A stretch of 48,227 nt of DNA from a bacterium (GCA_026414725.1 JAOAIL010000005.1:30501-78727), one strand, 5' to 3'. Numbered from the stretch's first letter, positions 1 to 48,227 are shown. Notes: generated by a model from the sequence alone, not told the origin. Numbers and translations: made by a program.

Positions 1-354
1 AAAGACCTTCTTACTCTTTTTTGCTGCCTTTATCATTTTATCTGCATCAGAAACAGTAACTGCTATCGGTTTCTCTGAAAGTACATGTAACCCATTCTTG
101 AAGGCATATATCGCTATCTCAGGATGAATCCAGTGTGGTGTAGCAATAATAATGGCATCAGCAAGTCCACTCTTTATTGCTTTCTTATAATCTGTAAAAA
201 ATGGGACTTCAAATTCTTTCCCTTTTACCTCAGCTACCTCTTCTTCTATATCACATACAAAGGCAAGTTCTACCTCTTCTAATTCCTTTATACTTTTACA
301 ATGTCCTGTTCCCATACCTCCAACACCAATAACTCCAATTCTTACTTGTCCCAT
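1..354 (-). CDS. Gfo/Idh/MocA family oxidoreductase, N-terminal part (runs off left edge)
   Basis: The first 118 residues of an NAD(P)-dependent oxidoreductase of the Gfo/Idh/MocA family are visible; the reading frame stays open at base 1. The N-terminal Rossmann fold shows the dinucleotide-binding glycines GVIGVGGMG at residues 7-15 and the family's EKP motif at 94-96 (SEKPIAV), whose lysine is normally catalytic. The ATG at 354 sits behind a strong AGGAGG ribosome site at 364-369. Members oxidise or reduce sugars and cyclitols; the substrate cannot be told because the C-terminal substrate domain is outside the window. It is transcribed divergently from the next gene and has a plausible promoter of its own. 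Confidence 0.93.
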   Translation of the reverse strand, partial: MGQVRIGVIGVGGMGTGHCKSIKELEEVELAFVCDIEEEVAEVKGKEFEVPFFTDYKKAIKSGLADAIIIATPHWIHPEIAIYAFKNGLHVLSEKPIAVTVSDADKMIKAAKKSKKVF

Positions 355-381
355 CCGTCTCTTCCTCCTTTATTTTTTGAT

Positions 382-413
382 TTTACTTATGTAAAATTTT
401 AAGATAATATAAT
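382..413 (+). promoter_or_regulatory. Possible rightward promoter before the small membrane protein gene
   Basis: A perfect TATAAT at 408-413 lies 27 bases before the ATG at 441. The best upstream hexamer, TTTACT at 382-387, is 20 bases away, which is long. The -10 is convincing and the -35 is weak. Confidence 0.35.
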
Positions 414-420
414 ACATAAG
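386..420. repeat. Perfect 8-bp inverted repeat flanking divergent -10 elements
   Basis: CTTATGTA (386-393) and its exact reverse complement TACATAAG (413-420) are separated by 19 bases. The interval contains the -10 boxes of both divergent promoters. The layout is that of an operator for a dimeric regulator, but no bound protein can be named. Confidence 0.45.
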
Positions 421-434
421 AAAACAAAAATCAA
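406..434 (-). promoter_or_regulatory. Sigma-70-like promoter of the leftward Gfo/Idh/MocA gene
   Basis: On the minus strand TTGATT (429-434) is followed after 17 bases by TATATT (406-411). This is a reasonable -35/-10 pair for the gene starting at 354, about 45 bases downstream of the expected start point. Position and spacing fit; activity is inferred. Confidence 0.5.
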
Positions 435-440
435 GGAAAG

Positions 441-659
441 ATGAATAATAATATTGACTTTAATTCTGACGACTGGAAAGAAAAAATAAAAGGAAAAAGC
501 CCGGAAGAGATAGCACAGATAGTAGGGAACTACTATGAAGAAAAGTATGGAAGAGAAAAATTCTGGACACCGAGAATGATAGGGTTGACTGTCTTTATTC
601 TTATAATGCTTTTACTCTTCATACTGTTCTATCATCTCCTGGCAAATATTGCAAAATAG
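441..659 (+). CDS. Small single-pass membrane protein, unknown function
   Basis: A 72-residue protein with a charged N-terminal half (about residues 1-45, rich in Lys, Glu and Asp) and one C-terminal transmembrane helix of Ile, Leu and Phe (about 48-68). No signal peptide is seen, so a tail-anchored topology with a cytoplasmic N-terminus is likely. The ATG follows an AAGGAAAG purine stretch immediately upstream and a TATAAT box. I do not recognise a family. It lies just before a polyprenyl-phosphate sugar transferase gene in the same direction and may be co-transcribed with it, so an envelope role is possible but not shown. Confidence 0.7.
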   Translation: MNNNIDFNSDDWKEKIKGKSPEEIAQIVGNYYEEKYGREKFWTPRMIGLTVFILIMLLLFILFYHLLANIAK

Positions 660-675
660 AAGATTAATCTATTTT
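653..675 (+). terminator. Weak AT-rich hairpin with T-run after the small membrane protein gene
   Basis: AAAATAGA (653-660) pairs with TCTATTTT (668-675) around a 7-base loop and runs into more T residues. The stem has only two G-C pairs and overlaps the stop codon. It resembles a very weak intrinsic terminator or attenuator just before the next start codon. Confidence 0.3.
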
Positions 676-689
676 TTTTGACTAATACG

Positions 690-1784
690 ATGTGGCCATA
701 TGTATATATCATAGTTTTTTTAACAGGTGCTCTTTTGTCATTTTTTTTAACACCATTGGCAGAAATAATTGCACGGCATTTTAATATAATATCTATTCCT
801 TCAGAGAGAAGTGTCCATAAAATTCCCATGCCTCTGTTAGGAGGACTTGGTATTTATTTTTCAATTCTTATCACCATCTTAACAGGAATAACTGCTATCA
901 GGTCCGGTTTTTTTACTTCCTATTTATCAGAATACATAGCAGGGATTCAAAGTGTACAGGGGAAATTACTGGCAATCCTCTTCGGTGGAGGAATAGTCGT
1001 TGCCTTTGGTATAGTGGACGATGTAAAAACATTAAAAGCGAAGCAGAAATTATTTCTTCAGATATGTGCCTCTATAATCATCTTTGCTGCAGGCATTCGT
1101 TTATCTCTAACCAATACTATTCCATCTTTTTTTCTAACCATCTTCTGGCTTATTCTTATGATGAATACTTTTAACCTTATGGATAATATGGATGGTTTGA
1201 GTGGAGGTGTTGCTTTTATAAGCGGTTTAATCCTTTTTGTATTTGCAGTAAGGATGGGACAGTTATTTGTTGCAACTATACTGGCTGTTTTTTTAGGAAG
1301 TATTGCCGGGTTTTTAAAACATAACTTCCCACCTGCAAAAATTTTTATGGGTGAATGTGGAAGTGCATTTTTAGGATATTTCCTCGGAACTGCTTCTATC
1401 CTTCTAACATTTTATAAATACCAAGAACATCAAACATTTCTACCCATATTTGCTCCTTTAGTTGTATTTTCTATTTTATTCTTTGATACACTCTCTGTTA
1501 TATGGATAAGAAGAAAAAGAGGCATTCCTGTATTTCAGGCAGATAGAAACCACCTTTCTCATCGTCTCGTTGACTTAGGTATGACAAATAAACAGGCAGT
1601 TTTATTTATATACCTTTTGACACTCTGTACAGGAATGGGTGCACTCTTACTCGGCAGTTTAAATATATTTGGCGGGCTTATGGTTCTATTTCAGGTATTT
1701 ATCATTCTCTCTATTGTAGGGATACTTGAACTAACAGGAAGGACCAAAGAAAGGAATAGCGATGGAAAAAAGGGCATGGATTGA
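690..1784 (+). CDS. wecA: Undecaprenyl-phosphate sugar-1-phosphate transferase (WecA/TagO type)
   Basis: Polytopic integral membrane enzyme of the MraY/WecA/TagO family, which moves a GlcNAc-1-phosphate-type group from a UDP-sugar to undecaprenyl phosphate and so starts O-antigen, enterobacterial common antigen or wall polymer synthesis. Family signatures are present: DDVKTLKAKQK with the acidic pair at 110-111, the NTFNLMDNMDGL motif from 159, FMGECGSAFLGY, and HLSHRL near residue 288, where MraY would differ. About ten hydrophobic segments are visible. An upstream TTG at 678 is in frame, but neither start has a clear ribosome site; ATG 690 is preferred because the first membrane helix begins directly after it. 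The end overlaps alr by 23 bases. Confidence 0.85.
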   Translation: MWPYVYIIVFLTGALLSFFLTPLAEIIARHFNIISIPSERSVHKIPMPLLGGLGIYFSILITILTGITAIRSGFFTSYLSEYIAGIQSVQGKLLAILFGGGIVVAFGIVDDVKTLKAKQKLFLQICASIIIFAAGIRLSLTNTIPSFFLTIFWLILMMNTFNLMDNMDGLSGGVAFISGLILFVFAVRMGQLFVATILAVFLGSIAGFLKHNFPPAKIFMGECGSAFLGYFLGTASILLTFYKYQEHQTFLPIFAPLVVFSILFFDTLSVIWIRRKRGIPVFQADRNHLSHRLVDLGMTNKQAVLFIYLLTLCTGMGALLLGSLNIFGGLMVLFQVFIILSIVGILELTGRTKERNSDGKKGMD

Positions 1785-2856
1785 GATTGATATACAGAAA
1801 ATAATAAGAAATATTGAAATAATAAAAGGATATACAGGGAAAAAGTTTATGGCATGTGTTAAAGGAAACTGCTACGGGATGGGAATGTGCAAAATTTCAA
1901 AAGCGATAGAAGATTATGTTGAAATGTTTGGTGTGGCAACAACATCAGAAGCAGTAGAGTTAAGAGAATCTGGAATAAAAAAACCTGTGCTTGTTATGGG
2001 ACCTGTAATACCCGGTGATGTTGAAACACTTATCACAAACAATATCCATATTACACTCTTCAGTGATGAGGTGCTTAGAACAATAGAGAAAGCAATAAAA
2101 AAGAGAGAGAGAACAGCAAGAGTACATATTAAAGTAGATACCGGATTAGGCAGGATAGGCGTTAAACCAGAAAATACACCAGAGTTTTTAGAAAAAGTGG
2201 CATCTATAAAAGGTATAACCATTGAAGGTATATTCTCACATTTTGCAACAGCCAGCTGGAAGGATAAGACATATGCAAAAATACAGTTGAAGAGATTTAC
2301 GGATACATTAAAAAATATAGAAAAGTTTCACATCCCCTTAAAACATATAGCAAACTCACCTGCTATACTTAACCTGCCTGAGGCATACAGAAATTTTGAT
2401 ATGGTAAGAATTGGTCTTTTACTTTTCGGTGTCTATACTGAAAGACACCTGCATAAGAAATTATCCTTTGAACGGGCGTTGAAAGGATTCTGCAGAGTAC
2501 TTTATACAAAACAGGTGCCTAAAGATACTTTTTTAAGTTATGGCCTCACTTATAAAACTAAAAGGAGAAGTCAGATAGCCACTACAGGTATCGGATATGC
2601 AGATGGACTAAAAAGAGGGCTTTCTAACAAATTTTATTTTTTATGGAAAGACCAGAAGGTAAAAATTGTTGGGAATATCTGTATGGACCAGACACTCGTT
2701 GATACAACAGGCAAAAATATCAGAATAGGAGATACACTACAGGTATTTGGAGATAACCTTGAGATTGAAGAGATGGCAGAAAAGTTAAATACAGTGCCAC
2801 AGGAGATTCTCTGTGGATTTGGAAGTGAAAGGATGGAAAAGATATATAAAGTATGA
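1762..2856 (+). CDS. alr: Alanine racemase
   Basis: PLP-dependent interconversion of L- and D-alanine for peptidoglycan, in the cytoplasm. The 364-residue length is typical. Lys34 in ACVKGNCYG is the Schiff-base lysine, DTGLGRIG at 126-133 and RIGL near 216 are family motifs, and Tyr260 in LSYGLTY is the second catalytic base from the partner subunit. The NICMDQ segment near 305 carries the Met/Asp of the active-site entrance. The start overlaps the preceding transferase gene, so translational coupling is likely. All key residues are in place. Confidence 0.95.
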   Translation: MEKRAWIEIDIQKIIRNIEIIKGYTGKKFMACVKGNCYGMGMCKISKAIEDYVEMFGVATTSEAVELRESGIKKPVLVMGPVIPGDVETLITNNIHITLFSDEVLRTIEKAIKKRERTARVHIKVDTGLGRIGVKPENTPEFLEKVASIKGITIEGIFSHFATASWKDKTYAKIQLKRFTDTLKNIEKFHIPLKHIANSPAILNLPEAYRNFDMVRIGLLLFGVYTERHLHKKLSFERALKGFCRVLYTKQVPKDTFLSYGLTYKTKRRSQIATTGIGYADGLKRGLSNKFYFLWKDQKVKIVGNICMDQTLVDTTGKNIRIGDTLQVFGDNLEIEEMAEKLNTVPQEILCGFGSERMEKIYKV

Positions 2857-2871
2857 ATTGAAAATATAACT

Positions 2872-3669
2872 ATGAGCAAAAAATTAGATTGTACAATTGA
2901 ATTAAAAAGATACAGAGAAACAATAGAAAAATACTTAGATATAACTTTACCACCAGCAAACACAGAGCCAAAATTGCTTCACAGGGCAATGAGGTACAGT
3001 GTATTTTCAGGCGGAAAAAGATTAAGACCTCTTCTTGTACTGGTTGTTGGCGGGATGTTAAAGATAGAAAAAGAAAAACTATTACCTGTTGCATGTGGTA
3101 TTGAATTAATACATAACTTTTCCCTCATACATGATGACCTGCCTGCGATGGATAATGATGACTTCAGAAGGGGGAAAAAAACCTGCCACAAAAAATTTAG
3201 TGAGGCAGTTGCCATACTTGCAGGAGATGCACTTTTAACACTCGGTTTAAAACTTGTTGGAGAAACAGGTAATGTTCCTTTGATAAAAGCAACCGCTGAT
3301 GCTATTGGCTCAGAGGGGATGGCAGGAGGACAGGTATTTGACATTATGTATAAGAACAAAAAAATATCAGGGACTTTAAAGAAAAATATTGATATTATGA
3401 AAACAGGAAAATTATTCCAGCTATGTTTTTCAGCACCACTTTTCTTCAAAAGGTTTGATAAAAAGATTCAAACGAAAATGTTGAATATCAGCAGTAATTT
3501 TGGGCTTGCCTTCCAGATAAGGGACGACATGGAAGATGGAGAGGGCAATGTAGAAGTATTAAAACGTAGTTTATCATTACTGTACAAGGAAATGAAAAAT
3601 GATATTGCTTTCTTCGGGGAGAAAGGAGCACTTTTATCATATATAGTGGAAAACCTTTACAAGTTTTGA
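2872..3669 (+). CDS. ispA: Polyprenyl (farnesyl/geranylgeranyl) diphosphate synthase, short form
   Basis: Trans-isoprenyl diphosphate synthase joining isopentenyl diphosphate to an allylic primer, probably feeding undecaprenyl phosphate and quinone synthesis. The first Asp-rich motif DDLPAMD is at 88-94 and the second, DDMED, at 218-222; GGKRLRP at 47-53 and KTGKLF at 177-182 are also conserved. At 265 residues it is about 30 shorter than usual. The missing part follows the second Asp-rich motif, where family members normally carry a Gly/Lys/Ser/Thr-rich diphosphate-binding segment. Activity is therefore likely but not certain. It sits 15 bases after alr. Confidence 0.87.
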   Translation: MSKKLDCTIELKRYRETIEKYLDITLPPANTEPKLLHRAMRYSVFSGGKRLRPLLVLVVGGMLKIEKEKLLPVACGIELIHNFSLIHDDLPAMDNDDFRRGKKTCHKKFSEAVAILAGDALLTLGLKLVGETGNVPLIKATADAIGSEGMAGGQVFDIMYKNKKISGTLKKNIDIMKTGKLFQLCFSAPLFFKRFDKKIQTKMLNISSNFGLAFQIRDDMEDGEGNVEVLKRSLSLLYKEMKNDIAFFGEKGALLSYIVENLYKF

Positions 3670-3727
3670 CATCCATTAAAAGATTTAGTAGAATAGGACT
3701 ATATATAAATTAAGTCAGGAGGGCTAA

Positions 3728-4483
3728 ATGGCAATTATAGAAACCAGAGAATTAACCAAAGTATATAGATTGAGTAAAAATAAAGAAGTAATTGCATTAA
3801 ACAAAGCAACAATGAGTATTGAAGAAGGAGAAATCTTTGGGATTCTTGGTCCAAATGGTTCTGGTAAAACCACCTGTCTTAAACTTCTCTTAGGTATTGC
3901 ATTCCCTACTGAAGGAGAGATAAGTATAATGGGAGAAAACCAATACTCTGTAACAGCAAAAAAGAATATCGGCTTTTTACCTGAAAATCCTTATTATTAT
4001 GATTATCTTACAGGTCCAGAAATACTGAAGTTCTATGGTAAACTTTTTGATATTCCTGTGTCCACTATATCAAGCAGAACCGAAGAACTTCTACAACTGG
4101 TGGGTTTATATGACGCAAGAAATCTATCTCTAAGGCATTATTCTAAAGGTATGCTTGAAAGGATAGGACTTGCAGCAAGTTTAATAAATGACCCTAAAAT
4201 CCTTATTCTGGATGAACCGACCACAGGACTTGACCCCATCGGTTGTAAAGAAACGAGAGACCTGTTGATAAAATTGAATAAAGCGGGTAAAACCATTTTA
4301 CTTTCAAGCCATTTTCTATCAGAGGTAGAAAGGGTATGTACAAGAATAGCCATCTTCCACAGAGGTTATCTTTTAACATCAGGAACACTTAATGGATTAA
4401 TGAAAGAATATCAGGCAGAAAACCTTGAAGAACTATTTGTCAAAACCATTGAAAAGTTTGATATAGAAAAAAAAGAAGGATAA
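3728..4483 (+). CDS. ABC transporter ATP-binding protein (ABC-2 export type)
   Basis: Cytoplasmic ATPase of an ABC-2 type exporter. Walker A GPNGSGKTT is at 41-49, the signature loop is degenerate (HYSKGMLERIGLA, near 138), and Walker B ILDEPTTGLD is near 160, followed by the switch His in LLSSHFLSEV. The pattern is that of NatA/NosF-like and multidrug or copper-related exporters, but no substrate can be assigned. An AGGAGG ribosome site lies just before the ATG. The permease follows after 14 bases and is the obvious partner. Confidence 0.92.
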   Translation: MAIIETRELTKVYRLSKNKEVIALNKATMSIEEGEIFGILGPNGSGKTTCLKLLLGIAFPTEGEISIMGENQYSVTAKKNIGFLPENPYYYDYLTGPEILKFYGKLFDIPVSTISSRTEELLQLVGLYDARNLSLRHYSKGMLERIGLAASLINDPKILILDEPTTGLDPIGCKETRDLLIKLNKAGKTILLSSHFLSEVERVCTRIAIFHRGYLLTSGTLNGLMKEYQAENLEELFVKTIEKFDIEKKEG

Positions 4484-4497
4484 AAAGGGAGAAAAAA

Positions 4498-5262
4498 ATG
4501 AAGAAGGTATGGACTATAGCACTTAATACTTTTCACGAGTCATTAAGGAAAAAAACATTTTACATCCTGCTTGTAGTTGCACTCGTAGTTATAGGTGCTT
4601 CCAGATTCTTTTCCTTTCTTGCAGCAGAAGATGAAATTAAGATGATAAAAGATGTAAGTTTTTCTACTATTGAATTTTTTGGTGCTCTTATTGCTATATT
4701 TACAGCACTCGTCGCTGTCTCAGGAGAGATAGAAAAACGGACCATTTATACCCTCCTTTCCAAACCTATCACGAGAAGTAATTTTGTAGTCGGAAAATTG
4801 ATAGGACAGTCACTGATTATACTCTTAAATGTTATCCTTATGAGTATCTTTTTCATTATATTATTGCTGATTAAAAAAAGTCCACCAGATATAGAAACAT
4901 TTAAAACTGTATTTCTCATCTTTATTGAACTTGTACTTATTGGCTCAATTACACTCACAGTAGCAACATTTGCAACAGATGCATTCAATATCATCTTTTC
5001 CTTCTTCCTTTATATTGTTGGGCATCTTATATCTTATGGTAAATCTCTTCTTGAAAGAGTGGAAAACATTGTTCTAAAAGGCCTCGGTGAGATGTTATAT
5101 ACCGTCATTCCAAATTATGAAAATTTTAATATCAAAGACAAAGTAGTTGTAGGAGTACCTGTATCCTGGCAGTATGTAGGACAAACCTTTCTTTACGGAA
5201 TTATATACATAGCAATTGTGGTATTAATAGGCATCTATTTCTTTAATAAGAGGGAAGTATGA
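4498..5262 (+). CDS. ABC-2 type transporter permease
   Basis: A 254-residue integral membrane protein with six likely helices. The start is typical of NosY-like ABC-2 permeases (IALNTFHESLRKKTFYILL), and the cytoplasmic motif GEIEKRTIYTLLSKPITRSNFVVGK (near residues 72-97) is the family's coupling segment. It forms the channel for the ATPase encoded just upstream. Its last four bases overlap the start of the TPR gene (ATGA), so the three products are probably made in a fixed ratio. Substrate unknown. Confidence 0.9.
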   Translation: MKKVWTIALNTFHESLRKKTFYILLVVALVVIGASRFFSFLAAEDEIKMIKDVSFSTIEFFGALIAIFTALVAVSGEIEKRTIYTLLSKPITRSNFVVGKLIGQSLIILLNVILMSIFFIILLLIKKSPPDIETFKTVFLIFIELVLIGSITLTVATFATDAFNIIFSFFLYIVGHLISYGKSLLERVENIVLKGLGEMLYTVIPNYENFNIKDKVVVGVPVSWQYVGQTFLYGIIYIAIVVLIGIYFFNKREV

Positions 5263-6242
5263 ACAGGAAACTTAATAGAGTATTTCTTTTAATCGCTATC
5301 TTACTTTACATTCCGTTAGGACTTCTACAGGTAAAAATTAACTATAGAAGAACTATAGAGAATCTTGAAAGTAGAATGCTTCTTATGCCAGGTCAGATGG
5401 CTGGAAGTTTAGTTTTAAGTGGGTTTAGAGGAATTGCAGCTGACCTTTTGTGGTTAAATATAGAGGACTACTGGCATAAAGGACAACACTATAAAATGTT
5501 GCCTCTATTTGATGCGGTAAGCTGGTTGCAACCAGAATATGTAACTGTATGGGCAGTAGGTGGATGGCATATGGCATACAACATCTTTGCTGATATAGCA
5601 AATGATTCGGAAGCAACTTATAAAAAATTCAAAGAAATGGTTGAAGGATTTAATAGTGCAGAAAAAAGAGAGATACAACGAGTTATTGATATTGTTGACG
5701 GTGCCCGGAAAATGAAAGAAGACCTCTCTGCATATTATAATAAATGGCTTAAAGAGAAGGAAATACCTGAAGGAAAAGCACAGATTACAAGATATATGGA
5801 AGAACTGAAAAAATTTGAAGGAAATAAAAAATACCAAAACGTAATAGAAACTGCTAAAGTAATTGTCTCTATTCCATTAGAACAGATAAAATGGTATGAA
5901 AATGGTATAAAATTTCTTAAAAAAGGTGTTTCTTACAATCCTGAAAAATATGATGTATACTTTGAACTTGGCTGGACATACTACCACAAAGGACAGGACT
6001 ACCCCAATGCTGTTAAATATCTTGAGAAAGCAGTGAAATTTCCACATCCTGCTTATGTGGACAATGTTCTCGCACACTCATATGAACTTAACGGACAGGT
6101 TGATAAGGCATTAGAACAATGGGAGAAACAACTTAAGTCAGGTAATTTTACAAGTATAGCAGAAAGGGCAATTAGATGTATTAAACAGGAAGGTGCTTTT
6201 AATCCTAAAAGAAGAAAGATGTTAGGAATAGATAAAGATTAG
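5259..6242 (+). CDS. Membrane-anchored TPR protein linked to the ABC exporter
   Basis: A 327-residue protein with an N-terminal membrane anchor (about residues 7-25) and the rest probably outside the cytoplasmic membrane. A conserved-looking block follows the anchor (GFRGIAADLLWLNIEDYW near 52-69, then aromatic-rich WLQPEYVTVWAVGGWHMAYN near 86-105). Two or three tetratricopeptide repeats follow at about 215-300 (NPEKYDVYFELGWTYYHKGQ, then ANAVKYLEKAVKF-like helices). TPRs mediate protein contacts, so it may couple the ABC exporter to an envelope partner; that is inference from the four-base overlap with the permease. Confidence 0.82.
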   Translation: MNRKLNRVFLLIAILLYIPLGLLQVKINYRRTIENLESRMLLMPGQMAGSLVLSGFRGIAADLLWLNIEDYWHKGQHYKMLPLFDAVSWLQPEYVTVWAVGGWHMAYNIFADIANDSEATYKKFKEMVEGFNSAEKREIQRVIDIVDGARKMKEDLSAYYNKWLKEKEIPEGKAQITRYMEELKKFEGNKKYQNVIETAKVIVSIPLEQIKWYENGIKFLKKGVSYNPEKYDVYFELGWTYYHKGQDYPNAVKYLEKAVKFPHPAYVDNVLAHSYELNGQVDKALEQWEKQLKSGNFTSIAERAIRCIKQEGAFNPKRRKMLGIDKD

Positions 6243-6252
6243 GTCATATCCA

Positions 6253-6828
6253 ATGTCTAATCGGGGGAAAATCTTTGTTATTTCAGCACCATCAGGCACA
6301 GGCAAAACAACTATTGCAAAGAAACTTAAAGAGCAGTTAAAGAATATAGAAGTAATAATTACCTGTACCACGAGAAAACCGCGGGCAGGGGAAAAAGATG
6401 GAAAGGACTACCGTTTTATAAGTCCTGAAATGTTTAAAAAAATGATTGAAAAAGGTGATTTTGCAGAATGGGCTATGGTTTATGGTAATTATTATGGAAC
6501 TCCTAAAAACGATATTACATCTGCTATTATTAAAGGAAAGCAAGCACTCTTAATCATTGACACACAGGGAGGTAGAAGTATAAAGAAATTATTTCCAGAA
6601 GCAGTACTTATAGGAGTTCTTCCCCCATCTTTAAAAGAACAGGAAAGAAGAATGAGAGAAAGAAGAGGATTAAAAGAGGAAGAAATACAGCAAAGATTAG
6701 AAGCAGCGAAAGAAGAGAGAAAAGTACTTCTATCTATGTATGATTACCGATTCATAAACAAAGACCTTGAAAACACTATCAACAAAATAAAAAAGGTAAT
6801 AGAAAAGGAGGAGTATATAAATGGATAA
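6253..6828 (+). CDS. gmk: Guanylate kinase
   Basis: ATP-dependent phosphorylation of GMP to GDP, in the cytoplasm. The P-loop APSGTGKTT is at 12-20; the GMP-binding motifs TCTTRKPRAGEKDGKDYRF (from 37) and FAEWAMVYGNYYGTP (near 71-85) and the Arg-rich lid (ERRMRERRG) are all recognisable, and 191 residues is normal. In most members the segment after the GMP site reads D-x-QGA; here it is IDTQGGRSIKK. It lies 10 bases after the TPR gene and overlaps the following oxidoreductase by 8 bases. Confidence 0.94.
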   Translation: MSNRGKIFVISAPSGTGKTTIAKKLKEQLKNIEVIITCTTRKPRAGEKDGKDYRFISPEMFKKMIEKGDFAEWAMVYGNYYGTPKNDITSAIIKGKQALLIIDTQGGRSIKKLFPEAVLIGVLPPSLKEQERRMRERRGLKEEEIQQRLEAAKEERKVLLSMYDYRFINKDLENTINKIKKVIEKEEYING

Positions 6829-7780
6829 AGTAAAGGTGGCTTTTATAGGTGCTGGGGGAATGGCAAACGCTGTTCATTACCCTTCACTTGCAGAGATTGA
6901 GATAGCAAAAATTGTTGGTATATCTGACCTTATAGAAGAAAAAATGCGACAAACAGCAGAAAAATATAAGATTGAAAAGACATTTACTAATTATAAAGAG
7001 CTTATAGAAAAAACATCTCCTGATGCAGTATATATAATAATGCCTCCGCACCATCTCTTTGATATAGCGGCCTACTGTCTTTCACTGGGCCTGCATATAT
7101 TTGTAGAGAAACCCCCTGGTATAACAAAAGAACAGACAAGACAGCTGGCTAATCTTGCTGAGAAAAAAGGAGCTTTGACGATGACCGGATTCCAGAGAAG
7201 ATTCTCCCCTGTTATTAAAGCAGCAAAAAAAAGAATAGATGAAAGAGGTGGAATTCTTCACTGTCAGGCAAATTTTTTCAAAAATTATATAGACAAACCA
7301 CCTTATTATAATGGGGCTATTGATATACTTTCGTGCGATGCTATACACTCAGTTGATATATTAAGATGGATGGCTGGTGAACCCAGAAAGATATCCAGTA
7401 TTGTAAGAAGTATTGATGCCTCATATGATAATTGTTTCTATGCAATGATTGATTTTGAAAGTGGTGCATCTGGATTTCTATCTGCAAACTGGGTATCCGG
7501 TAAAAGGATATATAATGTGGAGATGCATGGAAAAGGAATATGTGCATTTGCAGACCCTGAAGAAAGTGCTGTGGTTTATAAAGATGGTTCAAACGAAGGA
7601 GAAATAATTAAAGCAAAAGAAATAGCAGGAAGTGACCAGTTGTTCAAATTTGCCGGATTCTACGATGAAAACAGACATTTTATAGAGTGTATTAGAGACA
7701 AAAAATTGCCACAGACACATTTCGGCGATAGTGTTAAAACAATGGAACTGGTGGACAGAATCTACCATAGTATAATGTAG
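6821..7780 (+). CDS. Gfo/Idh/MocA family oxidoreductase
   Basis: A 319-residue NAD(P)-dependent oxidoreductase. The N-terminal Rossmann fold has FIGAGGMA at 8-15 and the catalytic EKP motif at 96-98 (VEKPPG). The C-terminal alpha/beta domain carries the usual HSVDILRWMAGEP helix (near residue 180), which supplies the catalytic His/Asp. The ATG follows a GGAGGAG ribosome site inside the end of gmk. It probably acts on a sugar or cyclitol but the substrate is not identifiable. It differs in sequence from the partial family member at the left edge. Confidence 0.92.
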   Translation: MDKVKVAFIGAGGMANAVHYPSLAEIEIAKIVGISDLIEEKMRQTAEKYKIEKTFTNYKELIEKTSPDAVYIIMPPHHLFDIAAYCLSLGLHIFVEKPPGITKEQTRQLANLAEKKGALTMTGFQRRFSPVIKAAKKRIDERGGILHCQANFFKNYIDKPPYYNGAIDILSCDAIHSVDILRWMAGEPRKISSIVRSIDASYDNCFYAMIDFESGASGFLSANWVSGKRIYNVEMHGKGICAFADPEESAVVYKDGSNEGEIIKAKEIAGSDQLFKFAGFYDENRHFIECIRDKKLPQTHFGDSVKTMELVDRIYHSIM

Positions 7781-7829
7781 TAAATGCGCATTGTAAGATG
7801 TGTTTAAGCTCGGTTGTGTGGCTTATAGA

Positions 7830-8978
7830 TTACAAAAGAGGATATTTCCCGAACTCAACACCTGTCTTGAGAAACTCTATATAATTTTTTTCCATCTGAT
7901 TAGAGATAGGACTTGACTCAGGGATTCCTGAAGGAATAAGGATAAATCTTCCTTTTCTGCCTCCCTGAATAATCGCTTCCTTTGTCATAGCAACAATCTC
8001 TGATGTCTCCCTGAACTCAAGTTCTTCTGCCATAAGCCCGCCCATAAGAACAACATCATCTCCTGTTATCTTTCTTATCTTTAATATATAGTTAGGTGTA
8101 TCTGATGTATTTATAACTGGTTCAAGTATATCTATACCTAACTTAAGTACCAGAGGAAGGAGTTTTTCAATATCGCCATGCCAGTGATAGCATATATAGT
8201 TTTTATTTCCTCTTTTCAGTATATCTATCAGTTCTCTATCATATCTCAGAACAAGTTCGCTAAAAACCTTCTTTATATCAGGAAAATACTCTGGGGGAAG
8301 ATGAGGAGGCACAGCATATTCAGCTCCCCTTATTCTTATAACAGTATTGGCAACACTGGTAGAAATAAATCTATAAAGGTTGATCAACCGTTTCTGCATC
8401 TCATCAAGTAATCTGTATATGAGTTTAGGTGTAGAGAGTATGAACTGAGGCATATCTCCTGGTGCGAAAAGTTCATATATAACAGCCAGAGGGTCTGGGA
8501 GGGCAATCACTCCTATCCCTCTATCTCCAAGTTCACTGTTTATTTGGAAAAATTCTGTAAGGTCTGGTTTAAACGGTGTATAGGGGAGTTCAAGAAATTT
8601 TAATATATCTCTTTCACTTTCAATCCATGGTTTTTGAATCCATAGATGCATACTTGTCATTGATGTCCTGGCTGTCCGACTTAAAAGCCCTCTACGTGTC
8701 TCTACAGAAATTTTTACTGTCTTTGAAAGCGGAGTATCCTGAGATTCTTCTACTTTTGTCTCAATGCTCCCCGGTGCTGAAAAGAAAAACCCTGTTTTCG
8801 GTCGCCACAGATGAAATGTATCCTGGTATTCTTTCGCTGCAGAAAGCAGTTTCTCAAAACTTTTATGCTGTACCCAGAAACTATCCTTTTCAAAAGGGTC
8901 TATTTTGTAAAGAGAAACTGGAACCCTGTCAGGCATCATACCTCTTATTACTGCTATAATCCTTTCTCTACTTGTCAT
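7830..8978 (-). CDS. Uroporphyrinogen decarboxylase (URO-D) family protein
   Basis: A 382-residue TIM-barrel protein of the URO-D superfamily. The start SRERIIAVIRGMMPDRVPV is typical, as is the block CYHWHGDIEKLLPLVLKLG near residue 275 followed by DILEPV. This branch includes true heme-pathway decarboxylases and corrinoid methyltransferases of MtaA/MtbA type. The N-terminal arginine-rich substrate loop of true HemE is not evident, and no heme genes are nearby, so a methyltransferase-like or unknown role is as likely. The GGAGG ribosome site (8994-8998) is 15 bases from the ATG, unusually far. It is the last gene of the minus-strand run. Confidence 0.83.
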   Translation of the reverse strand: MTSRERIIAVIRGMMPDRVPVSLYKIDPFEKDSFWVQHKSFEKLLSAAKEYQDTFHLWRPKTGFFFSAPGSIETKVEESQDTPLSKTVKISVETRRGLLSRTARTSMTSMHLWIQKPWIESERDILKFLELPYTPFKPDLTEFFQINSELGDRGIGVIALPDPLAVIYELFAPGDMPQFILSTPKLIYRLLDEMQKRLINLYRFISTSVANTVIRIRGAEYAVPPHLPPEYFPDIKKVFSELVLRYDRELIDILKRGNKNYICYHWHGDIEKLLPLVLKLGIDILEPVINTSDTPNYILKIRKITGDDVVLMGGLMAEELEFRETSEIVAMTKEAIIQGGRKGRFILIPSGIPESSPISNQMEKNYIEFLKTGVEFGKYPLL

Positions 8979-9010
8979 ATATATTTTTCTACACCTCCTT
9001 ATATCTTTTA

Positions 9011-10153
9011 TTATATCAAATCAAGATATGGAAGATATATGCTCATCGGTAAAAACTGTCTTAATATCCCTATAACTTTTTTATCTGTTTTTTCAGGAAC
9101 CCAGAAAAAAGTCCCGAATAAAAGACGAACCATCTCTATTTCTGTAAGAGATATTTCATTTTCACCTCTACCATTTTCTATTTTAAGGATACCATCTTTC
9201 TTACTTATAATTACAGATTCTCTATCTTTAATAGTTAACGTTATTTCTTTATCATCAGGGAATAAAAAGTCATCTCTTTTTGAAAGGCCTTCAAGTGTCT
9301 TTTTCAGATTGATAATTTTTAACATCATCCCTGACCTTATATCCCAGGAAGAGGCAAAGGATATGAAATCTGAAGGAATCTCTGTAAAATCAGGGAAACA
9401 AATCTTAAAACCTGTAAACCCGAACCTTTCTACAAGGTGCTGGAGAATGCCTGCAATAAGTTCTGGCTTTCCTCCAAATTCTACAATACTTTTCATTCCA
9501 GAATCCATTACCTCTATTGCAGATACCACAACAAAAGCAAAATCCATACCCTTTACTGTATAATACACATTGATACCCTGTTTCCTATAAACCTCTTCAA
9601 ATTCTCTGACAGTCCTTATTTTTCTATAATTACTTCTTTCAATAAGCCCCATTATCTTATGGAGAATTTTCTTATCAGTATTATCATATCTCAATGCAGG
9701 AAATGCCTTAACCCCATATTTTTTCAATCCCCTTGAGAATATCTCCAGTTCAATTACCTTACCTGCATTCTCATATCCGAAGTTATTGTATCTGTGTCTA
9801 TCACCACCTAATACAGAAAGAGGGAATCCTTCCTGTTTCATCTTTTCAAATGTATGCTGGAGTAACAAACTCATATATCCCTTCCCTCTGTGAGAGTAAA
9901 GTGTTGAGACAGACCCTATACCTGCAAGGTCTATTTCAACACCGTTCTGAATGGTTTTCAGAGGAAATATCCTGACAAGAGATACAATCTTCCCTTTTTC
10001 TCTTATAACAAATATATTCTTAAAATCAGTTGTATGTTTCTTCCATACATAAGGATAAGCAGCAGGGAAATAATTAAAACTGTGTCCATACACATCCTCT
10101 AAAAATCTCTGGATATATTCATACTCAGAAGATAATGCATTCTCAATCTTCAT
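9011..10153 (-). CDS. GNAT family N-acetyltransferase (Eis-like architecture)
   Basis: A 380-residue protein with an N-terminal GNAT domain: the acetyl-CoA pyrophosphate loop is YSHRGKGYMSLLL with R89-G90-K91-G92, preceded by the IGSVSTLY strand. The remaining 230 residues form a second GNAT-like and an SCP-like region, the arrangement of Eis-type enzymes that acetylate amines on antibiotics, peptides or other small molecules. The acceptor is unknown. AAGGGAGG precedes the start. It is between uppP and the URO-D-family gene in the same direction. Confidence 0.82.
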   Translation of the reverse strand: MKIENALSSEYEYIQRFLEDVYGHSFNYFPAAYPYVWKKHTTDFKNIFVIREKGKIVSLVRIFPLKTIQNGVEIDLAGIGSVSTLYSHRGKGYMSLLLQHTFEKMKQEGFPLSVLGGDRHRYNNFGYENAGKVIELEIFSRGLKKYGVKAFPALRYDNTDKKILHKIMGLIERSNYRKIRTVREFEEVYRKQGINVYYTVKGMDFAFVVVSAIEVMDSGMKSIVEFGGKPELIAGILQHLVERFGFTGFKICFPDFTEIPSDFISFASSWDIRSGMMLKIINLKKTLEGLSKRDDFLFPDDKEITLTIKDRESVIISKKDGILKIENGRGENEISLTEIEMVRLLFGTFFWVPEKTDKKVIGILRQFLPMSIYLPYLDLI

Positions 10154-10205
10154 TACAATAATCCTCCCTTTCAGAAAAGTGTTAATGTATATTCAAGTAT
10201 ATCAT

Positions 10206-10955
10206 TTATAAGATAAATAAGACAATAGCCACTACCAGTGTATAAAACCCAAACATATATATTTTATCCTTAGATACAATTCTTTTTAAGAACCATAGAG
10301 AAACAAACCCTACAAAAAAGGAAGTGAAAAATCCTGCTATAAGTATCTGCAGAGGTATTCTTTCAAACTCCTTTATTTCTAATACTACTGCCCCTAAAAT
10401 TGCAGGTATAGCAAGAAGAAAAGAAAACCTGAACGCTTCTCCTTCTTCCACTCCGGTTATCTTTGCTGCAGAAATTGTTGCACCTGAACGGGAAATACCA
10501 GGTAAAAGTGCAACACTCTGCATAAACCCAATAAATAATGCCCTTTTGATATCTATCTTTTGTTGAACTCTCTTCCTTGCAGAAAGAAAAAGTAAAAAAG
10601 AAGTAAAAAGATATGTATAGGGTAGATATTCTTTTGTTATTCCTTCAATATATTGTCTTAAAAGAAATCCTATAATACCTGTAATAACAGTCGCATAAGA
10701 GATATAAAGGATTAGTTTGAAATTGTATGAATCAAAATCTCTTTTTAATATTACATTCAACAATTCCCTGATATCTTTCTGGAAAAATATAATAATTACA
10801 AACAAAGAAGAAATATGCAGAAATATATCAAAAGAGATATTGCCTTTAAGTCCATATATATTATGAAATATTGCTAAATGTCCTGAACTGCTGATGGGTA
10901 ACCACTCTGCTATCCCCTGAATAAGTCCAAGGAAGAATGCATCTTTGATGTTCAT
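10206..10955 (-). CDS. uppP: Undecaprenyl-diphosphatase
   Basis: Integral membrane phosphatase (BacA/UppP) that regenerates undecaprenyl phosphate from the diphosphate released in wall and O-antigen synthesis. The two catalytic motifs are intact: QGIAEWLPISSSGH at 13-26, with Glu17, and PGISRSGAT at 152-160, with Arg156. Seven to eight hydrophobic helices are seen; 249 residues is slightly short for the family (about 270). It follows the pseudopilin gene by 11 bases and is probably read through from the pilus operon. Confidence 0.94.
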   Translation of the reverse strand: MNIKDAFFLGLIQGIAEWLPISSSGHLAIFHNIYGLKGNISFDIFLHISSLFVIIIFFQKDIRELLNVILKRDFDSYNFKLILYISYATVITGIIGFLLRQYIEGITKEYLPYTYLFTSFLLFLSARKRVQQKIDIKRALFIGFMQSVALLPGISRSGATISAAKITGVEEGEAFRFSFLLAIPAILGAVVLEIKEFERIPLQILIAGFFTSFFVGFVSLWFLKRIVSKDKIYMFGFYTLVVAIVLFIL

Positions 10956-10966
10956 TAGATGGGTAA

Positions 10967-11695
10967 TTACCTGAACTGATAAATTATATCATCACAGTTT
11001 TGTGTATCTGGAGAACCATCTCCATCACCATCACCTGCAAGTATTGCTCCTGCTGCTGTTTCTACTTTTCCATTAGGACCTGCGGAATAAATAATCATCG
11101 TTTTGGAAGTAGAATTATATGCAATAAGATATGTTCTTCCCCAGGGGTCTAATGGAGTGCCATAAGGAACGACACTTAAATTCCATCCAGTTACACCTGT
11201 GCCTAAAGAGGGGGTATAACCGTTATCTGGCTTATATGTGAATTTTGTCTGGAATACCTGGTATGGACCTGCCCACTTATTTCCTGAAGTTATCTCTGAT
11301 TCGGAAGATGTTGTATCCTCTGTCCCATTATAGAAAACAAATGTATAACTTCCATCTGAAGGAGGATTTCCTGTGGGAGTATATGGTAAAGTTCCTCTCC
11401 CGTATGGATATCCAGTATGAGTACTATTTGCAAGGGTTGAATCTGCTAAATCACACAACCTTACATAAAAACCGCTCTCTAACCTTGCCATAGTAATAAC
11501 ACTTGCAAGTCCTGCCATCTCTGCTTCTGCCTTATCTATAAGTGCCTTGGCTCGCCCTTTTCTTATAGCAGGCATTAGAAGTCCTGCAAGAACCGCTATA
11601 ATAACCATAACCACAAGCAATTCTATCAATGTGAAACCAACCTCTGTATGCTGTCTCTGAAATCCAGATAATCCATTTAAAATTTTTTTACACAT
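10967..11695 (-). CDS. GspG-like pseudopilin
   Basis: A 242-residue type IV prepilin-like protein. A 20-residue basic leader ends in Gly before [20 protein letters not shown], the classical prepilin peptidase site with Phe+1 and Glu+5. The C-terminal part has the GspG-like DPWGRTYLIAY segment, a SAGPNGK turn and a DGDGDGSPD loop resembling the calcium site of major pseudopilins. It is longer than typical GspG (about 140) because of a Gly/Ser/Thr-rich insertion in the middle. It should be an extracellular or periplasmic filament subunit assembled by the PilB/PilC machinery encoded upstream. Confidence 0.9.
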   Translation of the reverse strand: MCKKILNGLSGFQRQHTEVGFTLIELLVVMVIIAVLAGLLMPAIRKGRAKALIDKAEAEMAGLASVITMARLESGFYVRLCDLADSTLANSTHTGYPYGRGTLPYTPTGNPPSDGSYTFVFYNGTEDTTSSESEITSGNKWAGPYQVFQTKFTYKPDNGYTPSLGTGVTGWNLSVVPYGTPLDPWGRTYLIAYNSTSKTMIIYSAGPNGKVETAAGAILAGDGDGDGSPDTQNCDDIIYQFR

Positions 11696-11710
11696 TTTCC
11701 CTCCAATTTT

Positions 11711-12457
11711 TTACTCACTCCATTCTGTTACTTCATCACTATCATTGATAACGATGGAATATCCATTAGGTCTTGCTGCTACATTTCCCATATGTGGAGT
11801 TCCATCATCCTTATCTATTGAGAAGTCAATGTTCTGTATATTCACCCAGTTTACACTACCATCAAGATATAAAACATTCATTCCTGCATTATGGTTGCCT
11901 GTCAAAGGATTGGTATCAGAAGGAAGATTTTTATAGATAGATATATCTCCGGTAAAATAAATTCCTCTGTCACTTATCAGTGGCACTGGTCTTGATGACT
12001 TATTGCCCGCTGTGAGCCCGAAGACAAAAGAGTAAGATGCATACCACTGGTTTCTATAATCACTCCATCTACTCCCTCCTGTTGGGTTTCCATTACTATC
12101 GAGAGTCAAAGTACCTGTTATAGAACCATCTGGTTTAGGAAGTCCCCTCACTACAGAACTTGGACACCAGAAGACCTGATTGGAGTTGATATAATAAGGA
12201 TAGATGGTCTTTGTTCCACCATAAAGGGCATACTCTCTGTCGGGGAACCTTTCAAAAAAATTATCAGCATACATCTCATAAGCCATAGCAAACTGTCTTA
12301 AGTTATTCATACAGGTAGTTCTTCTTGCCCTCTCTCTCGCCTGAGAAAGTGAAGGTAAAAGCAGTGCTGCCAGGATACCTATTATTGCTATTACTACGAG
12401 AAGCTCTATCAGTGTAAACCCTTTCTCTATCCTTCGCTCATAAATTTTTTTATCCAT
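11711..12457 (-). CDS. Prepilin-like protein of the DUF1559 / H-X9-DG type
   Basis: A 248-residue pseudopilin with a short 13-residue leader ending in Gly before [20 protein letters not shown]. The next helix ([18 protein letters not shown]) and the C-terminal H-X9-DG box ([12 protein letters not shown], near residues 189-200) are typical of the pseudopilins greatly expanded in Planctomycetes, Lentisphaerae and Omnitrophota. The globular part contains many Tyr, Trp and Asn, consistent with a secreted fold. It lies 16 bases upstream of the GspG-like gene, so both are probably parts of one filament system. Confidence 0.9.
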
Positions 12458-12476
12458 TTTCTATCTCCTTTTACTG

Positions 12477-13784
12477 TTATCCACCACCTCCTCCAGACAG
12501 TCCCATCGCAAGTTTAATTAGTGGTAAAAACAAAGAAATAACAATAAAACCAACTACACCACCCATACCTACAAGTAATATCGGCTCAAGCATAGATGTC
12601 ATAGCAGCAACTGCTGCATCTACCTCTGCTTCATATGCCTCTGCGATTTTTTCAAGCATAGCATCCATAGCACCTGTTTCCTCTCCAACAGCCACCATAT
12701 TTGTTACCATTGCAGGGAAAACCTTTGACCTGAGCATTGGACCTGCAATCCCTTCTCCTTCTCTTACCCTGTTCCTTATTTCATTTATACCTTTTGCAAT
12801 CACGTCATTTCCTGTTGTATCCCTGACTATCTGAAGTGCCTGCAGTATAGGGACACCACTGGTAATTAGTGTGGCAAATGTTCGTGCAAACCTTGCCACT
12901 ATTGTTTTAGAAATAACTGGACCGAAGACAGGTATACGTAGTTTCATCGTATCAATATAATACTTTGTAAATTTAACCCTGTTAAGTACCTTAAAAAGAA
13001 TTACCATAGCAACTACAAAAATAATAATTAAATAAAACCTCTGAGTAAAAAGTTTTGAAATTTTCATTAAAAGGACTGTAGGTGCAGGAAGTTCTCCTGC
13101 TTCCATATCTTCAAATATCTGTATGAATGTTGGTACTATTTTCAACATTAAGAATGTAAGTATACCAGATGCAACTACCACTATGACCATTGGATATGCC
13201 ATAGCAGACTTGATTTTTGCTCTCAGTTTTGCCTCTTTTTCCATAAACTCAGCCAGTCGGTTCAAAACCGCTTCCAGTGCTCCTCCTGCCTCCCCTGCCC
13301 TTACCATTGCAACATATATCTTGGGGAAACTCCTCGGGTGTTTTGAAAGTGCTTCTGAAAACAGAGCCCCGCTTTCTATATCTTCCGCCACTTTAGAAAG
13401 GATTGCATTGGGTGCACCTTTTCTCTGTTCTCTTAAAACCCTTAAAGCCCTGAGAAGTGGAAGTCCTGAACCAATAAGTGTTGCTAACTGCCTTGTAATT
13501 ATCATCAGTTCTTTTGGCTTTATTTTCTGTGGACCGAGAGAAATACCTGCTGATGCACCTTTCCCCTTTGCTGATTTTTTTGCACTTGAAGGTTTTGCAG
13601 TAGTTGTCTGTCTGCCTGTATCTTTTTTCCCTGTAGCAACACTCCCCTTTACAGGAGAGATACTTGTAATAAAATAACCCATCCCTTTAAGTTTCGCTAC
13701 CGCTTCCTGAACCTGTGATGCCTCTATTGTCCCAGTTACCGGTTGTCCACCGGGCTCCATTCCACTATATTGAAACTGTGGCAT
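12477..13784 (-). CDS. pilC: Type IV pilus / type II secretion inner-membrane platform protein
   Basis: A 435-residue PilC/GspF family protein that sits in the inner membrane and couples the cytoplasmic ATPases to filament assembly. Two T2SSF domains are visible (about 110-235 and 310-430), with membrane helices near 205-225, 255-275 and 400-425. Conserved segments include TRQLATLIGSGLPLLRAL and ARFARTFATLITSGVPILQAL. A Lys/Ser/Ala/Thr-rich linker at about 50-85 separates the short N-terminal domain from the first T2SSF domain and is probably disordered. It ends in a run of glycines. Spacing of 16-19 bases on both sides indicates an operon. Confidence 0.94.
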   Translation of the reverse strand: MPQFQYSGMEPGGQPVTGTIEASQVQEAVAKLKGMGYFITSISPVKGSVATGKKDTGRQTTTAKPSSAKKSAKGKGASAGISLGPQKIKPKELMIITRQLATLIGSGLPLLRALRVLREQRKGAPNAILSKVAEDIESGALFSEALSKHPRSFPKIYVAMVRAGEAGGALEAVLNRLAEFMEKEAKLRAKIKSAMAYPMVIVVVASGILTFLMLKIVPTFIQIFEDMEAGELPAPTVLLMKISKLFTQRFYLIIIFVVAMVILFKVLNRVKFTKYYIDTMKLRIPVFGPVISKTIVARFARTFATLITSGVPILQALQIVRDTTGNDVIAKGINEIRNRVREGEGIAGPMLRSKVFPAMVTNMVAVGEETGAMDAMLEKIAEAYEAEVDAAVAAMTSMLEPILLVGMGGVVGFIVISLFLPLIKLAMGLSGGGGG

Positions 13785-13800
13785 ATAAATCCCCTTTTAC

Positions 13801-15519
13801 TTAATATCCATGTATTTCTTTCGCAACCTCTTCTATAGATGTTATACCCTCATTTATCTTTTCAAGTCCATCCTCAAGTAATGCTTTCATCCCACACTCT
13901 TCAATAGCAACCCTTCTTATCTCTCCCAAAGGACGTTTTTCAATTACAGCACGCCAGAATGGCTCTGAAGGTATAAGTATTTCAAAAAGGGCTGTCCTTC
14001 CTTTATATCCCCCCCTGCAGAAAGCACATCCTTTAGGTTTGAAGAATTTCATCCCCATCGCTCTCTCTTCTAGTAAATGTATTTCAAGTAATTCTGTTTT
14101 TGAAGGACGATATTCCTCCTTACACCTCGGACATAATACCCTGACCAACCTCTGGGCAATAACACCTTCTATAGTAGAAGCAAGGAGGAACGGTTCTATT
14201 TGCATATCTATCAATCGCATTATAGTACTTGGAGCATCATTTGTATGTAATGTACTTAGAACAATATGACCTGTAAGTGATGCCTGGATTGCCATCTGTG
14301 CTGTCTCAAAATCCCTAACCTCTCCAACTAAAATTATATCAGGGTCCTGTCTCAATATACTTCTCAAACATCTCCCGAATGTAAGTCCTATCCTTTCTCT
14401 TATAGGTACCTGCACTGCCCCCTCAAGCATATATTCCACAGGGTCTTCAGTAGTAATTACCTTTACATCAGGGGTATTAAGTTTCCTTAAAATTGCATAC
14501 AGTGTTGTTGTCTTCCCGCAACCCGTTGGACCTGTTGCAAGTATGATACCATTGGGCTTTGTTATAATACTGTCTACTCTCTCAAGATTATCCTGACTTA
14601 AACCGAGATTCTCCAGTTCAAAAATTGTCTTTGCCCTGTCCAGAACCCTTACAGCGAGACATTCTCCAAAAACAGTGGGTACAGTATTAATTCTCAGGTC
14701 CACTGCCCTGCCCATAACAGATAGTTCAATTCTTCCATCCTGAGGTAACCGCCTCTCAGCAATATCCATTCCTGCCATAATCTTAAATCTGCAAAAGAGT
14801 GCGAAAGCAAGTCCTTTAGGTGGATGAACAAGGTCATAAAGCATCCCATCCACCCTATATCTCACACGGAAATCATCTTCAAATGGCTCAAGATGAAGGT
14901 CTGAAGCATTATCCCTTACTGTCTGAAGTAGTATCAGGTCAAAAAGTTTCACCACAGGAGGAAGGGAAGCAATCTCTTCTAATGAAGTTATGGTAGCATA
15001 TTCTCCCTGACTTGCAATTGATTCTAATTCTTCCATCTCTTCTACATCCTGTGCAAGCCACTTTATAAGGTCATCTATGGTTTCTATTTCTTTACCATAG
15101 TGTGTCTCTATTGCCTCTTTTATATCGCTTTCATCTGCAAGTACCATCTTTGTTTTATATCCGAGGACAAAGGATATATCATCCTGTATATTTAAACTCA
15201 GTGTATCACCCACTGCAAGTGTTAAAACATCCCTTTCTAATTTAACAGGGACAACATTGTATGTCTTGGCAAGTGCTGAAGGAAATGCCTCTACAGCCCT
15301 TCTATCTATAACAGTATTTTTCAGGTCTATCATCTCTATACCTGCCTGAATACTCAGAACACGTTTGAGGTCTCTTTCATCAACATATCCGAGGTCTACA
15401 AGAATTCTGCCAAGAAAATGTCCTGTCTTTCTCTGTATTTCAAGCGCCTCTCTCAGCTCCTTCTCTGTAATAATTCCTTCTTCAATTAACATCTCTCCCA
15501 ACAGTTTCCTTTCAGCCAT
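13801..15519 (-). CDS. pilB: Type IV pilus assembly ATPase PilB/GspE, second copy
   Basis: Cytoplasmic hexameric ATPase powering pilin polymerisation. An N-terminal MshEN/GspE-N domain (about 1-140) precedes the catalytic core: Walker A GPTGCGKTT near 330-338, Asp box ITTEDPVEY, Walker B IILVGEVRD and His box LSTLHTND. The zinc site is complete: CPRC then CAFC. I chose ATG 15519 because a GGAAGG ribosome site (15528-15533) lies 8 bases upstream; an in-frame GTG at 15528 falls inside that site. The start overlaps the end of pilT by 8 bases. Confidence 0.93.
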   Translation of the reverse strand: MAERKLLGEMLIEEGIITEKELREALEIQRKTGHFLGRILVDLGYVDERDLKRVLSIQAGIEMIDLKNTVIDRRAVEAFPSALAKTYNVVPVKLERDVLTLAVGDTLSLNIQDDISFVLGYKTKMVLADESDIKEAIETHYGKEIETIDDLIKWLAQDVEEMEELESIASQGEYATITSLEEIASLPPVVKLFDLILLQTVRDNASDLHLEPFEDDFRVRYRVDGMLYDLVHPPKGLAFALFCRFKIMAGMDIAERRLPQDGRIELSVMGRAVDLRINTVPTVFGECLAVRVLDRAKTIFELENLGLSQDNLERVDSIITKPNGIILATGPTGCGKTTTLYAILRKLNTPDVKVITTEDPVEYMLEGAVQVPIRERIGLTFGRCLRSILRQDPDIILVGEVRDFETAQMAIQASLTGHIVLSTLHTNDAPSTIMRLIDMQIEPFLLASTIEGVIAQRLVRVLCPRCKEEYRPSKTELLEIHLLEERAMGMKFFKPKGCAFCRGGYKGRTALFEILIPSEPFWRAVIEKRPLGEIRRVAIEECGMKALLEDGLEKINEGITSIEEVAKEIHGY

Positions 15520-16657
15520 TTCTATCACCTTCCATCTTCATATCTGCCATTCCTTCTGCCTCTAAATCTACCATTGCTTTATCTATAAGTCCTTCTGCAG
15601 CCAGTTCTGCCTTTGCGGACTTCGGGTCATATGAGAATGTAAGAACATCCTCAAGGTTTATCTTCCCTTCCCTGAAAAGTCGCATAAGGAAGGAATCCAT
15701 TGTTACCATACCCAATTTACCACCTGTCTGGATTTCTGAAACAATTCTGTATGTCTTTCTTTCACGTATAAGGTTCTGGATAGAGTTTGTAGCAATCATA
15801 AGTTCAAAAGCAGCAACCCTTCCTGGTTTATCAACCCTTTTTAGAAGAACTTGAGAAATAATGGCAAGTATTGAAACAGATAGCATAACCCTGATTTGCT
15901 CCTGCTGAGCGACAGGGAAAACATTAACAATTCTATCCACTGTTCTTGCAGCACCTGTGGTATGTAGTGTAGCGAATACAATATGTCCTGTCTCTGCAGC
16001 AGTAATCGCCGCTTCTATAGTTGCAAGGTCACGCATTTCACCAACGAGGAAGACATCCGGGTCCTGTCTTAAACCTCTCCTCAGTGCCTCCTCAAATGTA
16101 GGTACATCAACCCCTAACTCCCTCTGAGTAACAATAGACCTCTTATGAGAGTGATAATATTCTATCGGGTCCTCTATAGTAATAATATGTCTATCAAGGT
16201 TTTCATTTATCCAGTCAATCATAGATGCGAGTGTTGTGGTCTTACCAGAACCAGTAGGACCAACAACAAGAATAAGTCCTCTCGGCCTGGTTAAAAGATA
16301 TCTCATTGTCTTTTCATCCAGTCCTATCTGGTCAAACGTAAGGAATCTATATGGGATCAATCTCAGGGACATTGCAACATTTCCCCTCTCCTTAAACACA
16401 CTCACCCTGAACCTCGCAAGATCCTTGAAAGCGAAACCAAAGTCAGTACCACCTATTTTTTGAAGTTCCTCCTGATGTTCCCTTGACGTTATTGCCTTCA
16501 TATAGTTTACAGTATCATCTGGAGTAAGTGGCTCATTTCCTATTTTTGTAAGTCCTCCATGCAATCTTAACATAGGAGGAATACCTACATTAAGATGCAG
16601 GTCTGCTGCATTTTCCCTTACCTGTAATTCAAGCAGTTCCTCTATTCTTTTAGGCAC
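15512..16657 (-). CDS. pilT: Twitching motility / pilus retraction ATPase PilT
   Basis: Retraction ATPase that depolymerises type IV pili. The PAS-like N-terminal domain contains ENAADLHLNVGIPPMLR; Walker A GPTGSGKTT is at 133-141, Walker B VFLVGEMRD and the His box FATLHTTGA follow, and the segment before the C-terminal helices (NSIQNLIRERK) corresponds to the AIRNLIRE motif needed for retraction. The start is GTG with AGGAG six bases upstream and overlaps the preceding pilB by 8 bases. A Met/Glu/Ala-rich tail (about 355-381) is longer than in most PilT. Confidence 0.94.
   Translation of the reverse strand: MPKRIEELLELQVRENAADLHLNVGIPPMLRLHGGLTKIGNEPLTPDDTVNYMKAITSREHQEELQKIGGTDFGFAFKDLARFRVSVFKERGNVAMSLRLIPYRFLTFDQIGLDEKTMRYLLTRPRGLILVVGPTGSGKTTTLASMIDWINENLDRHIITIEDPIEYYHSHKRSIVTQRELGVDVPTFEEALRRGLRQDPDVFLVGEMRDLATIEAAITAAETGHIVFATLHTTGAARTVDRIVNVFPVAQQEQIRVMLSVSILAIISQVLLKRVDKPGRVAAFELMIATNSIQNLIRERKTYRIVSEIQTGGKLGMVTMDSFLMRLFREGKINLEDVLTFSYDPKSAKAELAAEGLIDKAMVDLEAEGMADMKMEGDRNG
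15528..15533 (-). promoter_or_regulatory. Ribosome-binding site that fixes the pilB start at 15519
   Basis: GGAAGG on the minus strand, 8 bases before ATG 15519. It covers the alternative GTG codon at 15528, which makes that longer start improbable. Confidence 0.55.
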
Positions 16658-18368
16658 CTTTTTCTCCTGTTACACTATAAACTTCATCAAGTGTTGTTAT
16701 CCCTTTCTTTACTTTTATATATCCATCTTCTACCATCATACGCATCCCGTATTTGCGGGCAACCTCTCTCAATTCTGCTGTCCCAACTCTCCTTAATGTA
16801 AGTTCTCTCAGTTCATCATTCATTGCAAATATCTCAAATATACCTAACCTGCCACGAAAACCGGTGAAATTACATTCATTACATCCTTTTGGCCTGCATA
16901 CATTAACTTCTTCCCCTTCTTCTATTCTTAATTTCCTTCTCATATCCTCATCCGGCTCTATTTTTTCCTTACAGTAAGAACATAGAACCCTCACCAATCT
17001 TTGTGCCATAACGCCCTGTACAGAAGATGCAATAAGAAAAGGAGGGACCCCCATATCTATAAGACGTGTAATTGCTCCGGGAGCATCGTTTGTATGAAGG
17101 GTACTGAATACGAGATGTCCTGTAAGGGCTGCTCTAACTGCTATATCTGCTGTTTCAAAATCACGTATTTCACCAACCAGTATAACATCAGGGGACTGTC
17201 TTAAAAATGACCTTAATGCAGCAGAGAATGTAAGCCCAATCTCTGAATTTACAGGGGTCTGGTTTATCCCTTCTATCTGATACTCAACCGGTTCCTCCAC
17301 AGTCATCAGTTTTCTATCCATTGTATTTAGGGCACTCAAAGCAGCATAAAGTGTTGTTGTTTTACCTGAACCGGTAGGACCTGTTACAAGTATCAAACCC
17401 GCTGAATATTTCAATAGTCCCTGCCATTTTTCAAAGTCATCGGGGAGGAAACCCAGTTCTCCAAGTCCCTTTAACATAGATGTCTTATCAAGGATTCTTA
17501 AAACAACACTCTCTCCATAAATACCTGGAAGAGTAGAAACACGGAAGTCAATGGGCTTACCTCCTATATCTAACATTATTCTGCCGTCCTGAGGTAGACG
17601 TTTCTCTGCAAGGTCCATCTTTGACATCAATTTAATCCTGGCTATAACTGCCTTTTCTATCCTTTTAGGTGGTGATACTACCTCATAAAGTACACCATCT
17701 ATACGAAACCTCACCCTGAATTTTTTTTCAAGTGGCTCAAGATGTATATCACTTGCCCTACGTCTTAATGCCTCAACAAAAACAAGGTTACATATCTTAA
17801 CTACTGGCGCCTGTAAAGCAAGTGTCTCTTCATCCTCTCCCGCAACCTCTGCTTCAGGAAGGTCAAGGTCTATAGTAGCACTGCTTGCTTCCTGAAGCAT
17901 CTGTGTTAAATCCTCCATTGTATCTCTTCCATAATATTTTTCTAACAATTGTTCCATCTCTGCAGGAAAGGTTATCATAACCTCAATCTCTTTTATGTTA
18001 TCAACTGCTATGAGTTTTTTGAAAAAATCAGCAGCAAGTATATTTATAGGGTCATCTGAAACAAGAATAAACCTTCCATCATCTCTCTTATCCCATGGAA
18101 CAATTCTGTGCTCTCTCGCTATTTTCGGTGGAATGGTATTTAAAATATCTGAAGGAATTTCTCTCGGGGGAAGTTCTCTCTGAACTATTCCTAACTGAAA
18201 ATAAAAAGAAGGGGATACCTCACCAAATGGGAGCATTCCCCTGTTCTGAAAGACCTCTTTTAATGGACTACCTGTAGATTCTTGCTCTTCAAGTGCTGCT
18301 TCTATTGATTTTCTATCCCACAAACCAATATTGGATATAATATTGATTACTTCTTTTTTTGTAGGCAT
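16650..18368 (-). CDS. pilB: Type IV pilus assembly ATPase PilB/GspE, first copy
   Basis: A 572-residue extension ATPase paralogous to the other pilB 1.1 kb downstream. The N-terminal MshEN-like domain covers about 1-150. The core shows Walker A GPTGSGKTTT at 330-339, Asp box MTVEEPVEY, Walker B VILVGEIRD and His box FSTLHTND, and zinc cysteines CSYC then CNEC. Both copies are intact, so they may serve different filaments or form a mixed motor. It starts 31 bases after the ribbon-helix-helix gene and lacks a strong ribosome site, which suggests dependence on upstream translation or lower expression. Confidence 0.93.
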   Translation of the reverse strand: MPTKKEVINIISNIGLWDRKSIEAALEEQESTGSPLKEVFQNRGMLPFGEVSPSFYFQLGIVQRELPPREIPSDILNTIPPKIAREHRIVPWDKRDDGRFILVSDDPINILAADFFKKLIAVDNIKEIEVMITFPAEMEQLLEKYYGRDTMEDLTQMLQEASSATIDLDLPEAEVAGEDEETLALQAPVVKICNLVFVEALRRRASDIHLEPLEKKFRVRFRIDGVLYEVVSPPKRIEKAVIARIKLMSKMDLAEKRLPQDGRIMLDIGGKPIDFRVSTLPGIYGESVVLRILDKTSMLKGLGELGFLPDDFEKWQGLLKYSAGLILVTGPTGSGKTTTLYAALSALNTMDRKLMTVEEPVEYQIEGINQTPVNSEIGLTFSAALRSFLRQSPDVILVGEIRDFETADIAVRAALTGHLVFSTLHTNDAPGAITRLIDMGVPPFLIASSVQGVMAQRLVRVLCSYCKEKIEPDEDMRRKLRIEEGEEVNVCRPKGCNECNFTGFRGRLGIFEIFAMNDELRELTLRRVGTAELREVARKYGMRMMVEDGYIKVKKGITTLDEVYSVTGEKGA

Positions 18369-18399
18369 ATTAAAATTTTACCATTTCACAGAATATATG

Positions 18400-18612
18400 T
18401 CAACCAGATAAGCCCTTTTTTATTGCCTCTGTCAACCATTCAGAAATAGTTTTATCCTGCTCTACTGCACTGTGTTTTACCTTTTTCATTAAGTCCACAG
18501 GAAGGATAAATGTATATTTTTTATTTTTCTCACTACCTTTTTCTATTTCTTTAACCTTTTCTTTTCCAGAAGCATCAAAAAGTTTTTTGACCTGCGGTCC
18601 TAATCTGCTCAT
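18400..18612 (-). CDS. Small ribbon-helix-helix DNA-binding protein, ParA partner
   Basis: A 70-residue protein. Residues about 32-68 (KYTFILPVDLMKKVKH, then TISEWLTEAIKKGL) fit the beta-strand/helix/helix pattern of MetJ/Arc ribbon-helix-helix repressors, as in ParG, Omega or CopG partners of ParA. The N-terminal 30 residues are basic and polar, probably flexible, as in ParG-like proteins that stimulate ParA ATPase with an arginine-finger tail. It overlaps parA by 4 bases, so co-translation is likely. No ParB is nearby. Plausible jobs are autoregulating the promoter upstream of parA and serving as the ParA adaptor. Confidence 0.78.
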   Translation of the reverse strand: MSRLGPQVKKLFDASGKEKVKEIEKGSEKNKKYTFILPVDLMKKVKHSAVEQDKTISEWLTEAIKKGLSG

Positions 18613-19379
18613 TTTATTCTCCTTTTTATTTCTCTCGCAACATTAAGGAAGTCATCCGAAACTGCGGAATTACCTGCGTAGTCAAAAATTGCCTTTCCGA
18701 AAGATGGTGCTTCTCTTAATCTACTGCAGATACTTATGCCATTTTTAAAAATCATATCACCAAATTCTTTTTTAAGTAAAGAAATGCTCTCCTCTGTTAT
18801 ACGAAGTCGTCTGTCAATCATATTAGTAAGAATACCGAGTATTTCAAGTGAAGGGTTGAGTTTTGTTTTTATCTCTTTAACTGTCTCTATTATATGGGAA
18901 AGTCCTTCAAGCGAAAGGTAATCACAGAGAACAGGTATTATAACAAAATCAGATGCACATAACCCGTTAACTGTAAGAAGAGAAAGAGATGGTGGGCAAT
19001 CAATAAAAACAAAATCAAAAGAGTTAATTACATCTATATTCTTTTCCATTGCTTTCTTAAGAAAAAACTGACTTTTGCTTTTTGATATAAGTTCCACTTC
19101 AATGTGGGCAAGGTTGGTGTCAGAAGGAATGATAGATAAATCCGGCAGATAACTATCTACCATAACATCTTCAAGCCGTGCATTATTAATTAACAATTCA
19201 GACATTGTAAGGTCTTCTGGTTTCAGATGAACTCCAACACTAACAGTGGCATTGCCCTGTGGGTCAAGGTCAGCAATTAATACCCTTTCCCCATTTTTTA
19301 CAAGAGCAGCAGCGATATTTACACAAAGGGTGGTTTTACCTGTCCCACCTTTCTGATTTGAAAACGCGATAATTTTCAT
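18609..19379 (-). CDS. parA: ParA/Soj family ATPase
   Basis: A 256-residue deviant Walker A ATPase: KGGTGKTT at 10-17 with the signature Lys10, ADLDPQGNAT near 36-45, and FVFIDCPPS as Walker B. The N-terminal DNA-binding extension of plasmid P1-type ParA is absent, so this is the short Soj/MipZ-like class that positions cargo over the nucleoid or at the poles. It heads an operon with a ribbon-helix-helix protein and a full type IV pilus motor set, rather than parB, gid or rnpA. A role in placing the pilus machinery is an inference from this context. Confidence 0.9.
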   Translation of the reverse strand: MKIIAFSNQKGGTGKTTLCVNIAAALVKNGERVLIADLDPQGNATVSVGVHLKPEDLTMSELLINNARLEDVMVDSYLPDLSIIPSDTNLAHIEVELISKSKSQFFLKKAMEKNIDVINSFDFVFIDCPPSLSLLTVNGLCASDFVIIPVLCDYLSLEGLSHIIETVKEIKTKLNPSLEILGILTNMIDRRLRITEESISLLKKEFGDMIFKNGISICSRLREAPSFGKAIFDYAGNSAVSDDFLNVAREIKRRIK

Positions 19380-19416
19380 AATAATAACTCAAAAGTTAAA
19401 GATAATAAAAATCTGA

Positions 19417-19431
19417 TGTTATTTTATAACA
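19417..19431. repeat. 15-bp palindrome over the -10 region of the parA promoter
   Basis: TGTTATTTTATAACA has perfect 6-base arms around a 3-base centre. It covers the predicted -10 of the parA promoter. Ribbon-helix-helix repressors bind short palindromes of this kind, so autoregulation by the protein of 18400-18612 is plausible. Confidence 0.45.
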
Positions 19432-19449
19432 GGATGTAATTTTTATCAA
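19423..19449 (-). promoter_or_regulatory. Probable promoter of the parA-pilus operon
   Basis: On the minus strand TTGATA (19444-19449) precedes TATAAA (19423-19428) with a 15-base spacer, or 16 if the -10 is shifted by one. It lies 44 bases before the parA start, in the 76-base gap after the amidohydrolase gene. Confidence 0.45.
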
Positions 19450-19455
19450 TATCAA

Positions 19456-20253
19456 TCATAGAGAAGAGAGTAAAGTAATGGCATTCTCTCTTAAAATTTT
19501 CTTTTCAAGGTTGGAAGGAAGATTAAGAGCACTGAATAGTTTAAGGGTCTGTTCCTGGTCAGTCCATGGTGAGTCAGTTCCAAAAAGTATATAGTCATCA
19601 GGATGATTCATAAGAATATCTTTTGCACTCTTTTTATCAAGGAAGTCCAGAGCAAAAGAAATTTCCATATAAATCTCCTTCCCTAACAGTAATCTTTTAA
19701 CCTCATCCCAGTCCTCCCAGGCACCTAAGTGTGTAGTAACCAGTTTAAGAGATGGAAATGCCTTTTTTATCTCTAAAATTTTTTCAGGGTCTGCCTTTTT
19801 TACTCTTTCAAAGGCAAAATCAAAACCCGTATGTAAAACAAGTATAAGATTTTCATCCTCTATCTTCTTATATATAGAAAACATCTTTTTATCATTGACA
19901 TTAAAGTCCTGATAATAAGGATGTAGTTTTATTCCCTTAAATCCCTTCTTCTTTATAATCTCAATGTGCTCAATCATATCAGGGTCATCAGGATGGACTG
20001 ATGGAAAAGGTATTATTCTCTCACTTGCTATGGATTCTGACCATTTCAAGATAGAATCAAAGTGGGATGGTTTTGTAGCGATGGAACATATAACACTCTT
20101 TTCTATTCCACATCTATCCATAGAAGATAATAATGAAGAAATTTTCCCATCCAATCTTGCAGGAATCTTTCCTCCTCTTTCAAGCATTCCTATTGCCTTC
20201 TCAGCAAGATTATCAGGAAATGCATGTGTATGGAAATCAATAATCCCTTTCAT
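19456..20253 (-). CDS. Metal-dependent hydrolase of the amidohydrolase-2 family
   Basis: A 265-residue TIM-barrel hydrolase. Metal ligands are visible: HTH at 8-10 in DFHTHAF, Lys/His in GIKLHPYYQDF, HTGFD, TTHLGAWED and the terminal Asp in FGTDSPW. Such proteins include decarboxylases of aromatic acids and hydrolases of lactones or amides; the length and motifs resemble compact 'predicted TIM-barrel' members often found in anaerobes. The substrate is unknown. Its start overlaps the SGNH hydrolase gene by 4 bases and it is the last gene of the long envelope block. Confidence 0.87.
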   Translation of the reverse strand: MKGIIDFHTHAFPDNLAEKAIGMLERGGKIPARLDGKISSLLSSMDRCGIEKSVICSIATKPSHFDSILKWSESIASERIIPFPSVHPDDPDMIEHIEIIKKKGFKGIKLHPYYQDFNVNDKKMFSIYKKIEDENLILVLHTGFDFAFERVKKADPEKILEIKKAFPSLKLVTTHLGAWEDWDEVKRLLLGKEIYMEISFALDFLDKKSAKDILMNHPDDYILFGTDSPWTDQEQTLKLFSALNLPSNLEKKILRENAITLLSSL

Positions 20254-20888
20254 TTTTTCAATGCATTGAAAATAGTATTCGCTATTAAAAGATGTCCTGT
20301 CTGGTTTGGATGTACCGGCTCTGGACAGAATGTCTCGCTATCTCTGTATTTTAACTGCTTATCAAACATATCCTGCAATTTCACAAGTATTGTATTATAT
20401 TTCCTGCTTAAATCTGCAACTGCCTTTCTGTAAAGAGCAAGTTCTTTGTAAACAAGACCACGCCAACCTTCTTTTTTATCCACACTTATGTAAAATGGTT
20501 CCAGCAGTATTATCCTGCAGGGAAGTTTCTCCTGTGTTCTCTTAAGGATATTATCATAGCAGGCAATATAGTCCTTAATTGTAAAATTTTCCCAACCCAC
20601 TGCTTTTCCTAAAGCCCTGTTGATATCATTTATTCCTATAAGAATACTCAACCAGTCGGGTTTATTATGTATAACATCATCTTCCCATCTAGTTTGAAGG
20701 TCCCGAACTGAATTACCTGATATACCTTTGTTGATAATTTCTATTTTTCGCTCGGGATAATGGGCAATAAGGATGTCATTGAAAAATTTTACATACCCAT
20801 TGCCCAGTGGTGCAAACTCACCTCTCCTTCCACAATCTGTAATACTGTCTCCTATAAACAATATCCTCTGCTTATCTTTTATAACCAT
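20250..20888 (-). CDS. SGNH/GDSL-family esterase or lipase
   Basis: A 212-residue serine hydrolase. Block I is FIGDSITDCG with Ser15, block II is the Gly in NKGISGNSV, block III is the Asn in IGINDINR, and block V is EPVHPNQTG with His193. The Asp of the usual DxxH motif is replaced by Glu190, a conservative but notable change in the catalytic triad. There is no signal peptide, so action in the cytoplasm is expected. Family members deacylate lipids, polysaccharides or thioesters. It overlaps neighbours on both sides by a few bases. Confidence 0.88.
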   Translation of the reverse strand: MVIKDKQRILFIGDSITDCGRRGEFAPLGNGYVKFFNDILIAHYPERKIEIINKGISGNSVRDLQTRWEDDVIHNKPDWLSILIGINDINRALGKAVGWENFTIKDYIACYDNILKRTQEKLPCRIILLEPFYISVDKKEGWRGLVYKELALYRKAVADLSRKYNTILVKLQDMFDKQLKYRDSETFCPEPVHPNQTGHLLIANTIFNALKK

Positions 20889-22315
20889 TTTCCTCCTCTC
20901 AATAGTTCTTCCGGAAAAATGTTATCAAGTCCCAATATACAGTATGGGTCAAATATCTTTTTGATCTCAGCCATCTCTTTCAATCCTTCTCTTCCATACA
21001 TAATTTCAAGCCATTTATGCTTTATCTTTCCTATCCCATGTTCTGCTGCAACTGTTCCACCTAATGAAAGTGCCTTTTTTACACATATCTCATAAATCTG
21101 TTTTGCTTTTATCTTTTCCTCATCGGATCCGGGAAATAAATTAAAGTGTAGATGATTTTCTCCTATATGTCCAAAAAGTATAGAATGCATTTTTTCACTT
21201 TTCATAATTTTTCTATAAAAAGCATACATCTCAGAAAAACCTTCCTCTGGAACCGCTATATCCATTGCTACTTTAACAATCCCTATCTTTCTAAAATATG
21301 CATTTATATTTTCAGGAAGCCGATGTCTGAAGTCAATCAGTTTTTCATAGTTTTTACTGTCTTCAGCAAACCATGTGTCCACTGAATTATACTTATCTGC
21401 AATATTCATCCATCTTTCCATCTCTTCTGTTGTAGAAACACTCTCTGCATATATTGCACAGGTATCATCAGGAATTGAGGGGAAATCATTCTTTAAAAAC
21501 TTCAAACTCCCGCTATCAAAAAACTCAAGGGAAAAAAGTTTTTCACTGCATATATCTTTTATGTCTTTTACAACAGAAGGGATATCTTCCTGGTTCTTTA
21601 AAAAGATTATAACAATGAACCTCTGGGGAAGTGCATCTATTAAATAAACATCAACTTCAGTAATGATACCCAGTGTACCTTCAGAGCCAATTATAAGGTC
21701 TATACCATCCATACCTTCCTGTGAGAAATAGCCAGCAGAACACTTTATAGGAGGTGTTCTGTAAGAAGGAAGAGGCACCTTAAAAATCCCATAATCAATT
21801 ACACCTCCCTTTTCATATATACTATTCCTTTCTACTTCAAGGATATTACCACTTGTAAGCACCATCCTTATCCTCTTTACATATCTTCTTGTCGGACCAA
21901 ATCTGAAACTGTATTCCCCGGAAGCATTTGTTGCAACATTTCCTCCTATGAAAGCTGTCCTTTCTGTAGGGAAAGGTGGATAAAAAAGATTTTCCTTCTC
22001 TATAATATTGAGAAAGTCATTTACTACAACACCTGCCTGCAATGTTGCTAATCTTTCTTTACTGTCTATCTTAATAACACTGTTAAATCTCTCCATAGAA
22101 ACAATAATACCTTTCCTCGGTACCCTTCCTCCTACCGTTCCTGTTCCACCACTGGATACAGTAACAGGAACACTTTTTTCTGTACAATCACTGAGGACAT
22201 CTATAAGTTCCTTTTCATTTTCAGGAATATATAACTTTTCTGCATCCCCTTCCCTAAAATTAGATGAGTCCTCAAGATAAGAAAGGACTTGCTCTTTACC
22301 TTCTTTTACTATCAT
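20879..22315 (-). CDS. FAD-binding oxidase, GlcD / D-lactate dehydrogenase type
   Basis: A 478-residue FAD-linked oxidase oxidising a 2-hydroxy acid such as glycolate or D-lactate. The PCMH-type FAD domain contains SSGGTGTVGG, FIGGNVATNASGEYSFRFG and GSEGTLGIITEVDV; the C-terminal substrate domain carries HIGENHLHFNLFP and the EHGIGKIKHKW motif with the metal and substrate histidines. GlcE and GlcF are not beside it, so the electron acceptor may be encoded elsewhere. Its 4-base overlap with lpxI places it in the lipid A block, although a metabolic link is not obvious. Confidence 0.9.
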   Translation of the reverse strand: MIVKEGKEQVLSYLEDSSNFREGDAEKLYIPENEKELIDVLSDCTEKSVPVTVSSGGTGTVGGRVPRKGIIVSMERFNSVIKIDSKERLATLQAGVVVNDFLNIIEKENLFYPPFPTERTAFIGGNVATNASGEYSFRFGPTRRYVKRIRMVLTSGNILEVERNSIYEKGGVIDYGIFKVPLPSYRTPPIKCSAGYFSQEGMDGIDLIIGSEGTLGIITEVDVYLIDALPQRFIVIIFLKNQEDIPSVVKDIKDICSEKLFSLEFFDSGSLKFLKNDFPSIPDDTCAIYAESVSTTEEMERWMNIADKYNSVDTWFAEDSKNYEKLIDFRHRLPENINAYFRKIGIVKVAMDIAVPEEGFSEMYAFYRKIMKSEKMHSILFGHIGENHLHFNLFPGSDEEKIKAKQIYEICVKKALSLGGTVAAEHGIGKIKHKWLEIMYGREGLKEMAEIKKIFDPYCILGLDNIFPEELLRGGKWL

Positions 22316-23100
22316 TCCACTCCTTTAACCCCTATAAGTTTTATTTTATTCCTGTTACATAGATTTATTACTCTTAAAGAATCAAAGAGGATACTCCTGC
22401 CTGCTTCCATAGCAATAACACAACCCCCTGCCTCTGCAAGAACTTCTATTGTGTTTGGTCCTATGACCGGTATATCAAATCTTTCATCTTTATATCTTCC
22501 TGCTATCTTCACTACAACAAATTTATTACAATATCTTCCCGCTCTTTTTATCATCTCATCTGTCCCCTCTATCCCTTCAACTGCAATTATCATCCCTTTC
22601 TTTATAACAACAGATTGCCCAACTCTGTAGTCCATAATTTTATTAAGAAATTCTATCCCTCTGTCTATATCTTCTTTTTCATCCTCATCAACAGGTACAT
22701 CTGTATATAATTTCTCCTCAACAATTTCATCCCTTAACACTTCTATAAGGGACATAACCTCTATATTCTCTTTATCGAGAAAGTTTACAAGTTTTTTCAG
22801 AATTACCTCTCCGGATAGGGGTTCTTTTCCCTGTAAAAATATATCTGAAGAAGGATGGATTTCTTTAAAAATTGTATCTGATGGAATTCTCCCTATAAAA
22901 ACCAGTTTCTTTATATTTTCTTTTTTAAGATATTGCAGAATACCTGTTATATCACCTGTATGAAAAACTTTAGATATGGTAAAACTGCAGGGAACAAAAG
23001 AAAAAGGGTATACTTTTATTCCTTTATCTTTGAGTTTCTTATATACATACTCAGAAATCTCATCATCACTTATAAAAAGACCTGTATGTTCTTTATCCAT
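22312..23100 (-). CDS. lpxI: UDP-2,3-diacylglucosamine pyrophosphatase LpxI
   Basis: A 262-residue member of the LpxI (formerly DUF1009) family, which makes lipid X by cleaving UDP-2,3-diacylglucosamine at the alpha phosphate, as an alternative to LpxH. Recognisable family parts are GRIPSDTIF in the N-terminal domain and, in the C-terminal domain, IAVEGIEGTDEMIKRAG and FDIPVIGPNTIEVLAEAGG followed by IAMEAGRSIL. It lies directly downstream of lpxA, the usual position in organisms lacking LpxH. lpxB is not in the window. Confidence 0.9.
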   Translation of the reverse strand: MDKEHTGLFISDDEISEYVYKKLKDKGIKVYPFSFVPCSFTISKVFHTGDITGILQYLKKENIKKLVFIGRIPSDTIFKEIHPSSDIFLQGKEPLSGEVILKKLVNFLDKENIEVMSLIEVLRDEIVEEKLYTDVPVDEDEKEDIDRGIEFLNKIMDYRVGQSVVIKKGMIIAVEGIEGTDEMIKRAGRYCNKFVVVKIAGRYKDERFDIPVIGPNTIEVLAEAGGCVIAMEAGRSILFDSLRVINLCNRNKIKLIGVKGVE

Positions 23101-23123
23101 TTTATGTAAGATTCAAAAAGGGT

Positions 23124-23900
23124 TCATTTTGCGATACCACGTGTGGAATTTTTGATAAAATTTATAACATAGGCAATCTCTTCTGTTCTTTCCATCTTTT
23201 CCAGTTCTGCTACTGCTTCTGAAACATTCATCCCAGAACGGAACAGTACCTTATATATTTCCTCTATGTGCTCTATCTTTTCAGAAGGAAAATTTCTCCT
23301 TTTCAAACCCACCCTGTTAATACCACAAGGAACCGCAGGATGTCCATCAGCAATAACAAATGGAATTATATCTTTTGTAATTTTAGAACATCCACCTATA
23401 ATAGCATAACTCCCCACCCTGCAAAACTGATGGATACCAACAAGTCCACCAATAATTGCACAGTCATCAATTATTACATGCCCTGCAAGAGTACTGCCAT
23501 TTGCCATAATTACATTATTCCCTATAACACAGTTATGGGCAATGTGGACATACGCCATTATAAGATTATTATTCCCGATAGTAGTAGTATCGCCATCAGC
23601 AGTTCCTGTATTTATGGTAACAAACTCTCTTATAGTATTATTTTCTCCTATCTTTAAGTATGTTTTACCACCTTTATATTTCAGGTCCTGGGTCATACTT
23701 CCTATAATCGCTCCTGTAAATATACGACAACCGGAACCTATTTCAGTATATCCCTGAATATGGACATAGGGACCTATTTTACACCCTTTATGTATAATTG
23801 CATTACCTTCAATAATAGCATAAGGACCTATCTCTGTGGACTCATCGGGGTCTATAAAAACATCTGGGGAGATAATTGCTGTAGGATGTATCTTTGCCAT
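23124..23900 (-). CDS. lpxA: UDP-N-acetylglucosamine acyltransferase LpxA
   Basis: First enzyme of lipid A synthesis, acylating the 3-OH of UDP-GlcNAc from acyl-ACP. The 258-residue protein has an N-terminal left-handed beta-helix of hexapeptide repeats (for example IGPYAI, IGSGCR, IGNNVI) up to about residue 190 and a helical C-terminal domain. The catalytic His is His122 in AYVHIAHNC, matching H125 of the E. coli enzyme. HPAVPCGINRVGLKRRNF near 198-215 is the family's conserved turn. It is preceded by a 54-base gap after lpxC-fabZ. Confidence 0.95.
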   Translation of the reverse strand: MAKIHPTAIISPDVFIDPDESTEIGPYAIIEGNAIIHKGCKIGPYVHIQGYTEIGSGCRIFTGAIIGSMTQDLKYKGGKTYLKIGENNTIREFVTINTGTADGDTTTIGNNNLIMAYVHIAHNCVIGNNVIMANGSTLAGHVIIDDCAIIGGLVGIHQFCRVGSYAIIGGCSKITKDIIPFVIADGHPAVPCGINRVGLKRRNFPSEKIEHIEEIYKVLFRSGMNVSEAVAELEKMERTEEIAYVINFIKNSTRGIAK

Positions 23901-23954
23901 AAGTTATAAGTAAAAATTCTTGAATTTAAAAATTCTTCAATCTATAAATTCTCT

Positions 23955-25271
23955 CTATTCATCCACTATGGTGGACATAAATGTCCCTTCTGTAACGATA
24001 CTACCATCTACAAATGCCTTCCCTTCAAGACGTGCAACCTTACCTTTTGTTTTCAATACCTCTACCTGTAAAAGTAGTTGACATCCTGGTCTGACTGCTT
24101 TTCTAAACTTCACATTCTCTATACTCATAAAATATGCAAGTTTACCTCTATTCTCTTCTTTTTGTAGCATCAAAACACCTCCCACCTGAGCCATCGCCTC
24201 CACAATTAAAACCCCTGGCATTATTGGCTTACCGGGAAAGTGTCCCTGAAAAAACCACTCATTCATACTGACATTTTTAATCCCTATGGCTTTATTACCA
24301 TTCACCTCAATAATCCTGTCCACAAGTAAAAATGGATATCTGTGAGGAATAATCCTGCATATATCTTCAGCATAAAGAACAGTTTCTGCACAGTAATTTC
24401 TATCATTTATATCTATTATCTTCTCTCTTTCTTGAAGAGCCCTCATCTTCCTTATAAACCTCGTATTCATAGAATGACCGCTTTTTATACCTATTATATG
24501 TGCTGCTATATAAGACCCGAAAAGAGCAATATCTCCTATCAGGTCACTTATTTTATGTCTTACAGGTTCATCTTTAAATCTGAACTGGTTATCTATTGGG
24601 TTTCCATCTTTATCAATTACCAGTGTGTTTTTATAGTCCGACCCTTTTCCTAACCCTATCTTCTTTAATGGTTCTATCTCTTCTTTAAGACAGAATGTCC
24701 TTGAAGGGGCTATATCTTTTTCGTAAATATCCGGTGTAACAGAATAAGAAGCATATTGAGAACCGAGTGCTGTCTCTGGATAGTCAAGAATATAGGAAAC
24801 CTTCAATTCATCTGATGGTAGAGCAATTATATGTGTGTTGTTCTCTGAAATATATACTGGTTCTTTTAATGAAAATATATTCTTTCTCTTATTTAAATCT
24901 TTTATCCCTGCCTTCTTTATAATATCCACAAAGGGCCGTGCACTTCCATCAAGACCAGGACATTCATCCCCATCTATTTCAATTGTTATATTGTCTATCT
25001 CCATTGAGTAAAGAGCAGACAGAAGATGCTCAACTGTATGAATCTGCACCCGTTCATTTCCTATAGATGTTCTTCGTGGAAATTTAACTGTATCAAGAAG
25101 ATTTTCTATAACCGGCTTTATTATCTCATTATGACCATCACCTTTTTTTATAAACACAATCCCTGAATCAACAGCAGCAGGGTGAAATTTTAATGTACTT
25201 TTTTCTCCGGTGTGAAGACCTATCCCTTCAATTTCAACACTTCTTTCAATTGTCTTCTGACTCTTCTCCAT
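23955..25271 (-). CDS. lpxC/fabZ: Bifunctional LpxC deacetylase / FabZ dehydratase
   Basis: A natural fusion of 438 residues. Residues 1-280 are LpxC, the zinc deacetylase and committed step of lipid A synthesis: Glu81 and His82 in [10 protein letters not shown], His239 and Asp243 in [10 protein letters not shown], and catalytic His266 in KSGH match the known active site. Residues about 295-438 are FabZ, the 3-hydroxyacyl-ACP dehydratase, with [12 protein letters not shown], His344 in [12 protein letters not shown] and Glu358. The start lies inside the end of lpxD with AAGGAG upstream. The fusion ties the substrate pool shared by lipid A and fatty acid synthesis to one polypeptide and is known from several diderm phyla. 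Confidence 0.95.
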
Positions 25272-26310
25272 ACATCTCCTTTATCTTTTTCTCCATCATT
25301 TCAATCTTCTCTTCTAACCTTTTTATCTTCTCCATCAATTCAGGATTTCTCCTTGAATATGCCTGGATTCTCATATCTTCCCACTTTTCCCTCGCTGGAA
25401 ATCCAGTTACATGAACATTAGAAGGTACATCTTTGGTTACACCTGCTTTACCTCCTATAATAGCATTATCTCCTACTGTAATATGTCCGATTATGCCTGC
25501 CTGTCCTGCTATTATTACATTTTTTCCTATAACAGTACTGCCTGATATACCAACCTGTGCTACTACAATAGTATTCTCTCCTATGCAAACATTATGGGCT
25601 ATCTGAACAAGATTATCTATTTTTACTCCATTTCCAATATATGTCTTATCAAACCTCGCCCTGTCTATGGTAACATTTGAACCAATCTCAACATCATCTC
25701 CTATTTCAACTGTTCCTATCTGAGGAATCTTGTGATGTACACCTTTAACAGTGGCAAAACCAAACCCATCTCCACCTATAACAGTTCCAGGATGTATGAT
25801 AACCCTGTCTCCTATCTTTATCCTTTCTCTTATTATTACATGGGGATATATAAGACAATCCTTCCCTATCTTTGTATAATGTCCTATATATACACACGCA
25901 CCTATAGTAGAACCCTCTCCTATTTCAACATTGTCTTCTATTACAGCATATGGCTGAATGGACACTCCCTTCCCGAGAATAACATTTTTACCTATAACAG
26001 CGGTCTTATCTATTCCGGGGGTAAAATTAACAGGTTCAGGTCCAACGAGAGATACAATTTTTGCAAACGCAATTGATGGATTCTCAACCTGGATAAGTGA
26101 TGTATCAACCGTGTTGTTTATATCCTTTGGAACAATAACTGCTGAGGCTTTTGTTGACCTTAAAAGATGTCTGTATTTATTATTAGCTATAAATGTAAGG
26201 TCTCCTTCTTTTGCTTCTTTGATACCGGAAACACCCGTAATCAGTATATCTTCCTTCCCAATGATATTCCCTTCTACTATCTCTGCGATTTTTTTAATTG
26301 TAAGTTTCAC
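25246..26310 (-). CDS. lpxD: UDP-3-O-acylglucosamine N-acyltransferase LpxD
   Basis: Third step of lipid A synthesis, N-acylating UDP-3-O-acyl-glucosamine. The 354-residue protein has an N-terminal uridine-binding domain (about 1-100; [19 protein letters not shown]), a left-handed beta-helix of hexapeptides (100-310) and a C-terminal coiled coil ([19 protein letters not shown]). The catalytic His is in the [10 protein letters not shown] coil, and GGDGFGFA is the lipid-channel motif. It overlaps skp by 4 bases and lpxC by 26 bases. Confidence 0.95.
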
Positions 26311-26807
26311 TTTTGATCTCCGGTTTTCTTATTCATAATCTTTATTATCTCTCCTGTTACGTCTATAACATCCGTTCCATAATAAAGAATACTTGCAGAA
26401 GACAGTATTACAGTATATTTATTTTTCTCTCCATATGCCTGTACCTCTTTTTTTATCTCATCTACTATCTTTTCTGTCTCTTTCTGTTTCTCATCCATTT
26501 TCTTTTTAAAGTCACCTAAAGCAGTAGAATACTCCTGCATCTTCAATTTTAACTCTGCCTCTTTTTTTATCCTTTCATCCGGCTTCATAATATCCTTTTT
26601 CTGCTCGTACTCTGACTGCATCTTCTTTATACTCTTCTCTAATTCAGATACCTTTTCAATCTCTTTATTAAATCCCTCTTCTAATTTCACTGCTTTATCA
26701 TATTTATAATACACTTCCTTTACATCAACATAGCCAATCTTGACTGTCTGTGCAAAAACAATCCCTGAAATTAATATGCAAAAACCTATTACTTTTTTAA
26801 TTTCCAT
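26307..26807 (-). CDS. skp: OmpH/Skp family periplasmic chaperone
   Basis: Periplasmic chaperone for outer-membrane proteins. A Sec signal peptide ([20 protein letters not shown]) precedes [18 protein letters not shown], the family's N-terminal strand, then a long Lys/Glu-rich coiled coil (about 40-120) and a short beta return ([25 protein letters not shown]). I chose ATG 26807 because AAAGGAG stands 7 bases upstream; a longer in-frame TTG start at 26837 would add ten charged residues before the signal peptide and overlap bamA. The bamA-skp-lpxD order is widely conserved. Confidence 0.93.
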
Positions 26808-26814
26808 TCTTTCT

Positions 26815-26821
26815 CTCCTTT
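26815..26821 (-). promoter_or_regulatory. Ribosome-binding site that fixes the skp start at 26807
   Basis: AAAGGAG on the minus strand, 7 bases before ATG 26807 and just after the bamA stop codon. Confidence 0.65.
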
Positions 26822-26826
26822 CAAAA

Positions 26827-29067
26827 TTAAAAACCAAACCACATACCTACATGCCATCTACCTTCCGGTTCATCATCTTTCCTATCAAGAGCATATCCAT
26901 AATAAATCTCAAGTGGTGCATTAAGAAACGGTATAACTACTTTAATTCCTGCACCTACACCTTTACGCAAATCATCTATACTATCCCAGTCCTCCCACAC
27001 GTTACCGACATCAAAGAAAACAACTCCTTTAAGTATATCCTGATATAAAGGATATATCAACTCAAAATTCTGGGCAAAGATGGCCTGTCCTCCCAATGGA
27101 CGACCACTGCTGTCCATCGGTCCTAAACTCCTCTCTTTATAGCCCCTTACAGTCCCTATCCCGCCACCAAAAAATCTTTCATATATAGGAATCTCTTCTG
27201 TATCTCCTATCTCCTCTACTGCTCCAGCATATGTCTTACTATGAAATACCAGTTTCCCTAAAGGACTGTAAATATCATTTTCTAATATTGGTTTTATAAA
27301 ACTGATATCTCCCCCAAGAACATCTCCAGCATACTCAGTGGAAAATTCTGATATAACTCCTCTGTTTGGTGCTCTTTTTCTATCAACAGAAGAAAAACGG
27401 AATGTTCCTGTGATACTATTCTTCTGATAATCACCTTCCTGCCCTACAATAGAAGGGATATCTATATCAGAAATGTTAATATCTTCTATCCTTCCTGTAA
27501 ATCCCAGTGAACACTTTTCCCATCTTTTCCCCAGTCGTAATGCACCACCTGTTCTCTTGTCAGTGTAATCAGAAAAGTATCTTCTCATTCTATATAAATC
27601 AACTCCAAACCAGACAGGTTTATCAAGAAAATATGGTTCTGTAAAACTCAGTTTATAACTATCTACTTCAGTCCCTAATTGTGCCATAAAAGATATATTC
27701 TGTCCTCCTCCTATAAATTTAGGTGGATTTGTAATATCAAAATTGGACTGACTTATACTTATCATCCCTACTAAATCATCAACATTACTATAACCACCGC
27801 CTATAAGAAACATCCCTGTTTTTGCCTTTTCTTCCACTTCCACCACGATATCTGCGGTATTATTCCCCTTAAATTCAGGATATATATTTATCCTGTCAAA
27901 ATAGTTAAGGTCATAAAGATTATTAAAACTCTTTTGTAGTTTTTCAGAAGTTATTTTATCTCCAGGTGTTATCTTCACTTCTCTTCTTATTACTTTATCC
28001 TTTGTCTTATAATTACCCCTTACAATAATCTCTCCTGCGGTATAAACCTCTCCTGGTTCAATAAAATAAACAATATTTATTACATCTGGCTTTTCTCCTG
28101 CTATTGGTATTTCATTAACTCTTACTTTAAGATGTCCTCTGTTTATATAGAAAACTGAAAGATTCCTGACATTTTCATCTGCAAGTTTTCTGTTAAAAAT
28201 ATCACCCTTTTTCTTTAATGATAGTTTATTTTTCAGTTCCTTTTCATCCACCAGAGTTTTTCCTTCAAACCTTATATCTCCCAGATAATATCTCTGTCCT
28301 TCTTCTACTGAAATCTCAATCTTTATTCCTTTTGTTTTTGTATCTATAGATTCTTTCCCTTCTACTTTTGCATTTAGAAATCCTTTTTCTTTATAAAAAT
28401 TTTCTATGGTCTTTATATCCTTTTCAAATACATCCGGTTTAAAACTACCTCTTATAAAAGGCATATTTCTCTGTTTTACCTTCATCAATCCCCTCAATCG
28501 ACTATCAGAGAATACTTTATTACCCTTAAATACAATTTTAGAAACATACCTTCTACCCTGTTCATTTACAAGAATATTCAGGATAACACCATCTTCTTTC
28601 TCCATTGTGTCATACTCAATATCTGTAAAATAAAACTGCTTCTCTTTATACTTATCCTTTATCTTTTCAATCCCGGAAAGTAATTTTAACTCATTAAATA
28701 TATCCCCTTTGTTAACACCTAAAGTTTCTATAAGGTCCTTTGTCTTAAAGACCTTATTTCCCTTAAAATAAATACCTCTAACCACAGGATTCTCAACTAC
28801 TATAATTTTTATATCAATACCTTTTTCATTACTTGTGATATCATAACTGACCTTTGAGAAAAATCCTGACTCAGCAATCTTCTTTATATCTTCCCTTAAA
28901 ACACCTTCATTAAACTGTCCTCCTGTCTTCATCTTCATTAGAACTAACACTTTCTCTTTACTTACATTTTTATTTCCTGATACTTCTATACTGTTAATAA
29001 TATTTTGAGAGAAAAGCAGGGCTGAATTAACCAAGAGGCATAGTAGCAGAATTTTTATTTTCTTCAA
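26827..29067 (-). CDS. bamA: Outer-membrane protein assembly factor BamA
   Basis: Central Omp85 component that inserts beta-barrels into the outer membrane. With the TTG start at 29067 the protein is 746 residues: a signal peptide (KKIKILLLCLLVNSALLFS), about five POTRA domains (25-425; for example VSGNKNVSKEKVL and FKGNKVFKTKDLIETLG) and a 16-strand barrel ending in Phe (HVGMWFGF), the usual C-terminal targeting signal. FFGGGIGTVRGYKERSLGP contains the barrel-lumen VRGY motif. The TTG is chosen because AAAGGAG lies 6 bases upstream and the signal peptide begins there; an ATG-like start at 29130 adds 21 non-secretory residues. It overlaps clpC by 41 bases. Confidence 0.93.
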   Translation of the reverse strand: MKKIKILLLCLLVNSALLFSQNIINSIEVSGNKNVSKEKVLVLMKMKTGGQFNEGVLREDIKKIAESGFFSKVSYDITSNEKGIDIKIIVVENPVVRGIYFKGNKVFKTKDLIETLGVNKGDIFNELKLLSGIEKIKDKYKEKQFYFTDIEYDTMEKEDGVILNILVNEQGRRYVSKIVFKGNKVFSDSRLRGLMKVKQRNMPFIRGSFKPDVFEKDIKTIENFYKEKGFLNAKVEGKESIDTKTKGIKIEISVEEGQRYYLGDIRFEGKTLVDEKELKNKLSLKKKGDIFNRKLADENVRNLSVFYINRGHLKVRVNEIPIAGEKPDVINIVYFIEPGEVYTAGEIIVRGNYKTKDKVIRREVKITPGDKITSEKLQKSFNNLYDLNYFDRINIYPEFKGNNTADIVVEVEEKAKTGMFLIGGGYSNVDDLVGMISISQSNFDITNPPKFIGGGQNISFMAQLGTEVDSYKLSFTEPYFLDKPVWFGVDLYRMRRYFSDYTDKRTGGALRLGKRWEKCSLGFTGRIEDINISDIDIPSIVGQEGDYQKNSITGTFRFSSVDRKRAPNRGVISEFSTEYAGDVLGGDISFIKPILENDIYSPLGKLVFHSKTYAGAVEEIGDTEEIPIYERFFGGGIGTVRGYKERSLGPMDSSGRPLGGQAIFAQNFELIYPLYQDILKGVVFFDVGNVWEDWDSIDDLRKGVGAGIKVVIPFLNAPLEIYYGYALDRKDDEPEGRWHVGMWFGF

Positions 29068-31519
29068 GGGTTTCTCCTTTCTTAAATGGTTTAAAGGTAA
29101 GTTTGTCTTTCTTATTATAATGGTCAACAAGAATGGTGGAATGTTCCGGATATATATCCTTCAATATCTCTTCTGAAAGTGGGTCTTCAAGATATTTGGA
29201 TATTACTCTCTTTAAAGGTCTTGCGCCGAATTCAGGACTTGTACCCTTTTCAATCAAAAATTGCTTTGCGTTTTTTGAAACAACTATGCTTATATGATGT
29301 ACCTCCATTCTCTCCTTCACCCTGGAAAGTTCTATATCCACAATTTCATACAGGTGTTCTTTTGTTAACGAGTGGAATATTATTATCTCATCCAGTCGGT
29401 TTAAAAACTCTGGTTTGAATATACGTTTCACCTGTTCCATTATCCTCTCATTCTGATTTTCATAGTCCACCTTATCTTCCTGTTGAAATCCGAGGACTGA
29501 CCTGTTTTTAAAAATCTCTGTTCCTATATTAGATGTCATAATAAGAACTGTATTCTGAAAACTAACACTCCTGCCAAGCCCATCCGTTAGCCGTCCATCT
29601 TCTAAAACCTGTAAAAGTATATTAAACACATCAGGATGTGCTTTTTCAATCTCATCAAGCAGTATAACACTATATGGTCTTCTCCTTACCTTTTCTGTAA
29701 GTTGCCCACCTTCTTCATAACCAACATAACCAGGAGGCGCTCCTATTAAACGACTGATAGAAAATTTTTCCATATACTCAGACATATCTATCTGCACCAG
29801 CGCCTGTTCATCCCCGAAGAGAAATTTTGCGAGTGCCTTTGCAAGTAGTGTCTTACCAACACCTGTAGGACCGAGGAAGAGAAAACTGCCTATTGGACGT
29901 TTCCTCTCTTTCATTCCTACCCTTGACCTTCTTATTGCCCTGCTGACAGCGGAAATTGCTTCCTCCTGTCCAACAACCATTCTGTGAATCTCCTTTTCCA
30001 TATCAAGGAGTCGTTCCTTTTCCTTCTTACATATCTGTGCAACAGGGATACCTGTCCATTGAGATACTACTTCTGCAATCTCTGCCTCTGTTATCATTTT
30101 TTTCTCTTCAGGTATAAGTTTCTCCCAGTTTGTCTTCAGGTAATCCAATTTACTCTTAAGTTCTCTTTCTCTGTCTCTCAGAGAAGCAGCTTTCTCATAG
30201 TCCTGTTTCTTTATGGCTTCTTCTTTCTCTTCCGTAACTTTTCTAATCTCATCCGTCACCTGCTCTATCTCTTCAGGAGGGTTATAAAGTTTTAACCTGT
30301 GACGGCTTGATGCTTCATCTATTAAATCTATTGCCTTATCAGGTAGAAATCTTTCTGTTATGTATCTATCACTTAAAATTGCTGCTGCTTCCAGTGCCTT
30401 GTCTGAAATTTTTACATTATGATGTATCTCATACTTCTCTTTTAAACCCTTCAGAATCTCTATTGTTTCTTCAACTGTTGAAGGACTTACCATCACTGGT
30501 TGGAATCTTCTTTCCAGAGCACCATCTCTCTCTATATACCTTCTGTATTCATCAAGTGTTGTTGCCCCTATACATTGTATCTCTCCGCGGGAAAGTGGCG
30601 GTTTTAATATATTGGAAGCATCTATTGCGCCTTCAGCACCACCTGCACCTACAAGTGTGTGTATCTCATCTATAAATATAATTACATTACCTGCATTCTT
30701 TATCTCATCAAGGACTATCTTCATCCTCTGCTCAAATTCACCTCTGTACTTTGTCCCTGCAACCATACCGGGTAAATCAATCATTATTATCTTTTTGTCT
30801 TTTAAAATCTGGGGTGCATTCCCTGAAACAATTTTCATCGCGAGACCTTCAACAATTGCGGTCTTACCAACCCCTGGTTCTCCTAAAAGTACAGGATTGT
30901 TCTTTTTTCTTCTACACAAAATCTGCATCACCCTTTCTATCTCAACCTCTCTCCCTATCACAGGGTCAAGCTTCCCTTCTCCTGCAAGTTTTGTAAGGTC
31001 TCTCCCGAATGTTTGAAGTGCACTCACCCGGCTTTTTTGATAGGATGCAGCAGACGTTTTACCATATCCCTGCCATTTCTGTCCTGCATCTAAAATTACC
31101 TCTTCAAATATCTCGCGGGCATTTTTTAAAGTAATACCATAAGCCCTGAGAATCTTTGAAGGAATGGTCTCCTCTGTACCAATAATACCAAGGAGTATAT
31201 GCTCTGTACCTACATAGGTATGCATATAAAACTGTGCTTCTTTAACCGCCATCTCAAGTACTTTTTTGGATTGAGGACTTAAAGGAATTTCTCCTACATA
31301 CACAGGAATACCTATCTTCATATTCCTTTCTATTTCCTGTTTCAATTTCTGAAAGTCAATACCCATCTGGTGTAAGATAGAGACCCCTACACCCTGGTTA
31401 TCTTCTAACATAGCGAGGAAGATATGTTCTGGCTCAATCCTGTTATGTCCGTATTTAAGTGCCTCTTTCCTTGCAGAATCCAAAAGTACCTTCACTCTTT
31501 CTGTAAACCTTTCAAACAT
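29027..31519 (-). CDS. clpC: ClpC-type AAA+ protease ATPase subunit
   Basis: An 830-residue Hsp100 unfoldase feeding ClpP or acting alone. Two Clp_N repeats (1-145), AAA domain 1 with Walker A GEPGVGKT at 213-220, a UVR/middle segment (KKQDYEKAASLRDRERELKS, near 425-445) typical of ClpC rather than ClpA/ClpB, and AAA domain 2 with GPTGVGKTLLAKAL near 550 are present. clpP is not in the window. It has its own promoter and a leader hairpin after a 103-base gap, and is followed without a break by bamA, so this stress ATPase leads the outer-membrane assembly genes. Confidence 0.95.
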   Translation of the reverse strand: MFERFTERVKVLLDSARKEALKYGHNRIEPEHIFLAMLEDNQGVGVSILHQMGIDFQKLKQEIERNMKIGIPVYVGEIPLSPQSKKVLEMAVKEAQFYMHTYVGTEHILLGIIGTEETIPSKILRAYGITLKNAREIFEEVILDAGQKWQGYGKTSAASYQKSRVSALQTFGRDLTKLAGEGKLDPVIGREVEIERVMQILCRRKKNNPVLLGEPGVGKTAIVEGLAMKIVSGNAPQILKDKKIIMIDLPGMVAGTKYRGEFEQRMKIVLDEIKNAGNVIIFIDEIHTLVGAGGAEGAIDASNILKPPLSRGEIQCIGATTLDEYRRYIERDGALERRFQPVMVSPSTVEETIEILKGLKEKYEIHHNVKISDKALEAAAILSDRYITERFLPDKAIDLIDEASSRHRLKLYNPPEEIEQVTDEIRKVTEEKEEAIKKQDYEKAASLRDRERELKSKLDYLKTNWEKLIPEEKKMITEAEIAEVVSQWTGIPVAQICKKEKERLLDMEKEIHRMVVGQEEAISAVSRAIRRSRVGMKERKRPIGSFLFLGPTGVGKTLLAKALAKFLFGDEQALVQIDMSEYMEKFSISRLIGAPPGYVGYEEGGQLTEKVRRRPYSVILLDEIEKAHPDVFNILLQVLEDGRLTDGLGRSVSFQNTVLIMTSNIGTEIFKNRSVLGFQQEDKVDYENQNERIMEQVKRIFKPEFLNRLDEIIIFHSLTKEHLYEIVDIELSRVKERMEVHHISIVVSKNAKQFLIEKGTSPEFGARPLKRVISKYLEDPLSEEILKDIYPEHSTILVDHYNKKDKLTFKPFKKGETLEENKNSATMPLG
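29074..29080 (-). promoter_or_regulatory. Ribosome-binding site inside clpC that fixes the bamA TTG start
   Basis: AAAGGAG on the minus strand, 6 bases before TTG 29067, within the last codons of clpC. Confidence 0.65.
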
Positions 31520-31530
31520 CTTTATCCCTC

Positions 31531-31551
31531 TCAGGAGGTATTATCTCCTGA
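31531..31551 (-). promoter_or_regulatory. Leader hairpin directly upstream of the clpC ribosome site
   Basis: Perfect 7-base arms TCAGGAG (31531-31537) and CTCCTGA (31545-31551) surround a 7-base loop. On the transcript the hairpin ends one base before the AGAGGG ribosome site (31525-31530), so its folding could affect clpC translation. The same TCAGG...CCTGA ends occur in the lolC leader. No T-run follows, so it is not an intrinsic terminator. CIRCE and CtsR consensus sites are not matched. Confidence 0.5.
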
Positions 31552-31590
31552 AACTACTTTTTAAAATATTACTCTTACGTTCTTTACTAC

Positions 31591-31619
31591 ATTATACCTT
31601 ATTTCTGTAATTTTTACCA
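31591..31619 (-). promoter_or_regulatory. Promoter of the clpC-bamA-lpx block
   Basis: A perfect TATAAT (31591-31596, minus strand) is preceded by AAGG, giving AAGGTATAAT. The -35 region (around 31614-31619) is poor, with no hexamer near TTGACA. It lies about 70 bases before the clpC ATG. Confidence 0.5.
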
Positions 31620-31622
31620 GTA

Positions 31623-32501
31623 TTATTCGTATACAGGAACACCCTCTGACATCGTTAATAACGAATACTCCTTTCTTATTCTGCCGGTTATCTCTCCTGG
31701 TTTGCCGGTTCCTATAGTTCTACCATCAAGGGATATAACAGGCACTATTTCTGCCGCTGTACCAGTCAGAAAACACTCATCTGCGGTAAATATCTCATAC
31801 CTTGTAATATCTCTTTCATACACTTCCAGACCAATATTGTATGCTATCTCTTTCACAGTATTTCTCGTAATCCCTTCAAGAATACCAGCAGTAATAGGTG
31901 AGGTAAATAGTCGTTTTTTATATACAATAAATATATTTTCTCCTGTACATTCACTCACATATCCCATACTGTTAAGCATTAGTCCTTCTGAAGCGCCTGC
32001 ATTGTTTGCCTCTATCTTTGCCATAATATTGTTCAGATAGTTTAATGACTTTATAGCAGGACTGACTGATTCAGTAAGATTTCTTCTGGTCGCTACAGTT
32101 ACAACATCCAGTCCTTTTGCATAAATCTCGGCAGGGTATAACTCTATCTTACTGGCAATAATAAAAAGTGTTGGAATCTTGCACTTCCTCGGGTCAAGTC
32201 CTAAATCCCCTACTCCTCTGGTAACAACAACTCTTATATAACTATCCCTTAATTTATTTGCTCTTACTGTCTGGATAATAGCATCTTTCAACTCAGAAAA
32301 TTCAAGTGGTATATCAAGCATTATTGCCTTTGCTGATGCATACAAACGAGCCAGATGCTCATCTAATTTAAAAATCCTTCCATTATATCCCCTGATACCT
32401 TCAAAAACACCATCACCATATAGAAGCCCATGGTCAAAAACAGAAACCTTTGCTTCTTCTTCAGGGACTAACTTCCCATTGACATATATAAGCAATCCCA
32501 T
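31623..32501 (-). CDS. ilvE: Branched-chain amino acid aminotransferase
   Basis: Fold-type IV PLP aminotransferase for the last step of Leu, Ile and Val synthesis. The 292-residue sequence contains DHGLLYGDGVFEGIRGY at 23-39, Lys151 in the SPAIKSLNYLNN segment as the PLP lysine, EGLMLNSMGYVSECTGENIF, and the phosphate-binding ITAGILEGITRNTV. D-amino acid aminotransferases share this fold, but EGIRGY and the ATRRNLTESVSPAIKSLNY loop favour IlvE. It follows lolD by four bases, an unusual position for a biosynthetic gene. Confidence 0.93.
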   Translation of the reverse strand: MGLLIYVNGKLVPEEEAKVSVFDHGLLYGDGVFEGIRGYNGRIFKLDEHLARLYASAKAIMLDIPLEFSELKDAIIQTVRANKLRDSYIRVVVTRGVGDLGLDPRKCKIPTLFIIASKIELYPAEIYAKGLDVVTVATRRNLTESVSPAIKSLNYLNNIMAKIEANNAGASEGLMLNSMGYVSECTGENIFIVYKKRLFTSPITAGILEGITRNTVKEIAYNIGLEVYERDITRYEIFTADECFLTGTAAEIVPVISLDGRTIGTGKPGEITGRIRKEYSLLTMSEGVPVYE

Positions 32502-32505
32502 ATTT

Positions 32506-33186
32506 TCACTCCTTTATTTTTTCTATTTCTCCGTTATTTAAATATACTACTTTTGTAGCAAACTGTAAAAATCTTTCGTTATGTGTCCCTATAAAAAATG
32601 TCATTCCTTTTTTCTTATTAAGGAGTTGCACAACATTAAAAAACATCTCAGATGATTCTTTATCAATACTCCCTGTAGGTTCATCTGCTAATATTATTTC
32701 AGGGTTACATATCAAGCTCCTACATATAGCAACCTTCTGCATCTCCCCACCTGAGAGATGTGATGGATATGCATACTTCCTTTTTAAAAGGTTGAACTCA
32801 CCGAGTAAATCTTCTGCTGCTTTATAATACTCTTTAATCCTCCGTGTGGACCTTTCTTTTATCCAGAGAGGCAGCATAATATTTTCTATTACTGTAAGTT
32901 CCGGTATGAGATAAAAAAACTGAAAGATAAACCCAAATGACCTGTTCATTATCTCACATTTTTCCTTTTCCGCTAATCCTGTAATCTCTCTCCCATCAAG
33001 AAAAACACTACCTCTGGTTGGGGCATCTAATAACCCGAGTATATTTATCAGGGTTGTCTTTCCAGAACCCGATGGTCCTATCAATACCACTATATCCCCT
33101 TTTTTCATTTCTATACTAACATTCTTTAATGCAGTAATTCCACCTGGATATTCCTTAGTTATATCCCTGCCTGAAAGTTTATCCAT
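32506..33186 (-). CDS. lolD: Lipoprotein-releasing / MacB-type ABC ATPase (LolD-like)
   Basis: Cytoplasmic ATPase of the Lol system, which extracts lipoproteins from the inner membrane. At 226 residues it has Walker A GPSGSGKTT at 37-45, Q-loop QFFYLIPELTVIENIMLP, signature HLSGGEMQKVAICRSL and Walker B IILADEPTGSID. The long Q-loop phrase and the compact length are typical of LolD/MacB/FtsE relatives. The start overlaps the permease gene by 8 bases, so the two are certainly partners. Confidence 0.92.
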   Translation of the reverse strand: MDKLSGRDITKEYPGGITALKNVSIEMKKGDIVVLIGPSGSGKTTLINILGLLDAPTRGSVFLDGREITGLAEKEKCEIMNRSFGFIFQFFYLIPELTVIENIMLPLWIKERSTRRIKEYYKAAEDLLGEFNLLKRKYAYPSHLSGGEMQKVAICRSLICNPEIILADEPTGSIDKESSEMFFNVVQLLNKKKGMTFFIGTHNERFLQFATKVVYLNNGEIEKIKE

Positions 33187-34363
33187 TTCTTATCGCCTCA
33201 TTAGGGTTTAACCTTGCAGCACGTCTTGCTGGGTATAAACTCGCAAGAGTAACAATTACAAGAACAGATACTACAATCCAGCATATATCAGAGAAAGAAA
33301 TCTCCACTGGAAGACGAGAAAGGTCATATATAAATTCCGGTATTTTTATAAACTGATACCTTCTCAAAAGATATGCAAGTACTCCTCCTGTAATGAGTCC
33401 CAGTACCAGCCCTTTACCTCCGAGTATTAATCCCTGATATATAAATATCTTCTCTATATCCTTTGAAGAAAGTCCCAGTGCCCTCAAAATCCCTATCTCC
33501 TTTACTTTCCTGTAAACAGTTATCATAAGTGTAGAAGAGATATTGAAAGACGCCACAAGTATAATCAGTCCTAATATAATAGACATCGCTTTTCTCTCCA
33601 TAGCAAGTGCTGCAAAAAGAATTTTATTCTTCTGTATCCATGTGGAAACAGTATATTCTCCTTCAAGTAATTCCCTTATTTTTCTCGCTATATCTTCTGA
33701 AGCATATATATTATCTATTCTTATACCTATTCCATGAACAAGATTTCCATAACTTAAAGATGGGTTTTCCAGTGAAAAAAATCCCATTGAGGAATCAAAC
33801 GCATAGATACCTGATTCAACTATCCCTTTTACAACTGCTCTTTTTTCTCTCGCTAAAATACCTGTGATTATCCATATCTCGTCTCCTACATCAACTTCTA
33901 ATTCCTTTGCCAGTTCACTCCCTAAAAAAACACCTTCAGAAAGGTCATCCATCCTTCCCTTCTTCAAAAACTTTCCTATATTGGTTACATTATCCTCACT
34001 ATAAGGAACAACCCCTCTTAATATGCCTCCTATCATATATCTCTGGGATTTATATATAACCTGTGTGGAAATATATGGAGAGATACCTTTAACCTCAGGG
34101 ATATCCTTTGAGACCTTCTCTATTATCCTGTTGTAATTATAGATATACGGTTTACCTTCTATTGTTATTAAAGGATATGCTCCTATAATCTTTCTCTTCA
34201 ATTCACCGGAAAAACCACTCATAACCCCTATTACCAACATAAGGGCAATAACCCCTATAGCAATTCCAGCAATAGAAAATATACTTATAAACCACAGGAA
34301 ACTATCTGCCCTTTTTCTCTGTCCTGCAAACTTCCCTGAAAGAAAAAAATTATAGGACATCAT
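33179..34363 (-). CDS. lolC: Lipoprotein-releasing system permease (LolC/LolE type)
   Basis: A 394-residue FtsX/MacB-fold permease: an N-terminal helix (about 25-48, ending IGVIALMLVIGVMSGFSGELKRKI), a large periplasmic domain (50-260) and three C-terminal helices. The KVKEIGILRALGLSSKDIEKIFIYQG segment near 295 is the coupling helix region shared by LolC/E, and TLASLYPARRAARLNPNEAIR closes the protein. A single permease suggests a LolF-like homodimer in place of LolC plus LolE. The start is a double ATG with no ribosome site; a strong hairpin ends 7 bases before it. Confidence 0.92.
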   Translation of the reverse strand: MMSYNFFLSGKFAGQRKRADSFLWFISIFSIAGIAIGVIALMLVIGVMSGFSGELKRKIIGAYPLITIEGKPYIYNYNRIIEKVSKDIPEVKGISPYISTQVIYKSQRYMIGGILRGVVPYSEDNVTNIGKFLKKGRMDDLSEGVFLGSELAKELEVDVGDEIWIITGILAREKRAVVKGIVESGIYAFDSSMGFFSLENPSLSYGNLVHGIGIRIDNIYASEDIARKIRELLEGEYTVSTWIQKNKILFAALAMERKAMSIILGLIILVASFNISSTLMITVYRKVKEIGILRALGLSSKDIEKIFIYQGLILGGKGLVLGLITGGVLAYLLRRYQFIKIPEFIYDLSRLPVEISFSDICWIVVSVLVIVTLASLYPARRAARLNPNEAIRNG

Positions 34364-34370
34364 AAGAAAT

Positions 34371-34392
34371 TCAGGGGCACTCTTGCCCCTGA
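34371..34392 (-). promoter_or_regulatory. GC-rich leader hairpin just before lolC
   Basis: Perfect 9-base arms TCAGGGGCA (34371-34379) and TGCCCCTGA (34384-34392) surround a 4-base loop, far more G+C-rich than its surroundings. On the minus-strand transcript it sits in the 5' leader and ends 7 bases before the lolC start codon. No U-run follows. It could block or order ribosome access, act as a protein-binding site, or stop transcription coming from the left on the other strand. Confidence 0.6.
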
Positions 34393-34452
34393 TACCCCTT
34401 TTCTCTCAATTGGTGAAACATCTGAGAAACTATCTGATTATTCCAGTATTAA

Positions 34453-34481
34453 ATTATACCAAAAAATAATCAGTTTTGAAA
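34453..34481 (-). promoter_or_regulatory. Promoter of the lolC-lolD-ilvE operon
   Basis: On the minus strand TTTCAA (34476-34481) and TATAAT (34453-34458, in context TTGGTATAAT) are 17 bases apart. The expected leader is about 80 bases and includes the hairpin at 34371-34392. The -35 hexamer is shared, on the opposite strand, with the rightward promoter. Confidence 0.5.
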
Positions 34482-34502
34482 TTTATTTAGATAAGGTATA
34501 AT
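34476..34502 (+). promoter_or_regulatory. Promoter of the RuBisCO-like protein operon
   Basis: TTGAAA (34476-34481) and a perfect TATAAT (34497-34502) with a 15-base spacer; the -10 is in the context ATAAGGTATAAT, identical over 12 bases to the clpC promoter. The start codon of the first gene is 21 bases downstream behind AAGGAGGG. Confidence 0.5.
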
Positions 34503-34523
34503 AAAACTAACAAGGAGGGTAAA

Positions 34524-35489
34524 ATGAAATTGGGTGTGTTTTTAGTTTTATTCGGAGATAGACCTCTTGAAGAGGCACTGGATAAGGTAAAGGAGTTAGG
34601 ACTGGATACAGTGGAGATAGGCACAGGAAACTATCCAGGCAATAGCCACTGTAATCCTGATATACTTTTGAAAAAGCCCGATGAGATAAAAAAGTTTAAA
34701 GAAGCAGTAGGAAGTAGAGGTCTTGAGGTATCAGCACTATCCTGCCATGGAAACCCACTCCATCCAGATAAAAAGATAAGAGAGGCTCACAGAGATGCGC
34801 AGAGAAAAACCATACTTTTAGCAGAAAAGTTAGGAGTACCACGTATTATAACTTTTTCTGGGTGTCCCGGTGAGAGTGAAGATGCAAAATATCCCAACTG
34901 GGTTACCTGCCCCTGGCCTGATGACTTCTCCACAATACTTAAGTGGCAGTGGGAAAAAGAGGTTATTCCTTACTGGAAAGAAGAAGTAAAATTTGCCAGG
35001 GACCATAATGTAAACCAGATATGCCTTGAGATGCATCCTGGGTTTGTCGTATATAATCCTGAAACACTTCTTAAACTACGTGATGCAGCAGGTAAAGAAA
35101 TTGGAGCAAACTTTGACCCCAGCCATCTCTTCTGGCAAGGAATAGACCCCATCGCTGCTGTAAGAAAACTTTCTGGTGCTATATATCATGTCCATGCAAA
35201 AGATACAAAGATAGACCCTTACAATACTTCTATCAATGGTGTTCTTGATACTAAAACATATCTTGATGAGATAAACCGCTCATGGATATTCAGAACCGTC
35301 GGTTATGGACATGGCGCTGATTTCTGGAATGCTTTTGTTTCAAACCTTCGGCTTGTCGGATATGACGGAACATTGAGTATAGAACATGAGGACAGCTTGA
35401 TGAGTACAGAGGAAGGACTTAAAAAAGCCATTGATTTCTTAAAAGCAGTCCTTATCAGACAACCGAAACCAAAGGCATGGTGGACATAA
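34524..35489 (+). CDS. Xylose-isomerase-like TIM-barrel sugar isomerase/epimerase
   Basis: A 321-residue protein of the sugar phosphate isomerase/epimerase (AP endonuclease 2-like) superfamily, which acts on ketoses, inosose or 3-keto acids through a divalent metal. The four predicted metal ligands are Glu169 (CLEMHP), Asp198 (NFDPSH), His224 (YHVHAKD) and Glu287 (SIEHED). YGHGADFW near 261-268 belongs to the active-site rim. It is first in an operon with a GatZ-like protein and a RuBisCO-like protein, so the substrate is likely a sugar or sugar acid passed on to those enzymes. Ribosome site AAGGAGGG is strong. Confidence 0.88.
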   Translation: MKLGVFLVLFGDRPLEEALDKVKELGLDTVEIGTGNYPGNSHCNPDILLKKPDEIKKFKEAVGSRGLEVSALSCHGNPLHPDKKIREAHRDAQRKTILLAEKLGVPRIITFSGCPGESEDAKYPNWVTCPWPDDFSTILKWQWEKEVIPYWKEEVKFARDHNVNQICLEMHPGFVVYNPETLLKLRDAAGKEIGANFDPSHLFWQGIDPIAAVRKLSGAIYHVHAKDTKIDPYNTSINGVLDTKTYLDEINRSWIFRTVGYGHGADFWNAFVSNLRLVGYDGTLSIEHEDSLMSTEEGLKKAIDFLKAVLIRQPKPKAWWT

Positions 35490-35509
35490 AGAGAATTTAG
35501 GAGATAAAA

Positions 35510-36751
35510 ATGTTAGGTAAGTTCCTCTCCCCTGTACAACTTTTTGAAAGATTCAAAACAATAGAGGATATAAGTATTTTATGCATAGGTCCTGTAACAA
35601 CCAGTACAATTATTGCATCACTCCAGGTAGCATATGAATATGATTTCCCTTTATTTCTTATCGCTAGCCGTAATCAGATTGATTCAGATGAACTTGGTGG
35701 TGGTTATCTTAATAAATGGAACCAGCAGAGATTTGTTGATGGTGTAAGAAAACTGGCTGAAGAATATGGATTCCCAAAAGCAATTTATTTTTGCAGGGAC
35801 CACGGTGGACCATGGCAGAGAGATAGAGAACTAACTGAACAGTTAGAACGTGAAAAAGCGTTTAATCTCGGTATATCCTCATTTCTATCAGACCTACATG
35901 CTGGTTTTGATATTCTACATATTGACCCTACCAAAAATCCCTTTCTTAAAGATGGTTCTGACAGCACCGATGTTATCGTTGAAGACACGGTCTCTTTAAT
36001 AATGGCTATAGAGAAAGAACGGATTAAGCATAATATACCCCCCGTATCTTATGAAGTCGGAACAGAAGATATAAAAGGTGGACTGACACAGCCAGAAAAA
36101 TTCCAAAAATTTCTGTATAACCTGAAAAATAAATTGAAAGATAATTCTCTTCCTCTGCCTGATTTAATAGTTGGACAAACAGGAACACTGACAAAATTAG
36201 ATGAAAATTATGGATTTTTTCAACCGGATGTTGCTAAAGAATTATCTGTTATTGCAAAAGAACAGGGATGTCTATTAAAGGAACATAATGCTGATTATCT
36301 TGATGAAGAGACCCTGAAAATGCATCCTGTTCTGGGTATATCCACTGTAAATGTAGCACCTGAATTCGGAGTTACTGAAACAAAGGCACTTATAAGATTA
36401 TCTTACCAAACTCCTGCTGGTAAAAAATTTAGAGAACTTCTTAAAGAAAAGGTATTTTCTGAACCCCGCTGGAGAAAGTGGCTCCCTGAAAACATTAAAA
36501 ATATAAGTGATAGAGATTTTAAGAGTGACCCTGCTCTCTGCTATAAAGTACTGGTAAGTTGTGGACATTACTATATAGAAAGAGAAGATGTTATAGAAAC
36601 AAAGGAAAAGATGTTCCAGAATATTTCTAAAAATGGGTTTGACCCTGAAAAAGAAATTCTCGGAAGTATAAAACAATCAATATTAAGGTATGTCCATGCT
36701 TTTAATATGTCAGGACTGAATAAAAAATTGATGGAGGTTAAAGATGCATAA
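35510..36751 (+). CDS. GatZ/KbaZ-like class II aldolase-associated protein
   Basis: A 413-residue TIM-barrel protein resembling the GatZ/KbaZ family, described as the non-catalytic partner of class II tagatose-1,6-bisphosphate aldolase and formerly annotated as tagatose-6-phosphate kinase. Visible family blocks are ASRNQID (52-58), FCRDHGGPW (94-102), LHIDPT (136-141) and SYEVGTED (180-187). The catalytic GatY/KbaY partner is absent from the window, so it may pair with a distant subunit or act alone. The start follows AGGAG and the end overlaps the RuBisCO-like gene by 8 bases. Confidence 0.85.
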   Translation: MLGKFLSPVQLFERFKTIEDISILCIGPVTTSTIIASLQVAYEYDFPLFLIASRNQIDSDELGGGYLNKWNQQRFVDGVRKLAEEYGFPKAIYFCRDHGGPWQRDRELTEQLEREKAFNLGISSFLSDLHAGFDILHIDPTKNPFLKDGSDSTDVIVEDTVSLIMAIEKERIKHNIPPVSYEVGTEDIKGGLTQPEKFQKFLYNLKNKLKDNSLPLPDLIVGQTGTLTKLDENYGFFQPDVAKELSVIAKEQGCLLKEHNADYLDEETLKMHPVLGISTVNVAPEFGVTETKALIRLSYQTPAGKKFRELLKEKVFSEPRWRKWLPENIKNISDRDFKSDPALCYKVLVSCGHYYIEREDVIETKEKMFQNISKNGFDPEKEILGSIKQSILRYVHAFNMSGLNKKLMEVKDA

Positions 36752-38183
36752 TGTTATAGGTACCGGAAAAAATCTCAAAAATTTTATAGAACATCCTTAT
36801 TTCCAGGTTAAACCTGTAAGCAGTGAAGAAGAGGAAAGTCGCATACTTGAAGAATTAAATATGGAAAGGAATAACAGCCGGGGTCCAAATGTAGAAGTTG
36901 ATTATTATTTTGAGGTTATAAACACCGGCACTCCTATGGATGGATTGAAAAATGCTGCTAAAATGATTATGGAACACGGTACTTTAAAACCCTGGCATAG
37001 TGAAGGTAGTGAAAACACTAAAAAACCAGCACGATATGATGAAAATATGAGCTGGACAACCTCTATAAAACTACTGGGATATAATAAAAAAGAAAGGTTG
37101 GAAGCAGGATTAATCACCATTGCATATCCATTAGAATTTTTTGATAAACAGATTAAAAAATTCCCTCTCGCTCAACTTTTAATGGCTATTGCCAGTGAAC
37201 CTGTAAGTGCCTTTTCATTCTACCGCGGGGCAAGAATTATTGATATACGACTACCTGATATATTAAAAAAACGGCTACCCGGCATTCTATGGCCACATAA
37301 AAGAATTAGAAAATATCTTAATCTCTCTGAAGATGAACCTATCATCGGTACTATTGTAAAACCGAAAACTGGACTAACTCCTTCTCTATTTTCTGATGCA
37401 GTTGTTCAGGCAGCAATGGCAGGCGCAAAGTTTACGAAAGCAGATGAAAATATGCATCTTACTCTCCGAGATATCCCGCGATTTGTCAGCCGAGTTGTAA
37501 AAGACCTGAAAAAAGAAGGGTTTGACCTCGGACGAGAAAACGAAAAACCAAAAGGACCGAGATTTTTATTTGCACCGCATATTACTACAGATTCAGAAGA
37601 TATTATGGACTATGCAAAAGCAGCAATAGAAGCAGGAGCAAATGCATTGATGTTCTCTCCGTACTACAGTGGTGGTTTTCTCAAAATGGCTGAGATTGCC
37701 CAAACATTTGATGTCCCTGTCTATAGCCATACTGCTGGAATGAATATCATCACAGGAAGTACATACTGGGGAATATCTCCAGCAATAATGTACCTTTTTG
37801 CTGCTTATTTCGGGTCAGCATTTATGCAACTGCCTGCTGTAAATAGCTATCTGAAACCTGACGAAACAGAAAAGGCATTGATTCTACCTCGTCTTCAAAA
37901 AGAAAAACTGATTGGGAAAGAAGGTATGACACTAGTTATTGCTGGTGGTCTTGGTCCTGACAATATAGGTCTTAATATGAAATATCTCGGAATAGGTGGA
38001 AAAATGTTTTTAGCAGGTACATCTGTGTACAGCCATCCTGACGGACCATCTTCTGGTGTAAAAGCACTTATCCTCGCTTATCGTGCCTATATAGAAAAAG
38101 GAATAACAGACATATCCAAATTAAAACAGTTTGCAAAGTCAAAAGGCGAAGAAGGAAATGCTCTACTTAAGGCATTGATATAA
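36744..38183 (+). CDS. RuBisCO-like protein (form IV RLP)
   Basis: A 479-residue RuBisCO large-subunit homologue with N-terminal domain (about 50-190) and TIM barrel (200-460). Lys206 and Lys208 (GTIVKPKTG), Lys232, Asp234 and Glu235 (FTKADE), and His329 (YSHTAG) match spinach K175, K177, K201, D203, E204 and H294, so metal binding on a carbamylated lysine and enolisation are possible. The HRAMH motif is lost (SHTAGMN), the loop-6 GxxxGKLEG motif with K334 is absent, and the FGGGT phosphate motif reads FLAGT. CO2 fixation is therefore not expected; isomerase, decarboxylase or transcarboxylase chemistry, as in other form IV proteins, is more likely. GGAGG precedes the start. Confidence 0.9.
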   Translation: MHNVIGTGKNLKNFIEHPYFQVKPVSSEEEESRILEELNMERNNSRGPNVEVDYYFEVINTGTPMDGLKNAAKMIMEHGTLKPWHSEGSENTKKPARYDENMSWTTSIKLLGYNKKERLEAGLITIAYPLEFFDKQIKKFPLAQLLMAIASEPVSAFSFYRGARIIDIRLPDILKKRLPGILWPHKRIRKYLNLSEDEPIIGTIVKPKTGLTPSLFSDAVVQAAMAGAKFTKADENMHLTLRDIPRFVSRVVKDLKKEGFDLGRENEKPKGPRFLFAPHITTDSEDIMDYAKAAIEAGANALMFSPYYSGGFLKMAEIAQTFDVPVYSHTAGMNIITGSTYWGISPAIMYLFAAYFGSAFMQLPAVNSYLKPDETEKALILPRLQKEKLIGKEGMTLVIAGGLGPDNIGLNMKYLGIGGKMFLAGTSVYSHPDGPSSGVKALILAYRAYIEKGITDISKLKQFAKSKGEEGNALLKALI

Positions 38184-38197
38184 TACAGGAGTTTTAA

Positions 38198-38764
38198 GTG
38201 AAACAAAAAAGAGCAACCAGAATAATCATTGGCGGTTCAGGGGGACAGGGGATATTAACAGCAGGTAAGGTCATTTCCTATGCAGCCATAAAACAGAATA
38301 TGAATGTAAGTTGTCTACCCTCATATGGAGCAGAGATGCGTGGTGGTTATGTTTATTGCTCCATAGTTATCTATTCAGCAGAGGATATTGTATCCCCTGT
38401 AAGCACTGAAGTAGATATAGGCGTCTTTTTAGATGAGAACTCATACAGGATGTTACATGGTTATCTTAAAAAAGATGCCTTTGTTATATTAAACTCTTCC
38501 CTTATTGGAAAGTCCTATATATCAGGAACAAAGATAATTAAGATTGAAGCAAGTGAAATCGCTGAAAATTTAGGAAGTATAAAGACAACTAATATGGTAG
38601 CAACGGGCGCAACAGGTTATATCATCAATCATTCCTTCTTTCCTTTTCACCTGAAAAATTTATATTATGGAATAGAACAGGTATTTCCATCAAACGAACT
38701 TGTTGAGATGAGCAAAAAAAGTTTAGAATCTGGCTGGAACATAATAGAAGAAAAATGGAAATAA
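38198..38764 (+). CDS. 2-oxoacid:ferredoxin oxidoreductase gamma subunit (orphan)
   Basis: A 188-residue gamma subunit of the pyruvate/2-ketoacid:ferredoxin oxidoreductase family: GGSGGQGILTAGKVI at 12-26 and SYGAEMRGGYVYCSIVI near 47-63 are diagnostic, and the C-terminal PFHLKNLYYGIEQVF helix is typical. Alpha, beta and delta genes, normally adjacent, are missing here. A beta-type subunit lies at the right edge on the other strand and might be its partner. The start is GTG with AGGAG six bases upstream, 14 bases after the RuBisCO-like gene, so it is in that operon. Confidence 0.9.
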   Translation: MKQKRATRIIIGGSGGQGILTAGKVISYAAIKQNMNVSCLPSYGAEMRGGYVYCSIVIYSAEDIVSPVSTEVDIGVFLDENSYRMLHGYLKKDAFVILNSSLIGKSYISGTKIIKIEASEIAENLGSIKTTNMVATGATGYIINHSFFPFHLKNLYYGIEQVFPSNELVEMSKKSLESGWNIIEEKWK

Positions 38765-40197
38765 AAGATATAGAAAAGGTTAGTGAATATAAATGGATAA
38801 TACCTAAAAAGGAAGATATGAGGGTACCCGGGATACTCTATATCTCTGAAAAACTTCTAAGTAAAGCACTTTCAGACAATGCCCCATTACAGGTTGAAAA
38901 TGTCGCTAAACTCCGTGGTATTGTAAAGTACAGTCTGGCTATGCCTGATGTGCACTGGGGATATGGAGCACCAATAGGAGGAGTGGGTGCCTTTGATTCA
39001 GAAAGTGGTGTGATAGTTCCTGGATTTGTGGGATACGATATCTGTTGTGGGGTCCGGCTTATCAGAACAAATATGCAATACAAAGATATAAAAGACACAT
39101 TACAGCATCTGATAAATTTACTCTTTACCAATATCCCTTCAGGTGTTGGTTCTGAAGGGAATTTATCTTTGAAAAGAAAGGATTTAGAGAAGGTAATTGT
39201 TGAAGGTGCCAGATGGGCTGTAAAAAATGGTTTTGGAATCCAGAGTGATATTGAATGTATTGAGGACTATGGGACAAAAAAAGATGCTAACCCTGATGTA
39301 ATAACCAACCGCGCCTATGAAAGAGGTACTTCACAATTAGGCACACTGGGGTCCGGTAATCATTTTCTTGAAATACAGCAAGTGATAGATGTATATGATA
39401 AAGAAATAGCAGAAAAATTTGGTATATTCAAAGGGCAGATAACCATTATGGTCCATTCAGGCAGCAGGGGTTTTGGTTATCAGATATGTGAGGACTTCTT
39501 AGACAGGTTCGGGAAGGTTGCATTGGACTATGGGATTAAACTTCCTGACAGGCAACTTGCCTGTGCACCCGCTAATTCTAAAGAAGGGAAACAGTACTTA
39601 ATGGCAATGAATGCAGCAGCCAATTACGCCTTTGCTAACAGACAGATTATAACTCACTGGATAAGGGAGACATTTTCTAATGTATTGAAAACACCATGGG
39701 AAAAATTGGAGATGTATACTGTGTATGATGTTGCCCACAATATCTGTAATCTTGAAAAACACAATGTTGATGGTAGAGAAAGATGGCTTTTCATCCATAG
39801 AAAAGGGGCAACACGCGCATTTCCCAAAGGACATCCTGCACTACCTGAAAAGTATAAAGATACAGGACAACCAGTTATCATTCCAGGAACTATGGGAACC
39901 TCTTCATACATACTTGTAGGTACAGAAAAAGCAATGGAAGAGACATGGGGAAGCACCTGTCATGGTGCAGGGAGAACAATGTCAAGACATCAGGCAATTA
40001 AAGAAAGTAAAAACAGAGATATTATAGAAGAACTTGCAGGAAAAGGAATAATGGCAAAAGGTGTGAGTAGAAAAGGACTTGCAGAAGAGATGCCTGATGC
40101 GTATAAAGATATAGATGAAGTTATAAAAGTAGTGGAAGGAGCAGGTCTATCAAAAAAGATAGCGAGGATGGTCCCTCTGGCTGTTATGAAAGGTTAA
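38755..40197 (+). CDS. rtcB: RNA ligase RtcB, archaeal-type long form
   Basis: GTP- and Mn-dependent ligase joining 2',3'-cyclic phosphate or 3'-phosphate ends to 5'-OH ends. The 480-residue length and motifs match the archaeal and metazoan form more than short bacterial RtcB: Asp95 and Cys98 in GYDICCGVRLIR, GSGNHFLEIQ with His203, VHSGSRGFG with His234, His329 (VAHNIC), and the guanylylated His403 in STCHGAGRTMSR. Residue positions line up with the Pyrococcus enzyme almost one to one. No RtcA or RtcR is nearby. It overlaps the gamma subunit gene by 10 bases and closes the operon. Confidence 0.95.
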   Translation: MEIKDIEKVSEYKWIIPKKEDMRVPGILYISEKLLSKALSDNAPLQVENVAKLRGIVKYSLAMPDVHWGYGAPIGGVGAFDSESGVIVPGFVGYDICCGVRLIRTNMQYKDIKDTLQHLINLLFTNIPSGVGSEGNLSLKRKDLEKVIVEGARWAVKNGFGIQSDIECIEDYGTKKDANPDVITNRAYERGTSQLGTLGSGNHFLEIQQVIDVYDKEIAEKFGIFKGQITIMVHSGSRGFGYQICEDFLDRFGKVALDYGIKLPDRQLACAPANSKEGKQYLMAMNAAANYAFANRQIITHWIRETFSNVLKTPWEKLEMYTVYDVAHNICNLEKHNVDGRERWLFIHRKGATRAFPKGHPALPEKYKDTGQPVIIPGTMGTSSYILVGTEKAMEETWGSTCHGAGRTMSRHQAIKESKNRDIIEELAGKGIMAKGVSRKGLAEEMPDAYKDIDEVIKVVEGAGLSKKIARMVPLAVMKG

Positions 40198-40281
40198 TCC
40201 TTTCTGAACTTAAAGATTAAAATCTGCAATTTTCTGTCATTTTCGATTGAAACCAGAAAAAATTCTTTAATTACCCTTCCC

Positions 40282-40310
40282 TTGACACTGACTATCCATA
40301 AAGGTATAAC
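40282..40310 (+). promoter_or_regulatory. Near-consensus sigma-70 promoter of dnaG-rpoD
   Basis: TTGACA (40282-40287), a 17-base spacer and TATAAC (40305-40310). This is the best promoter in the window, 31 bases before the dnaG ATG. An in-frame TTG start for dnaG would coincide with the -35 box, which argues for the ATG at 40342. Confidence 0.75.
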
Positions 40311-40341
40311 CTTTATTATTAAACAAGGCAGGCAAAAGAAA

Positions 40342-42084
40342 ATGGGGAAGTCGGTTTTTTCATCTGCTCAACTTGAAGAGATAATTTCAAAGATTGATAT
40401 AGTAGATATTATATCTGAATACCTAACACTTAAAAAAACAGGCAGGAATTTCAAAGCACTATGTCCTTTCCATCAGGAAAAGACCCCTTCTTTTATTGTA
40501 AACCCTGAAAAACAGATATTCCATTGTTTTGGATGTGGAGCAGGTGGAAATGTCATACGATTTCTTATGAAGATAGACAACATCTCTTTTCCTCAGGCAG
40601 TAGCAATTGCGGCGAAAAAAGCAGGAGTTAAAATATCTGTATCTGAATACACAGAAGATATCAAAACAGATAAAATTTTTAAAGCAAATGAGTTTGCTTC
40701 TAACTGTTATAAAGAGGCACTTTTCTCATCAAAGGGCAGTGATGCGATGAACTACCTTATAAACAGAAATCTCACTGAAAAGGATATAAAATCTTTTCAT
40801 CTTGGCTTTGCACCGGGAATAAAGAACTATCTTGTAAAGAAGATAGAAGAGAAAAAACTTGATAAAGAACCCTATATCAATGCAGGGTTGATAAACAAAG
40901 ATGGGATAGACACATTCAGAAATAGAATTATATTTCCTATTTTTGACATACAGGGAAGAATTAATGGTTTTGGTGGTCGCGCAATGGATGATGAACAACA
41001 ACCAAAATACTTAAACACAGGAGAAAATGCTGTTTTCAATAAAGGACGTATTTTGTATGGTATTCATCAGGCAAAGGCATCAATCAAAGAAAAACAGTTT
41101 GTATTTCTCGTAGAAGGATACTTTGATGTGATTAAACTGCATATAAATGGAATTGAAAATGTTGTGGCACCTATGGGGACTGCTATTACAGATGAACACT
41201 TAAAATTTATAAAACGTTTTACTGAACGTATACTTCTTTCCTTTGATTCTGACGAGGCAGGTATAAATGCAAGTTTAAGAAACCTTGAGAGTATATTAAA
41301 AATGGGATTTGAAACAAAGATATGTCTTTTACCTGTAAATTTTGACCCTGATAGATTTATAGATGAATATGGAATAGAGGCATTTAAAAAAGTGATGGGA
41401 CAGGCAATGGACTTCATTGATTTTGCCCTGAATGTTATCTCAAAAAAATACGATATTAATACACCAAAGGGTAAATCATCCATTGCGAAAGAAATTGTTA
41501 GGTTTATATCCCTTATCCCTGACGAAATTGAAAGGGATGAATATATTAAAAATCTTTCTCTTAAACTCAATACAAATGAAAAATTTTTAAGAGGGTATCT
41601 TGACAATAAAAAGGAAAAATTTAGAAATACCGTTAAAGAAGGAGAAAAGAAAGAATCATATTATACCTCTGCTGAAAATCTTCTTATGGAGATAATACTA
41701 TCTGACAATAAATACTGGCAGGAGTTCCTTGAATGGAAGGGACGGCTAACAAAAAAATTAGAGGCAGTGGCTCTTACATCAAAAGAACTCCTTAATAATA
41801 AAATTGATATCACACCTGCTAATCTTATAAGTTATCTGGATGAAGAGACAGGAACATGGCTTTCAGGCACATTTATGAAGACAACCATTATGGAAAGAAA
41901 ATTAGAAAAAGATAAGAAACAGCAGATATTTCAGGACTGCCTTAAAAAAATCCATAAGTACTGTCTTTCTATAGAATTAGAAGAAACTAAGAAAAAGATA
42001 ACTGAGAAAAAGGAGCTGGGTATTCCATATTATAATGAGATGGAAACCATTCAGAATATACTTTTTGAACTGAAAAAGGAGTAG
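40342..42084 (+). CDS. dnaG: DNA primase
   Basis: Synthesises RNA primers for lagging-strand replication. From ATG 40342 it is 580 residues: the CHC2 zinc finger has Cys41, His44, Cys62 and Cys65 (CPFHQEKTPSF, HCFGCGAGG); the RNA polymerase domain and Toprim domain follow, with FLVEGYFDV and LLSFDSDEAG supplying the catalytic Glu and Asp residues. The C-terminal DnaB-binding region is divergent and Lys/Glu-rich. A longer version starting from TTG 40282 is rejected because that codon is the -35 box. It is followed by rpoD after three bases, the classical macromolecular synthesis operon without rpsU. Confidence 0.94.
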   Translation: MGKSVFSSAQLEEIISKIDIVDIISEYLTLKKTGRNFKALCPFHQEKTPSFIVNPEKQIFHCFGCGAGGNVIRFLMKIDNISFPQAVAIAAKKAGVKISVSEYTEDIKTDKIFKANEFASNCYKEALFSSKGSDAMNYLINRNLTEKDIKSFHLGFAPGIKNYLVKKIEEKKLDKEPYINAGLINKDGIDTFRNRIIFPIFDIQGRINGFGGRAMDDEQQPKYLNTGENAVFNKGRILYGIHQAKASIKEKQFVFLVEGYFDVIKLHINGIENVVAPMGTAITDEHLKFIKRFTERILLSFDSDEAGINASLRNLESILKMGFETKICLLPVNFDPDRFIDEYGIEAFKKVMGQAMDFIDFALNVISKKYDINTPKGKSSIAKEIVRFISLIPDEIERDEYIKNLSLKLNTNEKFLRGYLDNKKEKFRNTVKEGEKKESYYTSAENLLMEIILSDNKYWQEFLEWKGRLTKKLEAVALTSKELLNNKIDITPANLISYLDEETGTWLSGTFMKTTIMERKLEKDKKQQIFQDCLKKIHKYCLSIELEETKKKITEKKELGIPYYNEMETIQNILFELKKE

Positions 42085-42087
42085 GTT

Positions 42088-43266
42088 ATGAAAAGTAAAA
42101 AAAATGCCAGTTTAGAAAGCAGAAAGGAAGAGAAGTTCCACGAGATTATAGAACTCGGCAAGAAAAAGAAACATCTGTCATGGGATGAGATTAACGAAAT
42201 CCTTCCCACAGACCTGACAGACCAGGATGATATTCTTGAACTTTTTGATGAACTGGAATACTGGGATATAGATATTGACGAAGAAGAACCATTTCCTATA
42301 GAAAAAGAAGGAGAAAAAAAATTAGACCTCGGAGAAGCAAGAAATCCTTTACGTTCATATCTTAAATCAGCAGGAACTTACTCATTACTTACCCATGAAG
42401 AAGAAATAGAAATAGCCAAAGGGATTGAAGAATCAAAAAGTAAACTTAAAAAACATTCTAAACAGAAAAAAATTAATAGAAAAGAATATGAAAAATATGA
42501 AAGGGAACTTGCACAACTTAAAGAAAAATTAGTCAATTCAAACCTGCGGCTTGTGATAAACATAGCAAAGAGATATAACAATCCACGTCTTTCAATTCTT
42601 GACCTCATTCAGGAAGGCAATATAGGACTGATGAAGGCAGTTGAGAAGTTCAAATATAGGACTGGTTTCAAGTTCAGCACCTATGCTACCTGGTGGATAA
42701 GACAGGCGATTACAAGGGCTATTGCTGACCATTCTGCTGTTATAAGAACACCTGTTCATATGATTGAAAAACAGAATAAGATGAAGAAGATTGAAGCAAA
42801 TATCATCCAGTCAAAAAACGATGAACCAACGGAAGAAGAAATCGCAAAAAAAATGCATCTATCAATAGATAAAATAAGAACTATCAAAAGGTCTATGAGG
42901 CCAGAGCCGGTCTCTTTAGATATGCCTGTTGGAGATGAAGAGAGAACAACCATAGGTGATTTTATTGAAGATGGAAAAAATCCTGACCCGTTAAAGCATG
43001 CCAGACATTCATTATTAAGGGAGGAATTAGAAAAGGCATTAAGAACCCTTGATGAAAGAGAAGAGAAAATTCTACGTTTAAGATTTGGACTTGATGAAGC
43101 AGGTTATCAAAGAACACTGGAAGAGGTAGGAAATACTTTCCAGTTAACGAGAGAAAGAATAAGACAGATAGAAGCAAAAGCAATCCAGAAATTGAGACAT
43201 TCAGCCCATAGTAAAAAACTGAAACTTTTTATGGATGGTGTCTTTGAAGGCGGTATCCAGAAGTAA
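42088..43266 (+). CDS. rpoD: RNA polymerase primary sigma factor (sigma-70 RpoD)
   Basis: Housekeeping sigma factor of 392 residues. Region 1.1 is present in short form (IIELGKKKKHLSWDEINEIL near 20-39), region 1.2 begins near LRSYLKSAGTYSLLTHEEE, the long non-conserved region is nearly absent, region 2 has LIQEGNIGLMKAVEKFKYR and FSTYATWWIRQAI for -10 recognition, and region 4.2 has TLEEVGNTFQLTRERIRQIE for -35 recognition. The C-terminus is unusually extended by KLKLFMDGVFEGGIQK. Intact recognition regions agree with the TTGACA and TATAAT elements seen in this window. Confidence 0.95.
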   Translation: MKSKKNASLESRKEEKFHEIIELGKKKKHLSWDEINEILPTDLTDQDDILELFDELEYWDIDIDEEEPFPIEKEGEKKLDLGEARNPLRSYLKSAGTYSLLTHEEEIEIAKGIEESKSKLKKHSKQKKINRKEYEKYERELAQLKEKLVNSNLRLVINIAKRYNNPRLSILDLIQEGNIGLMKAVEKFKYRTGFKFSTYATWWIRQAITRAIADHSAVIRTPVHMIEKQNKMKKIEANIIQSKNDEPTEEEIAKKMHLSIDKIRTIKRSMRPEPVSLDMPVGDEERTTIGDFIEDGKNPDPLKHARHSLLREELEKALRTLDEREEKILRLRFGLDEAGYQRTLEEVGNTFQLTRERIRQIEAKAIQKLRHSAHSKKLKLFMDGVFEGGIQK

Positions 43267-43342
43267 AAAGTACATTTAGATTCAATATATCTTTGATTCT
43301 GACTTTTGCCAGTGGACTATTAAATATCTCGTTTATAGATTT

Positions 43343-44029
43343 CTATAAAGCGCTCTGTATCTCCTTTACAATCTCCTGTGCCGCTATCCTCGGAATTACA
43401 GCATCCCTTATAGGTCTGCCGACAACAAGATAATCCGCACCTGCACTTATTGCCTCTGAGGGAGTAGCAGCCCTTTTATGGAGTCCTTTATTCTCACCGG
43501 ATGGTCTAACCCCGGGACAGACAACAAGGAGTTTACCTTCTGTCTGCTTTTTGATAAGACCTGCCTCCATCCCTGATGCCACGACACCTTCACAACCACA
43601 CTCTGCTGCTAATTTTGCTCGTTCAATAACAACCTCTTCAGAACTTTTTCCTGTACCGACATCAGCAGCATCCATACTGGTAAGGAGTGTAACAGCAAGT
43701 ATTCTAAGCAAACTTCCCCTTTTTCCCTCTACTGCTGCTTCCATAACCTGACGCTGTGAATGAACAGTTAGAAACTCCACACCTAATAAAGATACCTGTT
43801 TTACTGCATCCCTGACTGTCTCCGGAATATCATAAAATTTCAGGTCAAGAAATACCTTTTTGTTTCTTTTAATAAGATATTCCACAAAGGCAGGACCTGT
43901 TATGGTATATAAAATAATCCCCACCTTAAAGAAATTGACTATGCCATCCAATTCCTCAACATATCTCTCTGCCTCTTTTTGAGTGAACATATCAAGAGCA
44001 AAGATGAGTCGCTCTTCTGGAAAAATCAT
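43343..44029 (-). CDS. pyrF: Orotidine 5'-phosphate decarboxylase
   Basis: Last step of UMP synthesis. The 228-residue TIM barrel has Lys35 in FFKVG and the catalytic set Asp62, Lys64 and Asp67 in FLDLKFYDIPETV; VVCPGVRP and ADYLVVGRPI form the phosphate site. It belongs to the group related to the E. coli/B. subtilis type. It is the last gene of the minus-strand run that contains transketolase and starts four bases after the small Cys-rich protein gene; GGGAG is upstream. Confidence 0.95.
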   Translation of the reverse strand: MIFPEERLIFALDMFTQKEAERYVEELDGIVNFFKVGIILYTITGPAFVEYLIKRNKKVFLDLKFYDIPETVRDAVKQVSLLGVEFLTVHSQRQVMEAAVEGKRGSLLRILAVTLLTSMDAADVGTGKSSEEVVIERAKLAAECGCEGVVASGMEAGLIKKQTEGKLLVVCPGVRPSGENKGLHKRAATPSEAISAGADYLVVGRPIRDAVIPRIAAQEIVKEIQSAL

Positions 44030-44033
44030 CCAA

Positions 44034-44246
44034 TCATCTCCCTAATTTTTTACTCCAGACCTCAATAAAATACTCCAGAGACCTATCATAAGTCCTTTCT
44101 GCTTCTGGTGGAAAAAGACATCCGGGTAGTTGCCTCTGTGCCCAGTGATAATTCAGGCATTCACAACAAAGTCCTTTCCTACTACATCCTCTATAACTAC
44201 AGGTACACTCCTTTAGATTCTTCTCTTTATTACAAATCTCTTCCAT
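44034..44246 (-). CDS. Small cysteine-rich protein (DUF6485-like)
   Basis: A 70-residue protein with eight cysteines: C5, C14, C16, C21, C27, C28, C30 and C43. The core ECTCSYRGCSRKGLCCECLNY and the following LPGCLFPPEAERTYDRS match, from memory, the DUF6485 family of small anaerobe proteins. The pattern suggests a zinc or iron-sulfur site. No signal peptide is visible. It is between transketolase and pyrF with gaps of 9 and 4 bases and an AGGAGG ribosome site, so it is surely translated. Function unknown. Confidence 0.85.
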   Translation of the reverse strand: MEEICNKEKNLKECTCSYRGCSRKGLCCECLNYHWAQRQLPGCLFPPEAERTYDRSLEYFIEVWSKKLGR

Positions 44247-44255
44247 AGATACCTC

Positions 44256-46163
44256 CTATTTACAGGACAGAAAGAAATCAGCAAGGGACTGTGCATCCAT
44301 ACCTTCATTTTTAAATAGATATTCTGGCTCACCCGAACTTCCGTAATCAGAAATCCCCCTTCTGAAAAACCTGCCCGTATATTTTTTGGTAAGGAGATAC
44401 ATTGATACTGTAGCACCGAGTCCTGTATCAATATGGTGGTCTTCTGCTGTAAGTATCAGACCTGTCTTCATTCCCTCTTCCATAACATACTCATCTATTA
44501 CAATCGGACAACTCATATTGATAACTCCTATACTTATTCCTTTCTCTTTTAAGATCTCTACCGCCTTTACTGCTCTCGGCACAATAGTACCCATCGTAAT
44601 GATATAACCATCAGTACCTTTCCTTATAATATCTGCCTTTCCATATTTAAACTCATAATTTTCATCAAAATACACAGAACCATCTTCTTTAGTAATCACA
44701 GATGTTTTTGACCTTCCCATACCCACAAACCAGTTTCCTTCTTCTCCTGCTACATACCTTATAACTCTGTCTGTCTGGTTAGGGTCTGCAGGTATAACAA
44801 TTTTAAAACCAAATAGATTTCTTAATGTTCCTATATAGTCAATACACTGATGTGTCTTCCCATCCTCTCCAACATCAAGTCCTACATGGGTACATACAAG
44901 TTTAAGGTTTGTGTAGTTCTGGTCATTAAGTCGTGCCTGATTGAATGTCTCATCTACACCAAAAACCCCAAAATCAGAAAAGAAACTGATTACCCTATCT
45001 GTTGATACAACACCTGATATTGTAGCAGCATTATGCTCCTGCACTCCTACCTGGAAGAAATTAGAAGGAAACTCTTTCTCAAAAAGGTCTGTCTTTACAG
45101 ATGTAGATAGGTCACAATCAAAAACAGCGAACGGGTATTCTGTATTTTCTTTATTTGCTTTTGCAATATCCACAAGCGCCTTACCATAAGCACTCCTGTT
45201 ATCTGTCTTCTCTTCCTTTTTATAGAGAACAGGCGTTCCTTTTTTTATAACCGGAGAAAAATAAAACTTTCTATCAGGATAGTTCCATTTCTGTATTCTT
45301 AACTTTTTATATCTTTCAAGAGATGGTGGAAGTCCAAGTTCTTCCATTGCCTTCGTATATGAATTCTCATCAAGTGTCTTACCATGGTATCTATAATCAT
45401 TTTCCATAAAAGAAACACCTTTTCCTATTACTGTATTTGCAATAATACATACCGGTCCTGACATCTCTGTGGACTTCTTTATTGCTCTATAAAGTTCTTC
45501 AAAGTTATGTCCATCTACTTCTAATGTTTCCCAGCCATCAGCACGATAATTAGCACATATACGGCAGGGCATAACATTATCTGTTTTACCACTTATCTGT
45601 ATGTTGTTATTGTCAATTATAACCGTGATATTGTTCAATCCATACTTCACAGCAAACCTTCTCGCTTCTGCCACCTGCCCCTTTGTCTGTTCTCCATCGC
45701 TCATCAATACAAATATATGTGTATCTCTTTTATGAAGACGGTCTGCGAGAGCAAACCCACAGCCAGCAGAAAGCCCCTGCCCCAGATTTCCTGTTCCCCA
45801 TTCTACACCAGGTACCTTTCTCACTATATGCCCTTCAAATATACTGCCTGAAAGTCGGAACGTTGCAACAGCCATATCTATATCAAAAAAACCAAGGCGT
45901 CCCAGTGCAGCATATACTCCTGGAGATGTATGCCCATGACTTACAACAACTTTATCTCTTAAAGGGTCATCTATCCTATCAGGAGCAACATTTGCATAAG
46001 AAAACACTGTAAGATATATGTCTATGGATGACATTGAACCACCGGGATGCCCTGAAGCAGCGAGTGTTGTCATTGTAAGTATATCACCTCTGCATAACCT
46101 ACCAAGCTCCTTTAACTTCTTAACCTCTTCTTCTGTCAGATATTCCTTTTCAAATCTACCCAT
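44256..46163 (-). CDS. tkt: Transketolase, single-chain
   Basis: Thiamin diphosphate enzyme of the non-oxidative pentose phosphate pathway. The 635-residue chain contains both halves that many anaerobes encode separately: an N-terminal half with SGHPGGSMSSIDIY, VVSHGHTSPGVYAALG, GTGNLGQGLSAGCG and the ThDP motif MSDGEQTKGQVAEA...NN, and a C-terminal half with the cofactor-activating Glu in GVQEHNAATISG. The substrate motif SHGHTSPG is unlike E. coli TktA and closer to split or archaeal-type enzymes. Its neighbours cstA and porB concern pyruvate, so the cluster may feed pentoses and pyruvate into central metabolism. Confidence 0.93.
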   Translation of the reverse strand: MGRFEKEYLTEEEVKKLKELGRLCRGDILTMTTLAASGHPGGSMSSIDIYLTVFSYANVAPDRIDDPLRDKVVVSHGHTSPGVYAALGRLGFFDIDMAVATFRLSGSIFEGHIVRKVPGVEWGTGNLGQGLSAGCGFALADRLHKRDTHIFVLMSDGEQTKGQVAEARRFAVKYGLNNITVIIDNNNIQISGKTDNVMPCRICANYRADGWETLEVDGHNFEELYRAIKKSTEMSGPVCIIANTVIGKGVSFMENDYRYHGKTLDENSYTKAMEELGLPPSLERYKKLRIQKWNYPDRKFYFSPVIKKGTPVLYKKEEKTDNRSAYGKALVDIAKANKENTEYPFAVFDCDLSTSVKTDLFEKEFPSNFFQVGVQEHNAATISGVVSTDRVISFFSDFGVFGVDETFNQARLNDQNYTNLKLVCTHVGLDVGEDGKTHQCIDYIGTLRNLFGFKIVIPADPNQTDRVIRYVAGEEGNWFVGMGRSKTSVITKEDGSVYFDENYEFKYGKADIIRKGTDGYIITMGTIVPRAVKAVEILKEKGISIGVINMSCPIVIDEYVMEEGMKTGLILTAEDHHIDTGLGATVSMYLLTKKYTGRFFRRGISDYGSSGEPEYLFKNEGMDAQSLADFFLSCK

Positions 46164-46196
46164 ATTTGTCTCCCTTCCTGTTTTAATTGTGAAAGT

Positions 46197-46202
46197 ATTA
46201 TA
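46197..46202 (-). promoter_or_regulatory. Possible -10 element before transketolase
   Basis: TATAAT on the minus strand, 33 bases before the transketolase start, within an AT palindrome (46198-46210, TTATAT-C-ATATAA). The -35 is not recognisable. It could give transketolase expression independent of cstA. Confidence 0.35.
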
Positions 46203-46210
46203 TCATATAA

Positions 46211-47848
46211 CTATACAGAAATTTTAGAATACCGCATTTTCCTTAAACCCTCGTTTATAAAGAAAATAGCGAGGCATACGAGAAAAACAGAGATATTGCC
46301 GAGGAAATAGTTTCTGTCTCTGTAAAATCCCTGTGCCTGGTATATAAGTGCGGTAATGGTGGTAAGAAACATAAAAATAGCAGGAATAAATGAGGTAAGT
46401 GCTCTCTTCCCTTTTTTAGTCAGGAAAACACCTGTAACAAATAGGGCTATGGCTGCTACTAGTTGGTTTGATGCACCAAAGACAGGCCAGATTTTCTGCC
46501 AGTTACCGAAAGCAAGATAACCAGCAATCAGTATCACTATAAAGGTAGAGAAGTATCTGTTTCTAAAAATTTTGATATTCCATCCATAACCAAAAAGTTC
46601 CTGTGAGATATAACGATTAATCCTCGTTGCAGTATCAAGTGTTGTAAGAACAAAAGCATTTATCATAACAATTGCTATCATCTTACCCGTTTCAGAACTC
46701 AATATCTTTGAGGTAATCTGCCCGTATCCAGTAGCAAAAGTTCCTATCCAGTCCCCCTTTGCCATAAGAGAAGTGTAGTCCATTGAAGGAATACCAGAAT
46801 TCCAGTAGAGTCCTGCACATACACATAGCAGAGCGAGTATGGAAAGCACCCCTTCTGTAAGCATACCACCATAGGCAATCTTTCTGGCATCTTTCTCATT
46901 TGTAATCTGTTTTGATGTAGTTCCACTCGCAACCAAACTATGGAATCCACTTATTGCACCGCAGGCAATGATTACAAACATCATAGGCCAGAGTGTTCCT
47001 TTTGTCCCTGCAGAAAATGAGATATAAGAAGGAGTATGTATAACAGGTTTTGAGGTAATAAGTCCTGTATAGCCCAGTATAAGCCCGAAAAAAAGGATGA
47101 AGGATGAAAGATAGTCCCGTGGCTGCAGTAAAAGATTTACAGGAATGATACTGGCGACAAAAGAGTATAAAAGAAGAACTATAATCCATAATTTTACAGC
47201 ACTATCTCCACATAATGCCACAGGAAATCTGTGTCCAAGGACAAATAATAAAACCAGAAGAATAAGGGATATAAATGTTGCATATATATATCCCCATCGG
47301 AACCTGTAAACAAGGAACCCAAACAGTATTGCTATAAAAACAAGCCCGAAGGTAGGAATAACAATCTGCGGTTCTTTTATAAGAGTTGTGGCAGTCACAG
47401 ATGCAAAAACAGCGACAACAAGAATAAGGGACAGATAAAGAAATAAACAGAAAAGGATTTTACTTCTTCTATTTATAATTGATTCAGTAACATCCCCTAC
47501 ACTGCTTCCTTGATACCTTAAACTTAAAAGAAGGGAACCAAAATCATGGACACCACCTAAAAGAATAGAACCAAAAACAATCCACAAAGCCGCAGGAAAC
47601 CATCCCCAGACCATACAGGCAATCACAGGACCAAGAATAGGACCTGCTCCAGCAATAGAAGAAAAGTGGTGCCCAAAAAGTATAAGCCAGTGTTTTGCAG
47701 GAACATAGTCAACACCATCTTCCCTTTCAAAGGCAGGCGTCTTTTTCTCAGGATTCACATCCCATATTCTTTCAAGGAATCTCCCATAGAAATGGTAAGC
47801 AAGAATAAAAAGTATTATTGAAATCCCGGCGACTACAAGAGAGTTCAT
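46211..47848 (-). CDS. cstA: Carbon starvation protein CstA (pyruvate/peptide transporter)
   Basis: A 545-residue membrane protein with about 14-16 helices. The CstA N-terminal signature is clear: KTPAFEREDGVDYVPAKHW, then LFGHHFSSIAGAGPILGPV and the VFGSILLGGVHDFGSLLLS segment. CstA relatives import pyruvate or peptides during starvation. The gene starts three bases after the porB-type gene with GAGGG as ribosome site, so pyruvate uptake and pyruvate:ferredoxin oxidation are likely expressed together. No regulatory partner such as a BtsS/BtsR sensor pair is present in the window. Confidence 0.94.
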   Translation of the reverse strand: MNSLVVAGISIILFILAYHFYGRFLERIWDVNPEKKTPAFEREDGVDYVPAKHWLILFGHHFSSIAGAGPILGPVIACMVWGWFPAALWIVFGSILLGGVHDFGSLLLSLRYQGSSVGDVTESIINRRSKILFCLFLYLSLILVVAVFASVTATTLIKEPQIVIPTFGLVFIAILFGFLVYRFRWGYIYATFISLILLVLLFVLGHRFPVALCGDSAVKLWIIVLLLYSFVASIIPVNLLLQPRDYLSSFILFFGLILGYTGLITSKPVIHTPSYISFSAGTKGTLWPMMFVIIACGAISGFHSLVASGTTSKQITNEKDARKIAYGGMLTEGVLSILALLCVCAGLYWNSGIPSMDYTSLMAKGDWIGTFATGYGQITSKILSSETGKMIAIVMINAFVLTTLDTATRINRYISQELFGYGWNIKIFRNRYFSTFIVILIAGYLAFGNWQKIWPVFGASNQLVAAIALFVTGVFLTKKGKRALTSFIPAIFMFLTTITALIYQAQGFYRDRNYFLGNISVFLVCLAIFFINEGLRKMRYSKISV

Positions 47849-47851
47849 CTT

Positions 47852-48227
47852 TTATCCCTCACATTTTTTCAGAAGGGATTCCCAGCGCTTGTCAACCTCT
47901 TTCTGTATCTCTTCAAGAAGATACTGGTTCTCTGGTTTAAAAAAATGTGCAAATCTTCTCTGCAGTTTTAACCACTCTACTACTGGTTTTTTCTCCTTTG
48001 GCTTATATGTGAGTTTATACTTTCCCTCCACTACTTCATATAATGGCCAGATACAGGTCTCAACAGCAAGCCGTGAAATCTCCATTGTGAGTTCTGGCTC
48101 ATGAGGCCAGCCGAGACGGCAGGGAGAAAGGACATCTATAAATGTGAACCCATCAAATGAAACTGCTTTTTCCACCTTATTTACAAGGTCATTACATCTG
48201 CCGGGGATAGATGTTGCTACATAAGGG
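47852..48227 (-). CDS. porB: Pyruvate/2-ketoacid:ferredoxin oxidoreductase beta subunit, C-terminal part (runs off right edge)
   Basis: The frame is open through base 48227, so the gene starts outside the window. The visible 124 residues begin PYVATSIPGRCNDLV and continue through FTFIDVLSPCRLGWPHEP, the Cys-containing end of the ThDP domain, then ISRLAVETCIWPLYEVVEGKYKLT, typical of PorB/VorB C-termini. It should work with an alpha subunit encoded further right. An internal GTG at 48175 is not a start because conserved sequence continues upstream of it. Confidence 0.92.
   Translation of the reverse strand, partial: PYVATSIPGRCNDLVNKVEKAVSFDGFTFIDVLSPCRLGWPHEPELTMEISRLAVETCIWPLYEVVEGKYKLTYKPKEKKPVVEWLKLQRRFAHFFKPENQYLLEEIQKEVDKRWESLLKKCEG

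Follow-up and report, generated by a model that had tools for sequence, protein, structure and literature searches.

The locus at positions 34524 to 38183 raises the question of whether three closely spaced genes, one of them encoding a RuBisCO-like protein (RLP), together specify a new route for the breakdown of a sugar or sugar acid, as an earlier note on this DNA had proposed. The locus lies in a window of 48,227 nucleotides (the whole stretch of DNA that was analyzed) from a bacterium of a small uncultured phylum, whose genome is referred to here as G000. Three open reading frames on the + strand were confirmed in their coordinates, their intergenic gaps of 20 and -8 bases and their families, each exceeding the curated Pfam cut-off: gene 1, encoding a xylose-isomerase-like TIM barrel (34524-35489; 321 aa; PF01261 AP_endonuc_2, 1.5e-35); a GatZ/KbaZ-like gene (35510-36751; 413 aa; PF08013, 3.4e-12, 46.2 bits against a cut-off of 26.7); and the RLP gene (36744-38183; 479 aa; PF00016 RuBisCO_large, 8.1e-20, 71.7 bits against a cut-off of 30.1).

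Gene order around the GatZ-like and RLP genes

The three genes had been described as a unit driven by a clear promoter, and neither part of this description held. The run of genes continues on the + strand beyond the RLP into PORgamma, a 2-oxoacid:ferredoxin oxidoreductase gamma-type subunit that begins 14 bases further on (38198-38764; PF01558, synteny), and an RtcB RNA-ligase family protein (38755-40197; PF01139, synteny). The promoter corresponds to a weak TTGAAA/TATAAT pair with a spacer of 15 bases upstream of gene 1 (34476-34502, + strand); the promoter scan returned no + strand promoter at these positions, and the region contains fewer promoter-like sites than shuffled sequence (9 versus 13.9). 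If this pair is a promoter, it would belong to gene 1.

A search of 31 genomes, sampled at ranks from genus up to class, matched gene 1 in every one, and most of these genomes encode a close orthologue (66-91% identity). PORgamma directly follows it in 12 of 15 informative loci from relatives, two of the same genus included, and RtcB comes next in most of these; the lolCD/ilvE genes upstream of gene 1 are also retained in several relatives. The linkage of gene 1, PORgamma and RtcB is seen irrespective of the presence of GatZ or of an RLP of the X1/X2 group, to which the RLP studied here belongs (see below). Because gene 1 is present in every genome searched and directly joined to PORgamma in 12 of the 15 loci, comparative gene order shows the gatZ-like and RLP genes to be a two-gene insert between gene 1 and PORgamma of an older, unrelated operon, in which RtcB is the end gene. 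Judged by its distribution, gene 1 is a core gene of the phylum rather than an RLP-specific partner, and thus a bystander to the pair.

These observations bear on the proposal of a single new sugar pathway built from the three genes, with the xylose-isomerase-like protein, cast as a pathway partner in the earlier note, as its first step. Tight spacing on one strand makes co-transcription likely and speaks for this proposal, but gene 1 is joined to PORgamma and RtcB in genomes with neither GatZ nor an X1/X2-group RLP, and no second genome with the trio was found among those searched. Core status and PORgamma synteny of gene 1 rule out a three-gene pathway as a conserved unit, and we consider such a pathway very improbable in this organism. 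The conserved linkage that had been suggested as a check is therefore absent for the trio, while the GatZ-RLP pair does recur, in a second family of the same order.

Placement and active site of the RuBisCO-like protein

A maximum-likelihood tree of 32 sequences included references for MtnW, OiaX, DUF1537-linked, Photo (the RLP of the Thiodictyon Photo locus) and form I/III proteins. The RLP falls in a form-IV branch that we name X1, made up of five sequences (support 100/100): the source protein and one sequence each from the same order, Clostridia, Thermotogae and Aerophobetes. A second branch, X2, is sister to X1 (100/100), both being on long branches, so that the union of the two could be partly artefactual. 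X1 and X2 lie apart from all of the reference types, and X1 is unassigned relative to these references, a set without labelled deep-YkrW / R. rubrum 5-methylthioribulose-1-P isomerase, IV-Aful, IV-GOS and IV-AMC sequences. Topology tests reject the grouping of X1 with MtnW (p-AU 7e-5), OiaX (2.5e-5), Photo (3e-4) and forms I/III (0.005). The NCBIfam models point the same way, with scores of 65-89 bits against RuBisCO-family cut-offs of 409-700: 75-88 bits for the MtnW models (cut-offs 409-514), 76 for OiaX (cut-off 700) and 89 for the form III carboxylase (cut-off 497). A search of 295 genomes from the order of the Clostridia genome returned the X-clade RLP already known and a partial match in G229 only.

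Comparison with RuBisCO indicates which parts of the active site have been kept. The residues K175, K177, K201, D203, E204, H294, G380 and G381 are retained, including the KPK motif K206-K208 (37359-37367, + strand), which corresponds to K175 and K177, and the metal site K232-x-D234-E235 (37437-37448, + strand), which corresponds to the carbamylated K201, D203 and E204 and is invariant in 10 of 10 members of the X1/X2 group. Residues associated with carboxylation are changed (R295T, H327Q, K334Y, S379A and E60H, the N-terminal positions being less certain). This pattern is compatible with an enzyme that enolises its substrate with the help of a metal but does not carboxylate it. Conservation at the phosphate site of X1 is poor, and a phosphorylated substrate is therefore not assured. 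Structure prediction (pLDDT 83.7) gives the RuBisCO/RLP fold, with TM scores of 0.7-0.85 to RuBisCO and RLP structures. The protein thus combines the sequence and fold of the superfamily with loss of the residues for RuBP carboxylation, as expected of form IV, and it lacks the full residue set and the curated score of a form I/III carboxylase. On these comparisons it is a genuine form-IV protein that belongs to none of the types sampled (MtnW, OiaX, DUF1537-linked and Photo), in agreement with its earlier placement outside methionine salvage and apionate catabolism; scores, residues and topology tests together lead us to reject the MtnW, OiaX, Photo and carboxylase identities.

Alternatively, the RLP could be a decarboxylase of beta-keto acids, of the OiaX/apionate type, whose substrate would be a phosphorylated 3-oxo sugar acid prepared by GatZ or another enzyme. 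OiaX, the 3-oxo-isoapionate-4-phosphate decarboxylase, shares the metal triad with the source RLP and acts in sugar-acid catabolism in annotated loci, and one relative, in G080, lies near a DapA-like aldolase of a kind common in sugar-acid routes. The source RLP has nevertheless lost R295 and K334, both kept in OiaX, as well as G403-G404, and the OiaX score and topology test given above oppose the assignment. No DUF1537 kinase domain (PF07005) was found in G000, G017, G020 or the Clostridia and Thermotogae genomes. The decarboxylation step ascribed to the RLP in the earlier note thus gained no positive support, and we view this alternative as unlikely.

Participation in methionine or 5-methylthioadenosine salvage, as an enolase or a 1,3-isomerase with GatZ as an incidental neighbor, appears quite unlikely. 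The source RLP shares its fold, K175, K201/D203/E204, H294 and probably enolising chemistry with MtnW (2,3-diketo-5-methylthiopentyl-1-phosphate enolase), and its closest solved relative by sequence is the B. subtilis DK-MTP-1-P enolase. MtnW nonetheless forms a separate clade, rejected as a grouping with X1 and scoring far under its cut-offs, and keeps E60, T65 and K334, which are changed in the source RLP. An orthologue of MtnA does occur elsewhere in G000 and in most relatives tested, but G008, too, encodes MtnA while lacking any RLP, and in the X1-bearing Clostridia genome no MtnA was found.

Further evidence against salvage comes from other phyla, where sugar genes adjoin X1 RLPs. The Clostridia RLP is surrounded by genes for an ABC transporter, GH38 and GH4 proteins, a PfkB kinase and a mannitol-1-phosphate-dehydrogenase-like protein, and is also near an amidohydrolase that is weakly uronate-isomerase-like; in Thermotogae and Aerophobetes a PfkB kinase gene follows that of the RLP. 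The neighbors of the X2 RLP of G080, named by sequence appearance rather than by family search, are a GH38-like protein, the DapA-like aldolase and ABC sugar transport genes. These neighborhoods are best explained by sugar catabolism, and to this extent the route proposed earlier is upheld. In the window, the GatZ-RLP pair has no gene for a sugar kinase or transporter next to it. The sole GH4 protein found in G000 shares 74% identity with the one encoded beside the GatZ gene of G008 and 55% with a GH4 protein from the Clostridia RLP cluster, but a genome of the same genus that has neither GatZ nor an RLP also encodes this GH4. The G000 kinase closest to the RLP-linked PfkB kinases is unlinked and 37% identical. 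Resemblances to sulfofructose kinase and sulfoquinovose isomerase were far from assignment and were set aside.

The GatZ-like protein and its pairing with the RLP

The GatZ-like protein scores 25-35 bits against the NCBIfam equivalogs for GatZ/KbaZ, the tagatose-bisphosphate aldolase subunit, where the cut-offs are 569-707. It nonetheless shares with E. coli GatZ/KbaZ, which carries that annotation, the PF08013 domain, the predicted fold (best structure matches 2fiq and 3txv, 2fiq being the best) and the proposed active site, in which D97, H98, E182/E186 and H259 match the catalytic Asp-His pair and the metal-binding Glu and His residues. The position of Lys279 in E. coli GatZ appears to be Asn in the source protein, and no GatY/KbaY aldolase subunit lies beside the source gene. 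The homologues in E. coli have been described as C4-epimerases that interconvert fructose-6-P and tagatose-6-P, with a retro-aldol/aldol step proposed (PMC11907403). The aldol chemistry previously suggested for this protein is accordingly better understood as part of a C4-epimerisation, and the protein is probably a metal-dependent C4-epimerase of a ketose, itself probably phosphorylated. Its closest annotated relatives found (approximately 40% identity) are in PTS operons of Listeria, Enterococcus, Klebsiella and Pantoea, most with fructose-6-P aldolase or transaldolase/transketolase; these are linked to PTS transport and not to an RLP, unlike the source protein.

GatZ of this kind occurs in 4 of 35 phylum genomes searched and RLPs of any type in 11, six of which are in the X1/X2 group. 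GatZ and an RLP of this group are found together in G000 and G017 only, and in both genomes the genes are adjacent, on the same strand and in the same order. The G017 pair is not a near copy of that in G000, its RLP belonging to the sister branch X2 and its GatZ being 38% identical. The GatZ gene of G019 stops 7 bases short of the contig end, which may have cut off a partner, and G008 has GatZ with no RLP. Conversely, X1/X2 RLPs are present without GatZ in G020, the Clostridia, Aerophobetes and Thermotogae genomes and G012, G013, G015 and G080. A PF08013 search of the remaining genomes that carry X1 RLPs, and of three with other RLPs, returned no GatZ, an absence that is not strong given the genomes searched and the weak scoring of this subfamily by the model (46 bits for the source protein itself). 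Among viral contigs, the 80 loci examined held no RLP near GatZ-like genes; four weak RLP matches were seen on such contigs.

Support for the pairing consists of these two adjacent cases, and it is conceivable that GatZ and the RLP are unrelated cargo genes with separate roles, brought together by chance. Most genomes having one gene without the other would agree with this, but the same adjacency and order of such divergent copies in G017 would be an unlikely coincidence in a 2.7-Mb genome. We therefore judge chance to be an unlikely explanation and the pair to be probably functional. In the GatZ tree, the G000 and G017 copies do not form a group of their own apart from the PTS-linked copies; the pair may thus be ancient, or it may have arisen on two occasions.

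A possible sugar-rearranging module

The pairing and the distance of the RLP from the sampled types are read from the sequences themselves, and from their residues and neighborhoods we infer the activities of the two proteins. We give about an even chance to a two-gene, sugar-rearranging module in sugar catabolism, in which a GatZ-like C4-epimerase works together with an RLP that acts as an enolising isomerase. The GatZ-like protein would epimerise a ketose, probably phosphorylated, at C4 through retro-aldol/aldol chemistry. The RLP would be Mg2+-dependent, with the metal held by carbamylated K232, D234 and E235 polarising the carbonyl and K206 (RuBisCO K175) taking or relaying the proton; reprotonation of the enediolate elsewhere would then move the carbonyl or invert a center, with no net carboxylation. 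Acting together, the two enzymes would start from an unusual ketose, or from a derivative of a keto-sugar, which a glycosidase of the GH4/GH38 type may have freed, and would convert it into a form usable by central metabolism.

A broader and more tentative proposal, to which we assign somewhat less than an even chance, is that X1 and X2 constitute a functionally new clade of the RuBisCO superfamily whose members, in several phyla, serve glycoside catabolism by isomerising or epimerising a sugar or a sugar phosphate, with either a GatZ-type C4-epimerase or a PfkB kinase as partner. The general idea of a sugar-epimerase role for an RLP, drawn from its neighborhood, is already published and is not new: an actinobacterial form IV RLP from Hakuba, whose gene lies close to one with an epimerase-type domain (cd09023), was interpreted by its authors as a possible sugar epimerase (PMC7325909). 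The Hakuba and source RLPs are alike in being near an epimerase-type gene, the domain of the Hakuba neighbor being a different one. No description of the X1/X2 clade or of the GatZ-RLP pairing was found in the literature searched, which left most subscription journals outside its scope.

Few reactions have so far been assigned to RLPs. The X1/X2 clade occurs in several phyla, shows links to sugar genes and is separate from those assigned types that were compared here; it thus offers a concrete place in which to seek another reaction of the RuBisCO superfamily, and the GatZ partner narrows the search for its substrate to ketoses or their phosphates, making the question accessible to bench work.

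The conserved triad and its RNA ligase

The xylose-isomerase-like gene (34524-35489), PORgamma and RtcB (the latter two spanning 38198-40197) form a triad that is conserved throughout the phylum, in which a sugar-isomerase-like protein, an orphan oxidoreductase gamma subunit and an RNA ligase are found together. The RtcB open reading frame of genome G006 encodes 982 aa, about 500 aa more than in its relatives (L074:4496-7444), and this extra length is possibly an intein. The NCBIfam "intein-containing RtcB" model is also matched by the window RtcB, outside the model's intein part.

GatZ-like genes in viral contigs

GatZ-like genes are common in IMG/VR viral contigs (155 confirmed candidates; loci L146-L225). 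The viral proteins are approximately 26-35% identical, and the Asp-His pair is kept in all four that were aligned.

Neighborhoods of RuBisCO-like proteins

In genomes G012 and G015, RuBisCO-like protein (RLP) genes of X2, the sister of the window protein's form-IV branch, overlap the end of a tilS-like gene (L080:12099-14724; L008:324-2949), the second instance in which an RLP gene has settled behind a housekeeping gene. The X2 RLP of G080 lies next to a GH38-like protein of 1211 aa, together with a DapA-like aldolase and a LarA-like protein (L030:4255-11678), a gene content suggesting a possible second sugar pathway for this branch. URO-D/MtaA-like methyltransferase-family genes repeatedly adjoin RLP or GatZ clusters, both in Clostridia (L034:5050-6108, 13894-14964 and 16055-17107) and in G017, another genome with adjacent GatZ and RLP genes (L032:4225-5388); the window copy (7830-8978) lies away from the RLP/GatZ pair. 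Their recurrence may reflect a connection with methylated sugars.
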